A DNA stretch of 64,000 bases from positions 3,156,001 to 3,220,000 of the forward strand of contig CP033464.1 in the NCBI GenBank assembly GCA_007833815.1. The letters are read 5' to 3'. Shown piece after piece: positions 1-64,000 of the stretch; positions within the stretch are counted from its first letter, which is position 1; each line of letters starts with the position of its first letter. Source of the DNA: Brevibacillus laterosporus. GTDB taxonomy: Bacteria; Bacillota; Bacilli; Brevibacillales; Brevibacillaceae. The position numbers were made by a program, and so were the translations under genes. The notes below the pieces were generated by a model. It was not told the DNA's origin and did not search any database. It saw only the letters and a program-made list of their open reading frames with translations.

Positions 1-1
1 T

Positions 2-370
2 GGACAATATGTTTTGTTACAAAAACTATGTCAGCTTCAATCAGCACAAAAGCCACCAATCAGTATGAGCGCTTGGGAAACATATAAAATGCTACAGAAA
101 GACATGTCACTAGATGAAATTGCTACCAGACGTGCTATTAAGTTAAATACCGTAGAGGACCATTTGATTGAAATGGCCTTAATGGCTTTACCATGTAAGT
201 ATGAGCGTTGGGTAAGCAATCCACAAATTCAATTCGTGCAAGAAGCAAGCAATCGATTACAAACGAAACGCTTGCGCTTATTAAAGGATGAATTGGGTCA
301 TAACTACAGCTATTTGCAGATACGCTTAGCTTTAGCCCTAAGAGGAGCGTCATCATGGAAACAAATATGA
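2..370 (+). CDS. ypbB: C-terminal part of YpbB-like helicase-associated HTH protein
   Basis: The frame is open from base 2, so this is the 3' end of a gene that starts before the window. The visible 120 or so residues are helical and contain a helix-turn-helix-like stretch (MSLDEIATRRAIKLNTVEDH) typical of the helicase-associated domain of YpbB. Its stop codon lies inside the start of recQ, so the two genes overlap and are probably translationally coupled. Next to recQ is the usual position of ypbB in Bacillales. The identification rests on that context plus the HTH. Confidence 0.7.
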   Translation, partial: GQYVLLQKLCQLQSAQKPPISMSAWETYKMLQKDMSLDEIATRRAIKLNTVEDHLIEMALMALPCKYERWVSNPQIQFVQEASNRLQTKRLRLLKDELGHNYSYLQIRLALALRGASSWKQI

Positions 371-1977
371 AGAAAATTCGTCTTATCTTACAACGGCACT
401 TTGGTCATGCCACGTTTCGTGCTGGACAGGAAGAGATTATCAGTCGAATCTTACAGGGTGAAAACGTGCTCGGCATCATGTCAACAGGTGGGGGGAAATC
501 GCTTACGTACCAAGTCCCCGCCTATCTGTTTCCCGGCATCACACTAGTGGTTTCCCCGTTAATTTCCTTGATGGTCGATCAGGTCCAGCAACTGTTAAAA
601 AACGGACATCGGCTAGCGACTTACATAAATAGTTCCTTGGATCGCGACGAAATTCGTCTTGTAATAGATGAATTGGAAGCGGGTAAATACAAGCTTGTCT
701 ACATTTCTCCAGAAAAACTTCAACAACCCGCCATCATCCGTCTACTTCAAAAACGGGGTGTGTCCTTTGTAGCGATTGATGAGGCACATTGTATATCACA
801 ATGGGGACATGATTTTCGTACAGATTATTTAAAATTGCCATCTCTGATCAAAGCACTGGGGCAGCCTCCTGTATTAGCTGTGACGGCGACTGCCACTTAT
901 AGCGTAGCGCAAGAGATTGCTCACTTATTTGATATTTCGATGGACAATCAGATTCGTCTCAGTGTCAACCGCTCTAACATCGCTTATGATCTATACCTCA
1001 CAAATGATGATGTCGACAAGAAAGAACGATTACTTACTCAGATACGCGAGTGCCAAAAACCGGGAGTCATATATTGTAGCACGCGGCAGGCTGTAGACCA
1101 GCTCGTATTGTTATGTCAACAGGAAGGTATTCAGCGAGTAAGTGGCTTTCATGGCGGAATGAACCCGATGGAACGTATTTTAATTCAAGAGCAGTTTATC
1201 GCGAATCAACTGGATGTGATTATTGCTACAAATGCGTTTGGGATGGGAATAGACAAGTCGGATATCCGTTTTGTTATCCATTATCATTTACCAGCAAGCG
1301 TAGAGGCTTACACGCAGGAAGTTGGACGTATTGGGCGTGATCAACAACCAGGATATGCTTGTCTTTACGTACAGGAGGAGGATGTGCATATTCATCACCG
1401 CCTTTTCCAAAATGAATATCCAACAGATGAAGAGCTTAATCGATTTTTGGAATTGCTTCGGGCCCCTTTTCATGTATCTGCTTCTACTGTTACCGCGAGT
1501 GCTGGCCATGAACAAAAAATAACCCATGAGGAACTATTTACGGCCATTGGGATCGGTGAAAATGTAACGAGGTTTTTATTTTACTATGCGCAGGAGGCAG
1601 GAGCTGTTAGTCGCGTTCAACAAGGAAAAAGCGGATATACCTACTGGTTACAACCTCATGATCCGCAGTCAATCCTTGCTGACATGAAGCAACGAATCCA
1701 GCTAGTGAAGCGTTCAAAATATGCGAAATTGGGTAATATGCAGGAGTGGATTCAATCAACTGGTTGTTATCGTGAATCATTGCTAGCCTATTTTGGAGAA
1801 AGGCTGATAGACAAACCAGAATCATGCTGTAGAGCCTGTGGGATCACCACCACCCTTTATCTAGAATCTACAAAGACGGAAAGGCTAGTCCAAGAATCAG
1901 CTTGGAATCTACGAGAAGCCCTGGAGCGATTGTTGCCGTACAGACAACCGGACGAGAGGGGCGCGACTTCCTTGTGA
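355..1977 (+). CDS. recQ: ATP-dependent DNA helicase RecQ
   Basis: This is a 540-residue superfamily 2 DNA helicase that unwinds 3'-5' during recombination and fork repair. Walker A TGGGKS lies at about residues 44-49, the DEAH box at about 142-145 followed by the RecQ-type aromatic loop (CISQWGHDFR), and motif VI ends in QEVGRIGRD near 315-325. A cysteine cluster with CCRAC near residue 500 is the RecQ zinc-binding region. The C terminus is short and there is no obvious HRDC domain, as in the shorter Bacillus RecQ/RecS. The start follows a GAGGAG ribosome site and overlaps the upstream HTH gene. Confidence 0.93.
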   Translation: METNMKKIRLILQRHFGHATFRAGQEEIISRILQGENVLGIMSTGGGKSLTYQVPAYLFPGITLVVSPLISLMVDQVQQLLKNGHRLATYINSSLDRDEIRLVIDELEAGKYKLVYISPEKLQQPAIIRLLQKRGVSFVAIDEAHCISQWGHDFRTDYLKLPSLIKALGQPPVLAVTATATYSVAQEIAHLFDISMDNQIRLSVNRSNIAYDLYLTNDDVDKKERLLTQIRECQKPGVIYCSTRQAVDQLVLLCQQEGIQRVSGFHGGMNPMERILIQEQFIANQLDVIIATNAFGMGIDKSDIRFVIHYHLPASVEAYTQEVGRIGRDQQPGYACLYVQEEDVHIHHRLFQNEYPTDEELNRFLELLRAPFHVSASTVTASAGHEQKITHEELFTAIGIGENVTRFLFYYAQEAGAVSRVQQGKSGYTYWLQPHDPQSILADMKQRIQLVKRSKYAKLGNMQEWIQSTGCYRESLLAYFGERLIDKPESCCRACGITTTLYLESTKTERLVQESAWNLREALERLLPYRQPDERGATSL

Positions 1978-2564
1978 ATAAAAACAACAAAGTAGATCAG
2001 TTGGATGACCGTACGCTACTACTAAATCTATGGCTTACACAAGGCATTGTTCTCTTTATTGCTTTAGTAAGCTCATGGTTTGTTTATACCAATATGGAAC
2101 TGTGGCAACTGTTTTCTTCTATAAAACCTATTTATTTCGGATATGCAGCTATTCTGGTTATTTTTGTCGTGGTCAGTAATATCGTTATTGAAAAGACAGT
2201 ACCACCCAACTGGGTAGATGATGGTGGGATGAATGAACGAATTTTTCGTACGTTGCCCATTCCCACCACGTTTTTACTCTGTGTTGCCGTTGGAATTAGT
2301 GAAGAATGGCTTTTTCGGGGTGTAGTATATGAGTTGTTTGGTAATATTTGGACAAGCTTATTCTTCACCGCTATTCATTTTAGATATTTACGAAAACCTA
2401 TTCTAATTGGGATGGTTTTTCTGACAAGCTATCTGCTAGGTGTACTTTTTACTTGGACCAATAGTCTGATTACAGTTATGTTTGCTCATGCTACTATCAA
2501 TTTCGTTCTTGCACTATTTTTAAAATACGGTTCAAAGCCTACAGACTCACATGAAGATACGTGA
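1974..2564 (+). CDS. CPBP family intramembrane glutamic endopeptidase (YpbD-like)
   Basis: This is a 196-residue multi-pass membrane protein with the CPBP/Abi motif 1 (EEWLFRG) and downstream histidine motifs (AIHFRY, FAHATINF), the intramembrane-protease signature. A GTG start at 1974 overlaps the recQ stop by 4 nt; an upstream in-frame start exists but would run inside recQ. Bacillus has a CPBP protein (YpbD) at the same position. The substrate is unknown. The GTG start has only a weak ribosome site, so expression probably relies on coupling to recQ. Confidence 0.82.
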   Translation: MNKNNKVDQLDDRTLLLNLWLTQGIVLFIALVSSWFVYTNMELWQLFSSIKPIYFGYAAILVIFVVVSNIVIEKTVPPNWVDDGGMNERIFRTLPIPTTFLLCVAVGISEEWLFRGVVYELFGNIWTSLFFTAIHFRYLRKPILIGMVFLTSYLLGVLFTWTNSLITVMFAHATINFVLALFLKYGSKPTDSHEDT

Positions 2565-2586
2565 TGGAAAAAAGGGAGGAAAAAAG

Positions 2587-3369
2587 ATGGCACGTCGAGA
2601 TGTTGGTAAGCAAATGGAAGAGCAACAGGAATCCTTGCATGGCTTACCACCAAGAAAAACAAGGATGAAAAGTAGAAAACAAGCACCAAAAAAGCAATTA
2701 AATCAAGTAAGCACAGAGAAGAAAACAATGGATAGTGAAAGAGAAGTACGTGGTGAACAACCGAAAGCGTCGACTAAACTCGCAAGTGGTGGGGGATGGA
2801 AGTGGATTGTTCCATTAGCCGGTGCTGTGGTCGTAGTGGGCGTTTGGTTCTTATGTAAGGAAATGAATTCAGCTCAATCGGTTGTAGGCTATACCGAAAA
2901 TCATGTTCAAGAAGATGCAGTCGCTTCGGGAACAGGAAATCCAGCTACAAGTTCCGAACCTTTTGTAAATAGGGAAGGAACGGATCAGTCAAACCTAGCT
3001 ATAACGGGTATTCAGCAGAATCTGGGGAACCAAGAACCTATAGCAACAAGTAAGCCAGCGCCGGGAATAGGCACTACTATACCTGCTGGTAACTCCACCC
3101 CGCCCGCAAATAACACATCTGCTGACAAGAAGGCGAGCCCAGCTACAGTTCAACCATCAAACAAACCAGAAGCAGCTAAGACAGAAATCAAATCTGAAAA
3201 AAAAATAAAAAGCAAATTGTACAAAGTAAAAAAGGGAGATAATTTGCATAAGATCTCCCGTACCTACTACGGTAGCAACAACGGAGTAGAACGGATCGCA
3301 AATTTTAACGGACTTAATACCGAAGCACCGTTGCTTGAAGGAAAAACACTATACATCCCTGTGGATTAG
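2587..3369 (+). CDS. Membrane-anchored LysM protein (YpbE-like)
   Basis: This 260-residue protein has a basic, Lys/Arg-rich cytoplasmic N terminus, one transmembrane segment (about residues 75-95, WIVPLAGAVVVVGVWFL), a long Thr/Pro/Asn-rich linker, and a C-terminal LysM domain (YKVKKGDNLHKISRTYYG to LLEGKTLYIP) that should bind peptidoglycan outside the cell. The ATG at 2587 has a good GGAGG 10 nt upstream and is preferred over the in-frame ATG at 2551. It follows the CPBP protease, as ypbE does in Bacillus. Confidence 0.82.
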   Translation: MARRDVGKQMEEQQESLHGLPPRKTRMKSRKQAPKKQLNQVSTEKKTMDSEREVRGEQPKASTKLASGGGWKWIVPLAGAVVVVGVWFLCKEMNSAQSVVGYTENHVQEDAVASGTGNPATSSEPFVNREGTDQSNLAITGIQQNLGNQEPIATSKPAPGIGTTIPAGNSTPPANNTSADKKASPATVQPSNKPEAAKTEIKSEKKIKSKLYKVKKGDNLHKISRTYYGSNNGVERIANFNGLNTEAPLLEGKTLYIPVD

Positions 3370-3437
3370 TAAAAAAGCTAATCATGTAAACTGCCTAAAA
3401 TGGTTACTCTAGAGAGAGAAACTGTTAGGAGGTACTC

Positions 3438-4343
3438 ATGATTTACGACACTATCGTGATTGGAGGCGGGATTGCTGGCTTACAAGCCGCCATTCAGCTC
3501 TCGCGAAGCTTACATAAGGTATTGGTTATTGATAAAAAAACGGGAAGATCGGTCTTAGCTCGCAAATACCGTAACATATTGGGTTATCCAGAGGGTGTTA
3601 GTGGAATGGAGCTAAGAATGCAAGGCGAACAGATGGCCAAACGTTTTGGTGCTACGTTTATTCAAGGTGAGGCTACATTTTGTGAACAGAATCAGGAGCA
3701 TGTCTTCTGTGTAACCACACGGGAGCACGAGGAGTCCTTTATGGCCAAGACATTGCTGATTACAACGGGAATTACTGATCCCCTGCCAGCCATTGCGGGT
3801 TTGGTTGAATGTCTAGGCGAATCTATTTACATTTGTCCTGATTGCGACGGCTATGAAGTGCAAAAAAAGCGTACAGTTGTCATTGGATCTGGTAAGCAAG
3901 CTTTGCAAATGGCAAAGGAATTGACGTATTACACAAATGATATTGTTGTCATCAATCATTCGCTAACATTACTAGATAAAGATGATCAAATAATGGCTAA
4001 AGAATGGGGGAAATGCTACAGATATGAAGAGATTCTCTCCTTACAACAGCAGAATGGCTTCTTGTCATCTGTAAAATTACGTTCGGGTGAAGAGATAACA
4101 GTAGAACGAGGGTTTTTAGCTTTTGCCGGAGCGCATGTGAATTCAGACTTATTACAAGCTTTTCATATTCAGCTTTTGAACCAAGGTCATGTTCAGGTAG
4201 ACCCGCGAACTAAGGAAACGAGTCACCGTAATATCTGGGCAGCAGGAGACATCAATGCGCATTCCCAGCAAGTAACTATCTCGATGGGGGAAGGGTCGCA
4301 AGCTGCTATTTGGATACACAAACGATTGTTAGAACTTACGTAA
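3438..4343 (+). CDS. Thioredoxin reductase-like FAD/NAD(P) oxidoreductase
   Basis: The 301-residue protein opens with a dinucleotide fold (GGGIAGLQAA), has a second nucleotide-binding motif (GSGKQALQMA) and a C-terminal FAD motif (WAAGDI). A CPDCDG segment near residue 135 supplies the CxxC redox pair in the position of classical thioredoxin reductases. It probably reduces a small disulfide partner. The partner cannot be told from sequence because no thioredoxin gene is adjacent. The start follows AGGAGG. Confidence 0.85.
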   Translation: MIYDTIVIGGGIAGLQAAIQLSRSLHKVLVIDKKTGRSVLARKYRNILGYPEGVSGMELRMQGEQMAKRFGATFIQGEATFCEQNQEHVFCVTTREHEESFMAKTLLITTGITDPLPAIAGLVECLGESIYICPDCDGYEVQKKRTVVIGSGKQALQMAKELTYYTNDIVVINHSLTLLDKDDQIMAKEWGKCYRYEEILSLQQQNGFLSSVKLRSGEEITVERGFLAFAGAHVNSDLLQAFHIQLLNQGHVQVDPRTKETSHRNIWAAGDINAHSQQVTISMGEGSQAAIWIHKRLLELT

Positions 4344-4926
4344 GAATAACATGATTATAGGCAGGTTTAGAGACGTTATGATCTTCCGTACTTGAATGAG
4401 CAACGATGATAGTCAAGCGTCGGGAAAAGCTCACAAGTTTTCTGGAAGCAGTAACGTCATTTTTTTTGTCCTATGCATATTGTGGAGTATGAGTTCAGAT
4501 TGAGCATGATGCATTGCTTTTGAATAGATACATAACAGATAGGGATATTCTCTTTTCCGTGCAATGAACTGCTAGAATATTACGTATAGGTAGGTAAATG
4601 ATTTGTCACGTTGTCTATCTTTTCCTGGGAAAGCGCAATATTTGACAAGAATATTTCAGCTTTCCTCTAGATTAGATGATATCTGTCGGAAAGAGAGTCA
4701 TAGGAAAAACTTCAATATCTATGTTCTTGTCTCACAATGTGGTATGATAAAAGAATGAACGAAACGTTATTACAGCAGGATTGTAGCTAAAGGGGAGTTT
4801 GTCTTAGTAAGAATAAAACAGATATTTTTGTACGCCAGAGTATTCTATTTATAGATGTATGTACGGAACAATTACAGGCTTCTTAACATACGTTGTAATA
4901 GGACTGGATGGTGAGGAGGGACAGTC
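4344..4926. other. 583-bp intergenic region upstream of mecA
   Basis: No convincing ORF or structured RNA is seen. The stretch is AT-rich with a possible -10 element (TATGAT) near 4743. It separates the oxidoreductase gene from mecA and presumably holds the mecA promoter; nothing else could be supported. Confidence 0.4.
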
Positions 4927-5520
4927 ATGCGAGTTGAACGCCTTGGCCAAGACAAGATAAGAATTTTTTTAACCTTTGATGATCTTACGGAGCGAGGTAT
5001 TGAAAAGGAAGACATGTGGCGTGACATTCCTAAAGTTCATGAGCTGTTTAATGATATGATGGAGCAGGCTTATGATGAGCTTGGATTTGAAATATCTGGT
5101 CCAGTCGCTGTAGAAGTTTTTGCTTTACCTGCCCAAGGAATGGTAGTCATTGTCACTCGTGGCAAAACAGGAATCACTACAGAAAAAGATGATGAAGATG
5201 ATGATGTATACGAAATGGAAGTCACTTTAGAAGAGAGTGACTTAATCATATATGCTTTCCGCGATTTTGAACATGTCGTGGAGGTAGCTCACCGTATCAA
5301 CGCCTTCTTAACATATGGAGGTAGCTTATATTCTTATCAGAACAAATACTACCTTGTATTAGAAGACGTAGAGCTTGAACAAGAGCGTTACCAGCATCTG
5401 ATTGCCATCTTATCGGAATATGGCGAGGCGAATCCTATTACCGTATATGTGTTGGAAGAATACGGAAAGGCAATCATGCCCGACGATGCGGTTAAAGAAA
5501 TAGCCCGATATTTTCGTTAA
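4927..5520 (+). CDS. mecA: Adaptor protein MecA/YpbH
   Basis: This 197-residue ClpC adaptor starts with the MecA N-terminal substrate-binding motif (MRVERLGQDKIRIFLTFDDL), has an acidic linker around residues 90-100, and a C-terminal ClpC-binding domain with the family's YGGSLYSYQNKYYLVL core. MecA proteins deliver substrates such as ComK to ClpCP. Bacillus carries two paralogues, mecA and ypbH; the position near recQ/gudB fits ypbH, so the exact orthologue is uncertain. It is a monocistronic unit followed by a strong terminator. Confidence 0.9.
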   Translation: MRVERLGQDKIRIFLTFDDLTERGIEKEDMWRDIPKVHELFNDMMEQAYDELGFEISGPVAVEVFALPAQGMVVIVTRGKTGITTEKDDEDDDVYEMEVTLEESDLIIYAFRDFEHVVEVAHRINAFLTYGGSLYSYQNKYYLVLEDVELEQERYQHLIAILSEYGEANPITVYVLEEYGKAIMPDDAVKEIARYFR

Positions 5521-5523
5521 TGA

Positions 5524-5575
5524 AAAAAGAGAAGAACACCTATGTACTTGAGTTGTACGGTGTCCTTCTTTTTTC
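5524..5575 (+). terminator. Intrinsic terminator after mecA
   Basis: A hairpin pairs GAAGAACACC with GGTGTCCTTC and is followed by a T run. It carries an A tract on the other side and could also serve the convergent deacetylase gene. Confidence 0.85.
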
Positions 5576-5591
5576 TACTCTCATTCCAACT

Positions 5592-6344
5592 TTAGAGACC
5601 GGCAAATAAGTCGGTTTCTTTTTGTATAGGTTGATAGTTCGGCAAGTTGTGCCATGCTAATAGATAATAATTAGTGGTTGGCACGTTTTTATAATCATGA
5701 GCAGTTATACCTGGAAATACACGCTCTACAGATAAATGTTGTGTTTTATGTGCTAATAATGCTTTAGCTATTTGGTCTCTGTATGTCTGCTGATCAATGA
5801 TAGTTGTAATGGCTTCCAGTGAATCTCCATTGGTAGTTGTCCCGTTTTTGCTCGTAAAAGGAGCTGATAATGGTATGGTGGCATGATACAGCTTGCGAAC
5901 ACTAGAAGTATCCTCTAACAAGTGGTCAACGACATACTGAGTAGCTTTAGACATGGCAATATGATCGGGATGACCAGATATCCCGTGTGGAGCAAAAGTA
6001 ATTAAAATTTGTGGCTGCTCTTCATCAATCATCGCTTTAATATGGGCAGCAAGCTCTTCTATAGGAGAATTGCCTACTAGTTTATCTTCATAATCTAATA
6101 CGGCAACTCGATCCACACCTAAGATGTCACAGGCTTGGCGTAATTCAGCTTCCCTATAGGATGGTAACTCCTCTGGTGTGCATAGAGGAGGGGTTCCAGC
6201 TTTACCTGCCTGACCTCGCGTGGCACAGAGTAGGGATTGACGAACGTTATCTTGGTCCTTATAAAATGCAATCGTGGCACCGGAGGCAAATGTCTCATCG
6301 TCTGGATGCGCATATATCAGTAGAATTCCTTTTTGTGTCAACAA
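5592..6344 (-). CDS. bshB2: Bacillithiol biosynthesis deacetylase BshB2-like (PIG-L family)
   Basis: This is a 250-residue LmbE/PIG-L zinc deacetylase. The zinc motif AHPDDE is near the N terminus and the second histidine motif HPDH lies mid-protein (SGHPDHIAM). BshB2 enzymes deacetylate N-acetylglucosaminyl-malate in bacillithiol synthesis. The TTG at 6344 sits 7 nt after AGGAG; the longer frame upstream has no ribosome site, so the short start was chosen. BshB1 versus BshB2 cannot be settled without alignment. Confidence 0.8.
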   Translation of the reverse strand: MLTQKGILLIYAHPDDETFASGATIAFYKDQDNVRQSLLCATRGQAGKAGTPPLCTPEELPSYREAELRQACDILGVDRVAVLDYEDKLVGNSPIEELAAHIKAMIDEEQPQILITFAPHGISGHPDHIAMSKATQYVVDHLLEDTSSVRKLYHATIPLSAPFTSKNGTTTNGDSLEAITTIIDQQTYRDQIAKALLAHKTQHLSVERVFPGITAHDYKNVPTTNYYLLAWHNLPNYQPIQKETDLFAGL

Positions 6345-6624
6345 ATTCACGCTCCTAACAGCCTTTTCTATTGTTATTATGACACAGCTTCCCTTATTCG
6401 AATACAAAAGAAGCACATTAATGAGCGCGTAACCCTTTTCAATTTAGCAAAAGAAGAGTATGCTTTGGCTGTAGGAAAAGTTTAGTGAGAAGAGAGAATT
6501 TCCGCTTTTTCTAGAAAGTTTTTATAAATAAGGAAAAAGCAGAATTTTTGCTTCTCTTTCAGGAATTGAGCGTGTATACTGAACGATGGATTTACCGAAC
6601 ATAACTTTTTGAGGTGATTATACA

Positions 6625-7914
6625 ATGGGGAATCACGAAATGGTAACCAACAACACTGAGACTGCGCAACAAAAAGAAAGCTTGAATCTTTTAGCTTCGA
6701 CGCAGACGGTGATTAAGGAAGCGCTTGAAAAGCTAGGTTACCAAGAGTCGATGTACGAACTGTTAAAGGAGCCTTTGCGAGTCCTGACTGTTCGCATCCC
6801 AGTTCGCATGGACAATGGCGATACAAAAGTGTTCACAGGATATCGTGCTCAACACAATGATGCTGTTGGTCCAACAAAGGGCGGAATACGTTTCCATCCT
6901 GATGTTACAGAGGATGAAGTGAAAGCGCTTTCTATATGGATGAGCTTGAAGGCGGGAATTGTTGATTTACCTTATGGTGGAGGAAAAGGTGGGATTATTT
7001 GTGATCCACGCGAAATGTCCTTCCCGGAATTGGAGCGTCTAAGCCGTGGTTATGTACGTGCTGTGAGTCAATTAGTTGGACCAACTAAAGACATTCCGGC
7101 TCCAGATGTATTTACCAATTCACAAATCATGGCATGGATGATGGATGAGTATAGCCGCATTCGTGAGTTTGACTCTCCGGGGTTCATTACGGGTAAACCT
7201 ATCTCGTTAGGTGGCTCACATGGTCGTGAAACAGCTACAGCAAAAGGGGTAACCATCTGCATTCGTGAAGCAGCGCAGAAGCTAGGCATCAATCTTGTAG
7301 GTGCTCGTGTGGTTGTACAAGGGTTTGGTAATGCAGGAAGCTATTTATCCAAATTTATGCATGACGCTGGTGCTAAAGTGGTAGGTATCTCTGATGCTTA
7401 CGGCGCTCTATACGATCCAAATGGTTTGGATATTGATTATTTATTAGATCGTCGCGATTCCTTTGGTACTGTGACAAAATTGTTTACCAACACCATTTCC
7501 AATCAAGAATTATTGGAATTGGATTGCGATATTCTCGTTCCTGCTGCGATCGAAAACCAAATCACAGCTGAGAATGCTCACAGCATTAAAGCTCCTATTG
7601 TCGTAGAAGCGGCCAATGGACCAACCACACTAGAAGCTACCAAAATCTTGACAGAGCGTGGCATTCTATTGGTGCCTGACGTACTGGCTAGCTCTGGTGG
7701 TGTAACGGTATCGTACTTTGAGTGGGTACAAAACAACCAAGGTTACTATTGGACAGAAGAAGAAGTTGAAGAGAAACTAGAACGCGTGATGGTACGTTCG
7801 TTTGAGAACGTCTACCAAACTTCTCAAACACGTCGTGTAAATATGCGTCTAGCTGCTTACATGGTGGGAGCCCGTAAAATGGCGGAAGCATCTCGTTTCC
7901 GTGGATGGGTATAA
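6625..7914 (+). CDS. gudB: NAD-specific glutamate dehydrogenase
   Basis: This 429-residue hexameric glutamate dehydrogenase converts glutamate to 2-oxoglutarate and ammonium. Substrate-binding motifs are KGGIRFHPDV and the catalytic-lysine loop PYGGGKGGI; the Rossmann domain has GFGNAGSY near residue 235. Length and start match RocG/GudB. The gene sits between bshB2 and ansA and ends in a strong terminator, so it is monocistronic. There is no sign of the insertion that inactivates laboratory B. subtilis gudB. Confidence 0.94.
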   Translation: MGNHEMVTNNTETAQQKESLNLLASTQTVIKEALEKLGYQESMYELLKEPLRVLTVRIPVRMDNGDTKVFTGYRAQHNDAVGPTKGGIRFHPDVTEDEVKALSIWMSLKAGIVDLPYGGGKGGIICDPREMSFPELERLSRGYVRAVSQLVGPTKDIPAPDVFTNSQIMAWMMDEYSRIREFDSPGFITGKPISLGGSHGRETATAKGVTICIREAAQKLGINLVGARVVVQGFGNAGSYLSKFMHDAGAKVVGISDAYGALYDPNGLDIDYLLDRRDSFGTVTKLFTNTISNQELLELDCDILVPAAIENQITAENAHSIKAPIVVEAANGPTTLEATKILTERGILLVPDVLASSGGVTVSYFEWVQNNQGYYWTEEEVEEKLERVMVRSFENVYQTSQTRRVNMRLAAYMVGARKMAEASRFRGWV

Positions 7915-7922
7915 AGTTAAAT

Positions 7923-7962
7923 GGAAAGCCTTCTTGGTTTAATGCCAAGAAGGCTTTTTTTA
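7923..7962 (+). terminator. Intrinsic terminator after gudB
   Basis: A near-perfect stem (AAAGCCTTCTTGG / CCAAGAAGGCTTT) with a short loop and T run lies right after the gudB stop. Confidence 0.92.
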
Positions 7963-7998
7963 ACTTATGATCTTGATTCTACATGTAATTGCAAGCTC

Positions 7999-8970
7999 TT
8001 AGTGATCAAAACAATTTTGCAATTTTGTTGAGTCAATGGTTTGTTGCAAAGCTACCAACAGCTTCAATCGAGCCTTTTGTCCGTTTAAGCCATTTGAAAA
8101 GATCATGCCCATTTCTTTTAGTTGTCTTCCGCCGCCCTCATACCCATAGAGATCTTGTACCTGTCCGTTGTAGCAACGAGAAACAACGACAACAGGAACA
8201 TTTTGTTGTAACAGCTCCTCTAGTACGGGAAGAATCATTGGTGGTAGGTTACCTAAACCAAATGCTTCAATCACCATTCCATCAATTTGTTGATCTAATA
8301 AAAAGCTTAACCACGCAGGGTCCATTCCTGTAACCGCTTTAATAAGCGGTACATTGCCATTTGCATGCGAAACTTCATAGAATTCGCGTGAAAGGGGAGC
8401 GTGGTGATATTGAATAGCTTTTTTTGAGATGGTACCAATTGGTCCATAAGAGGGAGATTGAAAGGTAGCCACATTTGATGTATGTGTTTTAGTTACATGT
8501 CGTGCTGCATGGATTTCATCATTAAAGACAACCAGTACACCTTTGTTACGACTGCTTGGGTCAATGGCGGTGCGGACGGAAGAAATTAGGTTGACAGGTC
8601 CGTCTGCCCCTAGTTCATTACTAGATCGCATCGCCCCCGTCACGACGATGGGTACAGTTACTGGCAGGGTAAGGTCAAGGAAGTACGCTGTTTCCTCCAA
8701 GGTATCCGTACCATGAGTAATAACTAGCCCTTCGTAAGTATCCTGTAACAGCTCATGCTCAATGAATTCCCGCAGTTGATTCATAATAGCTGGTGTCATG
8801 TGTGGACTAGGTAGGTTAACGAAATCTTTCATCACAACGTCAGCATGTTTAGTTAAATAGGGAAGATTATCATCGAGGACATGTTCGTCCAGTGGTTTCA
8901 CGCTTTCTGTGCCTTCTTCTACTGACATTGCAATGGTACCGCCTGTATTTATCACTAGCACTTTTTTCAT
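7999..8970 (-). CDS. ansA: L-asparaginase AnsA
   Basis: The 323-residue type I asparaginase hydrolyses asparagine to aspartate and ammonia. It has the N-terminal nucleophile motif NTGGTIAM and the second catalytic motif HGTDTLEET. There is no signal peptide, so it is cytoplasmic. The ATG at 8970 lies 9 nt from AGGAG and is chosen over the longer frame starting at 9000. It is transcribed away from prsW; ansA is near gudB/prsW in Bacillus as well. Confidence 0.92.
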   Translation of the reverse strand: MKKVLVINTGGTIAMSVEEGTESVKPLDEHVLDDNLPYLTKHADVVMKDFVNLPSPHMTPAIMNQLREFIEHELLQDTYEGLVITHGTDTLEETAYFLDLTLPVTVPIVVTGAMRSSNELGADGPVNLISSVRTAIDPSSRNKGVLVVFNDEIHAARHVTKTHTSNVATFQSPSYGPIGTISKKAIQYHHAPLSREFYEVSHANGNVPLIKAVTGMDPAWLSFLLDQQIDGMVIEAFGLGNLPPMILPVLEELLQQNVPVVVVSRCYNGQVQDLYGYEGGGRQLKEMGMIFSNGLNGQKARLKLLVALQQTIDSTKLQNCFDH

Positions 8971-9058
8971 TGGGATATCTCTCCTGTTGCGGGTTTTCAT
9001 ATATTATCTTTCATGGTACGATGAATAGGGAGCCTATGTAAAGGAGCAAACAAGAAAT

Positions 9059-9733
9059 ATGATTCCGTTAATTGGTGCAGCTTTGGCGCCAGGACTTGCT
9101 TTGCTGTGTTATTTTTATTTGCGCGATAATTTAGAGCCGGAGCCAATTTCAATGGTGATACGCTCTTTTATTTTTGGTATCTTGCTTGCCTTTCCTGTAA
9201 TGGTGTTGCAATATATTTTTCAAAATGAATGGGGTATTGATTTCGTCTGGTTTAACACGGTAATTTCACCTGCGGTTGTGGAAGAATTTTTTAAATGGTT
9301 AGTCGTGTTCCACACCGCTTATAAACATGTTGAATTTAATGAGCCATACGATGGCATTGTGTATGCCGTGGCTGTTTCCCTTGGTTTTGCGACGCTTGAG
9401 AACTTTTTGTATCTCGTGATTAATGGAAAGCAGGTTGCCATGTGGCGCGCGCTGTTACCAGTTTCTAGCCATGCGTTATTTGGAATATATATGGGCTATT
9501 ACATGGGTAGGGCTAAATTTGCAAAAGCGAATGAAAAACCATTATGGTTATTATTTGCCTCTTTAATGCTACCGATGTGTTATCACGCAATTTACAACCT
9601 TATTTTTCTGTCGGTTGATTATTGGTTGTTTATGGTCGTGCCGTTCATGGCGCTACTTTGGTGGTTTGGAATGAAAAAGGTAGAACTTGCTCACGATATC
9701 AGTTCTAAAAATATGCAGAATCGTCCACACTAG
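9059..9733 (+). CDS. prsW: Intramembrane protease PrsW
   Basis: This 224-residue protein has several transmembrane helices and the PrsW motif EEFFKW around residue 78, plus later histidines (SSHALFG, CYHAIYN) that complete the metalloprotease-like active site. In Bacillus PrsW makes the site-1 cut of anti-sigma factor RsiW after antimicrobial stress. The gene is followed by a small zinc-ribbon-like gene and sleB, the order known from Bacillus. No rsiW homologue lies in the window. Confidence 0.9.
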   Translation: MIPLIGAALAPGLALLCYFYLRDNLEPEPISMVIRSFIFGILLAFPVMVLQYIFQNEWGIDFVWFNTVISPAVVEEFFKWLVVFHTAYKHVEFNEPYDGIVYAVAVSLGFATLENFLYLVINGKQVAMWRALLPVSSHALFGIYMGYYMGRAKFAKANEKPLWLLFASLMLPMCYHAIYNLIFLSVDYWLFMVVPFMALLWWFGMKKVELAHDISSKNMQNRPH

Positions 9734-9755
9734 AGTTATGAGGGGGCGACTGTAT

Positions 9756-9920
9756 TTGTTCAAAACTCAACGATCTAAAATACTGATAAGATGCAACCAA
9801 TGTGGCGAAAAATTTATCTTGCGTGGTCGCCCAGGTATAGAAGGAAAAGTGGACACAGGTTTTAAGCAATGTATCTGCGACAATCAGGAACAATTTGATA
9901 TTACCCATTTGGGGGAATGA
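9756..9920 (+). CDS. Small four-cysteine protein (zinc-ribbon-like)
   Basis: This 54-residue protein has CNQCGEKF followed later by CIC, which could form a small metal-binding ribbon. The TTG at 9756 lies 9 nt after GAGGGGG; an ATG at 9738 is an alternative. A small uncharacterised protein occupies this place between prsW and sleB in related bacilli. Function is unknown. Confidence 0.6.
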   Translation: MFKTQRSKILIRCNQCGEKFILRGRPGIEGKVDTGFKQCICDNQEQFDITHLGE

Positions 9921-9957
9921 AGAGACTGGTATTTACTGGTCTCTTCTTTCTTTTTGT
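9918..9957 (+). terminator. Intrinsic terminator
   Basis: A stem of GAAGAGAC with GTCTCTTC is followed by a T-rich run. It separates the prsW pair from sleB. Confidence 0.8.
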
Positions 9958-10028
9958 ATAAACATGATTTCCCTCACGAACAATACAAAGAGGAAAGGAA
10001 ATTTAGCGGTTTGAAGGAGGAAATAAAC

Positions 10029-10577
10029 ATGAGGAGTAATGAGGTCAAAATATGGAGGCTTATGGTTGCAAGCACGGTTGTGGTTATTTGTACGGCATTC
10101 TATTTTTTACTTGCTACTAATCAACAGCAAGAGGTGCAGAAACAGACAGAACAACCTGCTGAATCTCAAGCGACACCAGTTGCTGCTACTGCGGCACAAA
10201 AAACATTTTCAGCCTCACAGTTATCTGGTAATGACCTTAAGTTAATGGCAAATGCTGTGTTTGGAGAAGCGCGGGGGGAACCCTATATCGGGCAAGTAGC
10301 GATTGCGGCTGTTATCATAAATCGCACAAAAAGCTCATCGTTTCCCAATACGCCATCCGCTGTTATTTTTGAACCTCGTGCCTTTACTGCGGTAGCAGAT
10401 GGACAAATTTACTTAGAGCCGAATGAAAATGCGAAAAAAGCGGTACAGGATGCTTTGAAAGGATGGGACCCAACAGAAGGATGTACCTATTATTTTAATC
10501 CAGAAACGGCTACATCCAAATGGATATGGGGTCGTCCTCAGGTGAAAAAGATCGGTAAACATATTTTCTGTCGCTAA
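10029..10577 (+). CDS. sleB: SleB/CwlJ-type spore cortex-lytic enzyme, short form
   Basis: This is a 182-residue protein. An N-terminal transmembrane or signal segment (about residues 9-27) and a Gln/Ala/Thr-rich linker lead to one Hydrolase_2 domain (ANAVFGEARGEPYIGQVAIAA to the C-terminal KKIGKHIFCR). The glutamate in GEARGE is the likely catalytic acid. Classical SleB also has an N-terminal peptidoglycan-binding domain, which is absent here. It lies directly upstream of ypeB, its usual partner in germination, so the sleB call is contextual. Confidence 0.85.
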   Translation: MRSNEVKIWRLMVASTVVVICTAFYFLLATNQQQEVQKQTEQPAESQATPVAATAAQKTFSASQLSGNDLKLMANAVFGEARGEPYIGQVAIAAVIINRTKSSSFPNTPSAVIFEPRAFTAVADGQIYLEPNENAKKAVQDALKGWDPTEGCTYYFNPETATSKWIWGRPQVKKIGKHIFCR

Positions 10578-10607
10578 CCAATTCAACGTAAGAAGGAGGA
10601 TCTAGAT

Positions 10608-11984
10608 ATGGTTTATGGTGCAATTTCGCGTGTGCTGTTTCCGGTATGTTTAGTTGGAATGGTCGGTGTTGGTGTCTGGGGCTATCAGGAGCATAATGAG
10701 AAGAATAGTATCTTGATCAAAGCGGAAAATCAATATCAAAGGGCCTTTCACGATTTGAACTTTCATATTAACAAACTACATGATGAATTAGGGAAATCTG
10801 TTGTATTAAATACGCGTAAGCAGTTGGCTCCGTGCCTGACTAATGTGTGGCGTCTAGCTTATACCTCTCAAAATGACGTAGGTCAACTTCCCTTGACTCT
10901 AATGCCATTTAATAGCACGGAAGAGTTTTTGTCCAAGGTAGCTGATTTTTCTTATGAGGTAGCGGTGCGAGATTTAAATCAGCATCCATTAAACGAAAAA
11001 GAGTACAAAACGTTAAATGCACTGTATCAGAACTCTAAAAAAATCCAAAAAGAGTTGACTGGTGTGCAAACAAAGGTTCTCGATAGTAAATTGCGCTGGA
11101 TGGATGTGGAAACGGCACTTGCTAAACAGGAGCAGCCAGGTGATAACACCATCATTGACGGATTTAAAACCATTGACAAAAAAGTACAGGAATTCCCTGA
11201 AATGGAATGGGGGATGACCGTACACAATAATGAAACCAAGCGTCAGCAACGCATTAAGGGCATATCGGGAAAAACAATTAATGAACAGCAAGCGAGAGAC
11301 ATTGCTAAAAAATTTGTTGGAAAAATGGCATCGGCTGACAAGGTCGATGTTGAAAAGAATGGAAAAGGTATGCAATATAACGCTTACAGCATCCGCATTA
11401 CTAAAAATAATGCCAGTCCAATTAATATGGATGTTACTAAAAAAGGTGGAAAAGTCGTCTGGCTGTTAAACGAGCGGGAAGTCAAACAAGTAAAAATTAA
11501 CTTGGATCAAGCGGAAAAGAGTGCTAAGAAGTTCCTGAAGGAAAAAGGGTACGGTGAAATGGCAGCAACGGAACGAGATACATACGGAGGGTTAGGGGTA
11601 TTTACGTTTGTGCCAAAAGTGGAAGACGTACTCATCTATCCTGATTCCGTAACGGTCAAAGTCGCACTTGATAACGGAGATGTAAATGGCTTCCATGCTG
11701 TTGAATATTTATTTAACCATAAGCAACGCATCATTCCAAAAGCCAAAGTCTCCGCCCAGCGAGCAAGAACAATGATAAATCCACATGTTAAGATTACTGA
11801 CTCTAGACTAGCCATGATTCAGGGTAAAAATAACGGGAAAGAAGTATTGGCGTATGAGTTTTCTGGACAATTTGAGAATGATGTCTACATGATCTATATC
11901 AATGCGCAGACAGGCGAAGAAGAGGATGTAATAAAAATGAAAATAGGCGAACAAAATATGCCAAAACAAGGCGAAAATGCATAA
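10608..11984 (+). CDS. ypeB: Germination protein YpeB
   Basis: The 458-residue protein has an N-terminal transmembrane anchor (about residues 7-26), a long helical region, and C-terminal PepSY-like repeats (from ISGKTINEQQARDIAKKF and again from INLDQAEKSAKKFLKEKG). YpeB is needed to stabilise and localise SleB in the spore. It is 30 nt downstream of sleB with its own AAGGAGG. Length matches the family. Confidence 0.92.
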   Translation: MVYGAISRVLFPVCLVGMVGVGVWGYQEHNEKNSILIKAENQYQRAFHDLNFHINKLHDELGKSVVLNTRKQLAPCLTNVWRLAYTSQNDVGQLPLTLMPFNSTEEFLSKVADFSYEVAVRDLNQHPLNEKEYKTLNALYQNSKKIQKELTGVQTKVLDSKLRWMDVETALAKQEQPGDNTIIDGFKTIDKKVQEFPEMEWGMTVHNNETKRQQRIKGISGKTINEQQARDIAKKFVGKMASADKVDVEKNGKGMQYNAYSIRITKNNASPINMDVTKKGGKVVWLLNEREVKQVKINLDQAEKSAKKFLKEKGYGEMAATERDTYGGLGVFTFVPKVEDVLIYPDSVTVKVALDNGDVNGFHAVEYLFNHKQRIIPKAKVSAQRARTMINPHVKITDSRLAMIQGKNNGKEVLAYEFSGQFENDVYMIYINAQTGEEEDVIKMKIGEQNMPKQGENA

Positions 11985-11999
11985 GAGGATAAGTGAGGG

Positions 12000-12038
12000 A
12001 ACAAAGAAGTTTGTCTACGGGCAAACTTCTTTGTTTGC
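12000..12038 (+). terminator. Intrinsic terminator after ypeB
   Basis: A perfect 14-bp stem (AACAAAGAAGTTTG with its complement) lies after the ypeB stop; the T run is moderate. Confidence 0.85.
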
Positions 12039-12097
12039 TGTATGGATATCTGCGTGTGTATAATGTTGGAAGAGGGTGAGAAGGGGAGGAAATAAGA

Positions 12098-12781
12098 GTG
12101 AGTGTGCTGCCTCAAGTAGGACAAGTGATGCGTCTATCTCTCGCGTCCCTATCAGAAGAGCAAAACAAGCAAGTGTACAAGACAAGGCTAGCAGATTATT
12201 CAGAAAAAACGTTTGCCATTGAACTACCCATTGACGAAGAAACAGGTAGAACAAAGACTCTTCCAATTGGAACGACTTGTTCAGTATGGTATGTTGGACA
12301 AGATGGTTCACGCTTTGATTTTGTAACAAAAATTATGGGTACGAAGCAAGAAAACATTCCGATGCTTTTGTTGGAAAAGGTCGAAAAGGAACAGATCGTT
12401 CGTACACAACGTAGAGGTTATTTGCGAGTACCTGCAAGCTTTGAGGTATCTGTTAGCTATCCAAACATCAGAGGGAAACAAAAAATCCTGGCTAAGTCCT
12501 TGGATATTAGTGGTGGGGGTCTGGCATTTGCTTGTCCAAAAGCCCACATTTTACAAGAACAGCAGGAAGTTGAAATGTGGATTAGTTTGCCTTCCAAAAC
12601 TGGTTCTGTTAGTCATGCCTTTGCCACAGCACTGGTGGCGCGCGTGCAAGAACAAGAACTGAGTGATTTCAATTGGATATCTTTGCAATTTGTAGCCATA
12701 TCTGAAGCAGATCGAGCTAAAATTGTTCGTGTTTGTTATGAACGCCAGTTGGAAATAAGGCAAAAAGGTATAGTTGAATAA
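12098..12781 (+). CDS. motI: c-di-GMP receptor with YcgR/PilZ domains (MotI/DgrA-like)
   Basis: This 227-residue protein has an N-terminal YcgR-like flagellar brake domain and a C-terminal PilZ domain with the c-di-GMP motifs QRRGYLRVP (RxxxR type) near residue 106 and DISGGGLAF (D/NxSxxG) near 137. The Bacillus counterpart YpfA/MotI slows the flagellar motor by binding MotA. It has a GTG start with GGGGAGG upstream. It sits between ypeB and ypfB/cmk as in Bacillus. Confidence 0.87.
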   Translation: MSVLPQVGQVMRLSLASLSEEQNKQVYKTRLADYSEKTFAIELPIDEETGRTKTLPIGTTCSVWYVGQDGSRFDFVTKIMGTKQENIPMLLLEKVEKEQIVRTQRRGYLRVPASFEVSVSYPNIRGKQKILAKSLDISGGGLAFACPKAHILQEQQEVEMWISLPSKTGSVSHAFATALVARVQEQELSDFNWISLQFVAISEADRAKIVRVCYERQLEIRQKGIVE

Positions 12782-12814
12782 CAGTTGACTATCAACATGA
12801 AGGAGCGCTACTCC

Positions 12815-13000
12815 ATGAAAAAATCAACGTTTGATGCCCGGTTTGTAACGCTTTCCAGTCGTCTGGAGAAAACTCTAATTAGAGCTATTATTATTTTTAT
12901 TACTTCCGTACTGCTGGCCCAAACCATTTTGTCATGGAGTTCAATACGCCCCTATCTCGTTCGCGTTGAACGATTGGAAGGCATTCCTGCTATCCGCTAA
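12815..13000 (+). CDS. Small single-pass membrane protein (YpfB-like)
   Basis: The 61-residue protein has one hydrophobic segment (about residues 22-41) and a basic N terminus. The ATG at 12815 follows AAGGAGCG. It takes the place of ypfB between the PilZ gene and cmk. Function is unknown. Confidence 0.65.
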   Translation: MKKSTFDARFVTLSSRLEKTLIRAIIIFITSVLLAQTILSWSSIRPYLVRVERLEGIPAIR

Positions 13001-13002
13001 GT

Positions 13003-13031
13003 TTGCTTCATGTAGGCTGTTGTGGTACAAT
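13003..13031 (+). promoter_or_regulatory. Putative sigma-A promoter for cmk operon
   Basis: TTGCTT and TACAAT are 17 bp apart, about 90 bp before the cmk start. Confidence 0.6.
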
Positions 13032-13120
13032 GTACCATAGCTTGGCTTCGACGAACTGTCTTCGCTCGAGGCTTTTCTTCATTATTAACGTATTTAAACT
13101 CTAGTAGGTGAATTTACATA

Positions 13121-13771
13121 ATGAATATTGCAATTGATGGACCTGCTGGTGCAGGGAAAAGTACCGTAGCCCAACTAGTTGCGGCTACATTACAGTACGT
13201 TTATATTGATACGGGAGCGATGTACCGAGCTTTAGCTTGGGCTGTTTTAAAGAGTAACACAGCTATTGAAGATCAAGAATCTGTTGTTAGTCTGTTACAA
13301 CAAGCCAAGATTGAGTTAAAGCGTACGGAGGAAGGTCAACGTGTTTGTTGGGATCATGAGGATATCACTCACCAAATTCGTACACAGGAAGTAAGTAATT
13401 ATGCTTCTGTAGTGGCCAGTTATCCAGCAGTTCGTGCTACGATGCTGACTTTGCAACGTGAGATGGCTCAGCAAGGAAATGTAGTTATGGATGGTCGTGA
13501 TATAGGTACGCATGTGTTACCTGAAGCCGAAGTGAAAGTATTTCTGACTGCTTCCATTGAAGAAAGAGCTGCACGTCGTTTTGGTGATCTTGTTGCAAAA
13601 GGAGAGCACCCTGATATAACTGAATTACAAAAGGAAATTGCAGAGCGTGATAAACGCGATCGGGAGCGAGAAACAGCGCCACTTAAGCAGGCTGAAAATG
13701 CTATCTTGTTAGATACCACTGGAATGCCACTTGATGAGGTTGTCAGTAAAATTCTTGCGCTATGCAAATGA
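13121..13771 (+). CDS. cmk: Cytidylate kinase
   Basis: This 216-residue kinase phosphorylates CMP/dCMP with ATP. The P-loop GPAGAGKST is at residues 6-14, the acceptor motif DTGAMYRA follows, and the motif MDGRDIGT lies mid-protein. Length and order upstream of plsC and the S1 protein are typical for Bacillales. Confidence 0.95.
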   Translation: MNIAIDGPAGAGKSTVAQLVAATLQYVYIDTGAMYRALAWAVLKSNTAIEDQESVVSLLQQAKIELKRTEEGQRVCWDHEDITHQIRTQEVSNYASVVASYPAVRATMLTLQREMAQQGNVVMDGRDIGTHVLPEAEVKVFLTASIEERAARRFGDLVAKGEHPDITELQKEIAERDKRDRERETAPLKQAENAILLDTTGMPLDEVVSKILALCK

Positions 13772-13785
13772 TTGGGTGAAATATA

Positions 13786-14379
13786 TTGATTCTTTATAAA
13801 TTTTTTCGAGGTGCATTCCGTATTGCTCTTAAGGGGTTATATCGTTTTGAATCCATTGGATATGAGAATGTACCCGATGAAGGTCCTGTTATTCTTTGTT
13901 CCAACCATATTAGCAATTGGGATCCGCCTTTGCTAGGATGTGGAATAGAGCGACAAGTCTGTTATATGGCAAAAGAAGAATTGTTTAAGCTTCCCGTTGT
14001 GTCCTATGTGATGAAAAGCTTCAGCGCTATTCCTGTTAAGCGTGGTGGGAATGATCGTGGTGCCATTCGTGCTACGTTACAAATTCTGGAGCAAGGAAAA
14101 GTCTTTGGTATTTTTCCAGAAGGAACGCGAAGCAAAACCGGCGAATTAGGAGAAGGGAAGACAGGAATAGCAATGTTTGCGCTCAAATCACAGGCAGATG
14201 TCGTTCCTGTAGCAGTAATTGGACCATATCGTTTGTTCCATAAGGTAAAAGTCGTGTATGGAAAGCCGATAGACCTCTCGAAGTATAGAGAGGCTAAAAG
14301 CAGTAGTGAAACTATGCGCGAGGTAACGCAGGTGATTATGAGCGAAATTCAAAAATTGAAAGATGCTCATCAACAGTAG
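13786..14379 (+). CDS. plsC: 1-acyl-sn-glycerol-3-phosphate acyltransferase
   Basis: The 197-residue membrane-associated acyltransferase converts lysophosphatidate to phosphatidate. It shows the HX4D catalytic motif (NHISNWDPP), the acyl-acceptor motif FPEGTRSK and the VPVAVIG block. The start is TTG at 13786, 14 nt after the cmk stop, so it is co-transcribed with cmk. Two other phospholipid genes (plsY, gpsA) follow within 6 kb. Confidence 0.92.
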   Translation: MILYKFFRGAFRIALKGLYRFESIGYENVPDEGPVILCSNHISNWDPPLLGCGIERQVCYMAKEELFKLPVVSYVMKSFSAIPVKRGGNDRGAIRATLQILEQGKVFGIFPEGTRSKTGELGEGKTGIAMFALKSQADVVPVAVIGPYRLFHKVKVVYGKPIDLSKYREAKSSSETMREVTQVIMSEIQKLKDAHQQ

Positions 14380-14557
14380 TAAGTTGGATACGTGGAATTT
14401 GTATGGTTTTTCCAGTATCATCATATACTAATAGCTACTCTCACCTGCTTGAATTTTGGAAGACCACACGCCATTGGCGGGGTTTGATATATTTTGTTCA
14501 CAGATTGGCTTCAATAACACTTACATGTCAATGTTGGCATTCGAGGAGGTTTGTTCA

Positions 14558-15739
14558 ATGGTCGATGGCACAGATAACAACGTAAGTCTAACAGATGTTC
14601 AAACTCTGTCCGTAGGGGACATTGTGAAGGCAAAAGTGACAAAGGTAGAAGAAAAACAAGTATTGGTCGATGTAGGCTACAAATATGATGGTCTTATCCC
14701 AATCAGTGAGCTTTCTGGTCTTCACGTAGAAAAAACTTCTGATGTAGTTTCAGAAGGCGATGAGTTTACTGTAAAAGTAACAAAACTGAATGAGGAAAAA
14801 GAAGAGCTCGTTGTTTCTAAAAAAGCAATCGATGCCCAAAAAGCATGGGAAGACTTAGCTAAGAAACAAGAGAACAAAGAAACAATTGAAGCTGAAGTAA
14901 AAGACGTAGTAAAAGGTGGACTTGTAGTAGATGTAGGTCTACGTGGTTTTATCCCTGCTTCTATGGTAGAACGTCATTTCGTAGAGGATTTTAGCGACTA
15001 CAAAGGACGCACGCTTACTCTAAAGGTTATGGAACTGGATCAAGAAAAGAACAAAGTGATCCTTTCTCATAAAGCTGTTTTGGAAGAGGAAGCCAAATTA
15101 AGCAAAGGCAAAGTACTGGAAAGCATCGAAGCAGGAAATATCCTTGATGGTACCGTACAACGCTTGACTGACTTTGGCGTGTTTGTTGACATTGGTGGCG
15201 TAGATGGACTTGTTCATGTATCTGAACTAGCTTGGGAGCATGTAGATAAGCCAGCTGATGTGGTAAAAGAGGGCGACAAGGTAAAAGTGAAGGTTTTGAA
15301 AGTGGATAAGGAAAATGAGCGCATCAGCTTGAGTATGAAAGAAGCGCAACCAGGTCCTTACCATGATGTTGCTGAGAAGTTCAAAAAGGGTGACGTGGTT
15401 ACCGGTACGGTGAAGCGTCTAACAGGCTTTGGTGCATTTGTAGAAATCGCTCCTCACGTAGAAGGCTTGGTGCATATCTCACAAATCGCAAATCGCCGTG
15501 TAAAAACACCTAGCGAGGTATTAAAAGAAGGGCAAGAGGTTAAGGTAAAAGTCCTTGAAATCAACCCTGCTGAGCAACGTGTAAGCTTGAGTATTCGTGC
15601 GGTTGAAGAAGATCGTGATGAAGAGGCAGAACGTGTATCTCGTAAAGAACTGCAACAATATACACAAGATAACAATCAACAAGGTATGGGTGTGACGCTG
15701 GGCGATTTGTTCGGCGACCTACGAGACAAGCTGAAATAA
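14558..15739 (+). CDS. rpsA: S1 RNA-binding domain protein, 30S ribosomal protein S1 homologue
   Basis: The 393-residue protein is built of four S1 repeats beginning near residues 17, 103, 188 and 273, each with the KVxVxxVD / GFVxxGLVHIS pattern. Four repeats are typical of the Gram-positive form (YpfD in Bacillus); the proteobacterial protein has six. The ATG at 14558 follows CGAGGAGG; the in-frame region upstream has no ribosome site. A strong terminator follows. Confidence 0.92.
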   Translation: MVDGTDNNVSLTDVQTLSVGDIVKAKVTKVEEKQVLVDVGYKYDGLIPISELSGLHVEKTSDVVSEGDEFTVKVTKLNEEKEELVVSKKAIDAQKAWEDLAKKQENKETIEAEVKDVVKGGLVVDVGLRGFIPASMVERHFVEDFSDYKGRTLTLKVMELDQEKNKVILSHKAVLEEEAKLSKGKVLESIEAGNILDGTVQRLTDFGVFVDIGGVDGLVHVSELAWEHVDKPADVVKEGDKVKVKVLKVDKENERISLSMKEAQPGPYHDVAEKFKKGDVVTGTVKRLTGFGAFVEIAPHVEGLVHISQIANRRVKTPSEVLKEGQEVKVKVLEINPAEQRVSLSIRAVEEDRDEEAERVSRKELQQYTQDNNQQGMGVTLGDLFGDLRDKLK

Positions 15740-15763
15740 GCTTGTAATACCGTATAAATAATA

Positions 15764-15821
15764 GGGAGAGGCAAGCCCGCATTAATCATTAGATTAATGT
15801 AGTGGTTTGCCTCTTTTTTAG
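15764..15821 (+). terminator. Intrinsic terminator after rpsA
   Basis: A long stem (GAGGCAAGCC..ATTAAT / ATTAAT..GGTTTGCCTC) is followed by TTTTTT. Confidence 0.9.
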
Positions 15822-15915
15822 TAGATTTTTCCAAATGTGGTTACTAGACCTGCATCTGAGTCATACTAGGATTACTACCTATTAAGCCTATGTTAACTAA
15901 TGAAGGTGTTGTCAG

Positions 15916-16572
15916 ATGAATGATGGAACAGTAGCCATGATAGTAGAGTGGACGCTACTATGTGTGGTGTGGATGGGAATTACCGATCAGTTTTTACATC
16001 AAATGAGATGGAAGCGTTCAACTGCATTGCTGGTACTAACGGCTTTTCTTATTACTAGTTACAGTGAGTGGAGACTCTATGTAATCCCTGTGGAAGTAAA
16101 TGTGAGCGGGATGCTTCTCCCAATATTGATGGGAGGTGTATTATGGTACTTTCTCAAAAAACAACGGCGGAAATATATGTTGACAAGTGCTGTATTGTTG
16201 ACACTTTCTCTTATTTTGTTACGTAAATTATTTTTTTGGGACCCGGTACTTTTATTCATTGATGAAGTGATAATTTTACCGGTACTTTGTGTAATTTTGT
16301 GTTTTATTATGACAAGGCATGCTATCTATCACTGGTTTTTACTTTGTGTTGCATTGCCACTATCAGATGCGTTCTATCAGGCTTCATTTTTATCACTGAC
16401 CGAGCGTTGCGTCATTGGGGGAGAATATCAGCAAGATTTATTTTGGACGTCATTTGCTATGTGGACAGGTTGTTATATGGTTTGTCAACTGGTACAGAAG
16501 ACGGGCTTGCTCTTGCGCACACGGATTGCCCCTATGTTTCGATTTAAGTCCAAATCTCCTACGAACAGGTGA
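15916..16572 (+). CDS. YphA-like multi-pass membrane protein
   Basis: This 218-residue protein has about six hydrophobic segments and a basic C terminus. It resembles the YphA family by size, topology and position upstream of the YIEGIA gene. No catalytic motif is visible. It is 6 nt from the next gene, forming an operon. Confidence 0.6.
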   Translation: MNDGTVAMIVEWTLLCVVWMGITDQFLHQMRWKRSTALLVLTAFLITSYSEWRLYVIPVEVNVSGMLLPILMGGVLWYFLKKQRRKYMLTSAVLLTLSLILLRKLFFWDPVLLFIDEVIILPVLCVILCFIMTRHAIYHWFLLCVALPLSDAFYQASFLSLTERCVIGGEYQQDLFWTSFAMWTGCYMVCQLVQKTGLLLRTRIAPMFRFKSKSPTNR

Positions 16573-16578
16573 ACAACG

Positions 16579-17493
16579 ATGATCAAAGAACTGCTTTCTA
16601 ATGAGTATGTCGTTCCCCTCTTAATTGGGATTTTTGCTGGAATTGTAACACGACTGTATTTACTTCGGACAGATTACCGCCAATATCCTACCTATCCTCA
16701 TGGTAAGCTAATCCATGTAGCACTTGGGATTATCGCCTCCGGATTGGGTGCGGTTGCTGTACCATCCTTTTTAAAGGAGGATTACACGGCTATTACGTTT
16801 CTAGCCCTTGCCGCCCAACAATTTAGGGATGTTCGTAACATGGAGCGAGCGACATTGACGGAAATAGATAAACACGAGCTCGTTCCACGCGGTGGTAGTT
16901 ATATTGAAGGGATCGCCATGGTATTTGAAGGGCGTAATTATCTGGTTATTTTCTCTGCATTTTGTACTACGTTTGCAACCGTACTGTTCAACTGGTACGG
17001 AGGTGTAATAGTAGGTATGCTCACCTTGTTGATTTCTCGCATATTCAAATCGGGAAAGTCCCTGAAATACTTAGCGGATGTAGAGCCTGCTACCATTCGT
17101 CTAGATGGCGTGGATTTATATGTAGATGACATATACATGATGAACGTGGGATCTCCAGAGGCTCAAGAGATTATCAGGGAACGTGGTGTAGGTTATGTGC
17201 TTATTCCTAAGAATGCCAATGCGAAAGTAACTATTTCACATCCAGGCCAGCGTCAGGCGATTATGCACGATGCCTCAACCATACTAGGGATTTATTCAGA
17301 CGAAGGCGAACCATCTCTTACTCCTCTTATAAAGCGTGATCTGAAAACTGGTCGCATGGGAGTCTTTTTGTTGCCTTATGAGCAGGGAGTAAAAAAAGGA
17401 CAGAGTGTACTTGAAAATACGCCTGTTATCGAAAGTGCCATTCGTATGCCTAGTGAAGCAAAGGTCAATCAGCCAAAGGGGAGTTCATCATGA
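16579..17493 (+). CDS. YIEGIA family membrane protein
   Basis: The 304-residue protein has N-terminal transmembrane helices and the diagnostic GGSYIEGIAMVFEGRNYL segment near residue 106, then a cytoplasmic C-terminal half. Families of this kind are found in spore formers; the biochemical role is not established to my knowledge. It overlaps the following gene by 4 nt. Confidence 0.85.
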   Translation: MIKELLSNEYVVPLLIGIFAGIVTRLYLLRTDYRQYPTYPHGKLIHVALGIIASGLGAVAVPSFLKEDYTAITFLALAAQQFRDVRNMERATLTEIDKHELVPRGGSYIEGIAMVFEGRNYLVIFSAFCTTFATVLFNWYGGVIVGMLTLLISRIFKSGKSLKYLADVEPATIRLDGVDLYVDDIYMMNVGSPEAQEIIRERGVGYVLIPKNANAKVTISHPGQRQAIMHDASTILGIYSDEGEPSLTPLIKRDLKTGRMGVFLLPYEQGVKKGQSVLENTPVIESAIRMPSEAKVNQPKGSSS

Positions 17494-17672
17494 GTGCTGG
17501 CATTCTGGCAATCATTACAACGAGAAAAGGGGATGTAGCAGGTGGAGCTCCCATCTTTTTTGCAAAGGATAGCAAGGAGATGCAAGATATCGCGTTTACA
17601 CTAGAAAAAATAACAGATGCAATGATTCATCAAATTACACCAGAAATCCTGGTCATTGTTAGGCACAAGTAG
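17490..17672 (+). CDS. Capping complex subunit for YIEGIA
   Basis: This 60-residue protein starts within the YIEGIA stop (ATGA overlap) and resembles the small partner annotated with YIEGIA proteins (TTRKGDVAGGAPIFFAKD). No transmembrane segment is seen. The overlap predicts fixed co-translation with its partner. Confidence 0.8.
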   Translation: MSAGILAIITTRKGDVAGGAPIFFAKDSKEMQDIAFTLEKITDAMIHQITPEILVIVRHK

Positions 17673-17727
17673 AATATGGTATGATTAATAGATGAAATAA
17701 GTTAGCAGAGAGAGAGTGTTGTGTAGT

Positions 17728-19041
17728 ATGGGATTACCAGTAGTTGCAATCGTTGGTCGCCCGAATGTGGGTAAGTCAACGATCTTTAATCGATTGGTTG
17801 GCGAAAGAGTTGCTATTGTAGAGGACAAGCCAGGTGTTACACGTGACCGTTTATATGGAAAAGGTGAATGGTTGAACCGTGAATTTCACGTTATTGATAC
17901 AGGTGGAATTGAGTTTGCCGAGACAGATCAAATTTTAACGCAGATGCGCTATCAGGCGGAATTGGCGATCGATGAGGCGGATGTCATCATTTTGATCGTA
18001 GATGTACGCTCTGGAGTGACGGATGCTGACTTGAACGTAGCACGCATGCTAAACCGAACAGGCAAACCAATTGTATTAGCCGTCAATAAAGTGGATAATT
18101 TTGAAATGCGTAATGATATTTTTGAGTTTTACCAGCTTGGAGTGGGAGAGCCATTCCCGATCTCAGGGTCACATGGTCTTGGACTAGGTGATATGCTAGA
18201 TGAGGTTTTACATCACCTTCCTCCTATGGGTGAAGAGGATAAACGCGATGACGTGATCCGCGTTTCCATTATTGGTCGTCCAAATGTAGGAAAATCTTCT
18301 TTAACCAATGCAATATTGGGTGAAGAGCGAGTTATTGTTAGTGAAGTAGCCGGAACAACACGCGATGCTATCGATACGCCTTTTGAACGTGATGGTCAGG
18401 AGTACGTGTTAGTAGATACAGCTGGTATGCGTAAAAAAGGCAAAGTGTACGAGAGCACGGAGAAGTATAGCGTGATGCGTGCGCTTAAAGCGATTGAAGA
18501 CTCCGATGTCGTACTCGTTTTAATTAACGGAGAGGAAGGCATTATCGAGCAAGATAAGAAAATTGCTGGATATGCACATGAAGCAGGTCGTGGGGTTATC
18601 ATCGTTGTTAACAAATGGGATGCCTTGGAAAAAGACGATAAAACAATGCAACGCTTTACGGAACTGATCCGCGATGAGTTCAAGTATTTGTCGTATGCAC
18701 CGATTGTTTACGTTTCTGCTAAGACAAAACAACGCGTTCATACCATTTTACCAAAAGTAAATGCCGTGGCAGATTCCCACACTATGCGCGTGAATACGTC
18801 AGTATTAAATGATTTGATTACGGACGCAACTATCATGGCTCCTCCGCCGACAGATAGAGGAAAACGTCTTAAAATTAATTATACGACACAGGTTGCTGTT
18901 AAACCACCAACGTTTATTGTGTTTGTAAACGATCCTGAGTTAATGCATTTCTCCTATGAAAGATATTTAGAAAATAAAATTCGTGGAGCGTTTGAATTTG
19001 AAGGAACGCCAATCCGTATTTTAACCCGTAAGAAAACATAG
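17728..19041 (+). CDS. der: Ribosome biogenesis GTPase Der (EngA)
   Basis: This is a 437-residue GTPase with two tandem G domains: G1 motifs GRPNVGKST (residue 9) and GRPNVGKSS (about 183), DTAGM/DTGGI switch II motifs and NKVD/NKWD G4 motifs, followed by a C-terminal KH-like domain. It acts in 50S subunit assembly. An upstream in-frame GTG (17716) exists but the ATG at 17728 gives the family length. Confidence 0.95.
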
Positions 19042-19056
19042 GGAGTGGAGAATGCA

Positions 19057-19665
19057 ATGATGGTGCTGATTTCTCTCGTCATCAGTTATTTGCTCGGTTC
19101 CGTTAGCTTTAGTTATTTAGTAGCAAAAAAAATGGCGGGTATCGACATCCGAAGTCACGGTAGTGGGAATGCTGGAGCGACTAATACGCTCCGCGTTCTC
19201 GGTAAAGGTCCTGCGATCGTTGTTTTGCTATTGGATTTGTTAAAAGGAGTGCTAGCAATGTTCATTACCCATTGGCTTACCGATGGGAATGCCGTGGCGT
19301 ACGCCTTCTCTGGTGTTTTAGCGATCGTAGGCCACAATTGGCCAATTTTTTATGGATTCCGCGGTGGAAAGGGTATTGCTACAACAGTTGGGGTAGCTCT
19401 GGCCTTATCGCCACTAGCATTTTTGATTTGTACGATTCTGACTATTATTTGTATTGCTATTACCAAGTATGTCTCTGTGGGATCATTGCTTTTTGTTACA
19501 TTATTTCCTGTATTGATTTGGTTTTTTAAACAGGACATTTATGTTTTTTGGATTACCTTGGCGATTCCTGCATTGGCTTATTATCGGCATTATTCCAACC
19601 TTGTTAATTTGTGGAACGGAACAGAACGCAAACTTGGTGATAAATCGAATAGGAAACTAAGCTGA
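19057..19665 (+). CDS. plsY: Acyl-phosphate glycerol-3-phosphate acyltransferase PlsY
   Basis: The 202-residue integral membrane enzyme makes lysophosphatidate from acyl-phosphate and glycerol-3-phosphate. Its three motifs are visible: SGNAGATNTLR, the HNWPIFYGFRGGKGIAT block, and the later YRHYSN. The gene is tightly coupled to der (15 nt) and gpsA (12 nt), which supplies the glycerol-3-phosphate. Confidence 0.94.
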   Translation: MMVLISLVISYLLGSVSFSYLVAKKMAGIDIRSHGSGNAGATNTLRVLGKGPAIVVLLLDLLKGVLAMFITHWLTDGNAVAYAFSGVLAIVGHNWPIFYGFRGGKGIATTVGVALALSPLAFLICTILTIICIAITKYVSVGSLLFVTLFPVLIWFFKQDIYVFWITLAIPALAYYRHYSNLVNLWNGTERKLGDKSNRKLS

Positions 19666-19677
19666 GTGGAGGGAAGA

Positions 19678-20712
19678 ATGTTGACCAAACGCATAGCAGT
19701 GATTGGAGCGGGCAGTTGGGGTACCGCGCTAGCTTCCGTCTGTGCAGCGAATGATTTTCACGTGACATTATGGGTTCGTGATCAAAAAAATGCACATGAA
19801 ATCAACATAAACCATACCAACGAAAAATACTTACCAGGAATTACGTTACCTGATACGATTGTGGCAGAAACGAATCTACAACAAGCTGTGACCGGAAAGA
19901 CGGGCATTATCTTGGCGTTGCCTTCAAAAGCGATGCGAGAGGTAGTAAAACAATTATCTCCGTGGTTGGACCCTAATGTGACGCTCATTCATGCGACGAA
20001 AGGTTTTGAGCTAGAGAGCTTGAAACGCATGTCAGAAGTGATCAGAGAAGAGGTACCAAAGGAGATTGGAGATCGCATTGTCGTATTGACAGGACCAAGT
20101 CACGCTGAAGAAGTGATTCAAAAATCACCAACAACAGTCGTTGTAGCTTCTGAGTGTGAAGACAGCATGCTAAAAGCTCAAGATATTTTGATGAACTCCT
20201 ACTTCCGTGTCTATACGAATCCTGACATGATTGGTGCTGAAATTGCTGGTGCTTTGAAAAATATCATTGCACTTGGAGCTGGGCTTAGCGACGGATTAGG
20301 ATATGGGGATAATGCAAAAGCTGCTTTGTTAACCCGTGGTTTAGCTGAAATTGGACGTTTAGGTGTCAAATTGGGGGCTAATCCTTTGACGTTTGCTGGG
20401 CTTGCTGGAGTAGGTGACTTGGTGGTGACGTGTACCAGTAAGCATAGTCGCAACTGGCGAGCTGGCTATATGCTAGGTCAGGGAAAAAATCTCGATGAAG
20501 TACTTGCTCATATGGGAATGGTTGTAGAAGGTGTGCGGACCACCAAGGCTGCGCAAGCTCTAGCAAAGCGAGAAGGCGTAGACATGCCAATCACCAATGT
20601 ATTCTATAATGTGTTCTTTGGAGATTGCTCCCCACGTCAAGCAGTTGAAGAGTTGATGGGGCGAGGTCGTCGACTTGAGCTAGAAGATATCGTTCGTTAT
20701 AAAGAAAAATAG
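19678..20712 (+). CDS. gpsA: NAD(P)H-dependent glycerol-3-phosphate dehydrogenase
   Basis: The 344-residue enzyme reduces dihydroxyacetone phosphate to glycerol-3-phosphate. The N-terminal Rossmann motif GAGSWGTALA, the central GPSHAEE and the catalytic-lysine region AGALKNIIALGAG are present. The ATG at 19678 follows GGAGGGAAGA. It is the last gene of the der-plsY-gpsA operon. Confidence 0.95.
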   Translation: MLTKRIAVIGAGSWGTALASVCAANDFHVTLWVRDQKNAHEININHTNEKYLPGITLPDTIVAETNLQQAVTGKTGIILALPSKAMREVVKQLSPWLDPNVTLIHATKGFELESLKRMSEVIREEVPKEIGDRIVVLTGPSHAEEVIQKSPTTVVVASECEDSMLKAQDILMNSYFRVYTNPDMIGAEIAGALKNIIALGAGLSDGLGYGDNAKAALLTRGLAEIGRLGVKLGANPLTFAGLAGVGDLVVTCTSKHSRNWRAGYMLGQGKNLDEVLAHMGMVVEGVRTTKAAQALAKREGVDMPITNVFYNVFFGDCSPRQAVEELMGRGRRLELEDIVRYKEK

Positions 20713-20796
20713 GCATTACACCATTTTTGCTCCTGCCTCATACACTAAAGAGAGTTCCCATTGTAATCATTGGGACGTATGAGGAGGAGTTAAAAC

Positions 20797-21060
20797 ATGA
20801 ATAATGGAATATCTAGACGCTTATTAAACAAGTTAACGGGCAAGGTTAACGTAGATCAATCACAGCTGTTCCAGCTTGCTAGTTCTTTTAATAAAGAGGA
20901 TATTCAAGACGAACAGAAGCTACGCCAGTTGATTCAGATGGTGTCCATGATGAGTGGAGTGGCTATCAGTCCGGAAAAGGAAGAGGAGATCATGGGAATG
21001 GTTCAAAATGGTTCTTTTAATCCCGATGACCTCTCTGGCATGCTTGATAAGATGAAATAG
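20797..21060 (+). CDS. spoVIF: Stage VI sporulation protein F
   Basis: This 87-residue acidic helical protein matches the SpoVIF (YjcC) family in length and in the segments LLNKLTGKVNVDQ and QLRQLIQMV-type heptads. SpoVIF is a sporulation factor needed for proper coat assembly and germination. The gene has a strong GAGGAGG and is monocistronic. The paired gpsA-spoVIF-spoIVA neighbourhood is typical of sporulating bacilli. Confidence 0.82.
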   Translation: MNNGISRRLLNKLTGKVNVDQSQLFQLASSFNKEDIQDEQKLRQLIQMVSMMSGVAISPEKEEEIMGMVQNGSFNPDDLSGMLDKMK

Positions 21061-21174
21061 GCTCCTTTTATCAACAAATGGGCCGCTACGCTAGTTCCCA
21101 GCCTTACACAATCACATAGAGTAAAATAGGAACAATCATGGCTCTACAGGGACATGGCTGCTCTAACCAAGCAA

Positions 21175-21210
21175 GAAAAAAAGAGGGGGCTGATTACCCC
21201 TCTTTTTTTC
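21175..21210. terminator. Bidirectional terminator between spoVIF and the convergent gene
   Basis: AAAAAAAGAGGGG and CCCCTCTTTTTTT form a perfect stem with T/A tracts on both sides. It overlaps the last codons of the minus-strand gene. Confidence 0.85.
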
Positions 21211-21766
21211 GTTTGCCAGAATCACTTGAGGATTGCGTCAGAAGGCTTTGCACCAATGGAGATTGTAACAACCCCAACAATTGTCCAATGTCTAGTCCGC
21301 TAAATGGGTTGGATGCATTTTCTTTGACAGGACCTTCCTCTTCACTCTCCTCCTCGTCTTCAAAGAGGAAGGCAGACTCTTGTTGCTGTTTTTTTCGCTT
21401 GCTAGGGGTTGCTACACTCGCTGGTTCACTGCTCTCTGTCTTGTTTATCTTCCCGAATGATTCCAACATCTCCATCGCACCAAAGATCGACTCCATTGTA
21501 TCTTCCATTTGGCGAATTGTCGTGCTGATTCCTCTGATGTTACTTCTCACTTTTGTGACAGAAGTTCGCAGATCAAGGTTACTGAGAACATCCAGTGTTG
21601 GCAGTTTTGATAAAATTCCCTTTTTTTGAGGAACTTCTGGCACGATTGGTTCTTGTACAGCGACAGTTACAGCTTCTTTGGCTTTTGTTTTGGCTTTATT
21701 GGCACTCGGACGAGAAGGTTTTTTATTAATGGTGACGTAAGGATTTCGCCATTTCCGCTTACTCAT
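21194..21766 (-). CDS. YqfQ/VrrA-like low-complexity protein
   Basis: The 190-residue protein has a basic N terminus, an amphipathic core (LPTLDVLSNLDLRTSV, IRGISTTIRQMEDTMESIF), an acidic Glu/Ser stretch near residue 140 and a basic tail (SGKRKKEG). These properties resemble the YqfQ/VrrA family of sporulating bacilli. There is no membrane segment or enzymatic motif. The identification is tentative. Confidence 0.5.
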   Translation of the reverse strand: MSKRKWRNPYVTINKKPSRPSANKAKTKAKEAVTVAVQEPIVPEVPQKKGILSKLPTLDVLSNLDLRTSVTKVRSNIRGISTTIRQMEDTMESIFGAMEMLESFGKINKTESSEPASVATPSKRKKQQQESAFLFEDEEESEEEGPVKENASNPFSGLDIGQLLGLLQSPLVQSLLTQSSSDSGKRKKEG

Positions 21767-21891
21767 GCAACTCCCTCCAAATGGGCGTGGATTATCTCAA
21801 TATCATATGCCACTGCTCTTAAATGGGTTCGTGACCCGGATAATTATGCTATAATCAGGCTAAAAAGAAAAAGTAAAGGACGCAAAAGAAT

Positions 21892-22080
21892 ATGTACATT
21901 GACCCCATGACTAAAATGAATATTTCGCTTCTTGCGATTTTTCTTATGTTTGTGTGCAATTTACTCTTATTATTCTCACGTAAAAAAGCGGGGACATTCC
22001 TAGGTATCATTCTGAAAATCTTGGCATTTCTCATGCTGTTGCTTGTGTTTGGTATGATTTTAATCGTGTTGCTAGTCTAG
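21892..22080 (+). CDS. Small membrane protein, DUF2768 (YphE-like)
   Basis: This 62-residue protein has two transmembrane helices (about 10-28 and 39-61) separated by SRKKAG. It matches the DUF2768 family found between gpsA and spoIVA in Bacillus (YphE). The ATG follows AAGGACG. Role unknown. Confidence 0.7.
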   Translation: MYIDPMTKMNISLLAIFLMFVCNLLLLFSRKKAGTFLGIILKILAFLMLLLVFGMILIVLLV

Positions 22081-22091
22081 GAGATGATAGA

Positions 22092-22391
22092 ATGAAAGAA
22101 ATGACATTAGTTACTAAGCTAGGGACTTCTCATGAAGTGCCTATCGAAAAAAATATGACTATTGTAAAATTAGCAAAAAAAAATAAAATCCAATGGGGTC
22201 ATGCATGCGAACGCGGAATCTGCGCACAATGCCGCACCAAAGTTTTGGAGGGGGCAGAATTTCTTAATGAAATCACAAAAGAAGAGAAGCTACGTCTGAA
22301 GAAAGCAGAGCGTCAGGAGCATTTTCGTTTAGGGTGCCAAATCCAAGTGAAGGAAGAGGGAACCATACGAATATGGCATGCCCCATACTAA
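22092..22391 (+). CDS. 2Fe-2S ferredoxin (first of a pair)
   Basis: The 99-residue plant-type ferredoxin has ligands in CERGICAQC and a fourth cysteine in LGCQI, with the beta-grasp start MTLVTKLGTSHEVPIEK. It is an electron carrier; the partner enzyme is not evident. It lies 15 nt upstream of a second, divergent ferredoxin in the same operon. Confidence 0.85.
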   Translation: MKEMTLVTKLGTSHEVPIEKNMTIVKLAKKNKIQWGHACERGICAQCRTKVLEGAEFLNEITKEEKLRLKKAERQEHFRLGCQIQVKEEGTIRIWHAPY

Positions 22392-22405
22392 GTGAGGAAG
22401 CAAGC

Positions 22406-22750
22406 ATGACAAAAGTAACATTTTATCCAAGTAAAAAAACCGTAAAAGCACGTTCTGGGCAAACCATTTTGCAGCTTTCCCGGGTAGCTCGTGTAGCCAT
22501 ACCTACCCGTTGTGATGGGAATGCTGCTTGTATGTTATGCAAAATTACGATTGAACAGGGCAATGTCACTCCGCTCTCCGCTAGCGAAAAACGTAAGCTA
22601 TCTGAGCGTGATCAAGTGCGGGGGATACGTTTAGCTTGTCAGACGCGTGTGACAGAAGAGGATGTTTGTATTCGTGTTCCTGAGTCTAAATGGAAATCAG
22701 TTGTAGAGAAAGCCTTGGAGCGTCAACGCCTTGAGGAGGAAGAGTGGTAG
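22406..22750 (+). CDS. 2Fe-2S ferredoxin (second of a pair)
   Basis: This 114-residue protein has the same fold with ligands CDGNAACMLC and LACQT. The ligand spacing has one more residue between the first two cysteines than the upstream paralogue. It has a C-terminal charged extension. The start ATG at 22406 has GAGGAAG upstream. Possible functional pair with the previous gene. Confidence 0.82.
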   Translation: MTKVTFYPSKKTVKARSGQTILQLSRVARVAIPTRCDGNAACMLCKITIEQGNVTPLSASEKRKLSERDQVRGIRLACQTRVTEEDVCIRVPESKWKSVVEKALERQRLEEEEW

Positions 22751-22760
22751 GAGGAACAGC

Positions 22761-23477
22761 ATGATTCAGAAAAAGATTAGATTTTTCGCTGTTTTACTGT
22801 TGGTTTCGAGTTTCGTAAGCGGTTGCTTATACCCAGCAGATAGAAAATCCGAAAATCAAGTGCCTCACCCTATGTATGTAGAGCAGACACAAAAAGCGGT
22901 TGAGCAACTTCAGGAACAAGATGGCATTTTACCTATTGTCACAAAGGATGCATCGACGCCTTACTTTGAAAAATATGAAGTGGATTTTACCAGATTGGTT
23001 CCTAAGTATATGCCTGATGCCCCAGCTAATGCTTTTGAAAAAGGGGGAAGCTTTAAGTACGTTTTGGTGGATGTGGAAGAGAAGCCACAGGTCAAGCTCA
23101 TAAATCTACCTACAGTCAGTACGGTAGCAGATGTGCAACAAGCTGTCATTCGCTATCAGATTTCTAAAGATAAGCTACCTGTCAAGGATCACATTGGCAA
23201 TGGGTATTTCTCTATTCGCTATGATCTTATTGGGATGAAGGAGCCGGTCATTGCTAGCCCGTACACACAAAATACTCTCTCATTAATCATGAATGCGAAA
23301 GGTGAAGTGGGGATTGATTACACGATTGATATCGCTACGCTGTTACGTGAAAAGAAATGGAATGTACCAAAGGGAACTGATCCGCGTTATGTGCTAGCTC
23401 GGGAAACATTTTTTGTGCCTGTGAAATCCTTTCCTTACAAGCTGGTTAATAATGAACCTGAATTATTGAAGTTATAA
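22761..23477 (+). CDS. Lipoprotein, YphF-like
   Basis: This 238-residue protein has a lipobox (VSSFVSGC) after a 20-residue signal peptide, predicting lipid anchoring at the outer face of the membrane. The mature part has no recognised catalytic motif. It lies between the ferredoxins and spoIVA, the place of yphF in Bacillus. The ATG at 22761 has GGAGGAACAGC before it. Confidence 0.72.
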   Translation: MIQKKIRFFAVLLLVSSFVSGCLYPADRKSENQVPHPMYVEQTQKAVEQLQEQDGILPIVTKDASTPYFEKYEVDFTRLVPKYMPDAPANAFEKGGSFKYVLVDVEEKPQVKLINLPTVSTVADVQQAVIRYQISKDKLPVKDHIGNGYFSIRYDLIGMKEPVIASPYTQNTLSLIMNAKGEVGIDYTIDIATLLREKKWNVPKGTDPRYVLARETFFVPVKSFPYKLVNNEPELLKL

Positions 23478-23481
23478 TTGT

Positions 23482-23513
23482 GGCGTCTGCATATAGCAGG
23501 CGTCTTTTTTAGT
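23482..23513 (+). terminator. Intrinsic terminator after the lipoprotein gene
   Basis: GGCGTCTGC pairs with GCAGGCGTC (one G-T type mismatch) followed by TTTTTT. Confidence 0.75.
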
Positions 23514-23650
23514 TCTAAAAATAACATTTACTCATATATTGATACTGTCCACAACACTTGTACAAAAAAGATAATGTAAAATCTTCGAAATCAGGGATAA
23601 ATGAAAAAAAGAGCCATAGATTTAAATAGACAATCACAAGGAGGTTTTCG

Positions 23651-25132
23651 ATGGTGGAACGAATCGATATCTTTAAAGACATAGCAGAACGTACGGGCGG
23701 TGATATTTATCTTGGGATTGTGGGTCCCGTCCGTACTGGTAAGTCAACCTTCATTAAACGGTTTATGGAGCAAGCGGTCATTCCTAACATTCCATCCGAG
23801 GCGGATCGTATTCGTGCCACGGATGAACTACCGCAGAGTGCTTCTGGCAAAACCATCATGACGACCGAGCCCAAATTTGTACCCAACCAAGCAGTACAAA
23901 TCAACGTAACAGAAGGCCTAAATATAAATGTGCGCCTTGTGGATTGCGTAGGATATACGGTAGCTGGAGCAAAAGGGTTTGAGGATGAAAATGGTCCTCG
24001 CATGGTAAATACACCTTGGTATGAGGAACCGGTTCCGTTTGAAGAGGCTGCGGAAGTAGGAACGCGGAAAGTCATCCAAGAGCATTCCACCATCGGAATT
24101 GTCGTGACCACAGACGGCAGCATTGCTGAAATTCCTCGTGAAGGCTATGTGGACGCAGAGGAACGTGTAGTAGCCGAATTGAAGGAAGTAGGCAAGCCTT
24201 TTGTGATCTTAATTAATTCGACGCGCCCACGCTCAGAAGAAACACAAGCACTACGTCTCGAACTGCAAGAGAAATATGATGTCCCGGCTGTGGCTCTCTC
24301 CGTTGATTCCATGACGGAGTCGGAAATTCTCTTGATTTTAAAAGAAGTATTATTTGAATTCCCTGTACATGAGGTAAACGTGAATCTGCCAAGCTGGGTC
24401 ATGGTGCTGGAAGGTGGCCACTGGCTGCGTCAGAACTATGAAGAAGCAGTAGGAGAGACCGTAAAAGATATTCGTCGTCTACGCGATGTGGACCGCGTGG
24501 TAGGGCAATTTAATGAGTATGAATTTATTGAAAAAGCCGCATTAGCCGGTATGGATATGGGACACGGTGTAGCAGAGATTGATTTGGTGGCACCGGATTA
24601 TCTGTACGATCAAATTCTTATGGAGATTGTTGGAGAGGAAATCAGTGGCAAGGATCATTTGCTCCGAATTATGCAAGAATTTGCCCATGCCAAACGCGAA
24701 TATGATCAGGTGGCAGAGGCTCTGCATATGGTACGTTCCACAGGCTATGGCATTGCAGCTCCATCCCTACATGAAATGACTCTAGATGAGCCGGAAATGA
24801 TTCGCCAAGGACCACGTTTTGGCGTGCGTCTAAAAGCTACAGCGCCGTCTATTCACATGATCCGCGTTGATGTGGAATCTGAGTTTGCTCCGATTATTGG
24901 TACGGAGAAACAGAGCGAAGAGCTCGTGCGATATTTGATGCAAGACTTTGACAAAGATCCGCTGGCTATCTGGAACTCCGACATCTTTGGTCGCTCCCTG
25001 CATTCCATTGTGCGCGAAGGTATACAAGCTAAGATTTTAATGATGCCTGATAATGCTCGCTATAAGCTACAAGAGACCCTTGGACGCATTATTAACGAAG
25101 GTTCAGGAGGACTCATTGCCATCATCTTGTAA
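23651..25132 (+). CDS. spoIVA: Stage IV sporulation protein A
   Basis: The 493-residue spore coat morphogenetic ATPase polymerises on the forespore surface as the base of the coat. The Walker A motif GPVRTGKST is near residue 25 and the Walker B-like VDCVGYT near 98. Length is normal and the C terminus (GLIAIIL) resembles the membrane-attachment end of SpoIVA. Strong evidence for a sporulating host. Confidence 0.96.
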   Translation: MVERIDIFKDIAERTGGDIYLGIVGPVRTGKSTFIKRFMEQAVIPNIPSEADRIRATDELPQSASGKTIMTTEPKFVPNQAVQINVTEGLNINVRLVDCVGYTVAGAKGFEDENGPRMVNTPWYEEPVPFEEAAEVGTRKVIQEHSTIGIVVTTDGSIAEIPREGYVDAEERVVAELKEVGKPFVILINSTRPRSEETQALRLELQEKYDVPAVALSVDSMTESEILLILKEVLFEFPVHEVNVNLPSWVMVLEGGHWLRQNYEEAVGETVKDIRRLRDVDRVVGQFNEYEFIEKAALAGMDMGHGVAEIDLVAPDYLYDQILMEIVGEEISGKDHLLRIMQEFAHAKREYDQVAEALHMVRSTGYGIAAPSLHEMTLDEPEMIRQGPRFGVRLKATAPSIHMIRVDVESEFAPIIGTEKQSEELVRYLMQDFDKDPLAIWNSDIFGRSLHSIVREGIQAKILMMPDNARYKLQETLGRIINEGSGGLIAIIL

Positions 25133-25153
25133 AAAGGTGAATTCATTATATAC

Positions 25154-25204
25154 GAAACCCTGTTCTCTCTTTATGTAGTAGGAGGAGAGAACAGGGTTTT
25201 TTGC
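25154..25204 (+). terminator. Intrinsic terminator after spoIVA
   Basis: AAACCCTGTTCTCTC and its complement flank a short loop, followed by TTTTTT. Confidence 0.9.
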
Positions 25205-25481
25205 TATCGGAGAAAATAATGAAACAAAGTTTTTTCGTTGTACAAGCCCAGAGTGATGAATGTTTTTGAATGTGTTTGAGTGGCTTTTTTACGAGCTTTA
25301 TCCTGCTAGAGAACTGTTTTTCGCATTTCAAGTGGAAAAGTCTTGTAAAAATAAAATCTCTGTATTACTATAAGCTTGTCAGAAGGCATAATTACGCCAT
25401 TCTGCGTATAAAATCAGCTGAATCTGTTAAGACATGTAATACCATACATGCAACTCCAAGTTTTGAGGGGAGGTGAACGTA

Positions 25482-25754
25482 ATGAATAAAACAGAACTCA
25501 TTGCAAAAGTAGCTGAAACGTCTGAACTAACTAAGAAAGACGCTACAAAAGCAGTTGACGCTGTTCTTGATGCGATTTCTGATGCGCTAAAAGATGGTGA
25601 CAAAGTCCAATTGATTGGTTTTGGAAACTTCGAAGTGCGCGAGCGTGCTGCTCGTAAAGGCCGCAACCCACAAACAGGGGAAGAGATCGAGATCGCTTCC
25701 AGTAAGATTCCTGCCTTCAAACCTGGTAAACAGCTGAAGGATTCAATCAAATAG
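25482..25754 (+). CDS. hbs: HU-type DNA-binding protein
   Basis: This 90-residue nucleoid protein has the HU core [18 protein letters not shown] and the C-terminal FKPGKQLK. The ATG at 25482 follows GGGGAGGTG. The 277 bp upstream (25205-25481) hold no other gene and presumably carry its promoters. Followed by a long-stem terminator. Confidence 0.95.
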
Positions 25755-25777
25755 ATTGAAGCTCCAAGATCTTACAT

Positions 25778-25840
25778 ATAAAAGGTCCCCAAGAGAAGTA
25801 GCGCGTTATTAGCTGACTTCTTTTAGGGACCTTTTTTGGC
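25778..25840 (+). terminator. Intrinsic terminator after hbs
   Basis: AAAAGGTCCC and GGGACCTTTTTT form the outer stem, with an inner AAGAGAAGT / ACTTCTTTT pairing. Confidence 0.85.
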
Positions 25841-26085
25841 GGTCACAAATTTATGAGTCATCTGATCGTAATGAAATGTAACTCAAGTTTTTAGAGCGTT
25901 GGAAGCCTGGTATCGTTGCGCTTTCTTTATCTTAATTTAAAATTTCTTATGATAAAGGATGAAAAAGAGATCCAATTACGATATATTAAAAAGTGAGTTT
26001 CTACACATTAGTGTTTTGTATTTTTATATAGGGTATGATAAAATTGGCTTGTTCTTGTTGCGAAGGGTTTGAGGAGGCTGTCATT

Positions 26086-26649
26086 ATGAATGTAGATCAC
26101 GAAAAAATCAAACAAGCTGTTCGAATGATCCTAGAAGCTGTTGGTGAAAACCCAGACCGCGAAGGCTTATTGGATACACCAAAACGCGTAGCAAAAATGT
26201 ACGCAGAAGCTTTTGAAGGCATGAGTGTTAACGAAGAAATTTACTTCGAAACCATATTCAGCGAAGATCATGAAGAAATTGTACTTGTTAAAGATATTCC
26301 TTTTTATTCTATGTGTGAACACCATTTGGTACCGTTTTTCGGAAAAGCGCATGTAGCTTACATACCAAAAGGTGGACGAGTTGTAGGATTGAGTAAGTTA
26401 GCACGAGCTGTAGAAACCGTAGCGCGTCGCCCACAATTGCAAGAACGCATTACTTCCACAGTAGCTAACGCGATTATGAAGAAGCTAGATCCACACGGTG
26501 TTATGGTGATGGTAGAAGCAGAACATATGTGCATGACTATGCGCGGTGTGAAAAAACCGGGTTCTTCTACTGTAACTACAGCTGTTCGTGGAGTGTTCGA
26601 AAAAGATGCTAATGCACGTGCAGAGGTTTTACAATACATCAAAGCTTAG
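26086..26649 (+). CDS. folE: GTP cyclohydrolase I
   Basis: The 187-residue enzyme opens GTP for folate synthesis. The zinc motif [10 protein letters not shown], the VVGLSKLAR block and the late cysteine in [11 protein letters not shown] are intact. The ATG at 26086 has GAGGAGG upstream. In Bacillus subtilis folE (mtrA) is directly followed by mtrB; here a terminator follows and mtrB is 28.7 kb away. Confidence 0.95.
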
Positions 26650-26696
26650 TGTCCTGTCGCGAAGAGCGAGCCGATTTTACTTCCTATGATAAGAAA

Positions 26697-26736
26697 ATGA
26701 AAACCCGCTCTTTCCTTGGAAAGGCGGGTTTTAATG
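26697..26736 (+). terminator. Intrinsic terminator after folE
   Basis: AAACCCGC..TTTCC and GGAAA..GCGGGTTT form a stable stem with a T-rich tail. Confidence 0.88.
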
Positions 26737-26770
26737 TGTTATCACGAACCAACTTTTGATTGATCATGTA

Positions 26771-26808
26771 AAAGCGCACCACCTTTAACGGCAGTGCGCT
26801 TTTATAGA
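26771..26808. terminator. Second terminator, serves the lectin gene
   Basis: AAAGCGCA and TGCGCTTTT pair with a 14-nt loop. It lies just beyond the lectin stop on the minus strand. Confidence 0.6.
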
Positions 26809-26810
26809 AA

Positions 26811-27218
26811 TTAGTTTGTACCTGTGGCCCAGATAGCCTTTTGACCTAAGTATATAACCACGTTGCCATCGTTTTGAACAATCAATCTTGCGCCAGGATT
26901 ATTGTAGGTTCCGGAATGCCAAATTGCATTAGGGTATCCGTATATCACTAGGTTGCCGTCTCCCTGCATAATTACGTTACTAGTAGCGGAACCGTTTGTG
27001 TTAGAAGCCCACAAAGCTCTACCCCTTCCGTAAAGTACGAGATTCCCGTCATCTTGCAAGACGAATTGATACTCGCCATTTGAAGACTTTAGATACTGTC
27101 CTTTGACAAGCTTTTCACCCGGATATAGATGGTCTTCTCCTGAAGCCGCGAAGGCCGGGATGCTGAACAGCAACATCATGGCAAGGAGAAAAAATGAAGC
27201 AGTAACCTTTCTTAACAC
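26811..27218 (-). CDS. Secreted bulb-type mannose-binding lectin
   Basis: This 135-residue protein has a clear signal peptide (hydrophobic core about residues 8-24, cleavage after AFA) and one B-lectin domain with three sugar-site repeats: QDDGNLVLY, QGDGNLVIY and QNDGNVVIY. Each has the QxDxNxVxY residues that hold mannose in monocot lectins. The GTG at 27218 has a well-spaced GGAAGGA; another GTG lies 9 nt upstream. Related bacterial proteins are often lectin-like bacteriocins or adhesins; no killing function can be assigned here. Confidence 0.82.
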   Translation of the reverse strand: MLRKVTASFFLLAMMLLFSIPAFAASGEDHLYPGEKLVKGQYLKSSNGEYQFVLQDDGNLVLYGRGRALWASNTNGSATSNVIMQGDGNLVIYGYPNAIWHSGTYNNPGARLIVQNDGNVVIYLGQKAIWATGTN

Positions 27219-27327
27219 ATGAAACACTTCCTTCCATATGAAATATTGTTACATGGGAATAATATCATATATTTCTAAAAATTACCAATATAATTTTTAT
27301 GAATAAATTATTTATTAAGTATTCATT

Positions 27328-27555
27328 TTGCTGAGTAACTTTTTCCGTGTTTTTTGTATTCTATTAAAAAAGAAAGATAAGGCAAGGCATGGACAATTTA
27401 TAGATACTCGGTATGTGGATCAACCGCCACCATGCAGCGCTACATTGCGAGAGACGCGCGACTCTATAAGGTTACGAAAAGCGTTCTATATTGTAAGCAT
27501 TGTAGTAACGGCGTACTTGTTTATCATGTTTATATATAATTTAATTTCTATTTAA
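27328..27555 (+). CDS. Hypothetical small membrane protein
   Basis: A 75-residue frame with a C-terminal transmembrane segment (AFYIVSIVVTAYLFIMFIYN). No good ribosome site precedes the TTG at 27328. It lies directly upstream of the degenerate prophage-locus copy and may belong to the same remnant. Confidence 0.3.
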   Translation: MLSNFFRVFCILLKKKDKARHGQFIDTRYVDQPPPCSATLRETRDSIRLRKAFYIVSIVVTAYLFIMFIYNLISI

Positions 27556-27576
27556 TTAAAAGTCCTCTCACACCCT

Positions 27577-27782
27577 CGTTCATTCACGATAGTCAACGGA
27601 GGCGACAGAGCCTTGGAAACTATTACATTGGTTAATCGCGGTGGTAGCGCTGGTTATCTCGATCGCTGCGTTGGTACAAGCCGTAAAAAATCGCAGGTAG
27701 TCGTCGGATAACCGGCGGCTTTTTGTATTTGGAAGGATTTTGAAAAATCCGTGTCGAATAGTGTAGGCAAGGAGATGGATAG
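27577..27782 (+). pseudogene. Degenerate copy of the prophage micro-protein locus
   Basis: This stretch closely matches 33650-34065 in the prophage: the same CGATAGTCAA leader, a frame for the 28-residue membrane peptide (here starting TTGGAAACTATTACATT), the terminator-like hairpin, and GTGTAGGCAAGGAG. An extra T after ACATTGG shifts the peptide frame, and the 56-codon gene present in the prophage copy is missing. It lies outside the 28-bp prophage boundary repeat, so it is a separate remnant. The Asp-Pro-Gly micro-genes that follow the prophage copy are absent. Confidence 0.75.
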
Positions 27783-27854
27783 GATGAAAATAGCTTTCGA
27801 AAGCTTCGGCTACGTGCCTGTCGTTGGAGGGCGCTTTTTTGTTTTATTAACTAG

Positions 27855-27892
27855 CCTGGAACACTCGTGATTTTCATCATGAGTGTTCCAGG
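27855..27892. terminator. Strong inverted repeat
   Basis: CCTGGAACACTCGTGA pairs with TCATGAGTGTTCCAGG (15 of 16) around a 6-nt loop. The flanking T tract is weak, so it may be a terminator or an element end. Confidence 0.6.
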
Positions 27893-28142
27893 CTTCGGAT
27901 AAGGCATGTCTTTTGACAACTGAACATATGGAATTGCAGGAGGAAAGGCCCTCTTGTGTAAAATGTTCAAGCACATTCGCCCTCTCTAGCTGAAAAGTGA
28001 AAATCAAGAAGCGGTAGGCTAGAGAGCAGAGTCCAACGTACAAGGTGTTGCAATAACCGAACTGCGGGGTAGCCTGCTTAATTTCGCTCATTGGAGCGTT
28101 CAGCGCAGGAATCTCGTGGCTTTAGGCATGGGCATGAGAGAT
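27893..28142 (+). other. Possible IS200/IS605 right-end or omega-RNA-like remnant
   Basis: There is no ORF of note on the plus strand. The 3' end reads GCAGGAATCTCGTGGCTTTA then GGCATGGGCATGAGAG, which resembles the hairpin that ends IS200/IS605 elements and TnpB guide RNAs. No tnpA or tnpB is present. A similar hairpin lies at 29097 on the other side of the methyltransferase gene. This is pattern recognition only. Confidence 0.35.
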
Positions 28143-29009
28143 TCATTTTACGACTGCTAATGCAATGTAATAATTTTGTAATGTTTGTTTATCAATTAGT
28201 TCGTTTTTTATATATTTTACATGCAAATCATAAAAATTTTGATTTTCTTTTAAAATAAAACCCACATTTGCTAGGTCTTCTGTTATTGTAGATAAATTAA
28301 AACCCATTTTAACAGGTTCTCCTATTTTTTCTAAATACTCTAGCATATTTTTAGTATTTTCAGTAGGGCCATGTTTACTTACATACTTCTCGTCATTATA
28401 ATCAAAATAATCAAATATAACGATACTTCCTGAAGGTGCGAGATTGGAAATAGATTGTAATGTTTCAAATACTGCTTCCTTGGTTAGATACATCGTTACC
28501 CCTAACCAACTAAAAAAACTAAAGGCATTTGAATCAAATGATTGTTTCATTCCATCTTTTACATTTGTTTTCATAAAATCGATTGGAATATGGATTAGAT
28601 TCTCTGGTATGTGCCATTTCAACTCTTTTACTCGATTCAATTTAAACGATTGAGTAGCAGGATGATCCACTTCAAAAACTTTGAGTTCGTTTAATACCTC
28701 TTTGTTCCTAAAACCAAAAGAATCCATGCCTGCACCCAAAATAACATATTGTTGTAATCCTTGATGAATAGCTTTGTGAAGCTCATCTTCTGTATACCTG
28801 TATCTTGTCATCGTCATGTTTAATAAACGGTTAAAGTCATGATCTACATTCATTTTTTCTGCTTCGTGACTAAACATTTCATATTCTTTTGGTGTTAAAA
28901 ATTCATAAGCTAAATGATCATTAAAAATGGGTTCTTTAATGTTTTGTGAATAGTAAGCTCTTAAATAAGTCACAAACTTAGCGGTATGGCTCTCTTGATT
29001 ATCAATCAC
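28143..29009 (-). CDS. SAM-dependent methyltransferase, LCM/TIGR00027-like
   Basis: The 288-residue class I methyltransferase has the SAM motif ILGAGMDSFGFR near residue 92, the acidic FEVDHPATQ 20 residues later, and FSWLGVTMYL. This arrangement is typical of the leucine carboxyl methyltransferase/TIGR00027 group, often of secondary metabolism with unknown substrates. The gene is AT-rich compared with its neighbours and is flanked by two IS-like hairpins, which suggests transfer. GTG start with AGGTGAG upstream. Confidence 0.75.
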   Translation of the reverse strand: MIDNQESHTAKFVTYLRAYYSQNIKEPIFNDHLAYEFLTPKEYEMFSHEAEKMNVDHDFNRLLNMTMTRYRYTEDELHKAIHQGLQQYVILGAGMDSFGFRNKEVLNELKVFEVDHPATQSFKLNRVKELKWHIPENLIHIPIDFMKTNVKDGMKQSFDSNAFSFFSWLGVTMYLTKEAVFETLQSISNLAPSGSIVIFDYFDYNDEKYVSKHGPTENTKNMLEYLEKIGEPVKMGFNLSTITEDLANVGFILKENQNFYDLHVKYIKNELIDKQTLQNYYIALAVVK

Positions 29010-29096
29010 AAACTCTCACCTACTCTCATTTTTTAAAACACATACGATATAATATGCAAACCACGGCTCCGTTTATGTGAAAAAATGTAACAAAAA

Positions 29097-29125
29097 ACCT
29101 CTCGTGCCTTTAGCCATGAGAGGTG
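29097..29125 (+). terminator. Hairpin resembling IS200/IS605 subterminal structure
   Basis: CCTCTCGTGCC TTTA GCCATGAGAGG forms a compact stem-loop with a CTTTA loop. It has the same orientation and core as the hairpin at 28115-28137. Confidence 0.5.
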
Positions 29126-29166
29126 CAAATTGAAGAAAAAATAACGCAGTGGTTCGCTTCCTCATG

Positions 29167-29196
29167 TTGCAGGGGTGCGCGCCTATATGGTAAAAT
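29167..29196 (+). promoter_or_regulatory. Putative host promoter, probably the original tRNA-Pro promoter
   Basis: TTGCAG and TAAAAT are 18 bp apart, with a GC-rich GGGGTGCGCG spacer typical of stable-RNA promoters. It points toward the left boundary repeat, as the matching promoter at 53011 points toward the right one. Confidence 0.5.
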
Positions 29197-29242
29197 GGAT
29201 TTGTTTAGGAGAAAAATTGACTTTGAGAGCAACAGAAATCTC

Positions 29243-29270
29243 CAGAAAAACCCCGTCAAATCAACGTTTT
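29243..29270 (+). repeat. Left prophage boundary (attL candidate)
   Basis: A 28-bp sequence (CAGAAAAACCCCGTCAAATC..., ending ACGTTTT) is repeated exactly at 53076-53103. The integrase remnant begins 137 bp to the right, the expected place for an attachment site. Confidence 0.8.
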
Positions 29271-29406
29271 GTGGTCGGGCTGACTCCGTAAAGATGGTGT
29301 AGGGTTGTCCACCTGTTTAAAAAAACGTGCGGTATTTTTCCGCATCGGCTTGCTATAATACCAGCGTCTCTTTGTTCGGTATTTACCGAAAGGAGGCGTT
29401 TTTGTT

Positions 29407-30452
29407 ATGTCCGATAGACGGACGGGTAAACGTCCGAGATTTAGGCGCGAAGCTATTAAGCAGTGCTATGAGAGTTCACTGCGTAGTCTCTTTGATACCT
29501 TTTATGGGGCGAAGATGGCGGAAGGGCGATCAGAGCGCACATTAGAAATTTACCGAGAGAACTTTCGTTTTTTCTGTGATTTTTTAACGGAGAATGACAT
29601 CGAACTCGATATCGGGAAGATTACTTCGGATGTGATAAGGAACTATATCATGTGGATGCTGGGCACCAAGAGAAAATGGGAGGGGCATGCGCACAAAAAT
29701 GAGAAGGACAAGACTATAGGTCTATCGCCCGTTACAGTTAATACGCGATTGAAACCTCTTAGAACACTGTTTAACTATCTCAAAGAGAATGACTTAATTG
29801 AGACAAATGTGTTTGAAAAGATTCCAAAGGTCAAAGAACCAGAAACAGACATAAAGATATTCAGTGTAGAACAGTTGAAAAAATTACTCAATACCCCAGA
29901 TAAGCGTAGTTATGCAGGATTTAGAGATTTTGTCATAATGAATCTTTTAATTGATTCTTTTATGAGAATCGGAGAAATTGTATCTATAAAAAAATCAGAT
30001 ATAGACTTGAGGCTGGTATTCTTACTCTTAGTGCAAAGCTAACCAAATCTAGAAGGAGCAGAATAGTTCCTTTACAAAAAAGTACGTTAAAACTATTAAG
30101 AGAGTTAAATCAGGAATGTGCCGATTTTGGGTCAGATTATGTATTCTTAACAAATTATGGAGAGCCTGTAACTACTAATCACATTAGGCAACAATTAAAG
30201 AAACACGCGAGATCAGCGGGTCTTGAGATAAGAATATATCCCCATCTCTTCCGGCATACAGCAGCGACACTATTTCTAGAAAATGGAGGTGACATGAGAC
30301 ACCTTCAAAAAATTCTAGGGCATGCGGACATGCGTACCATCATTAAATATACCCACCTCTCCCAACGATCGATAATAAATCAACATGAGCAGTACTCCCC
30401 ATTAAAACAAGTAATAGACCCATTAAATAAAGATAGAAGAATTCTACGCTAG
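29407..30452 (+). pseudogene. Tyrosine recombinase (phage integrase), frameshifted
   Basis: The first frame (to 30042) has the SAM-like N-terminal domain and the start of the catalytic domain with the first active arginine (FMRIGEIVSIKKSDID). The other frame continues from about 30009 with EAGILTLSAKLTKSRR, the HLFRHTAATLF box, GHADMRTIIKYTH with the histidine and the tyrosine, and stops at 30452. Joining them restores a full 348-residue integrase. One base appears to be missing between 30007 and 30011. Strong ribosome site GAAAGGAGG. Confidence 0.88.
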
Positions 30453-30478
30453 TCCTTCGGGGCTGGCGTTTTTTTTCA
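30443..30478 (+). terminator. Intrinsic terminator after the integrase
   Basis: ACGCTAGTCC TTCG GGGCTGGCGT with a run of eight Ts; the stem uses two G-T pairs. Confidence 0.85.
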
Positions 30479-30548
30479 TAAGTTCGCAATTTCTTGGAAA
30501 GGGTTTCCTTTTATCTATATCGAACACATACTGAGAGGGGGTGATCTT

Positions 30549-30602
30549 ATGAACGTAGGAGAGCACGGAAAACCAGCGTTTGGGCCTGTCGAAGGTAATT
30601 AG
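30549..30602 (+). CDS. Micro-ORF, 17 residues
   Basis: This encodes MNVGEHGKPAFGPVEGN after AGAGGGGGTGA. No homology is known to me. It has a good ribosome site and belongs to a prophage rich in tiny genes, but coding cannot be proved. Confidence 0.35.
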   Translation: MNVGEHGKPAFGPVEGN

Positions 30603-30662
30603 CATTTGAAGATTGGATTTTATCACATTTAAATATAAAAGATTTACATAGGAGGAACATAG

Positions 30663-31217
30663 TTGGCCGTACTAGGAGCAACTTCTATAATTATATTTTT
30701 TATTGCTATAGTCGTCGTTATAAATCCAAAGTGGTTATCAAGGGGAAAATTTAATCTCACTAGAAAGCACGGTCTACTGGTTTTATTGTTATCATTCACG
30801 AGCTTCGTGTGCGCGGTTGCCTCAGACAAACCAACGGATACTATCTCGACAACAAGTAGTGTACAGAACGAGGAGCAACCGAAAATACAAATTGATGATA
30901 AGCTGATACAGAGGGCGACTGAATATGTAAAAAGCGGAGATTATGTAAAAGATGCCGCGATTGCAGTTGAGGGGCCCAGAGCTAGCCTAGTAGTGACAGT
31001 TGATTACGCAGTTAATAAAGAGACTGCTAAAAACATTGCAGATAATTTCGTGCGTACCCTCGGATCAGAGGCAGGTGGTAAATCGCCAACCAGGGATTAC
31101 TACGGAGAAGTTTACGATTATTATGATATTTTAGTTACAGTCATAACGCCTGATGGAAAAGAAGTATTACTAGGCGCAAAGGTTACTTCTGCTTCGAACA
31201 TCAGATGGAATAGCTAG
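30663..31217 (+). CDS. Hypothetical two-helix membrane protein
   Basis: The 184-residue protein has two N-terminal hydrophobic segments (about 4-20 and 38-55), a Ser/Thr linker, and a C-terminal alpha/beta domain (YVKSGDYVKDAAIAVEG onward). It begins at TTG with AGGAGGAA upstream and has its own terminator. Lying just right of the integrase, it is likely a lysogeny-module accessory gene. Function unknown. Confidence 0.62.
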   Translation: MAVLGATSIIIFFIAIVVVINPKWLSRGKFNLTRKHGLLVLLLSFTSFVCAVASDKPTDTISTTSSVQNEEQPKIQIDDKLIQRATEYVKSGDYVKDAAIAVEGPRASLVVTVDYAVNKETAKNIADNFVRTLGSEAGGKSPTRDYYGEVYDYYDILVTVITPDGKEVLLGAKVTSASNIRWNS

Positions 31218-31252
31218 GGGAAGGTTTCTGACTCCCTAGCTATTTTTTTTTT
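31208..31252 (+). terminator. Intrinsic terminator
   Basis: AGCTAGGGG and CCCTAGCT flank a loop and are followed by a long T run. Confidence 0.88.
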
Positions 31253-31447
31253 TGAAAAAGTGTGCCACGGATACTTCGGGCGTCGGAGTATTGCATGAAG
31301 GAGAAAATTTATCGTGAAATGTCCCAATTTCAACGATCCCATTGCCCTATTAATAGTAAAGGCAAAATTATTTCTCCCGAAAGTGTGCGAACTTGTTGTC
31401 GCGTACGATTAAATAAGTAATTACCTAAATCGGAGGTGATCCCGTAA

Positions 31448-31868
31448 ATGTCCGTATCAGCCGAACAAAATCTCGTATCAGTCGAAACGCAATCCGAATA
31501 CTCCGTAACCAACGGCCGCCGAGAAACGCGCATCTTCCTTAAAATGTACGTCGACGCCGTCCACTCTGGTTTGCTCGCAGACATTGGCGACGAGAACTGG
31601 CGCACACTCTGCGTAATAGCCGCCTTCATGAACGAACGAGGCGAGTGCTACCCGACGCAAGAGATGATCGCGCATAGACTCGGTGTCAAACGGGAAACGG
31701 CGAATAGGCGAATCAACCGCCTGCTGAAATATCGATGGGATGGGCGGGAGGTGGTACGCGCGTCAAAAGTTAGGGGCGGCGCGATGGGAAGTGGCAGAAT
31801 ACGCGTTATACGGTGCTTCCGATAAGCCATTTAGCGATATTCAACGGGGCTACGTGATGCGCATGTAA
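31448..31868 (+). pseudogene. Helix-turn-helix (HTH_36-type) phage protein, probably frameshifted
   Basis: The open frame (31448-31825, 125 residues) has a winged-helix region (GECYPTQEMIAHRLGVKRET) as in replication-initiation-type phage proteins. After about 31795 a different frame continues more plausibly (EYALYGASDKPFSDIQ) to a stop at 31868. I infer a one-base shift near 31785-31797, less surely than for the integrase. GC-rich relative to the host. Confidence 0.55.
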
Positions 31869-32077
31869 CATGGTTAAGCATCACATGGCACGAACGTCAC
31901 ACTAACAAGAACTAATCTTTAACAAGAAAAAGATAGCGCTCATTCGGATACAAGGATCCTCTACCGCGCGGTCATTATTAGATAAGAGATAACAATGTAG
32001 AAGACTTGCAACGCGACCTAGATATATACATACATGAGGACCGTTGAAGATTATTCGAAGAAGAAAGGAGAATTAAT

Positions 32078-32590
32078 GTGGAGATTCAAAGTAAAGAGTC
32101 CGCGTCAACTCTCTCAAACGACATCACCATTCTCACCGCGGAAATCAATTCCTATAAACAAATAGCTGGACAGGCAATCTTTGAAATTGGACTGAGATTA
32201 AAGAAAGTAAAAGAAGAGAAACTTTCTGAGATATGGGGTGGTTGGACAAAATACTGTGACGATATCATTAAGGTTCCTGTCCGCCATGCAAATAAATTTA
32301 TCTTGATTGAGGAAAGGTTGGGAGAAAAATGGTCGACGTCGACCACAATCGGATTCGAAGTTCTTTACCAGCTCGCAACGCTATCACCAGAAGAACGTGA
32401 GCGCCCGCACACAATTCCGTCCACAGGCGAGACCAAGTCCGTAGATGAAATGACCGTCCGTGAACTCCGCGAAGTCAAACGGGCACTCAGGGCGGAAAAG
32501 GAATCGCGCGAACTAGCGGAGCGTCAGCGGGATGAGGCGTTGGAATCGGCACAAAGGCAACATCTATCCCGTCATGGGGAGGCGGTGTGA
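32078..32590 (+). CDS. DUF3102 domain phage protein
   Basis: This 170-residue protein has the DUF3102 pattern (ITAEINSYKQ..IFEIGLRLKKVKE..GWTKYCDDIIKV) and a charged, coiled-coil C terminus (VKRALRAEKESRELAERQRDE). The family is common in phages and integrative elements; it may act with DNA replication or partition, but this is unproven. GTG start after AAGGAG. Confidence 0.7.
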   Translation: MEIQSKESASTLSNDITILTAEINSYKQIAGQAIFEIGLRLKKVKEEKLSEIWGGWTKYCDDIIKVPVRHANKFILIEERLGEKWSTSTTIGFEVLYQLATLSPEERERPHTIPSTGETKSVDEMTVRELREVKRALRAEKESRELAERQRDEALESAQRQHLSRHGEAV

Positions 32591-32727
32591 TTGTTGCTAG
32601 TTGTGGTGAGAGGGCGGACGCTCATTTCATTGCCGAAGCTCGTGACGGATGGCCTCACGCTATTGATATAGCATGCGTATTTGATGGATGGAACTACGGT
32701 GAAATAACAATTGAGGAGGCGGCTTGA
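32587..32727 (+). CDS. Small acidic phage protein, 46 residues
   Basis: The GTG start overlaps the DUF3102 stop (GTGTGA) and the stop overlaps the next start (TGATG), so the three genes are stacked. No family is recognised. The tight overlaps on both sides support that it is real. Confidence 0.55.
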   Translation: MIVASCGERADAHFIAEARDGWPHAIDIACVFDGWNYGEITIEEAA

Positions 32728-33182
32728 TGATCGGACTAACTCGCGCAGAACGCATACTTGATATCCGCACACGGATCGACAATCATATCGCGGATCACGG
32801 AGACCGACCATCGGCGGATTGCTTAGCTGTTTGGGCGGACGTCATATTGCGAGAGGAATTAACGGATATGAACCCGGATAAGATGACAAATACGGAGTAC
32901 CCGTTTATGAGTGAGCGCCAATTTCAACGAAGGCACTCGAAAGAGGCGGGGCTTGTAGGATTTTCAGATATATGCGGAACGGATCGTAGGAACCATCGGA
33001 AGCCAACAAGAAGGAATCGTACTGGCTATGAGCTAGGATTCGTGGATATAAACGCTAAGTTACGGAACCTGGATAAACAACGACAATATAACGCATTTAA
33101 ACGAGGGACATACCGTTATGATGGCGGAGATTTACGTTACTTAGATTACGGAGGGAAAACGTACAAAAATGCGGCAATCTAG
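32727..33182 (+). CDS. Hypothetical phage protein
   Basis: This 151-residue hydrophilic protein is rich in Arg and Asp. The ATG at 32727 overlaps the preceding stop; GAGGAGGCGG lies 8 nt upstream. No domain is recognised. Part of the early gene cluster. Confidence 0.55.
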   Translation: MIGLTRAERILDIRTRIDNHIADHGDRPSADCLAVWADVILREELTDMNPDKMTNTEYPFMSERQFQRRHSKEAGLVGFSDICGTDRRNHRKPTRRNRTGYELGFVDINAKLRNLDKQRQYNAFKRGTYRYDGGDLRYLDYGGKTYKNAAI

Positions 33183-33220
33183 CGCCTTCTGAGCAACTAG
33201 ACGGCTATAGAGTTGAAAAG

Positions 33221-33421
33221 TCAGTGAAGTTCGAGTACATCTGTAATCCCAACGCCTAGCACTTCGCATATTTTCGCAAGGTTATCGAGCTGTAGGCGTT
33301 GCGTTTCATTCTTGCACATGCCGTTTATGGTCGCGAATCGGATGTTAGTCATGCGGGAGAACTCCCGTTGAGTGATCCTACGTTCTTTTAAGATAGCGTC
33401 GAGTTTTAGTCGGATTTGCAA
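33221..33421 (-). CDS. XRE-family helix-turn-helix regulator (Cro/CI-like)
   Basis: The 66-residue protein is almost entirely an HTH_3 domain (ILKERRITQREFSRMTNIRFATINGMCKNE..LAKICEVLGVGITDVLEL). The TTG at 33421 is 8 nt from GGAGG and gives the family length; a longer frame reaches 33493 but lacks a ribosome site. It is transcribed against its neighbours, as a lysogeny repressor would be, and is the only repressor candidate in the prophage. Confidence 0.8.
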   Translation of the reverse strand: MQIRLKLDAILKERRITQREFSRMTNIRFATINGMCKNETQRLQLDNLAKICEVLGVGITDVLELH

Positions 33422-33446
33422 CGCGAACACCTCCGGAGGACGGGTA

Positions 33447-33722
33447 ATGGTGGAGGTCGTGCTACTGGTGACCGCGCTGATAAAACTTGGCAACTGCGGT
33501 AGTCAACTATCGCAATGGCAGGCGAAACGGCGACGGTTGGAGCCTAAAGTAAAGACCCCTTACGTTCGTGGCGTAAGAGGTCGGTCAACAAACGGGTTTG
33601 GGAGCCTTACGGTTCCCTGCCCTCACCATTATCTTATTCCAATCATACCCTCGATATACTCGATAGTCAAAGGAGGACAGGCGTCCTCTTTCGACTCACG
33701 GAAGGAGGTAGCCAATGAGTAG
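33447..33722 (+). CDS. Small basic protein with N-terminal hydrophobic segment
   Basis: A 91-residue frame starts at ATG 33447, 6 nt after GGAGG, divergently from the repressor. The first 15 residues are hydrophobic and followed by QAKRRR. A strong hairpin (GACCCCTTACG / CGTAAGAGGTC) lies inside the frame at 33551-33579, which argues that the true product could be shorter or the frame not coding beyond that point. Confidence 0.4.
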   Translation: MVEVVLLVTALIKLGNCGSQLSQWQAKRRRLEPKVKTPYVRGVRGRSTNGFGSLTVPCPHHYLIPIIPSIYSIVKGGQASSFDSRKEVANE

Positions 33723-33885
33723 CTTTGAGGTTAACTACTCAGTTTTTGGAGTTGCCCGATATGACAGCAAAGTACACGTACGCGCTGAGAATGAGAGCGC
33801 AGCACACGACAATGCCTTAAAGGTACTGAGCGGATGCGTTACGGAAGGCCAGTTAATATCCATCGTCTTGGTTCATCGAGAGTAA
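33715..33885 (+). CDS. 56-residue phage protein
   Basis: The frame has a strong GGAAGGAGG 6 nt before ATG. The product (start MSSFEVNYSVFGVARY) looks like a small beta-rich single-domain protein. It is the first gene of the run of micro-genes that leads to the Asp-Pro-Gly array. This gene is missing from the degenerate copy at 27.6 kb. Confidence 0.6.
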   Translation: MSSFEVNYSVFGVARYDSKVHVRAENESAAHDNALKVLSGCVTEGQLISIVLVHRE

Positions 33886-33902
33886 AGAAGGGTGGAGGAA
33901 CC

Positions 33903-33989
33903 GTGGAAACTATTACATTGGTAATCGCGGTGGTAGCGCTGGTTATCTCGATCGCCGCGTTGGTACAAGCCGTGAAAAAACGCAAGTAG
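33903..33989 (+). CDS. 28-residue single-pass membrane micro-protein
   Basis: GTG start after GTGGAGG. The peptide begins METITLVIAVVALVISIAAL and ends VKKRK: one hydrophobic helix with a positive tail, typical of small phage membrane peptides. The degenerate copy at 27617 retains most of this frame but with one extra base. Supported by the conservation between copies and by the ribosome site. Confidence 0.65.
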   Translation: METITLVIAVVALVISIAALVQAVKKRK

Positions 33990-34017
33990 TCGTCGGATAA
34001 CCGGCGGCTTTTTGTAT
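33988..34017 (+). terminator. Terminator-like hairpin upstream of the micro-gene array
   Basis: GTCGTCGG ATAA CCGGCGGC followed by TTTTT. It is conserved in the degenerate copy at 27.7 kb. It may attenuate transcription into the array. Confidence 0.75.
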
Positions 34018-34072
34018 CTGGAAGGATTTTGAAATCTTCTTGTCGAAAGGTGTAGGCAAGGAGGTGGATAAG

Positions 34073-34165
34073 GTGAAAACATATAAACACAGTGTAGATC
34101 CGGATTGGGACGCAGGCCCTCGTTGGAAAACGGCTCCTGAATGGACCGGCGACTCCGGCCATTAG
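34073..34165 (+). CDS. Array micro-gene 1 (30 residues)
   Basis: GTG start after AAGGAGGTGG. The peptide holds three tryptophans and ends PEWTGDSGH. This is the longest and most divergent member: it ends Ser-Gly-His instead of Pro-Gly-His but keeps the Pro-Glu-Trp core seen in later members, and has an extra VDPDWD segment. Confidence 0.65.
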   Translation: MKTYKHSVDPDWDAGPRWKTAPEWTGDSGH

Positions 34166-34184
34166 TATAAGGAGGTTACGCGAC

Positions 34185-34223
34185 ATGACTAATCCAGAAT
34201 GGCATGACGATCCCGGCCACTAA
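34185..34223 (+). CDS. Array micro-gene 2 (12 residues)
   Basis: Encodes MTNPEWHDDPGH, 9 nt after AAGGAGG. This is the basic 12-residue form: Met-x-x-Pro-acid-Trp-x-x-Asp-Pro-Gly-His. Confidence 0.7.
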   Translation: MTNPEWHDDPGH

Positions 34224-34240
34224 TCAAAGGAGGTTATCCT

Positions 34241-34297
34241 ATGACGGAACCAGATTGGATTTTAGACCCCGGTTGGTACGCAGACCCCGGGTATTAA
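34241..34297 (+). CDS. Array micro-gene 3 (18 residues)
   Basis: Encodes MTEPDWILDPGWYADPGY with AAAGGAGG upstream. The Asp-Pro-Gly unit occurs twice, as if the second half had been duplicated inside the gene. Confidence 0.7.
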   Translation: MTEPDWILDPGWYADPGY

Positions 34298-34314
34298 ACA
34301 AGGGAGGAACCGAT

Positions 34315-34386
34315 ATGATTTACGATAAGAGTTGGCACGATGATCCTAACGGTATAATTGATTGGGTACTTGATCCCGGACACTGA
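34315..34386 (+). CDS. Array micro-gene 4 (23 residues)
   Basis: Starts MIYDKSWHDDPNG and ends DWVLDPGH; GGGAGGAA upstream. It belongs to a MIYD subtype shared with micro-gene 6, with an inner Asp-Asp-Pro and the terminal Asp-Pro-Gly-His. Confidence 0.7.
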   Translation: MIYDKSWHDDPNGIIDWVLDPGH

Positions 34387-34405
34387 TAAAAGGAGTGTAC
34401 ACGGC

Positions 34406-34444
34406 ATGATTGAACCAGAATGGCGTGATGATCCCGGATACTAA
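34406..34444 (+). CDS. Array micro-gene 5 (12 residues)
   Basis: Encodes MIEPEWRDDPGY, with AAAGGAG upstream. Basic 12-residue form with terminal tyrosine. Confidence 0.7.
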   Translation: MIEPEWRDDPGY

Positions 34445-34463
34445 AACGAAGGGGGAACCGCGA

Positions 34464-34523
34464 TTGATCTACGATACAAATTGGTGCGACGATCCTAGAG
34501 GTTTTATTGACCCCGGATACTAA
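34464..34523 (+). CDS. Array micro-gene 6 (19 residues)
   Basis: Encodes MIYDTNWCDDPRGFIDPGY from a TTG start, with AAGGGGGAA upstream. Second member of the MIYD subtype; contains a cysteine. Confidence 0.65.
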   Translation: MIYDTNWCDDPRGFIDPGY

Positions 34524-34542
34524 TTAAAGGAGGCTACGGAGT

Positions 34543-34620
34543 ATGACCGAACCAGAATGGGCAGTACAACGTAATTGCAATACGGGCGATCCGGGCTATG
34601 TCGACGATCCCGGTCACTAA
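34543..34620 (+). CDS. Array micro-gene 7 (25 residues)
   Basis: Starts MTEPEWAVQ, has an internal GDPGYVDDPGH end and AAAGGAGG upstream. As in micro-gene 3 the terminal unit is doubled, here GDPGY then DDPGH. Confidence 0.7.
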   Translation: MTEPEWAVQRNCNTGDPGYVDDPGH

Positions 34621-34637
34621 GTGAAGGAGTGTGCGTT

Positions 34638-34676
34638 ATGGCAGAACCAAATTGGACGGACAATCCCGGACATTAA
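34638..34676 (+). CDS. Array micro-gene 8 (12 residues)
   Basis: Encodes MAEPNWTDNPGH, with GAAGGAG upstream. The Asp before Pro is replaced by Asn. Confidence 0.7.
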   Translation: MAEPNWTDNPGH

Positions 34677-34695
34677 TACAAGGAGTGTAAACGGC

Positions 34696-34734
34696 ATGGC
34701 AGAATCAGATTGGGACTATGACCCCGGATATTAA
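34696..34734 (+). CDS. Array micro-gene 9 (12 residues)
   Basis: Encodes MAESDWDYDPGY, with CAAGGAG upstream. Ser replaces the first Pro; the Trp and terminal Asp-Pro-Gly-Tyr are kept. Last member of the array. Confidence 0.7.
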   Translation: MAESDWDYDPGY

Positions 34735-34877
34735 TCGTATCAAAGACCAACCGAGTCTGCGGACTTGGCTGGCGCTGGTACTCCGACCTTTCGGGCTACG
34801 AGCGCTAGAATATTCGGATTTGACGAGGAATGCACCGCCTTTATGTCGAAAGTAATAGGACAAGAGGAGGTGTTTAT
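34735..34877 (+). other. Spacer after the array
   Basis: No micro-gene of the array type is found here. An imperfect stem-loop (CCAACCGAGTC / GACTTGGCTGG) at 34749-34773 may end or process the array transcript. Confidence 0.4.
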
Positions 34878-34985
34878 ATGTTCGATCTACTGCGTCCGTC
34901 AATTAACAACATAGTACTTGTATTAACAATGATCCCAGTTGCGTTATTTGCGTTTAAAGTTGCTTTAGACTGGGTAAGTGAGTAG
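34878..34985 (+). CDS. 35-residue single-pass membrane micro-protein
   Basis: The frame has GAGGAGGTG 7 nt before ATG. The peptide has one hydrophobic helix (IVLVLTMIPVALFAFKVAL) preceded by MFDLLRPS. With the 28-residue membrane peptide at 33903 it brackets the Asp-Pro-Gly array. Confidence 0.6.
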   Translation: MFDLLRPSINNIVLVLTMIPVALFAFKVALDWVSE

Positions 34986-35056
34986 TTCGAAGGGATATTT
35001 TAATTACGAGTCGCCATTTATGGCTGCTTTTTCTATTTTAAGGGAGGCGACGTGAT

Positions 35057-35113
35057 ATGGCGGAAGTACCTCCAGACATAATACCTCGATTGAAAGCTTC
35101 TATTTTCATTTAA
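35057..35113 (+). CDS. Micro-ORF or truncated gene (18 residues)
   Basis: Encodes MAEVPPDIIPRLKASIFI after GGGAGGCG. It stops a few bases before an IS3 transposase remnant, so it is probably the 5' stump of a longer phage gene cut by that insertion. Confidence 0.4.
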   Translation: MAEVPPDIIPRLKASIFI

Positions 35114-35130
35114 AAACAAAAGCTCTATAG

Positions 35131-35279
35131 CCCTATGAGATACGAGATATACAAGATGCTAAAAGAAGAATTGAGGATTACATTCATTTTTACAATCAAG
35201 AATGTCTTCAAATGAATTAAAAAAACTGACGACTAATGAATTTAGGCGTCAGCTATGGGCCTATCGGCCGGGGAGTTAA
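35131..35279 (+). pseudogene. IS3-family transposase OrfB, C-terminal remnant
   Basis: The first frame gives RRIEDYIHFYNQECLQM, the end of an IS3-group DDE transposase; after a one-base shift near 35217 a second frame gives LKKLTTNEFRRQLWAYRPGS to a stop at 35279. Only about 45 codons remain. Confidence 0.75.
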
Positions 35280-35530
35280 CTGTATTCTAGCAATTACGAA
35301 CTCAAAAGATAACTTTACTATTACTTATATTTTTTATGTGCCTGAACACCCAAGAAAAGAAGCCCGATATTAATTAAATAAAATATGCTTTCGGTTTCTA
35401 TTAGATAATGATTTCCTTCTAAACTACTCAAAAAAATATACAGATAAGAATTAATAGTAAAGATCATCAAACATAGCACGAATATAAGTATCTTCAAAAA
35501 CTTACCCCCAGAAAAAATTTAAAGAGTTTA
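35280..35530. other. AT-rich spacer downstream of the secreted-protein gene
   Basis: No gene or clear structure is seen. Base composition is AT-rich like the adjacent minus-strand cargo gene and unlike the phage genes. Confidence 0.4.
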
Positions 35531-36622
35531 TTAATTAGTAGTAAGTCTTAATCTGTCGTCTTTATAGAAATATTTCACATTATATTTATGTTTCAAGTCA
35601 GCCTCGTTTGAACCAGTACTAAAACTCAGCCAAAATTCATCCCATACCTGGAGGTTAACGGAATTCCAATCAGTACCTTTATCAATGTATGCTCCTTGTG
35701 AGAATTGAAACCCTTTCTGGAAGGTAACATAGTCATAGGGATACATTGTCCATACAGCGTGATTATTTGACATGGAGAATTCATGTTTTAGAGTCAAAGG
35801 TGTAATGAAATCGGCTGACAAAGTTATATATTTATTAATAGCAATAGACATACCACTTTCTCCTTTCAAATTCTGAGGCTGTGGTTTATGCATCAGTCCA
35901 TCATATCTAGCTATCCATTGAGTTTTGAATGTCCATGGTTTAATTCTGTTATTCCCACTAGTAGGGCCCAAATACTCATGATCAGCTTGCATGTAAGTAT
36001 AGACATTTGAACCTGAACGCGGGGCTTCATATACTCTAAATATAGTCAACCAATAAGAATCATTAGTAGACCACGCATGATTCACTTTAAGTGCTGAAGC
36101 TTTTGGTTCATAGGTTCCCATAGCAAACGGGACTAGACTATTAGGGGAATTATTCGTCTTCTTCTTCGTCTTCTCTTTAGCATAATAACTATCTAAAGTA
36201 GCTTCAATTACTTTTTCAATACTATCTTGTTTATTCATATTTTTCGGCATTATCGTATCAATTGAACTTATGATATAAACGGGTATTTCTTTATCTCCAT
36301 CTTGAATTAATCCGTACGCATCAATCTTAGAAGTAGGTTTTCCATCGTCGTTTAAAGAAGAAGACTTTTCATCTGATTTAAAAGATTGAAACTTCTCCAT
36401 TTCCTCATCTTCATTACTATAATAACTGTCTATAGTTTCCAATGGAACTAGTTCAGTATCCACGAACGCAACACCATTCTTTTTTAAAGCTCTTTCAAAA
36501 TCTTTTTTTGTAGTATGTAACTCATATTCACTATTCTCTGCATGGACAACCACGTTAGGAGAAAAGACAGAACTAAAAATAACACTTGACAAACCTAAAG
36601 TAATCAAAAAACACTTTTTCAA
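35531..36622 (-). CDS. Secreted protein of unknown function
   Basis: This 363-residue protein has a strong signal peptide (hydrophobic core residues 5-22, cleavage near VHA). The N-terminal third is acidic and lysine-rich, followed by a Thr/Ser/Asn linker and a C-terminal domain rich in Trp and Tyr (NHAWSTNDSYWLTIFRVYE onward) that looks like a beta-rich extracellular fold. It is AT-rich, encoded against the phage genes and flanked by transposase fragments, so it is foreign cargo. The family is not recognised; toxin-like or adhesive roles are only guesses. Confidence 0.7.
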   Translation of the reverse strand: MKKCFLITLGLSSVIFSSVFSPNVVVHAENSEYELHTTKKDFERALKKNGVAFVDTELVPLETIDSYYSNEDEEMEKFQSFKSDEKSSSLNDDGKPTSKIDAYGLIQDGDKEIPVYIISSIDTIMPKNMNKQDSIEKVIEATLDSYYAKEKTKKKTNNSPNSLVPFAMGTYEPKASALKVNHAWSTNDSYWLTIFRVYEAPRSGSNVYTYMQADHEYLGPTSGNNRIKPWTFKTQWIARYDGLMHKPQPQNLKGESGMSIAINKYITLSADFITPLTLKHEFSMSNNHAVWTMYPYDYVTFQKGFQFSQGAYIDKGTDWNSVNLQVWDEFWLSFSTGSNEADLKHKYNVKYFYKDDRLRLTTN

Positions 36623-36759
36623 AAAAAAAACACCCTTTCTTTCAATTATTTATCAAAGATTTAATCTATGTCTACCCACCAAGAGTTCAATTAGGTAGTA
36701 ACTTTATTTAAACAGCTAATTGGATTTGAGTCAATTATTGGAAACAAAAAAGATAAGTA

Positions 36760-36840
36760 CTAGGATGCTTTCCTCCGCAAATCTTCCACTTCTTGAGGTG
36801 TTTTGTAGCCTAGGCTGCCATGTATTCGGGTTCGTCTTTC
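36760..36840 (-). pseudogene. IS3-family transposase C-terminal remnant
   Basis: On the minus strand the frame reads RTRIHGSLGYKTPQEVEDL and stops at 36760, the typical end of an IS3-family OrfB. It differs from the remnant at 35131, so two different IS3 elements bracket the cargo gene. Confidence 0.75.
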
Positions 36841-36844
36841 CGCG

Positions 36845-36979
36845 GACATTATTGGAGGAGTACGCGAGTCACAGTGGCGGGGGCTAGACGATGAGGTTAA
36901 GGCATTCGCGATCGAGGAACGGGAAGAAGTGCGAAAGGTACACGACGGTTTTAAACGTAGATTAAACGAGAGCTTCTGA
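36845..36979 (+). pseudogene. 3' end of a truncated phage gene
   Basis: An open frame of 44 codons (VRESQWRGLDDEVKAFAIEE... ending LNESF) runs from the IS fragment to 36979 with phage-like GC-rich codons. Its 5' part is missing, cut by the insertion. A terminator follows. Confidence 0.55.
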
Positions 36980-37008
36980 CGAGTGCCTTCCGTCGGGAGC
37001 TTTATTAT
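36970..37008 (+). terminator. Intrinsic terminator
   Basis: AGCTTCTGACG and CGTCGGGAGCT pair (two G-T pairs), followed by TTTATT. Confidence 0.7.
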
Positions 37009-37045
37009 AGTTTACGTACACTAAATGCGGTCGAGGGACGGCGTC

Positions 37046-37246
37046 ATGAGCCGTTCTTACTGCGTATCGCTCCACGCATTCGGCCGCAGATTTACCTTAT
37101 GGGAGCGTAAATATAACGGATTGGGAAGCGATAGGATGAGGGTAGTTTTTGACTGGCGTAATCTTCTATTATGGGGAATTAGCTTCGGTTCGACGACGAT
37201 GATCTGTTGCGGACCGTTTACAATATTTCGAGGTGATCGCGCATGA
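37046..37246 (+). CDS. Hypothetical phage protein
   Basis: A 66-residue frame with a hydrophobic C-terminal half (LLLWGISFGSTTMICC) whose TGA overlaps the next ATG. The start at 37046 lacks a strong ribosome site. Coding is uncertain. Confidence 0.4.
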   Translation: MSRSYCVSLHAFGRRFTLWERKYNGLGSDRMRVVFDWRNLLLWGISFGSTTMICCGPFTIFRGDRA

Positions 37247-38093
37247 GCAACGTACTAGAACGTACATACCATCCCGAGACGGGTGAAATCGGTACGTTTA
37301 TACCGGACGGGTCTCGCGTAACTATACAAACGGATGCCCAACGGGAAGCAACCCGTCAGCATTTCGAACGCGAACGAATGAGGTTGGTTTATCGCGGCTT
37401 AAATTGGGTCGCGTGTTATCACGAAGCCATACTCGGAATCATACGAGATTTAACGTTAATAGAGGCGGGAGCGCTTATCAAGTTGCTTCCGTTTTTGCGT
37501 TTTAAGAGCGAGGGAAAGCTCGTACAAGACGGCAGGCCTTTAAAGCAGACGGATATTGCGCGTGGCTCGGACGGGGAAAAACGCAGACGACCGACATACT
37601 TAGGCGTCTAGAGGCGCTTGGCGTTATTTCGTGCGAGAAGGAAGGGCGCAGTAACGTGTATTACATTAGCGTCGATTTCCATTCGATGGGCGGCGTTCTG
37701 ACTGGCGCATCCTTTACGAAAATATACCAAGTGAAGGCGCGTGAGATTGCGGAGGAGCTGACGCTTAGTGAGATCGGATTGCTATACAAGATACTTCCGT
37801 TCTTCCACTACCAGACGTACTATCTCTGCGACAATCCAGACGAGGTGAATCCGGAGGTTATTCGGCACTTGAACCGTGAGCAACTCGCAGAAAAGATCGG
37901 ACACGATCCGCAGACGGTTTCGGAATTGGTCGGGAAACTACGGAGTAAGGGCGTACTCATGACGACGGGAAGCCGGAACACAACGCACTATCTCGTACAC
38001 CCAGACGTGATGTTTCGGAAGGAATACGAGGATGAATATACGAGGGTCGTACGGAGAATGTTCGAGGAGCACCGGAGGAAGTCGTTTCAGTAA
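37243..38093 (+). pseudogene. Winged-helix DNA-binding phage protein, frameshifted
   Basis: The first frame (37243-37611) ends in QTDIARGSDG; the other frame continues GRGKTQTTDILRRLEALG and runs to 38093. One base appears lost near 37567. The restored protein of about 283 residues has two related halves, LTLIEAGALIKLLPFLRF and LTLSEIGLLYKILPFFHY, each followed by a winged-helix segment (RPLKQTDIAR, LNREQLAEKIG). It could be a replication initiator or regulator. Strong GAGGTGATC upstream. Confidence 0.75.
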
Positions 38094-38142
38094 GGTCAAA
38101 ACCGAACCTTTTACCCCGTTCAGTGAGGTCAAAACCGAACCT
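38086..38142 (+). repeat. Two 24-bp direct repeats, iteron-like
   Basis: TTCAGTAAGGTCAAAACCGA..(38086-38109) recurs at 38119-38142 with one mismatch and a 33-bp period. It starts at the 3' end of the winged-helix gene. Confidence 0.6.
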
Positions 38143-38532
38143 ATTGAAAGTGGGGATAGCGTTGTACTGGCGGGGCGGAAGGCGGTTTTTGCAGATTTTC
38201 TTCTCTTTATCTTTAGAGACGTGTAACATCGGCTAACGCCGAGCTTCGGCAAACAAGTTGCCTCGCTATCATCTTTCATCGCGAACAAAGTATAGAAGTA
38301 ATTATGACGCGATAGAAGATATTGATACCGAGGCGGCTTGTCCGCTGAGGAAGGTCACTCTTAACCTGTTTTTTGTATATCATTCCTCCAAGTTTTAAAA
38401 TAAATGAATTTTTGTTTTTATATGAAAGAAAATGAGCAAAAATCTATTTATGGTATGATTTGTAATTTTTTAAAAAGTTTAGTATAATTAAAGCTCGTTT
38501 TACAAAAAATACCTAAATGGAGATGATTACTT
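38143..38532. other. Intergenic region, GC-rich phage DNA changing to AT-rich cargo
   Basis: No gene is supported. A 16-bp sequence GGCTTGTCCGCTGAGG at 38335-38350 recurs at 41580-41595. After about 38380 the DNA turns AT-rich, marking the left side of inserted cargo. Confidence 0.45.
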
Positions 38533-39288
38533 TTGAAGAAAATTGTCATATCGAGTGCTCTAGTATTATCATTAGTTACCACGTCTAGCGTTTCGGCTTT
38601 TGCGGTAGGTCGAGATTACAGTCAAGACTACAATAATAGTAGTCAAGTGGAAGTTTTAAAGGATAGTGAGGGAAATGAATACAAAGTTGAAATAATAAAA
38701 GATGATAAACTCGAAAGAACAGTTCGTATAACAACTGAAAATAGTACAATTGAAGCAACTTATGATAAAATGGAAAATATTTTAAAATTTGATGAAGACG
38801 GGGTTATAACTGAAATAAATCTTGAGCAAGAGGAGGTATTCGAAGAGGAAGTTTCATCTGAAAAAATAAGAGCCAAAAGAGCTACCTCTGATAGGAAGCG
38901 TATAGAGAGTACAAGCGTTGCGTATTATGATTATTATTACAAGATTTATGAGTATGATGATGGCTCACTGTACTGGGATATCGGGGATGGAAAGAGGGGA
39001 AAGTATATTAAACAAACTAAAAAGAATAAAAATGATTTGTACAATTATCAAGATCAATTAGACGAGTTATTAAGACGCGAGGCTGCACTTGCTCTTAGTT
39101 CGGCTGGGGCTGTAGCTGCTGCAAAACAGGCGATATCGAATGCCAGAACTAGTTGGCCAGACGAGAAGATATTAGCCTCTTTTGCCGCACTAGGTTTTGC
39201 TGGGTGGGCTGGTTCAAATTTGCTTGATATTTTCCTACAGGAAAGAAAGGTTAAACGCGCATTCAGAGACGCGCATGATTCGGAATGA
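38533..39288 (+). CDS. Secreted protein with hydrophobic Ala/Gly-rich C-terminal part
   Basis: This 251-residue protein has a signal peptide (VISSALVLSLVTTSSVSAFA), an acidic pro-like region up to about residue 118, a basic KIRAKR site, then a Tyr/Lys-rich section and a helical Ala/Gly-rich segment (ALALSSAGAVAAAKQAISNA, ILASFAALGFAGWAG). The layout, with a possible processing site and a membrane-active tail, recalls processed bacteriocins; no family is recognised. TTG start after GGAGATG. AT-rich cargo. Confidence 0.65.
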   Translation: MKKIVISSALVLSLVTTSSVSAFAVGRDYSQDYNNSSQVEVLKDSEGNEYKVEIIKDDKLERTVRITTENSTIEATYDKMENILKFDEDGVITEINLEQEEVFEEEVSSEKIRAKRATSDRKRIESTSVAYYDYYYKIYEYDDGSLYWDIGDGKRGKYIKQTKKNKNDLYNYQDQLDELLRREAALALSSAGAVAAAKQAISNARTSWPDEKILASFAALGFAGWAGSNLLDIFLQERKVKRAFRDAHDSE

Positions 39289-39491
39289 TACTATTAAATA
39301 TCATGTTTAATAAATGGGTTATTCTTTTTTATATAACTTTTCTTGTACTTACACTTATTTTACTGTTTTTTTTAAACAATAAAAAATTACCAAGAATAAG
39401 AAAAATATTCAATTATATTAGTTCTTTTCTTCTCATTTATCTTTCTATTGGTATTATTATTTTCATTTATAACATTGTTTTAATGATATAG
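39285..39491 (+). CDS. Two-helix membrane protein coupled to the secreted protein
   Basis: This 68-residue protein has two transmembrane segments and overlaps the preceding stop by 4 nt (ATGA). The coupling suggests a shared function, for example immunity or export. No family recognised. An IS1182 element follows within 30 bp. Confidence 0.6.
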   Translation: MILLNIMFNKWVILFYITFLVLTLILLFFLNNKKLPRIRKIFNYISSFLLIYLSIGIIIFIYNIVLMI

Positions 39492-39519
39492 TGAAATAAA
39501 AAGGAACCTCGGATTTCTT

Positions 39520-41212
39520 GAGGGCACTGAAAATCTTACGATTTTCCGAAGGAATTATATAGCTTTATCAAAAAAAAGACGGCTCAAATTCATTTCTTGA
39601 ATGCAAGAGTCGTCTTTTTACCATTTTCATCGGTTTATTATTTTGTTTTTAATCCATTAATTTCAATATTCTTTTTAAGTTTACAGTGAATATAGCCATT
39701 GCCCCTTGTAACTCCATGCCAATAAGACCCGAAGATGATGCCACATCATACCCGTGTCTGTGTTTTAGCTCACTGTTTTTCGCTTCAATTTTATATCTTT
39801 CCTTTGATTTTTCTTTAAAGTACTCACTCTCTTGGAATTTTGCCTGTTCAGTATGTTCACTGGATTTAATACTCACTGAGTAACTTTTGCTTTTTGCTCC
39901 GTCTTTATAACAATCCTCTTTCAATGGACATTGCTTGCATTTCTCAATATCAAAGTAATACGTATCCGTTTGATTTTTCCCTACACCTTTTTTCCCTTGT
40001 CGAGCTTTACGGACTGCCATATGTCCTGCTTTACACACATACATCCCGGCATCCTTATTAAATTCAAATTCATCTTCCTTTTTACGATTCCCTTGCGTAA
40101 CGAGAGGGTTTAATTTAGAAACTAGTTTGATTTCATTCTTTTTACTGTAAATAATATTATCTTTTTCCGAATAAGCTGTATCACCGATAACTGTTTCAAT
40201 CTCCATGCCAGCTTCTATACTTTTCTCAATCAACGTTTGTAATTGCTTTCCATCACTTTTTTCTCCAGAAGTAATTGTTGCGGCTGTGATTATCCTTTCT
40301 TCACTCATTGCCAAGTGTGTTTTGTAGCCAAAAAACGAGGAATCTGCACTTTTATGACCAAGTTTTGCATCAGGATCTTCTGAGATTTGCAACTGTTCGA
40401 GGTCATCAGTGACAGTTTCTTTCAGTAGATTTAACTGTTCTTTTACTTTTGGATACTCGGAGATATTGCCTTCTTTTTCGATTACGTCAATGAGCTTTTG
40501 ACAGTAGTCTATTTCATCCTCTAATACATTGGATGTTGTTTTAGCAGGGAACTTCTGCTTCATATTTTCATCTATTGTGTAGACGGCTTTTCTTAATTTC
40601 TTTGATCGATCCGTGAGGATCTCCTTCGGAGATTTTTGATTATAGCGAGCTTTCGTATGAGTAGCATCAACAATAATAGCTTTACTTTTGATAATCCCCT
40701 TTTCAATAGCGATTTGAACTGTTTTATTAATAAGCATATCTAGAAGGTTAATGTCTTTTAAACGTAGCTTTCGAAATTTGGTTAAAGAACTCGCTTCTAT
40801 CACTTTCTCCTCTGGTACCATATGGAGAAAATACTTAAATGACATGTCATATTTCGAACGTTCAACCAAATCTACATCAGACAAATCATAAATAGACTTC
40901 AACAATAAATATTTAAACATACGAATAGGATCAATAGCTTTACGACCATTATCTAGGCAGTATTTATCCTTAAGCTCGTCATACACAAAAGAGAAGTCCA
41001 TAAGTTCGTTGATTTTTCGTAACAAATTATCCTTCGGAACGACTACATCATATATAGCTATAAATGGACTGAAGATCATTGATTGTTGTTTTTGAATCAT
41101 CGTACCCACCCACATAAATTGATACTTTTATTATACAGAAAAAAGGTACAATCACCTCGAAAAATGAGGGATTATACCTTTTTTTTGTTAAGTGGACTTT
41201 TTCAGTGCCCTC
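39520..41212 (-). mobile_element. IS1182-family insertion sequence
   Basis: The 1693-bp element has 14-bp perfect terminal inverted repeats (GAGGGCACTGAAAA at 39520 and its complement ending at 41212) and an 8-bp target duplication GATTTCTT at 39512-39519 and 41213-41220. It contains a single intact transposase on the minus strand. Confidence 0.92.
39649..41100 (-). CDS. IS1182-family DDE transposase
   Basis: This 483-residue transposase begins MIQKQQSMIFSPFIAIYD, has the IS1182/IS5-like catalytic blocks (VDATHTKARYN, TVIGDTAYSEKDN, and a C-terminal YKIEAKNSELKHRHGYD supplying the glutamate), and a DUF772-like N-terminal half. It appears full length, so the element may be active. Confidence 0.92.
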   Translation of the reverse strand: MIQKQQSMIFSPFIAIYDVVVPKDNLLRKINELMDFSFVYDELKDKYCLDNGRKAIDPIRMFKYLLLKSIYDLSDVDLVERSKYDMSFKYFLHMVPEEKVIEASSLTKFRKLRLKDINLLDMLINKTVQIAIEKGIIKSKAIIVDATHTKARYNQKSPKEILTDRSKKLRKAVYTIDENMKQKFPAKTTSNVLEDEIDYCQKLIDVIEKEGNISEYPKVKEQLNLLKETVTDDLEQLQISEDPDAKLGHKSADSSFFGYKTHLAMSEERIITAATITSGEKSDGKQLQTLIEKSIEAGMEIETVIGDTAYSEKDNIIYSKKNEIKLVSKLNPLVTQGNRKKEDEFEFNKDAGMYVCKAGHMAVRKARQGKKGVGKNQTDTYYFDIEKCKQCPLKEDCYKDGAKSKSYSVSIKSSEHTEQAKFQESEYFKEKSKERYKIEAKNSELKHRHGYDVASSSGLIGMELQGAMAIFTVNLKRILKLMD

Positions 41213-41346
41213 GATTTCTTCCGGGGTTTTTTGCGTTATTCCCTTACTATGAAAATAAGCTTTATAACGATTGCGGTCGTCTTTACTTAGCAAAGTGAAC
41301 GTTTAACAATAACTTCATAGAGACGGAAAGGAGGCGGTAGTACACG

Positions 41347-41538
41347 ATGCTCTTCGGACCTAATTTCTACGCTAAGATCGCGTTAATGTTACTCGGAGTT
41401 CTTACGGCAATACTCGTAGGAATCGTACTTATAGCGTGGGGGATCAGTGTGTTATTCGCGTTACCTTATTGGACGTGTTTGGGCGGACTTATCCTACTTA
41501 TAGCAGTAGCTTTATGGTTACGGAAAGGAGACGAATAA
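41347..41538 (+). CDS. Small phage membrane protein
   Basis: This 63-residue protein has two hydrophobic helices (LMLLGVLTAILVGIVLIAWG and LIAVALWL) and a basic end; GGAGGCGG upstream of ATG. Unknown function, possibly holin-like or a superinfection-exclusion membrane peptide. Confidence 0.55.
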   Translation: MLFGPNFYAKIALMLLGVLTAILVGIVLIAWGISVLFALPYWTCLGGLILLIAVALWLRKGDE

Positions 41539-41653
41539 ACACCGATGGCTAAACGATAAACAACCGAACAGTACAAGGTGGCTTGTCCGCTGAGGGCGAA
41601 GGCTCGATTGAGCCGTAGCTTACTACCTGTGTTACGTAAAGAGTAAGAGGGGG

Positions 41654-41770
41654 ATGATCGCTTTCAATCCGTTTAGTGAACTACGTTGGTACCACGTACC
41701 ATTACTACTCATTGGGGCTTCGTTGGAATTTATCGCGGATAGATACCGTGACTGGAGACGTAGAGATTAA
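41654..41770 (+). CDS. 38-residue membrane micro-protein
   Basis: The peptide has one hydrophobic helix (WYHVPLLLIGASLEFIA) and ends DWRRRD. AAGAGGGGG lies right before the ATG. Fits the style of this prophage's micro-genes. Confidence 0.45.
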   Translation: MIAFNPFSELRWYHVPLLLIGASLEFIADRYRDWRRRD

Positions 41771-41781
41771 TCGGAAGTAAG

Positions 41782-41816
41782 CACGCGGCGCCACTCGTTG
41801 GTTCCGCGTTTTTCTA
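41782..41816 (+). terminator. Intrinsic terminator
   Basis: ACGCGG and CCGCGT flank a loop and are followed by TTTTT. Confidence 0.65.
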
Positions 41817-42459
41817 TGTCTACGGAAGCACAATCGTTACGCTACGTCAAGATCACGTTTTCTTCGCGTATATAATGAAGCGTCAGGACGGATTAAGCTA
41901 CGTATTGTTACCGATACATACCGAATCAAAAGGACTATCTAGCCGAATACATCCGCACGGACGTTCCAGACGCGTGCCCTCCGAAAACATCGGGTCACCG
42001 TTGAGTTGCGTCAATTATACGTATTAACCAACGGTTATATGCGCGATCTGCACCCGTTCCCCATTTATGCACATATTATGTATACGGTTGTATTAGAACA
42101 TACGTTTGAGTCCGATAATCTACAGTATGTCAACGGCTGTTCGCATACGTAGTCCGCGCCGTTACAGCATTCGTATGGTTACGTTTCGTTATACAGTTAA
42201 CATAATCGGATGCATATCGATATATAGTGCGAACACGGCGTTATACGGGAGAATGACGGGGCTGTACGCTTGCATAACGGTTGCATGGAGTAAACGGAAG
42301 ATACTACGTTAAAGTAAGTAATTACGGTGACGTAACGTATGTAACTATCGAAAAATAAGCGACTTACGAATCCCCCAAGGCGGCCGTCGGTATCCCCGCG
42401 GTCTGGTGCCGGACTATTTCTTGCAGGTTTTAAATCACCGGGTCTAATTTAAACGAAAG

Positions 42460-42493
42460 CTACCGAATGCCTATCGGTGGCTTCTTTTTGTAC
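42460..42493 (+). terminator. Intrinsic terminator before the terminase genes
   Basis: AGCTACCGA and TCGGTGGCT pair with a short loop and a T run. Confidence 0.8.
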
Positions 42494-42518
42494 TCAATTT
42501 ACGAAAGGAGACGATAAC

Positions 42519-42974
42519 ATGGCGAAGGATTTACGCAAGTTAGAGGCGCGGCTTACCCAAGAACAGATTAAGGCGGCGCAGTTACTCGCGGTTAATAACT
42601 TTCTAGCCAAAAACCCCGTCGGCGCGGAAAAAGGGCGAATGAAGCTCGATGAAATTGCGAAGGAAGCGGGTTGCTCCGTTAGCTCACTCTACAAATGGCG
42701 CAACTATAACGAGACCTTTATCGATTACGTGAACGGCCTGTCCGCAAACGCATTTATGTCGCATCTTCCGCAGATTATGGAGAAGCACTTGGATATGACG
42801 TTAAAGGGTCAAGGATCGATGAAGGGGATTGAGCTGTTTTATAAATTCGGCGGTCTGTTGATCGATAAGTCGGAGGTTACAAACGATGATGGGCGTTCGC
42901 TACAGTCTATCGACGAACGATTAGCGGCGTTGCTGGAACGATCCAAGGAGCCTGATACCGATGGCATATCTTAA
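42519..42974 (+). CDS. Terminase small subunit
   Basis: This 151-residue protein has an N-terminal helix-turn-helix (KLDEIAKEAGCSVSSLYKWRNYN) that would bind the packaging site, and a helical C-terminal oligomerisation part. It matches the phage small-terminase layout and overlaps the large subunit gene by 14 nt. The ATG at 42519 follows AAAGGAG. Confidence 0.8.
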   Translation: MAKDLRKLEARLTQEQIKAAQLLAVNNFLAKNPVGAEKGRMKLDEIAKEAGCSVSSLYKWRNYNETFIDYVNGLSANAFMSHLPQIMEKHLDMTLKGQGSMKGIELFYKFGGLLIDKSEVTNDDGRSLQSIDERLAALLERSKEPDTDGIS

Positions 42975-44665
42975 CGGGGAGTGGTTAGATCGGGAAGCTC
43001 GGGAAGAGGAAATCACGCAACGATACCGTCTTGTCGACGCGTATAAGAAACTAGCGAAAAGCGGTAGCCTTACCGAATACGATCTAGACCAGTGGGAAAA
43101 CGTCGTGGCGGAACTCGAAAAACTAGAACGAGTTCATCGCGCCGAACATGACGTTCTCTTTTTCACGTACGAATATTTTTCAGAGGACAGGAATCCCGAT
43201 AACAATTCGAATTTAATTCCGAAGGGGCAGACGCTAGAGGGCGCTGCCTCTTTTCATATTACGCTGTGTGGTCTTCTAGATCAGATCCGTAAAGGGAGAC
43301 ATTAGCGAGAATGTGGCGTGGTCAGTAGGGCGGCGTCACGCGAAAACAGCGTACCTATCGAACTCGTACCTATGCCACCAAATCACGTTCCGCATGCAGA
43401 AGTACATCGTGGAGGTCTCCGAAACTACCGACGTAGCCGGTGACTTTATCAAATGGACGGTTAACCAGCTCAAGTTCAACGAGAAGTTACGGGAAGATTT
43501 CGGGCCCTTACTTCACCCGAAGCCCTCGATGAATGAAGTCGACAACAAATACGAGTTTATTACGTCAACAGGCACGAAGGTAGAGGCGAAAGGGATCGGG
43601 ACTCAGATGCGTGGTCTGCGTCATTTGAGTGAGCGGCCCGGTTTGTTTATTCTCGATGACTTGGAATCCGCCGAAAATACCAATACACCAGAGACTCGCG
43701 CCAAAAACCTACATTGGTTTAGGTCTGAGATGTTGGAGGCATTGGGGTCTGGTGGTATTTGCGTATACATGGGAACAATCGTGCACTACGATTCGTTGCT
43801 TAATCACGTACTGACCAAAGGTAAGGACTTCGTTTCTAGGAAATTCCCTGCTATTTTAAGCTGGTCAGAGCGTGAGGACTTATGGGACGAATGGAGAAGA
43901 ATCTACGTCGAAGATCGTCCCGACGCAAAAGAACTCGCACGGAGTTTCTATAGGAGCAATGAGGAGGAAATGACCAAGGGCACTGAAGTCCTTTGGCCGC
44001 AGATGTATACGTATCTCTACTTCATGGAGAAGCGAGAGTCGATGGGAGCCCGCGCCTTCAATCAAGAGTATCTCGGCAACCCCGTCGATGAAGAGTCGCA
44101 GATATTCGATCCAGAGCAGTTTACCTATTATATCGATTCTGAACTTGAGGAACTGACCCTCGACTATTACGCAGGGATTGACTTTGCCATGGGAAAAGAG
44201 AAAGGCGACTACTCGGCTATTATCACACTCGCCCGAAACCGCGACACTGGTGTTTGCTACGTCACCGACGTCTTTCTTAAACGCGTCCATCCCGACGTAC
44301 TGCTAAACGAAACGGTGGACAGGGCATTACGGTCCCAATACGAAGGTATTGCGGTCGAGGCGCAACAGGCGCAAGAATGGTTCGCGCATAAACTGGCGGA
44401 AGAATTACGGAGAAAAGGATACCCTACGCATCGGCGTTTGAAGGAGATCAAGCAACGTATGCGTAAAGCACTCCGCATTGAATCGTTATTACCGGATATT
44501 CAGAGTGGGAAGATTCGGTTTAAGCGGGACCAACGTTTGCTTATCGAAATGTTCGAGATGTACCCGAATCATAATCATGACGATGGTCCGGACGCTTTAC
44601 ACATGGCCTGTGACGCGGCAAAATTACGTAGAAAACGAGTAATCGACAAGCCCGCAGGATTGTAG
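42961..44665 (+). pseudogene. Terminase large subunit, frameshifted
   Basis: The first frame (42961-43305) carries the N terminus; the second (from about 43298) begins GDISENVAWSVGRRHAKTAYLSN and holds the Walker A (GRRHAKT), Walker B (LFILDDLES), and nuclease acidic motifs (AGIDFAMG, DGPDALHMA). AAAGGGAGAC near 43295 seems to have one G too many; with AAAGGAGAC the frames join as KGDISEN. The packaging motor would be inactive unless the shift is an artefact. Confidence 0.88.
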
Positions 44666-44782
44666 CAATTGGTAGTCGAACATTCTCCGATGTGGAAAAG
44701 TCGTTAGTTACATTCTAATGGCTGTCTCTAACGACTTTAAAAGTGAAGCTTTTATAATAATGGCTTATATATTTGAAATACG

Positions 44783-45193
44783 TTAGTTGTTTAATAGGCC
44801 GTTGCTTTCAAGCATTTTTGAGAACTCTTCTTCCAGTTCTTTTTGAGACATTTTTTCAATCGGTTTATATTCACCGAAGGAGTTGTAATCAGCAGCGTCT
44901 TTAGATGGCCCATTGTGTGGTACAAACTGACCATTTGAATCATAGTCACGAGGGTCTTTACTGGGAGCAGTGGGGTCTTTCAATAGATCATCCCTTGTGT
45001 AAGGGCTGGGATAGGAGGTTGAAGGTGAAGTGTTAGTTGAAGGTATATCCCTATCCTGAGTACTTTCCTTACTCTCTGTTTGCATTAAGTTATTATCCGA
45101 GGCTGGTTCATTTTTGAAACTAACCATGATGTAGAGAGCTACAATAACCAGAATAGCAATGGCGGGTCCTAGATAACTTTTAGATAATTTCAT
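44783..45193 (-). CDS. Membrane-anchored hydrophilic protein (moron)
   Basis: The 136-residue protein has one N-terminal transmembrane helix (about 11-26) and an outside part with two similar units, PSKDPRDYDSNGQFVP and PSKDAADYNSFGEYKP. It is AT-rich and on the opposite strand between terminase and portal genes, so it is a later acquired gene. Unknown function. Confidence 0.6.
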   Translation of the reverse strand: MKLSKSYLGPAIAILVIVALYIMVSFKNEPASDNNLMQTESKESTQDRDIPSTNTSPSTSYPSPYTRDDLLKDPTAPSKDPRDYDSNGQFVPHNGPSKDAADYNSFGEYKPIEKMSQKELEEEFSKMLESNGLLNN

Positions 45194-45254
45194 AATAACT
45201 CCTTTTTGTAATATTTTGTATTATACCTTTGAATATATCATGATTAGTTAGGGG

Positions 45255-46820
45255 GTGCTACAAATTAACAAACTATTCGTCACAGGCGCACAATTCCCAC
45301 CGGCTCGCGATATCGAACGTCTGTCCAAATACTATCGTGGTCGCAAGATATTTGACGGTAAGCAGGCGGAAGTACTCGAACGTGCAACCGAAATCCTAAA
45401 GGATACGCCGCACGCCACCCAACTGTCGAAGCTTTATATCGCGGTCAATTTAATGGACGTACTATTGACGAAGCCGGCCGACTTGATGTTCGGTGAGCCT
45501 CCTTCGTATGAATCCGGTAAGCCAGACGCCTCCGTCGAGCAACAACGACTGACCTCTATCGTTGAAGAGAACGATTTGAACGTGTTAGGCCATGAGCTAG
45601 TCACCGGTGCGGGCATACGAGGAGACGCGTTCATTAAAACGTACTACGCTAAATGTCAGGACCTATCGGAGGTACCTGAAGGCATCGAAATCAACGTTAA
45701 ACCCGAGCCGATTATTGAAGCGGTTGACCCATCGAATGTATTCCCTGAGTTATCGAAAGGTTCGCGTAAACGATTCAAGGCGATTAATATTGCGTGGGTC
45801 GAGTGGGTGACGGAGGCGAGCGGATTGTTCGAGTCAATCGTCGAGGGCTCGAAGACAACGCAGACTCCTTATCTTAACGTCGAACGCCACGTTCCGGGGG
45901 CGATAATATACGAGCGGTTCCGATTGCATCCCAAATCCGTAGATACTCGATATGACGCACCTATCCAAACGTTCACTATAGGCGAGTCGGTCAGCACGGG
46001 CCACGAGAAAGACGTTGTTGCAACCGGCCTGTCCCATATGGCAATTCACCATATCCCGTATAAGTCTACGGATACCGATTGGCGCGGAAGCAGCGGTATC
46101 GAAAAAATAGAATCGGTACTGGCCGCGATTAACGACCGCCTCGTACAGATCGATTACATCCTATGGAAACACAGCGATCCGACGGCGTATGGCCCCGACT
46201 TAGGGGAGTCAGACGTACGGTTCAGCGGACGTTATCTCCCCGTAGATAAGTCGGATGTTACTCCCGGATACATGACGTGGGACGCGCAGTTAGATGGTGC
46301 CTTTAAGGAACTAGACGTTCTGCTGGGTATCGTATTCCAGATGAGCGAGACACCGCAATGGTTATTCGGTACGACACTTGCAGAAGACAAAGGCGGAACG
46401 GGTACGTCACATACCGACGGTTCAGCGATTCAGGCTCGTTTTATGCCGATACTATCGAAAGTTAAGCGGATAAGAGCCCACATTGATAGAGCATTTAGGG
46501 ACGCACTATACTCCGCCCAATTGCTAGAGAACTACGCTAATGCCAGAGTTGACGGGTTTGAAAGTTACGAGGCAGTTTATCCAACAATTAGCTGGAAAGA
46601 CGGGATTCCTCGCGACGAAAAAGAACTTGCGGAGATCATGGACATTAGGACGGGCGGTAAGCCGACGATAGATGTTCGTACCGCAATCAAAGTGCTATCT
46701 GAGGTAGACGATGAGAAGGCTAGTGAAACCATCGAACGTATCAAAAAGGACGAAGAAGCCTCGAACGGGACGGTGGACGCGTCTATTTTTAATGGGAGCG
46801 TCGGTGGAGTAGATGCGTGA
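45255..46820 (+). CDS. Phage portal protein
   Basis: This 521-residue protein is of the SPP1 gp6-type portal family: the N-terminal KYYRGRKIF and the central IEKIESVLAAINDRLVQIDYILWKH stem region, with SETPQWLFG further on. It follows the terminase as usual and overlaps the minor capsid gene. It appears intact, which is notable in this decayed prophage. Confidence 0.85.
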   Translation: MLQINKLFVTGAQFPPARDIERLSKYYRGRKIFDGKQAEVLERATEILKDTPHATQLSKLYIAVNLMDVLLTKPADLMFGEPPSYESGKPDASVEQQRLTSIVEENDLNVLGHELVTGAGIRGDAFIKTYYAKCQDLSEVPEGIEINVKPEPIIEAVDPSNVFPELSKGSRKRFKAINIAWVEWVTEASGLFESIVEGSKTTQTPYLNVERHVPGAIIYERFRLHPKSVDTRYDAPIQTFTIGESVSTGHEKDVVATGLSHMAIHHIPYKSTDTDWRGSSGIEKIESVLAAINDRLVQIDYILWKHSDPTAYGPDLGESDVRFSGRYLPVDKSDVTPGYMTWDAQLDGAFKELDVLLGIVFQMSETPQWLFGTTLAEDKGGTGTSHTDGSAIQARFMPILSKVKRIRAHIDRAFRDALYSAQLLENYANARVDGFESYEAVYPTISWKDGIPRDEKELAEIMDIRTGGKPTIDVRTAIKVLSEVDDEKASETIERIKKDEEASNGTVDASIFNGSVGGVDA

Positions 46821-47574
46821 TTTTCGCGAGCCACCGAAGCCATCGTATGACTACGACGTTAATGAGATCACCGAGGCGTACAAAAAAGCGCTAGACGACG
46901 TGCAATCTGAATTACAACGCGTTGATCTTCCTGATTTCTCCCGATCCAACGCACAGGCTGTATATGCACAAATTACCGTGATACTTACGAATCTAGCGAA
47001 AAAGACAAAGGAATGGGTAGCGCGTGTCATTCCGAAAGCGGCTTACGACGGCGTTGCTCGAACTCTACTTGCGTTAGGACTCGCTACCGACCGTAAACAG
47101 GCGCTCAAGAAAGCGAAGCTAAATCCGATTAATCAGCACGCCGTCGCCGCCGCAATTGCCGATACGCAGACTGATTTACTCGCGGTGACGGACAACGTAA
47201 CGAAGAGAGTCCGCGCGGCTGTTCGTAAGGCTGTTGCCGAAACTATGCGGTCGCAGATGGCTACCGGTGTCAACGGACGCAGAACGATAACGGCTGACGT
47301 GCTTAAGCGCATACGTAAGACACTCGGTGACTCAGCAGATAACGCCATTATAGACGCGGCCGGGCGTAAGTGGAAAATCGAACACTACGTCGATGTGGTT
47401 GCACAAACAAAGCTCATGGACGTACACAACGAAGCTACGATAAATGAGGCATTATCTCGCGAAGTATTATACGCAGTTGTATCGTCACATGGCGCATCTG
47501 ATGCGTGCCGTTATCATGAGGGACGGGAAATACCTCGAAAGGATCGCGCATGTTTCTTCATTAAAATTGTATGA
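46813..47574 (+). pseudogene. Phage minor capsid protein, 3'-truncated by deletion
   Basis: About 245 residues of a minor head protein remain: helical N terminus, DVVAQTKLMDVHNEATIN, and the family's SSHGASDACRYHEG motif. The frame then runs into foreign sequence (from about 47545) and stops at 47574. The rest of the gene and everything up to a distal tail gene are gone. Confidence 0.8.
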
Positions 47575-47680
47575 CGAAGCCGGCGGATTGATTGCGGAGC
47601 GGAAAACGGACGTGCCAGTAAGCGAAGGGCAACGTTTGGAGTTTCGGTTCGATTTTGCTATACGAGAGGGGGCGCGTTGA
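47550..47680 (+). pseudogene. 3' fragment of a distal tail gene
   Basis: In a different frame from the minor capsid gene, this gives SLKLYDEAGGLIAERKTDVP and ends AIREGAR at 47680, resembling the end of a tail-associated protein. Its 5' part is missing. It marks the right edge of the deletion. Confidence 0.6.
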
Positions 47681-47955
47681 TGTCGTATAACGCACGGTTA
47701 GACTGGGAGTTCGAGGATGATATCACGGAGGGCGACGTCAACCGATGGGAAAAAGGAATAGACGATGCACACAAGCTACTGGAACAGCACACCGTGGCTA
47801 TTTCGGCCTTGTAGATTGACGTGAAGACGATAAAAGATGCGGTGTTTAACAACTTCACCGACAACGTGTTCTTCGAGAATTTTGCAACGCTTAATGACAT
47901 CACGTTAACAGAAGGCTGGTATGACGAGGCTAATAAAAGGCTGGTGGTTTTGTAG
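47680..47955 (+). pseudogene. Tail-associated protein with internal TAG
   Basis: The frame starts MSYNARLDWEFEDDITEGDV, meets TAG at 47812, and stays open to 47955 (ending NKRLVVL). The first half resembles tail-fibre base proteins that begin with Asn-Ala-Arg-x-Asp-Trp. A nonsense mutation is likely; a GTG restart at 47821 is possible. Confidence 0.6.
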
Positions 47956-49599
47956 ATGGCAACGTATGGAGGTTTAGTGAAACTGGGGACACTGCGCAAT
48001 AAAACAACGGTAATCCCCAGACCGACAAATCCTTGGGCTAGTGACGTGTCTTTGGGACCTGGTAGAGGGAATATAGCTGACTTTAGAAGAGACCCGGTTA
48101 TTACCAATTGGAATATCGGCGACACGGATTCTAACCCGGATAACCAACTACATTGGCACAAGATCAGAGACGGAAGTAGTACACTACTTATTTGTGACAG
48201 GGTTATTCTTACTTTCATAAGCTGGGGTGATCTTAGTAGTGACAAACGCGCATATGGCAAGACGATAACTATTGATGGCAATAGGTATAAATTAAGGCTG
48301 CTATCAGGTGGGGCCGACCAGCGCCCTATGGGAGGTGAGTGGCTTGGCGGATTCCCGGAGGATAACGAATTGGATCGTTTTATCGTAAATGAGGATAAAG
48401 TAAGCAATCTCCCATCCCCAGTACCTTCTGATCTCAAAGAAGGAATGAATGATACAAAAAGAAATGGCAATCATAATTATTTGTGGAACTGGATAGGAGT
48501 GAATTCATGGGTAAGAGAAACAACTAGTCAAAACCTCGACAATCGAGCTAAAAGAGGCTACTCCACGCCTCGTCGCTGGACACCTGAGTATTCTGGGGCT
48601 CGAGGCAACTGGATAGGTTGGCGGCCTGTACTCGAAGTTTTAAATCAAGCGCCTACTCTAGCACTCACGTCTCCAACCGACAACCAAACCCTAACCGAAA
48701 ACGCTACGTTTAAAATCGAGGGAAGCGCGTCTGACGTCGATAAGGACAACGTAGTCACAATTAAGTACCGCATCAACAACGGCACCACAAGGGCGTTGCA
48801 ATCCGGAGTTTCTAACGGCAGCACGCCTATTTCTTTTGCCAAAACGCTAACATTCCGGAGTAAGCGTCTCTATGACGGGACTACCGATATCACAGGTTCT
48901 GACCTAGCAGAAAACACCGATCATACCCTTACCATTTGGGCAGAAGACGACCAAGGCGGCAAATCAGCAGAGGTCACACGTAAATTCCGAGCCGTCCACA
49001 ACCGACCGCCTGTTATCAGCGGACAAAATGAGGACCTCGGTGTGTTAAGTGCCATTCCTTCCAAGAACTACACAGTCACAGAGCCAGAGGGTGACGCGTT
49101 TACCATTACGGAGAAAATCAACGGCAATGCTATCCGCACATTCACTGGGACTGACAGCAAGGAAAATACCGTGACCATTCCACAAGACATGTGGTTACGG
49201 CTCTCTTTAACAGCGGTACACACGCTAACGATCGAAGCGACTGACAGCAAAGGCATGACATCGGTGCGGTCGTATACATTCCGCAGAACAGCCGACAAGA
49301 TAGCGTTCGCTCTGAAGAAATCATTTGATACAGACATCGCTGCTAAACGCATTTTGGTAACCATCGATGCAACCGTACCACCAGGAGCGGATTACAAGGT
49401 GGAAGTATGTAACAACGGGCACGATGAGTCACCAACATGGGAAGACGCAACGAATTTTGTTAAGTTCAACCGAGGCTTTATCTTCACCAATAAGGAAAAA
49501 ACAGCGGAAAAATGGGGCGTTAGCTTACAGTTTACTTTTGTCAAAGGTTCGGCAACTGAGCCTGTTATCGTAAGAGGATTTGGAGGTGCATTCGATTGA
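47956..49599 (+). CDS. Phage tail/receptor-binding protein with Ig-like repeats
   Basis: This 547-residue protein has an N-terminal domain (about 1-225, rich in Trp and Gly: NYLWNWIGVNSW, GNWIGWRPVLEVLN) and two or three Ig/cadherin-like repeats (APTLALTSPTDNQTLTENAT, RPPVISGQNEDLG) that would form a stalk. Position before XkdX and lysis genes suggests host recognition. It is intact. Confidence 0.75.
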   Translation: MATYGGLVKLGTLRNKTTVIPRPTNPWASDVSLGPGRGNIADFRRDPVITNWNIGDTDSNPDNQLHWHKIRDGSSTLLICDRVILTFISWGDLSSDKRAYGKTITIDGNRYKLRLLSGGADQRPMGGEWLGGFPEDNELDRFIVNEDKVSNLPSPVPSDLKEGMNDTKRNGNHNYLWNWIGVNSWVRETTSQNLDNRAKRGYSTPRRWTPEYSGARGNWIGWRPVLEVLNQAPTLALTSPTDNQTLTENATFKIEGSASDVDKDNVVTIKYRINNGTTRALQSGVSNGSTPISFAKTLTFRSKRLYDGTTDITGSDLAENTDHTLTIWAEDDQGGKSAEVTRKFRAVHNRPPVISGQNEDLGVLSAIPSKNYTVTEPEGDAFTITEKINGNAIRTFTGTDSKENTVTIPQDMWLRLSLTAVHTLTIEATDSKGMTSVRSYTFRRTADKIAFALKKSFDTDIAAKRILVTIDATVPPGADYKVEVCNNGHDESPTWEDATNFVKFNRGFIFTNKEKTAEKWGVSLQFTFVKGSATEPVIVRGFGGAFD

Positions 49600-49796
49600 T
49601 TCTCACAAAACCTAAATCGTTGTCCATGATCGAGCAGGAGCGTATAGATGCCGACATGCCTATCGTTACACTCGGGCAGGAGATCGCGAAAACTAAGATC
49701 GAGCTATCGCAGAAGGACGCGTTATTCCAGTCATTAGGCGAGGAGTTAGCCATTTTAAGACTCGACATCATCCAATTGAAAGGGGGCGGACAATAG
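49596..49796 (+). CDS. Small coiled-coil tail-associated protein
   Basis: This 66-residue protein starts at TTG overlapping the preceding stop and ends overlapping XkdX. The C-terminal half is a coiled coil (QSLGEELAILRLDIIQLKGG). It fits the small gene between tail fibre and XkdX in many Firmicute phages. Confidence 0.6.
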   Translation: MILTKPKSLSMIEQERIDADMPIVTLGQEIAKTKIELSQKDALFQSLGEELAILRLDIIQLKGGGQ

Positions 49797-49933
49797 TGCG
49801 TTTCTGGTCACTCGCGTTTAAATACAATTGGATCACGGCGGAAAATTTACGTCTCGCGGTAAAGACGGAGACCAACCCGTTCGGCGAGATTACGCCCGAA
49901 GAATACGAAGAAATCACGGGAATCAAATTCTAG
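49796..49933 (+). CDS. XkdX family protein
   Basis: This 45-residue protein has the XkdX hallmarks: W-x-x-A-F-K-Y-N-W-I-T-A-E and a GEITPEEYEEITG end. The GTG start overlaps the upstream stop by one base. XkdX is a small phage tail-associated protein of unknown function. Confidence 0.85.
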   Translation: MRFWSLAFKYNWITAENLRLAVKTETNPFGEITPEEYEEITGIKF

Positions 49934-49943
49934 GAGGACACGT

Positions 49944-50207
49944 ATGGGAGAACACGATACCGTATCCATTTTACAAGACGTCCGCGAGCGCATGGTTCGC
50001 GTGGAAGAGAAAGTCGACCACTTATCGCGGGACCGTGAAAAGCTCGATCAAGTGAACGATAAAGCACGCGATGCATTTGCGCTATCACAGGAGAATGCCC
50101 GTGACATTGCGGAAATCAAAGCGGACTCGCGCCGAAGTTGGGGCGTAATTATCGGGATGGGAACGAGTTTTATCGGTTCCATCCTTTTTTATTTTCTTAC
50201 GAAATGA
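49944..50207 (+). CDS. xhlA: Haemolysin XhlA-type lysis protein
   Basis: This 87-residue protein has a long N-terminal coiled coil (VRERMVRVEEKVDHLSRDRE) and a C-terminal membrane helix (WGVIIGMGTSFIGSILFYF), the XhlA layout. It assists holin-endolysin lysis. GGAGGACACGT lies upstream. Confidence 0.88.
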   Translation: MGEHDTVSILQDVRERMVRVEEKVDHLSRDREKLDQVNDKARDAFALSQENARDIAEIKADSRRSWGVIIGMGTSFIGSILFYFLTK

Positions 50208-50217
50208 GGTCGGTAAC

Positions 50218-50977
50218 ATGACGAAACAGGAACGACTTATCTCGTTGATTTCACCGCATGTAGTCGGGCGCTATCCGTGCGCGTCCGGTGTCATTGCGCA
50301 ACTCATCCTAGAGGTCGGATGGGACCTACGTACGCCCCGCGATTTGGTAACGGGACGCGAGTCGTATAATCTCGGCAACATCAAAGGAACGGGGCCAGCC
50401 GGTAGCGTTACGATTCTGACCACGGAGTATTATTCCGCGGCAGACGTAGCAAAGGCGAGGGCCAGCGGTGATCTCGTAAAGGTACTCGACGCGTCCGGTG
50501 CTAAGACGAAGGTACAGGTCAAGGTGCGATTCCGTGCGTACAACAATTACGGCGAGGCCATCGACGACCATTTCGCTTTACTAAAGAAGCCGCGCTACGT
50601 TAATGCGGGCGTATGGAAAGCGGAGACGCCCCAAGAGTTTGCGGAAGCAGTCAAACGGGGCGGCTACGCGACCGATCCGAATTACGTTTCGTTGATTATG
50701 TCGATTGTAAACGGAAGTAAGTTAACCCGTTTTGATAAGCCGGTCGCTCCGGCTGTACCCGTAAAGAAAATAGAGGAGGCGGTAGAATTGGCGTTGAAAG
50801 AATGGCAATTACAACTAGCGGATAAGTCGATCGATAGTCTTCGCGGCAAAGTCGATGTTATCGGATGCGGCCGAGTGGAAGGAACGTTTACGGAAAGAAC
50901 CGCAGAAAGTAATCGAGGATATGCCGTGGCTCGTCTTCGTACTGGCGGATCGAGTATCGGGTAAGGAGGGGGCGTAA
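50218..50977 (+). pseudogene. Endolysin (glucosaminidase type) with frameshifted C-terminus
   Basis: The intact frame gives residues 1-215: a glucosaminidase/FlgJ-like domain (SGVIAQLILEVGWD, ESYNLGNIKGTG, YNNYGEAIDDHF, GYATDPNYVS). Near 50863 an extra G in ATCGGATGCG shifts the frame; the other frame gives DAAEWKERLRKEPQ and MPWLVFVLADRVSG to a stop at 50977, a typical C-terminal region. As it stands the protein ends at 50964 with a nonsense tail. The catalytic domain is intact, so lytic activity may remain. Confidence 0.8.
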
Positions 50978-50978
50978 C

Positions 50979-51224
50979 ATGGAATTTACGTACGATATCG
51001 CGACATTGGCCGCAATCGTGGCGGCATTGACGGGAATAGCGAAGGGATTCGGAATACCGACGAAGTATGCTCCGTTGGCTGCGATGGCGATTTCGGGCCT
51101 ATTCGTGTTTCTACCGGATGGCGCGTTGAAGGAGAATCTATTGACTACGGTCGTGGTCGGGTTGACGGCGGCGGGTGCATATTCGTACGTCAAGCCGGAT
51201 AGTAATGAAGGAAAATCGAAATAG
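50979..51224 (+). CDS. Holin
   Basis: This 81-residue protein has two hydrophobic helices (AAIVAALTGIAKGFG, LLTTVVVGLTAAGAYSYV) and a charged tail (KPDSNEGKSK). It lies directly after the endolysin with GGAGGGGGCG upstream, the usual holin features. Confidence 0.75.
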   Translation: MEFTYDIATLAAIVAALTGIAKGFGIPTKYAPLAAMAISGLFVFLPDGALKENLLTTVVVGLTAAGAYSYVKPDSNEGKSK

Positions 51225-51317
51225 ACTCTAGTTCACGTTGCACCAGACCTTCAAGGTGAGACCACGTATAGCTCTCACTAATACAATAGAAAGAATAACT
51301 GCCCATTAATTTCTTGA

Positions 51318-51362
51318 TTGCATGTTCTCATACCGTTCGCGTATAATAAGAACAAACGTTCT
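51318..51362 (+). promoter_or_regulatory. Promoter with LexA (SOS) box
   Basis: TTGCAT and TATAAT 18 bp apart, followed by AGAACAAACGTTCT (51349-51362), a near-perfect palindrome close to the Bacillus LexA consensus CGAACN4GTTCG. It lies just upstream of the YolD operon. Confidence 0.7.
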
Positions 51363-51388
51363 ATATAAAACAAAAGGCGGCGGTCTCT

Positions 51389-51704
51389 ATGCTAGACTTG
51401 TTTGTCGAGAAGGTAACCCCTATCTCGCGTATTCAACCAGATGATGCGCAGTATATCATACAAGAATCAATACTCAACAACAAGACCATTACTGGTTATA
51501 TGGTCCGATCAAACAGGAACTCATACCGCATGGGGTTGGATCGCGACTAAGGATTACGAACAAATCAAGCTATTGACGGACTGGAACTCGATCATAATCC
51601 GCGTCGATCAAATCGTTGACATCGTTGTATCACCTAACCTAGACTTGATAGATTGGCTATGGACGGAGGACGAGTTCTACTATGGAAAAACGAACAAAGC
51701 TTAA
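51389..51704 (+). pseudogene. YolD-operon partner gene, frameshifted
   Basis: The frame from ATG 51389 (after AGGCGGCGG) reads MLDLFVEKVTPISRIQPDD and NNKTITGY; from about 51500 a second frame continues IWSDQTGTHTAWGWIATKD and ends GKTNKA at 51704, overlapping yolD. Loss of AT in a TATATAT run or one added base explains the shift. A shorter product from ATG 51441 is possible. Confidence 0.6.
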
Positions 51705-52029
51705 CGACCTATTCGGCTCCATGCGTCTGGTACTGCCGGAGCATCGCGAATGGTACCTTAAACACCGAAGGGAATTATCGTTGTTGCCGAAGCCAGACCT
51801 CGATCACGACGAGATCATGGCGATCAATTATAAATTGACGGATAGTAAACGTTATTCATTCGAGTTAACCGTTACATACTGGCGTAGAGTGTCCGAAAAT
51901 GGGGGCGAGTTTCAAACGGTGAAGGGCGTTGCTAAGGCGTTCGCTACCGTTATGAAACAGGTTAGAATCGAGGAGGAAAACGGTGAATGGACGTGGTTGG
52001 ATTTCGGGAATATTACGGCGGTTTCATAA
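51682..52029 (+). CDS. YolD-like protein
   Basis: The 115-residue protein shows the YolD pattern: MRLVLPEHREWYLKHR, then VTYWRRVSENGGEF and a C-terminal WLDFGNI. In Bacillus YolD genes sit with SOS-induced Y-family polymerases; none is here. A LexA box upstream suits that regulation. Confidence 0.75.
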   Translation: MEKRTKLNDLFGSMRLVLPEHREWYLKHRRELSLLPKPDLDHDEIMAINYKLTDSKRYSFELTVTYWRRVSENGGEFQTVKGVAKAFATVMKQVRIEEENGEWTWLDFGNITAVS

Positions 52030-52140
52030 GAAGTTGAGTTCAGAAATGAAGATTATTCATATAATGTACTGTATATGGATAAGGTAATTCGTACACACTT
52101 ATAAAAAATACTTAAAAAACCTTTACAGAGGTGTTATAAT

Positions 52141-52350
52141 ATGGATAAGGACGAGAAGGAAAACGTTGAGGAGCGTGATCGTATGGCCGGATTCGCTGCG
52201 TACGTTCAAAAGAATAAGGATAAAATCCGAAGAGCAACAGAGTCGAATGCAACAAGAAGTAAAGACGGACTTGTACTAATTTCTAAGAACGATACATGGA
52301 GAAAAGAAACCGAATGGGACGATTTATATAGGGAGATTACCAAGAAATAA
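52141..52350 (+). CDS. Probable antitoxin
   Basis: This 69-residue highly charged protein (start MDKDEKENVEERDRM, W-rich end TWRKETEWDDLY) overlaps the PemK-like toxin start by one base (TAATGG). No DNA-binding motif is recognised. The role is inferred from position and coupling. Confidence 0.65.
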   Translation: MDKDEKENVEERDRMAGFAAYVQKNKDKIRRATESNATRSKDGLVLISKNDTWRKETEWDDLYREITKK

Positions 52351-52691
52351 TGGATTTAGTAGTAGGTGATGTATGGTTTGCTAAGTTTCCACTTGAGGAA
52401 AATCCTTCTGAATCAATTAACCGTCCTGTAGTTGTACTTGACATTGATACCGTGGAGGTATTATCTGTCAAAGTGACAAAAACCGCACCAAGAAATACTG
52501 ATGAATTTGACCTTCCGATCGTTTACTGGGAAGAAGCAAACCTACGATTTAAGTCGACCGCACGTGTAGCAAAAACAATAACGCTTCCTAAATCCGCGTT
52601 TATTAATCGGATTGGGACTTTACACCCCGACGACTTAACTGACATACAAACTAAGTTTATGGAATATATCGATAGTTTAGACGATCTTTAA
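52350..52691 (+). CDS. PemK/MazF-family toxin
   Basis: This 113-residue protein has the PemK/MazF fold signature: GDVWFAKFPLEENPSESINRPVVVLDI, later SKARVxK-like STARVAKTITLPKS and FINRIGTLHPDDL. The family cleaves mRNA. Together with its antitoxin it may stabilise the defective prophage. Confidence 0.82.
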   Translation: MDLVVGDVWFAKFPLEENPSESINRPVVVLDIDTVEVLSVKVTKTAPRNTDEFDLPIVYWEEANLRFKSTARVAKTITLPKSAFINRIGTLHPDDLTDIQTKFMEYIDSLDDL

Positions 52692-52705
52692 TAAGAGATT
52701 GATAC

Positions 52706-52749
52706 ACCGCCTCACATCGAGTTACTCTCTCGTGTCGGGCGGTTTTAAT
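52706..52749 (+). terminator. Intrinsic terminator after the toxin gene
   Basis: ACCGCC and GGCGGT outer stem with an inner CACATCGAG / CTCGTGT pairing, followed by TTTT. Confidence 0.75.
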
Positions 52750-52779
52750 TTGGAGAATTATCACGTTACCGATTAGAAT

Positions 52780-52812
52780 AGAAGAGACCCGAGGTTTCCC
52801 GGGTCTTTTTCT
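52780..52812 (+). terminator. Second intrinsic terminator
   Basis: AAGAGACCCG and CGGGTCTTTTT pair with a short loop; with the previous one it would keep prophage transcripts out of the tRNA gene. Confidence 0.8.
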
Positions 52813-53010
52813 TCATTAATATATAGTTTTTGAACCGAATTTCTATCGGAATTATGCTTACGTCAGTCGTAGTCGTGCTAAAAAACGTATTTCAAATCGA
52901 TGATGTGTACGATCTGACCTCGTTAAGATGCCGAATAATTTATCGCGAAATAGAAATTATTGTTCGTTTGAGAGTAATAAAAACATTAGCGATGGGTGCG
53001 CTATCAGGTA

Positions 53011-53039
53011 TTGCGGGGTGCGGGGCTGTATGATATACT
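53011..53039 (+). promoter_or_regulatory. Phage-borne promoter driving tRNA-Pro
   Basis: TTGCGG and TATACT are 17 bp apart, 36 bp before the right boundary repeat and 90 bp before tRNA-Pro. The GGGGTGCG spacer matches the host promoter at 29167. Confidence 0.65.
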
Positions 53040-53075
53040 TCGATTAATCGAACAATTAGACGCGACTATTAGCAA

Positions 53076-53103
53076 CAGAAAAACCCCGTCAAATCAACGT
53101 TTT
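53076..53103 (+). repeat. Right prophage boundary (attR candidate)
   Basis: Identical over 28 bp to 29243-29270. It ends 25 bp before tRNA-Pro. Confidence 0.8.
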
Positions 53104-53128
53104 ACGATGTATGACCCGTTAAAAGAAT

Positions 53129-53205
53129 CGGGATGTGGCGCAGCCAGGTAGCGCGCACCCTTGGGGTGGGTGAGGTCCAGGGTTCGAATCCCTGCATTCC
53201 GACCA
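53129..53205 (+). tRNA. tRNA-Pro(GGG)
   Basis: A 77-nt cloverleaf with acceptor CGGGATG/CATTCCG (one G-T), D arm GCGC..GCGC, anticodon stem CACCC/GGGTG with loop TTGGGGT (anticodon GGG), T loop GGTTCGAATCC, and encoded CCA. Confidence 0.93.
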
Positions 53206-53213
53206 TTTTGAAA

Positions 53214-53255
53214 AGTAACACTTCTTAGCAGACGTACGCTAGGAGGTGTTTTTTA
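53214..53255. terminator. Terminator after tRNA-Pro
   Basis: AACACTTCTTAGC and GCTAGGAGGTGTT pair, followed by TTTTT; it also ends the convergent minus-strand gene. Confidence 0.82.
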
Positions 53256-53783
53256 TATCATCCCAACTAATTCAGACTCTTCTAGAAGAAAATTAGTATC
53301 CTCTTCATCTGTATCATGGAATTCAATATATGAATCGAAGTTATCTGTTTTATCAAGTAACAGTATGTATTGTTCTAGCTTTTGGAGAGTTCTTTTGATT
53401 GCTTTTGTAAATGTAAACAACTCAATCCAATATCTCTCTGTATCTTCATAATCAATTTCTTCTACAACCAGATTATAATAGGTTTTCAATAAATCCTTGA
53501 TGTTTGAAGATAGCTCATCAGCATGGTATACAAATGAAAAATCCCCTGAGCTGTGACGTAAACTTTCTTCTGTATAGCTGTCATTTGGATACATATTTTG
53601 ATATCTTAAAACAGTTTCTTTTAGTTTCGATTCATTATTCAAATAAAGTGTTATAGCTCCATGATATGGGTCTACATGAAATAACAATGCATAAACGTTC
53701 TTATTATCTTCTGATTGAGAAAACTCTTTAATAACTTTGGAATATTGTAGTACGAGATTCTCCACGAGAGACTTGTAATTCAT
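53253..53783 (-). CDS. Hypothetical protein, immunity-protein-like
   Basis: The 176-residue acidic protein (many Asp, Glu, Tyr; start MNYKSLVENLVLQYSK) resembles the DUF4303/immunity type of small cytosolic proteins found near polymorphic toxins. No toxin is adjacent. The family call is tentative. AGGAGTCC precedes the ATG. Confidence 0.5.
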   Translation of the reverse strand: MNYKSLVENLVLQYSKVIKEFSQSEDNKNVYALLFHVDPYHGAITLYLNNESKLKETVLRYQNMYPNDSYTEESLRHSSGDFSFVYHADELSSNIKDLLKTYYNLVVEEIDYEDTERYWIELFTFTKAIKRTLQKLEQYILLLDKTDNFDSYIEFHDTDEEDTNFLLEESELVGMI

Positions 53784-54069
53784 AATAGGACTCCTTCATT
53801 GAGTTATATTTTTCCTAGTTAATTTTATAGTCTCTAGAATAAAATAGCAATCAATCCGTTTCCTTTAATAATCATTAGCCTGTCCGTTAGTTAAACAAAA
53901 GAAATTAAACAATATAGTGTAGTGCTTTAGAAATTTAACTGTGATCTTTTAACATAGAAAAATCATTACATTCCAACAAGGATAAGGAATATCTGACTAC
54001 GTCATATCCATGATGTTTTTTGGTAGAGTACCACGTACGACGACTGATTTTACTTGCTACAATGACGGT
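53784..54069. other. AT-rich intergenic region
   Basis: No gene or clear structure seen. Confidence 0.4.
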
Positions 54070-54327
54070 TTATTTGCCTCGTAGAAACATCTGATAAACC
54101 CCATACGTCACAAGCGAAGCAACTAAGGATAGACCAGTGTACACGACAACCCAAATAAAAAACGAATCATTAAAACAGGTGTAGGTTAAGATCGTAAATA
54201 ATACAAAAGTCCCTGCTGGCATTAGATAAAACCGTTTCCAAACTAACGTACCAATAATTGATAAAATTCCAACTGCCACTGGAAAATAAATAAGGACTAG
54301 TAAAAACTCATTCACGCTTCCCACCAC
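54070..54327 (-). CDS. Small membrane protein (DUF2651-like)
   Basis: This 85-residue protein has three hydrophobic helices (LVLIYFPVAVGILSIIG, AGTFVLFTILTYTCF, IWVVVYTGLSLVASLVTYGV). Its pattern recalls the DUF2651 family of Bacillus small membrane proteins. AGGAGG upstream of GTG starts. Function unknown. Confidence 0.55.
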   Translation of the reverse strand: MVGSVNEFLLVLIYFPVAVGILSIIGTLVWKRFYLMPAGTFVLFTILTYTCFNDSFFIWVVVYTGLSLVASLVTYGVYQMFLRGK

Positions 54328-54513
54328 TTCCTCCTAAATCTTTTTGAAAAGAATTCGCTACTTAATCATACGGTATGCATATCCAATATGTTTCACTATT
54401 TTCAATTTTTTAAAATGAATTCTAGTAAAGATATTTTTCTTCAATACAGTCCTTTTTCCCCTTGGCTGTATGGAAAGCTTTCCCTTATAATAGAACATAA
54501 AAGACAGAGGAGA

Positions 54514-55275
54514 ATGGATGATCTAATCGTGAAAATAGATAGTAATCAGTTTGCCAGAACCTTAGCATCTAATGGACAATGGTCATCAGGGGACGTTACT
54601 AATGTAGAACAATTGCAAGACTTTTTGCAAAATCAAACGAACGCTGATGAACAAGAGGCCTTATTTTCTGATGTATTCGACAATGAGCTACAAAAATATC
54701 AAAAAGTTATCTCTAGAGAGCAAGTACTGGCTGAGCTAGATGGTACGAAGCAGCAAAACGGGATGAATAACTGGAATTCTTCCATGGTCTATTCTTCCTC
54801 CTCATATAGCGATATGCAAGGAGACCCGTCCTCTAGTAGGAGCGAATCTATGTCGTGGAACCGTCAGCAGATCGTGGATAAAATCGAGCAAGTGAGCAGA
54901 CGTTTTGGAGTGAACTCTGACTTGGTTAGAGAAGTGGTACGTGCCGAGTCTAATTTTAATCCAGATGCTACTTCCCATGCTGGAGCAAAAGGACTCATGC
55001 AATTAATGGATGACACTGCTCGAAGTGTAGGGGTACGCAATTCTTATGATCCTGATCAAAATTTGACGGGTGGTACTCAATATCTGGGTAAATTACTGGA
55101 TCGATATGATGGTAATGTAAAGGTTGCATTAGCGGCTTATAATGCTGGATCTGGTCGAGTCAGAAGGGCTGGAATTGAAACAGATGAAGATTTTGATCGT
55201 CTAGCAGCTAAGCTTCCACAAGAGACACAGCGCTATGTCGCCAAAATTACGACAAAATTGCAAGCGGAAGAATAG
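54514..55275 (+). CDS. Lytic transglycosylase (SLT domain)
   Basis: The 253-residue protein has a Ser-rich N-terminal region and a C-terminal SLT domain: VVRAESNFNPDATSHAGAKG with the catalytic glutamate, GLMQLMDDTA, GGTQYLGKLLDRY and AAYNAGSGRV. No signal peptide is evident, as in several Bacillales relatives. The ATG at 54514 follows GAGGAGA. It is 44 bp upstream of mtrB and may be co-transcribed. Confidence 0.88.
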   Translation: MDDLIVKIDSNQFARTLASNGQWSSGDVTNVEQLQDFLQNQTNADEQEALFSDVFDNELQKYQKVISREQVLAELDGTKQQNGMNNWNSSMVYSSSSYSDMQGDPSSSRSESMSWNRQQIVDKIEQVSRRFGVNSDLVREVVRAESNFNPDATSHAGAKGLMQLMDDTARSVGVRNSYDPDQNLTGGTQYLGKLLDRYDGNVKVALAAYNAGSGRVRRAGIETDEDFDRLAAKLPQETQRYVAKITTKLQAEE

Positions 55276-55319
55276 GTAGGGTATAGTAAAGAGAGAATTT
55301 CTCATGGGGGGACAAATAG

Positions 55320-55553
55320 ATGGAACAACAACGTAGCAGTAGCAACCAAGACTTTTTTGTCATTAAAGCAAAAGAAAACGGGGTACATGTTATTGGATTA
55401 ACTCGTGGTACAGATACACGTTTCCACCATACAGAAAAACTAGATAAGGGCGAAGTATTGCTAGCCCAATTTACGGAGCATACATCAGCTATTAAGGTAC
55501 GTGGCAAGGCGGTTATCCAAACCAGACATGGAGTTATAGATACAGAGGAATAA
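55320..55553 (+). CDS. mtrB: trp RNA-binding attenuation protein (TRAP)
   Basis: This 77-residue protein closely follows B. subtilis [48 protein letters not shown] is an 11-subunit ring that, with tryptophan bound, binds G/UAG repeats in trp leaders. RNA-contact residues (the Lys in EKL, Lys and Arg in IKVRG) are kept. In Bacillus it follows folE; here the prophage and other insertions lie between. Confidence 0.94.
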
Positions 55554-55630
55554 TGGTAGAAAATGTAGAGTGAAAAGCGGCCACGTGTCGCTTTTTTTTC
55601 TTTTCGGTATAAAAAGTGAAGAAAATGTTG

Positions 55631-55779
55631 TTGACGTTTGTCTGCAAGGATAGTATGATTATGCTGTAAGGAACAAATGATAAAAGCAAGAACAAATGTA
55701 ACGGTGAACAATGGAATAATTTGCGAAAAGAGCCGCGGGCTAGATTTGTATGGAAAGCATACGATCTGGCCCTTTTTGT
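55631..55779 (+). promoter_or_regulatory. PTS operon leader: promoter, two GAACAAATG repeats, terminator
   Basis: A sigma-A promoter (TTGACG, 17 bp, TATGAT) is followed by GAACAAATG at 55671-55679 and 55690-55698 (19-nt step), then an intrinsic terminator (GGGCTAGATTTGTATG / CATACGATCTGGCCC plus Ts, 55737-55777) 60 bp before the first PTS gene. The aco-type operon leader at 61146 has the same layout. A weak cre-like TGTAACGGTGAACA overlaps the second repeat. Confidence 0.75.
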
Positions 55780-55840
55780 TTAGGTATGTTGGCTTTTTAC
55801 ACAAAAAAGAGAAAGAGTTTGGATAGGAGGGAGAATCCAC

Positions 55841-56314
55841 ATGTCATTTTTGGAGATGTTGCAAACGGATCATCTGTTTATATTTACGGATGAAACTCGA
55901 CAAGACGCAATTCTGGAAACTATGGCGAAATCGTTATGGAGTAACGGCTTTGTACATGAAAGTTATGTAAACGCTGTCAAGGACCGTGAAAAACATTATC
56001 CCACAGGTTTGGAGTTGGCTGATGTGCATGTGGCTATTCCGCATACGGATGCGTGTCACGTTAAACAACAAACAATCGCATTGGGAGTAGTGAAGCAAGG
56101 CACAGAATTTCATTGTATGGCAGATGCAAACAAAACCATTTCGGTCAAGCTTATTCTCATGTTAGCGATTGAAAAAAGTGAGGCTCATTTGGAAATGCTT
56201 GAAGAGATTATGACGTTCATCCAGGATGCTTCACGTTTAGAGGCGCTTAGTCAGGCTAGTACTTCAGCAGAGTTTTTCTCAGTTATTCAGCCAGTTAATA
56301 GTCACAACCACTAA
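55841..56314 (+). CDS. PTS EIIA component, galactitol/fructose type
   Basis: This 157-residue protein is an EIIA of the fructose-mannitol fold with the phospho-histidine motif VAIPHTD (His near residue 68) and MLAIEKSEAH. It phosphorylates the next-encoded EIIB. First gene of a three-gene PTS operon; strong AGGAGGGAG. Confidence 0.88.
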   Translation: MSFLEMLQTDHLFIFTDETRQDAILETMAKSLWSNGFVHESYVNAVKDREKHYPTGLELADVHVAIPHTDACHVKQQTIALGVVKQGTEFHCMADANKTISVKLILMLAIEKSEAHLEMLEEIMTFIQDASRLEALSQASTSAEFFSVIQPVNSHNH

Positions 56315-56329
56315 TTAAAGGAGGTCTTC

Positions 56330-56617
56330 ATGATGGCAAAGAAAAAAGTTATGGTGATTTGTGGTACAGGGGTAGCAACTTCTACGGTGGTCATGCAAAA
56401 ATTAAAAACGTTTTTCCAAGAAAAAGGATTAGAAGCTAATTTGGAGCAATCTAAAGTAAGCGATATTTTAAATAAAGGTGATCAATACGACATCATTATC
56501 TCTACAACGACGGTGCCAGCTAATTTGCAAGAAAAAGTAATTAATGCTGTTCCACTGTTAACAGGGATCGGTAAAGAAAAAGTGTTTGCCGAAATTGAGA
56601 AACGGATGAACGAATAG
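56330..56617 (+). CDS. PTS EIIB component, galactitol type
   Basis: This 95-residue EIIB has the active cysteine in VICGTGVATSTVV. Matches GatB-like EIIB proteins. AAAGGAGG upstream. Confidence 0.9.
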   Translation: MMAKKKVMVICGTGVATSTVVMQKLKTFFQEKGLEANLEQSKVSDILNKGDQYDIIISTTTVPANLQEKVINAVPLLTGIGKEKVFAEIEKRMNE

Positions 56618-56646
56618 CTATTTTACTGAGGTAGGAGGATGAGAGA

Positions 56647-57990
56647 ATGGAGTACTTACAAAAGATTGTTAACTTAGGACCAACTGTCGTATTGCCCATA
56701 ATCATCTTCATTTTTGCGATTCTCTTAAAAACCAAGCCCGGACAGGCATTTCGGGCTGGTTTAACCATCGGGATTGGATTTGTCGGGGTGAATCTGATTA
56801 TTGGATTGCTTAGCAGTTCACTCGGTCCTGCAGCTCAAGATATGGTCAAAAACTTGGGTGTGGAGTTAACCATCATCGATGTAGGATGGCCAGCTAGTTC
56901 TGCCATCGCTTTTGGGACGACGATAGGAGCACTTGCTATCCCGATTGGACTTGGGGTTAACTTGGCAATGCTGGTGTTCGGACTCACCAAAACATTGAAC
57001 GTAGACGTGTGGAACCTGTGGCATATTGCCTTTACTGGATCATTGGTTATGGTCATGACCAACAGTGTAGCTATGGGTCTATTAACAGCGATTGTTCATG
57101 CGATAGTGTTATTGGTACTAGCTGACATGTCGTCGAAACATGTCTCTGAATTTTATGGTTATCAAGGGATTACATTCACCCATGGTACTTCTACAGCCTT
57201 TTATGTCATTGCCATGCCGCTTGAAAAATTATTTAACATGATTCCTGGCTTACGCAGCCTGAAAGCCGATCCTGACACGATTCAAAAACGGTTGGGCGTG
57301 CTGGGTGAATCTACGGTATTAGGTCTTATTCTTGGTATTATTATCGGTCTATTGGCAGGATGGGATGTAAAAGATGTCTTAACCTTAGGGGTAAACACAG
57401 CTGCTGTTATGTTACTGTTGCCGCGCATGGTAGCGGTTCTTATGGAGGGGTTATTACCTGTATCAGAAGCGGCTTCCGAATTCGTACGTAGCAAATTCCC
57501 TGATCGAGAAGTAAACATCGGGATGGACGCTGCGCTTGCTGTAGGACATCCGGCTGCCATCGCGTCATCTTTGATTATGATCCCTATTGTACTAGCATTG
57601 GCGGTACTGTTGCCTGGTAATAAAGTTCTACCTTTCGGAGATTTGGCAACCATCCCGTTTATCGTCTGCTTGATGGTTCCAGTCTTTAAAGGAAACGTGG
57701 TACGGACTGTGCTAGGTTCTACGATTGCTCTTGGACTAGGTTTGTTGCTTGCTACCTATGTATCCCCACTCATTACGACTGCGGCAAATATGGCAGGTTT
57801 CAAATTCCCTGAGGGTGCGGCGGCAATTTCCTCTTTGGTAGATGGTGCGGTTCCTACAACAGCGCTATTCGTTTTTGGTGCTAAATTGGGTTACGTCGGT
57901 ATCATAACCATTGGTCTAGTTGCCTTAGGTACAGCGATTTACATGAGACGACGGGATAAAAAAGAGATGGTAAAGCAACGTCAGATGTGA
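56647..57990 (+). CDS. PTS EIIC transporter, galactitol type (GatC-like)
   Basis: The 447-residue membrane permease has about ten helices and GatC-like segments (TKPGQAFRAGLTIGIGFVGVN, GVNLAMLVFGLTKTLNVDVWN). Substrate is a polyol or sugar, not determinable here. Followed by a strong hairpin. Confidence 0.87.
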   Translation: MEYLQKIVNLGPTVVLPIIIFIFAILLKTKPGQAFRAGLTIGIGFVGVNLIIGLLSSSLGPAAQDMVKNLGVELTIIDVGWPASSAIAFGTTIGALAIPIGLGVNLAMLVFGLTKTLNVDVWNLWHIAFTGSLVMVMTNSVAMGLLTAIVHAIVLLVLADMSSKHVSEFYGYQGITFTHGTSTAFYVIAMPLEKLFNMIPGLRSLKADPDTIQKRLGVLGESTVLGLILGIIIGLLAGWDVKDVLTLGVNTAAVMLLLPRMVAVLMEGLLPVSEAASEFVRSKFPDREVNIGMDAALAVGHPAAIASSLIMIPIVLALAVLLPGNKVLPFGDLATIPFIVCLMVPVFKGNVVRTVLGSTIALGLGLLLATYVSPLITTAANMAGFKFPEGAAAISSLVDGAVPTTALFVFGAKLGYVGIITIGLVALGTAIYMRRRDKKEMVKQRQM

Positions 57991-58036
57991 TAGAAAAAAC
58001 ATAGATAAAGATCAATTGTTCCTTTAACGATTACAA

Positions 58037-58078
58037 GTAGGCATAGCCAGGAGAGTATGTATCTCCTGGTTCGCCTAC
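58037..58078 (+). terminator. Hairpin after the PTS operon
   Basis: GTAGGC..GCCAGGAGA / TCTCCTGG..GCCTAC forms a long stem; the T run is weak, so termination efficiency is uncertain. Confidence 0.65.
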
Positions 58079-58223
58079 GTTTGTATCGCACTTTTGTGCT
58101 TATAAAGAACATTTTCTACCACTGGTATATAATGAGGAAACATGTAAAGCATCTTGAGAAAGTGAAAGAAATTGTGAGTGAGTTGTCAGGGATTCTGCGA
58201 AAAGGGGAAGGAATGGTGGCGAG

Positions 58224-60959
58224 ATGAAGACACAGCTAATGCGGATTGTGAAGGATGAAGATCCCAAAAATCCGCTGACCGACGAAGAGATTGCCGCAAA
58301 GCTAGAAATTAGGAGAGATAAATGTACGTTATTGCGACAACAGCTTCATATCCCTGATTCCCGCAAACGAAGGTTACCATTACTGACAGCAGAAATGACT
58401 CGAATACTAAAGGTTCATTCGCAGTTATCGGATCGCAAATTAACAGGAGAATTACGCAAAATAGGATTTGAGATATCAAAGTTTACCGTGATGAACTTAC
58501 GGAAAGAACAGCAAGAAAATTGGCAAGAGTTGTCCTTACCCTCAGAAGTAATTATTTCTGAAAATAAAGCACGACCTGCCCCACGAAGACTACGACAGTT
58601 CGTTGATTTGGTGGAAAGCGATGGTTTTTTACAACCATTTGTTCAACAGGTGAAAGCAGTTATTTTATATCCGTATCAAAAACTACCAATATTATTACAA
58701 GGAGAAAAGGGAACGGGAAAGCGGACCGTAGCTGAAGCAGCCTTTTCCTTTGCTAAACAAGAGAAGCAACTTGAACAAGATGCTATTTTTACAGAAATAG
58801 ATATACGAGAAATAACAGAAGGATCGCTATTCGAGCAACGAATTCACGATACACTCTGTAGCTATAAAGGAGTAGGCGGGGCTCTATATATAAGAGAAAT
58901 CCATCTCTTATCTCTGAGATCTATCGAAGATATGCTCCAGCGAATAAAAGAATTAGACTCACCTGTATTTGTTTTTGCTTCAAGCACGAATACCGCAGGC
59001 TGGGATACCCCTGAACTAATGCACCGCTTGTTCCCAATTCAGGTCCACTTACCATCTTTAGCCTCATGGCCGAGACAGTCGCAGTTACGTTTGCTTGAAG
59101 ACATGATTCAACAGCAAGCGAAACAAGCAGGCTGTTCGATTCGTGTGGATGAATGTATGGAAAGCAAAAAATCCATGAGTGAGTTTACGACCAACATAAC
59201 GCAATTACAAGATGAGATCCGAGCTTTCGTTTGTAATGAATTAGTAAATTGGTTAGTCGAAAACATATCTACTGTTCAGACCGGTGAAAAAACCGAACAC
59301 AGTCCTCCGGCATCTGTAGCGCCTGAATCAATCTATCATTGGGTGTATGTTCGCTTTGAACAAATGAATCGGCAAGGGGTGCAACCAGAATTAATTAGGC
59401 TTCGATTGCAACAGGAATGTCGAGAACGATTGCGAGATGATAGCAGCAAGCGAAAATCAGATGTAGAACGTGCCCGTAGCCTAAGTATTTTTGTCGGGGA
59501 AAAGGTCATGCAAATGGTAGAGCAAATGCTATGGATTGCGGAAAAGCATATCGTGCTCGATCATGAAAAACTGTTAATGGCCTTGGCTTTACATGTTAAA
59601 GGCATGTTAGAACGCTATCAGGTGACAGAACCAAACCAGATTTATCATGAGGATCGAAAAGGTGAGATAACTTCTGCCTTCATGTCGATGGAGTGGATTG
59701 TTGCTCAAGAGATGGTTGAAGTAATAAACCGCACATGGGGAATTAGTATCACTAAGGCGGAAACGGAGATGCTGGCCCGATATGTGAAGCATTGCACCCT
59801 CGTCCAACAAACAACGCCGACAGTAGGTATGGTTTTGGTTTCATACGGTAGCATTGCTGAGAGTATGACTGAACAGTTGCACTCATTATTTGGGCAACAT
59901 CATATTCAATCGGTAAACCTCTCTGTTGATGATTCGGAGGAACGTTTTTTGTCCAAAGTAAGCACTGCTATTAAACGAGCAGATCATGGCATGGGGGTTG
60001 TCGTTTTGGCAGATGCTGGTCGGATGGTAGGTAGTGAAGAGATTTGGCGTGAACATGTTGAGGTGGAAACGTTGATTTTTGCACCGCTTAGCTTGCCATT
60101 TGCCATGGAAGTTATGCGGCGATGCTTATATGCACCAAAGTCTTTGTCCCATGTAGCACATGAGATTGTACAATGGCGTATGCCTGTTTCCCCTTTTTTA
60201 GATGAGTGGAAAATAGCTAAGCCAAAAGCGCTTATGCTGGTCTGTTTAACGGGAGAAGGGGCTGCCCGGCAACTAGGGCAAATTGTGAGCGAGCATGTGG
60301 GAGATCGCGGTGGAGATTTACATTATTTGTTTTCAAATACTCATACAGTACGCTCCTCCTATACCAAGTGGAAAGAGGAGTATCACATCTTAGCCGTAGT
60401 AGGCACGATTGATCCGTTGGTAGAGGGGCTACCATTTATCTCCTTGCAACATTTGATTGAAGGAAGTGGATTTTCGTTTTTAGATCGCTTATTGATGGTG
60501 GGCGATTTGACAGGAGGACAACCAGATATTGAACAGCGCCCGCCGTTACACATGCAGGATCTATTTGTGACAGACCTTATCTTCCCTGATTGCAACATTA
60601 CCAGTAAAACGGAAGCCATTCAGTTTCTTGCTCACAAGCTAGTAGAACAAGGTTATGTAAAACCTGAGTTTGTACAAAAGGTGTGGGAACGAGAAAAGCT
60701 GGGGTCAACGTCTCTAGCAGGTGGTATCGCTATCCCACATGCAGAGCCTGCTCAGACTATTAAGCCTGCCGTTGCTATCTTGCAATTGGTGCATCCTCTG
60801 GAGTGGGGACCGGGTATTCAGGTAGACTGGGTGATCATGTTAGCAGTTAATGATACATGTCAATATGCTGTGGAAGAATTAATGGAAGCATTGGAAGAAC
60901 CAGCGAATATCCAGCAGATTACAGCCAGAGGTGGGGAGGAAGAGAAATGGAATCAATGA
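58224..60959 (+). CDS. LevR-like transcriptional regulator with PRD and PTS EII domains
   Basis: The 911-residue protein has an N-terminal DNA-binding region (about 1-90), an AAA+ domain (Walker A GEKGTGKRT near residue 158), a PRD (near 490-550), an EIIA-Man-like domain (VGMVLVSYGSIAE), an EIIB-like section (VCLTGEGAARQLG), and a C-terminal EIIA-Fru/Mtl domain with the histidine in GIAIPHAEP. The AAA+ part lacks the GAFTGA loop needed for sigma-54 contact, and the Walker B reads YIREIHLL. It lies between the PTS and aco-type operons and is the likely controller of both. Confidence 0.8.
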   Translation: MKTQLMRIVKDEDPKNPLTDEEIAAKLEIRRDKCTLLRQQLHIPDSRKRRLPLLTAEMTRILKVHSQLSDRKLTGELRKIGFEISKFTVMNLRKEQQENWQELSLPSEVIISENKARPAPRRLRQFVDLVESDGFLQPFVQQVKAVILYPYQKLPILLQGEKGTGKRTVAEAAFSFAKQEKQLEQDAIFTEIDIREITEGSLFEQRIHDTLCSYKGVGGALYIREIHLLSLRSIEDMLQRIKELDSPVFVFASSTNTAGWDTPELMHRLFPIQVHLPSLASWPRQSQLRLLEDMIQQQAKQAGCSIRVDECMESKKSMSEFTTNITQLQDEIRAFVCNELVNWLVENISTVQTGEKTEHSPPASVAPESIYHWVYVRFEQMNRQGVQPELIRLRLQQECRERLRDDSSKRKSDVERARSLSIFVGEKVMQMVEQMLWIAEKHIVLDHEKLLMALALHVKGMLERYQVTEPNQIYHEDRKGEITSAFMSMEWIVAQEMVEVINRTWGISITKAETEMLARYVKHCTLVQQTTPTVGMVLVSYGSIAESMTEQLHSLFGQHHIQSVNLSVDDSEERFLSKVSTAIKRADHGMGVVVLADAGRMVGSEEIWREHVEVETLIFAPLSLPFAMEVMRRCLYAPKSLSHVAHEIVQWRMPVSPFLDEWKIAKPKALMLVCLTGEGAARQLGQIVSEHVGDRGGDLHYLFSNTHTVRSSYTKWKEEYHILAVVGTIDPLVEGLPFISLQHLIEGSGFSFLDRLLMVGDLTGGQPDIEQRPPLHMQDLFVTDLIFPDCNITSKTEAIQFLAHKLVEQGYVKPEFVQKVWEREKLGSTSLAGGIAIPHAEPAQTIKPAVAILQLVHPLEWGPGIQVDWVIMLAVNDTCQYAVEELMEALEEPANIQQITARGGEEEKWNQ

Positions 60960-61117
60960 AAAAAGTAACTCCTGGCACAAAAATATATAAATTGTTTGAA
61001 CACAATAAATTTGTATGTGAGGGCACGGAAGAAGTTTTCCTCATTTCCATTGAAAAACTAACCAAAGAGGAATTCAAAAAACGGCTGGAAGAAAACCCAC
61101 ATTTGTTAGAAGGATAA
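60947..61117 (+). CDS. Small protein coupled to the regulator
   Basis: This 56-residue protein starts inside the regulator's stop (13-nt overlap) after GGAGGAAGAG. It is lysine/glutamate-rich (EGTEEVFLISIEKLTKEEFK). No family recognised; co-translation suggests a role in the same circuit. Confidence 0.6.
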   Translation: MESMKKVTPGTKIYKLFEHNKFVCEGTEEVFLISIEKLTKEEFKKRLEENPHLLEG

Positions 61118-61145
61118 AAAAGATAGGAAAGCATAGAAGTTAAGG

Positions 61146-61263
61146 TTGACGGATACAAAAAAAGAGGTAAAATAAAGGTGTAGAACAAATGTAAATATAC
61201 AGAACAAATGTAAAAGGGCCTCGGGCCGAATGCTTCCCAGCGTGGAGGTATTCGGCCTTTTGT
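61146..61263 (+). promoter_or_regulatory. Aco-type operon leader: promoter, two GAACAAATG repeats, terminator
   Basis: TTGACG and TAAAAT 16 bp apart are followed by GAACAAATG at 61183-61191 and 61202-61210 (again a 19-nt step) and then an intrinsic terminator (GGCCGAATGC / GTATTCGGCC plus Ts, 61223-61262) 30 bp before the first gene. Shared with the PTS operon leader. Confidence 0.75.
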
Positions 61264-61293
61264 CTTTTTCTAATGAGCAAAGGAGGGTACAAC

Positions 61294-62280
61294 ATGACTA
61301 CTGCTTGGAAATTACCTGAAATGGTTACGGAGCAAAAGTTGGTTGAATTACTACATCAAATGTGGGTGATACGCTTTTTTGATGAAAAGGTGGATGAATT
61401 TTTTGCAAAAGGATTAATTCACGGAACCACCCATCTATGTGTTGGACAAGAGGCAACGGCTGTAGGCGCAATCGCCGTGCTTAAACCGGAAGATAAAATC
61501 ACTAGTACGCACCGCGGGCATGGTCACTGCATCGCAAAAGGTGCTGATGTTAACAAAATGATGGCTGAATTATTTGGTCGTGAAACGGGATATTGCAAAG
61601 GAAAAGGTGGATCGATGCATATCGCGGATGTAGATAAGGGGAATTTGGGAGCAAACGGTATTGTCGGTGGCGGTATTCCTATTGCGGTCGGAGCTGCGCT
61701 TACCTCACAAATGAAGAAGCTGGGATATGTAGCAATCAGCTTCTTTGGAGATGGGGCAAGCAATGAAGGTAGCTTCCACGAATCGGTCAATATGGCTTCC
61801 ATCTGGAAATTGCCAGTCATTTTCTTCTGTGAAAATAATCAATACGGTATGTCTGGTCCTGTAACAGAAATGGTGAACATTGAAAATATTGCAGATCGGT
61901 CAAAAGCATATGGCATCCCTGGTGTAGTAGTTGATGGAAATGATCTCTTCGCGGTCATGAATGCTGTGGCTGAAGCGGCAGAACGTGCTCGGTGTGGAGA
62001 AGGGCCTACTTTAATTGAAGCCAAAACGTATCGATACAAAGGCCATTCTAAGAGCGATGCGAAAAAATATCGGACGCGTGAAGAAGAGATGGATTGGAGA
62101 AAAAATCGGGATTGTATAAAGAATTTGCAAGAAGTATTGATGGAAAAAGGTTTACTTACACAAGAACAAGCAAAAGAAATCGAACAGCAGGCCAAGAAAG
62201 AAATAGAAAAGGCAGTGGTGTTCGCTGAAAAAAGCCCGATGCCTTCTCTAGATACGTTGGAAGAAGACGTCTACGCATAA
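61294..62280 (+). CDS. acoA: TPP-dependent dehydrogenase E1 alpha (AcoA-like)
   Basis: This 328-residue E1 alpha has the thiamine diphosphate motif [20 protein letters not shown] and [12 protein letters not shown]. It fits AcoA of acetoin dehydrogenase better than PdhA in length and start; acetoin versus another 2-oxo acid is not certain. The ATG at 61294 follows AAAGGAGGG. Confidence 0.82.
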
Positions 62281-62306
62281 CGGATAACCAGAAAGGAAGG
62301 AACCTC

Positions 62307-63290
62307 ATGAGAGAGATTACGTATTTGGAAGCAGTCCGAGAAGCGATGAGTCAGGAGATGCGCGTCAATCCAGATGTATTTTTAATGGGAGAAGACATTG
62401 GGGTATATGGTGGAGCATTTGGTGTTTCGCGCGGCATGATTGAAGAATTTGGTCCAGAGCGAATTCGCAATACCCCGATTTCCGAAGCGGCTATTGCAGG
62501 AGCTGCGGTTGGGGCGGCAATGACGGGTATGCGCCCAATCATGGAATTGCAATTCTCCGATTTTGTAACAATTGCAATGGATCAGTTGGTGAATCAGGCT
62601 GCTAAAAACCGCTATATGTTTGGCGGTAAAGGTAAGGTTCCAATGGTCGTACGTACACCATCTGGTTCTGGAACGGGTGCAGCGGCACAGCATACGCAAA
62701 GTCTGGAAGCTTGGATGGCTCACATTCCGGGACTGAAAGTGGTGCAACCCTCAACCGCTTATGATGTAAAGGGCCTATTGAAAGCAGCGATGGATGATGA
62801 TAATCCGGTTATTTTTTACGAGCATAAGCTTCTGTATAAATCATCGGGGAATGTGCCTGAAGAATCGTACACTATCCCGCTTGGCGTGGCTGATGTGAAA
62901 CGCGAGGGGACGGACGTAACGATTGTTGCGACTGCAATTATGGTACACAAAGCGTTGGAAGCGGCGGCAGAATTAGAGAAGGAAGGCATCTCTGTTGAAG
63001 TCATCGACCCACGCACGTTGGTACCACTGGATACTGATACTATTATTCAATCAGTGAAGAAAACTGGGAAACTGATCGTGGTTCATGAAGCAGTTAAATT
63101 CGGCGGATTCGGTGGAGAGATTGCGAGTTTAATCGCAGAGAGTGAAGCCTTTGACTACTTAGATGCTCCTATCAGACGTTTAGGCGGTAAATGGATTCCT
63201 ATGCCTTATAATCCCGTCCTAGAAAAGGCAGCGATCCCGCAAGTGCCTGACATCATACAAGCAGTCAAAGATACAGTGGCGCATCGTTAG
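62307..63290 (+). CDS. acoB: TPP-dependent dehydrogenase E1 beta (AcoB-like)
   Basis: The 327-residue partner of the previous gene has [18 protein letters not shown], the [21 protein letters not shown] block and a C-terminal transketolase domain ([27 protein letters not shown]). It is 26 nt after acoA. Confidence 0.85.
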
Positions 63291-63302
63291 GAGGAGAGAA
63301 AC

Positions 63303-64000
63303 ATGGCAACGGGAATCTTCATGCCTAAACTCAGCATGACAATGGAGACGGGCACCATCTTGCAATGGTTTAAAAAGGAAGGAGAACTGGTAGAAGAGGG
63401 TGATCTACTACTAGAGGTAATGACAGACAAAATTAACATCGAAGTAGAGGCTTATGCATCTGGTACGTTGTTAAAAATTTATGATGATGTGAATGCAGTT
63501 GTACCTGTGCAACAAATCATCGGCTATATCGGAGACCCAGATGAAAAGGTGCCAAATACTCCGCCAGTTGTAGATGCGGAAGAGGCTTCTGCGGACGTAA
63601 GTGAAGCTGATGAGGAAATCCAAGTCGAGTCAGGAGCTTCTCATTCCGGAGTAGATTCAGGTAAAGTGCGTGCCACACCAGCTGCTCGACGTCTTTCCAG
63701 AGAAAACCAGGTCGTATTACATGATGTAGAAGGTCGTGGAGCAAATGGCCGTATTCATGCCGCAGATGTGGAAGCATATGCTAAAGGCGAGCAAGGACCA
63801 AAAGCAACTCCTCTTGCGAAAAAAATAGCGGCAGGCACTGGTGTTCAGTTAAACACGATTCAGGGTTCGGGAGCAAATGGGAAAATTACAAAAGAGGATG
63901 TGCTCGGAGCCACTCCTAACGACTTGCAATCAGTTACAAATAGTGGTGTAGCAAACGGTGCACAAGCATCCCAAGTCACCCCATCAGTCGAAACAACACG
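63303..64000 (+). CDS. acoC: Dihydrolipoamide acyltransferase E2 (AcoC-like), cut by window end
   Basis: The 232 visible residues have a lipoyl domain (lipoyl lysine in EVMTDKINIEVEA), an acidic linker, and two peripheral-subunit-binding domains (RATPAARRLSRENQ..GANGRI and KATPLAKKIAAGTG..GANGKI). The catalytic domain would follow outside the window. AGGAGGAGAG upstream of ATG. Confidence 0.85.
   Translation, partial: MATGIFMPKLSMTMETGTILQWFKKEGELVEEGDLLLEVMTDKINIEVEAYASGTLLKIYDDVNAVVPVQQIIGYIGDPDEKVPNTPPVVDAEEASADVSEADEEIQVESGASHSGVDSGKVRATPAARRLSRENQVVLHDVEGRGANGRIHAADVEAYAKGEQGPKATPLAKKIAAGTGVQLNTIQGSGANGKITKEDVLGATPNDLQSVTNSGVANGAQASQVTPSVETT

Follow-up and report, generated by a model that had tools for sequence, protein, structure and literature searches.

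Micro-ORF arrays of Brevibacillus prophages as candidate leaderless mimics of host AloP-type pheromones

What might a prophage gain from a row of genes so short that the longest has 30 codons? The question is raised by a 662-bp array of nine successive micro-ORFs (34073–34734) in the window, by which we mean the whole 64-kb stretch of Brevibacillus laterosporus DNA analysed here (G000:C4:3156001–3220000). Genes resembling phage integrase, DNA-binding and terminase families mark a prophage region within it.

A conserved array of micro-ORFs in phages of Brevibacillus

The original prediction described nine frames, each led by a Shine–Dalgarno (SD) sequence and ending in Gly-His or Gly-Tyr, and all nine were present as described in position, length and terminal residues (Table 1). 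An SD core ends approximately 6–10 nt ahead of each start codon, which is ATG in seven of the nine micro-ORFs, GTG at 34073 and TTG at 34464; an alternative start at TTG 34040 is possible for micro-ORF 1. The encoded peptides (12–30 aa) are acidic and, as judged from sequence, lack a hydrophobic stretch. Pro precedes the terminal GH or GY in eight of them, while micro-ORF 1 has Ser (DSGH). The formula M-x-x-P-x-W-x-x-x-P-G-[HY], proposed for four members, exists but fits only three (34185, 34406 and 34638); micro-ORF 9 (34696) is a fourth near-formula member, departing at the first Pro.

Table 1. Features of the array and its surroundings in the window (hyphens within peptides separate blocks)
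Feature	Position	Strand	Description
Small predicted membrane peptide ORF (METITLVIAVVALVISIAALVQAVKKRK)	33903..33989	+	Upstream of array, read by eye
Terminator-like hairpin	33988..34009	+	Between membrane peptide ORF and array
Micro-ORF 1	34073..34165	+	GTG start; MKTYKHSVDPDW-DAGPRW-KTAPEW-TGDSGH; 30 codons
Micro-ORF 2	34185..34223	+	MTNPEW-HDDPGH; 12 codons; HDDPGH is a host pheromone tail
Micro-ORF 3	34241..34297	+	MTEPDW-ILDPGW-YADPGY; 18 codons; TEPDW, LDPGW and ADPGY are host pheromone pentamers
Micro-ORF 4	34315..34386	+	MIYDKSW-HDDPNG-IIDW-VLDPGH; 23 codons
Micro-ORF 5	34406..34444	+	MIEPEW-RDDPGY; 12 codons
Micro-ORF 6	34464..34523	+	TTG start; MIYDTNW-CDDPRG-FIDPGY; 19 codons
Micro-ORF 7	34543..34620	+	MTEPEW-AVQRNCNTGDPGY-VDDPGH; 25 codons
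Micro-ORF 8	34638..34676	+	MAEPNW-TDNPGH; 12 codons; TDNPGH is a host pheromone tail
Micro-ORF 9	34696..34734	+	MAESDW-DYDPGY; 12 codons; DYDPGY is a host pheromone tail
Conserved, apparently non-coding stretch with predicted fold	34743..34878	+	After array
Small predicted membrane peptide ORF (MFDLL...)	34878..34985	+	Variable gene behind array
363-aa protein, signal-peptide-like start	35531-36622	-	Downstream of array; no match in Pfam search

Motif GAYCCNGGNYAYTRA, allowing up to one mismatch, matched 11 times in the window, eight of these inside the array, compared with a mean of 0.65 and a largest count of 3 in shuffles. A search of both strands of the 64 kb, limited to SD-led frames no longer than 60 aa that either end in this way or contain a W..DPG motif, returned 11 rows, all in the array (two being longer start choices of micro-ORFs 1 and 6), and none outside it on either strand.

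Relatives of the array were sought as the original prediction had proposed, and 12 more were found (13 in total). The genus of the window accounts for six and Brevibacillus phage Emery for one; the other five come from IMG/VR contigs (L036, L053, L071, L086 and L090, with one source number common to L036 and L090). Two of the six (L008 and L353) were detected by pattern search in the same genome as the window (G000), and the other four (L354, L356, L358 and L359) are distributed over three other species. Emery, the sole phage record matched by DNA similarity, carries seven micro-ORFs where the annotation has only the hypothetical CDSs gp37 and gp38, on the opposite strand. Preservation differs between loci: L354 and L358 are decayed arrays with in-frame stops, L353 and L359 each include one frameshifted member, and L355 and L357/L449 represent more diverged or broken forms.

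All arrays of known host lie within this genus. A pattern search of 40 genomes of the family matched none of the 34 outside the genus, and a search of the class matched 13 of 399 genomes, four in the genus (3, 3, 4 and 8 matches) and nine others with one match each. A collection scan revealed arrays in five of 87 viral stretches, the remaining matches being mostly chance; no array was seen among the 117 genome stretches listed or, with a second pattern, among the 120 viral stretches listed, and array DNA found no match in a plasmid collection. Viral contig L275 has three tandem frames for Trp-rich proteins of ~75 aa with an MTEPDW start; it was considered as a relative, and no sign of relation was seen. 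The three arrays on contig G000:C4 (at about 3009478, 3040067 and 3190073) lie in prophages or remnants and span ~181 kb.

Comparison of synonymous and non-synonymous change among the arrays gave a pooled in-frame pN/pS of 0.29 (seven ortholog groups, 45 rows, 42 unique sequences; the first, length-variable member and unaligned members left out), with single groups ranging from 0.22 to 0.38. The wrong frames returned 0.98 and 1.00 (codon pairs containing a stop skipped). Substitutions follow codon position, and because pN/pS is low in the true frame only, the micro-ORFs are real and under purifying selection at the peptide level, as had been claimed from the window.

The better preserved loci (L356, L359, L071 and L086, with the window, L008, L036 and L053 conforming in part) display a common gene order, in which families were named from one or two members per cluster. 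Replication genes are followed by genes for a sigma-region-4 protein (phrog_3512) and a phrog_13088 protein and then by a Cro/C1-type HTH gene in opposite orientation. Next come the small membrane peptide, a hairpin resembling a terminator, the array itself and, for nine of the 13 arrays, the conserved stretch with its predicted fold; one gene that varies between phages, a winged-HTH protein (phrog_9501) and the terminase complete the order. The array of Emery is positioned between lysis genes and the integrase. Except in Emery, the membrane peptide ORF, intact or degraded, and a similar hairpin precede every other array, although the terminator-like sites of the region (2 found, shuffle mean 2.1) are weak evidence alone.

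The conserved stretch accompanies nine of the 13 arrays (window, L007 at about 6600–6745, L008, L036, L053, L071, L090, L354 and L358). Its pairs covary by eye (CCGAGTC/GACTTGG versus CCGCGTC/GACGTGG), and it has an additional GCGCT...AGCGC stem; three of the nine segments submitted to fold prediction began too far upstream, and the fold falls in the common end. An Rfam search of positions 31000–38000 gave no hit in the conserved stretch of the window and a single match, below the family cut-off, at 33343–33372 (minus strand, E value 0.17). The gene behind this stretch varies (window, L036, L071, L008 and L090), encoding membrane peptides or small soluble proteins in a manner reminiscent of a cassette slot. 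Relatives of the 363-aa protein occur as a 365-aa protein in L053 and as 89-aa pieces in L354 and L358.

Host pheromones and AloR-type receptors

The DPG[H/Y]-stop DNA motif GAYSCNGGNYAYTAR matched 20 times in the host genome, 13 times in its three arrays and seven times elsewhere. All seven non-array matches are the last codons of frames of ~45–57 residues with Lys/Arg and then a hydrophobic stretch at the N-terminus (e.g. ...IKQYHDDPGY, ...IIQYVYDPGH and ...ISPYDYDPGY), and each of these precursors follows a frame for a predicted HTH-TPR receptor at a distance of 0 to a few tens of bases (five intact; L370 and L372 interrupted). This precursor-behind-receptor layout is the RRNPP signalling architecture, of AloR-AloP type. 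AloR-AloP signalling is reported from Paenibacillaceae, Brevibacillus among them; the signals, six residues long in some cases, are re-imported and then act on cytosolic HTH-TPR regulators, and one AloP reduces a spo0E-like gene 4.5-fold (PMC7425212). For B. laterosporus LMG 15441, RRNPP_detector reports a plasmid-borne AloR-AloP system (PMC10075063), and we found a receptor of the AloR family on a 32,617-base plasmid of this strain; contig G003:C2 likewise carries a receptor locus (L421).

The receptors display an N-terminal HTH_3 domain (E value 2.1e-9), and TPR models score below their cut-offs. A profile of 17 receptors searched against the PDB returned HTH chains and weak TPR chains; the 60 of 83 matches listed include no named RRNPP receptor. 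One receptor query yielded 25, 8, 7, 16, 20 and 9 matches (fragments included) in genomes G000 to G005; the four array-bearing genomes account for the counts of 25, 20, 16 and 9 and the two without arrays for 8 and 7, a weak trend at n=6.

A precursor was recognised behind 26 of 30 receptors and in 26 of 33 receptor stretches (that of L428 not counted). We read 46 precursors, trimming N-termini by eye to the likely start, omitting near-duplicates with the same tail (e.g. L403, L422 and L426) and excluding that of L428 and one ending in SFPEW. Thirty-seven end in G[HYFW], six in P[QL]G and three in PDW, giving 33 distinct tails. Similar tails (..YDPGH, ..VVDPGH, ..HDDPGH and ..FDPGW) occur in other genera of the family, in which 11 of the 23 stretches read contained a recognisable precursor. 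A second class comprises receptors 25–34 % identical to the query, whose precursors end in STAPDW (two genomes), ITEPDW, TAEPDW or YSFPEW.

Frames with the Spo0E-like S-x-x-L-D pattern lie behind seven distinct host receptor loci (62 stretches examined, duplicates included) and also behind the receptors of two Brevibacillus phages. Sundance (L532) carries an AloR gene, a precursor annotated as a hypothetical protein and ending in VYTDNPGY, and an annotated Spo0E-like gene; SecTim467 (L533) carries an AloR gene with an annotated Spo0E-like gene close behind. Brevibacillus phage Jenst has an AloR fragment.

Phage peptides compared with host pheromone tails

The phage peptides parse into blocks ending in W, Y, H, F or PxG (12 = 6 + 6; 18 = 6 + 6 + 6), which explains why members of 12 and 18 codons occur and why certain members had been described as doubled. 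Six-residue blocks make up 123 of the 187 parsed under a cutting rule of our own, applied without a null. Blocks of one type, xx[DN]PG[H/Y/F/W] or xxDNPQG-like, are identical or very similar to first-class host hexapeptide tails; the other type (xx[EA]P[DE]W, SFPEW) resembles pheromones of the second receptor subfamily, with the start Met filling the first position (M-TEPDW versus host I-TEPDW). Among the host pheromones found, DAGPRW, AVQRNCN, DGGIGW and MIYD have no counterpart. The usual last member of an array ends in GGIGW, and six GIGW ends were detected in G000: two in arrays, three in short frames and one in a host protein (L503, ending in DWGGIGW) that we take to be MogA-like; no pheromone with this end was found in that genome. 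The acidic D-P-aromatic end also prompted us to consider mimicry of SSB tails, an idea rejected on reading nine of the twelve host SSB tails, which end in DDDLPF or DEDLPF.

Among the 64 unique phage peptides, 13 of the 33 distinct host hexapeptides recur without any change (DYDPGY, HDDPGH, HDDPGY, HYDPGH, LDDAGH, NADPGH, TDNPGH, TDNPGY, TDNPQG, TGDPGH, VDNPQG, VVDPGY and VYDPGH), and 29 of 33 lie within one mismatch, 16 of them at a distance of one. Left out of the list of micro-ORFs used in this comparison were frames starting MTWLIQ..., MIEWLTPD... or MTWLAL..., those located behind arrays and the L353 member with a frameshift; one Emery frame without Trp, read by eye, was included. A column-permuted null gave a mean of 3.1 exact matches and a maximum of 10 in 5000 trials, and shuffling within hexamers left, on average, 0.07 exact matches and 0.95 near ones. 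Windows moved 1–12 residues upstream in the host precursors found no exact match in the phage peptides. Sharing ends at hexapeptide length, with none of 34 heptamers common to host and phage.

Stricter nulls brought the expectation close to the observed 13: permuting the first two residues as a unit against the rest gave a mean of 9.5 (P 0.047), and a three-residue unit gave a mean of 10.1 (P 0.10). Targeting receptor by receptor is thus less well supported than a common motif, and the 33 host tails are not independent, many pheromones having the motif in common by descent. The arrays appear to span the pheromone code space rather than demonstrably to track each pheromone. The resident genome G000 has two of its 15 tails matched exactly in its own three arrays and eight in all arrays, and the array of the window alone matches three of the 33.

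Exact hexamers occur 24 times in the phage peptides, 15 times at the C-terminus and nine times internally. The same hexamers differ between host and phage DNA by at least 2–5 changes per 18 nt (at least 41 of 234 in total), all synonymous, and the likeness therefore does not stem from recent DNA copying. When the set was widened to include YSFPEW, tails of the family and those of Sundance, matches were found for 15 of 40 hexamers and for 21 of 30 pentamers; among the nine pentamers left over is VDPGH, which is frequent in host tails. Phage peptides contain all four second-class pentamers (TAPDW, TEPDW, AEPDW and SFPEW), as pentamers and never as full hexamers.

Proposed leaderless pheromone mimicry and its alternatives

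These identities make it probable, in our judgement, that the array encodes leaderless, multivalent mimics of host AloP-type pheromones, directed at AloR receptors of the host and of rival phages and most likely acting as agonists. The original suggestion of decoys, short linear motifs aimed at a protein of the host or of a rival, came close, but left the motif unrecognised as the C-terminal hexapeptide of host AloP-type precursors; its idea of subunits of a multi-peptide product applies loosely, since each ORF holds several signal-like blocks, but fits no closer than that.

Host pheromones of the AloP type are secreted, cut and re-imported before they reach their cytosolic receptor. The nine peptides of the window lack the secretion signal of AloP and other RRNPP pro-pheromones, having no hydrophobic stretch, and phage peptides without a signal peptide would arise in the same compartment as the receptors; the C-terminal signal sequence of 5–10 residues typical of such pro-pheromones is present, as the hexapeptide matches indicate. 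We infer expression, trimming, binding, agonism, delivery and benefit of the phage peptides. Transcription of the array from the early/late junction of the phage genome, with multiple ribosome entries, would yield a set of peptides. Trimming of these by host peptidases may then occur at the block ends, most of which are an aromatic residue or His. The released hexapeptides would load many AloR paralogues simultaneously, mimicking a dense population, and AloR-controlled genes (spo0E-like and others) would be shifted to the advantage of the phage. We are evenly divided over a bolder proposal, that the virus uses the whole quorum-sensing language of its host, switching dozens of paralogous AloR regulators regardless of density with receptor-less chains of hexapeptides copied from different host pheromones, whose intracellular synthesis would bypass export, maturation and import, and that arrays gain, lose and reshuffle members to track host and rival-phage repertoires.

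A different delivery of the same peptides, which we regard as possible, though doubtful, and which is compatible with intracellular mimicry, is that they accumulate during lytic growth, are freed at lysis, cut by extracellular proteases and imported by the oligopeptide permease of neighbours, signalling to uninfected cells. The residue preceding the exact hexamers is W in 20 of 24 phage cases and Y in 26 of 46 host precursors, and phage and host forms could therefore share cleavage after an aromatic residue; the location of the array in the better preserved loci, with replication genes on one side and terminase on the other, also suits this route. B. laterosporus lysates obtained with an Emery/Abouo stock and with Fawkes are described as antimicrobial, and UV-killed or mechanically lysed cells as not (PMC6315864). 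This activity fits induced host signalling, but it is not linked to the array or to any single phage. We think it unlikely that the peptides are instead antagonists that occupy AloR without triggering it and so silence communication of the host or of rival phages. The 16 host tails one residue away from a phage block would suit such decoys, as would the AloR genes of Sundance and SecTim467, given that the Sundance precursor end TDNPGY is itself a block in the arrays; for a receptor ligand, however, the 13 exact copies would argue for agonism.

The two remaining readings dispense with a receptor. Strong SDs, a Trp codon in every micro-ORF and the G-[HY] end, mostly P-G-[HY], are reminiscent of stalling, drop-off or sequestering minigenes similar to TnaC or lambda bar, as the original prediction had considered. 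We found no support for such a translation-level device and regard it as highly improbable: the same hexapeptides end secreted-looking host precursors of 40–50 aa adjoining receptor genes, the motif also lies internally, away from the stop, in nine of the 24 exact cases, and the gene behind the arrays varies, whereas a TnaC-type arrest leader has a fixed regulated gene directly behind it. We give next to no credence to non-coding or relic repeats, that is, duplicated DNA selected as RNA or DNA with incidental frames. CCCGG is often conserved in nucleotides and two arrays are decayed, but the codon-position pattern, a pN/pS that is low in frame only and the synonymous recoding of identical hexapeptides speak against it.

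Arbitrium (AimR-AimP) of Bacillus phages consists of one secreted peptide and its own receptor and controls lysogeny; the arrays resemble it as a phage-encoded RRNPP peptide signal and differ in being receptor-less and in resembling signals of the host. Phages with their own peptide signalling are known (arbitrium, Rap-Phr), and we know of none with a battery of bare copies of host signals. The phage Rap-Phr systems of phi3T and phi105 also consist of pheromone genes carried by phages, each encoding more than one hexapeptide; their tandem hexapeptides are reported to function after proteolysis and longer forms are weaker binders, and they are secreted Phr propeptides encoded beside their own Rap receptor (PMC11343458). 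Since hexapeptides bind better than longer forms, untrimmed phage peptides may bind poorly.

The likeness to AloR-AloP extends from the C-terminal hexapeptides of pro-pheromones behind AloR-type genes, six residues being a published AloP size, to the Spo0E-like genes behind host, Sundance and SecTim467 receptors, as behind some Alo loci in the published description; SHGRGG, an AloP example given there, is unlike the phage blocks in sequence (PMC7425212). The phage version departs from it in lacking a signal peptide and, in the loci searched, a neighbouring receptor, and in comprising many short genes with several blocks each. Leaderless ultra-short peptides of the SIP-RopB type can serve RRNPP receptors and are described as secreted signals with their own receptor (PMC10518010). 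The phage ORFs are similarly ultra-short and leaderless, and sequence identity hints at a possible RRNPP ligand role; they differ in forming receptor-less sets of up to nine ORFs whose concatenated blocks resemble the signals of other systems. Among the open-access papers searched, we found no report of such an array; as far as we have seen, the building blocks are known and the arrangement is new.

If the mimic reading is true, it describes a viral strategy against social behaviour in which many private signals are forged simultaneously, and would explain why a phage retains an array of 12-codon genes that the deposited annotation of Emery misses. The arrays would also provide a natural library of pheromone variants for probing the specificity of dozens of paralogous receptors, and the reading offers a testable idea for the published phage-induced antimicrobial production in B. 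laterosporus.

Neither receptor query matched in the 3.0–3.22 Mb region of G000:C4, home of its three arrays, or close to the arrays of G003, G004 and G005, and no AloR was found in phage Emery. AloR-type queries likewise detected no receptor partner near these arrays of the kind that leaderless communication peptides have. The single exception is L449 (G004:C1:4163300–4165800), a diverged and decayed array located directly before a broken AloR gene, and this arrangement hints at a former link between array and AloR.
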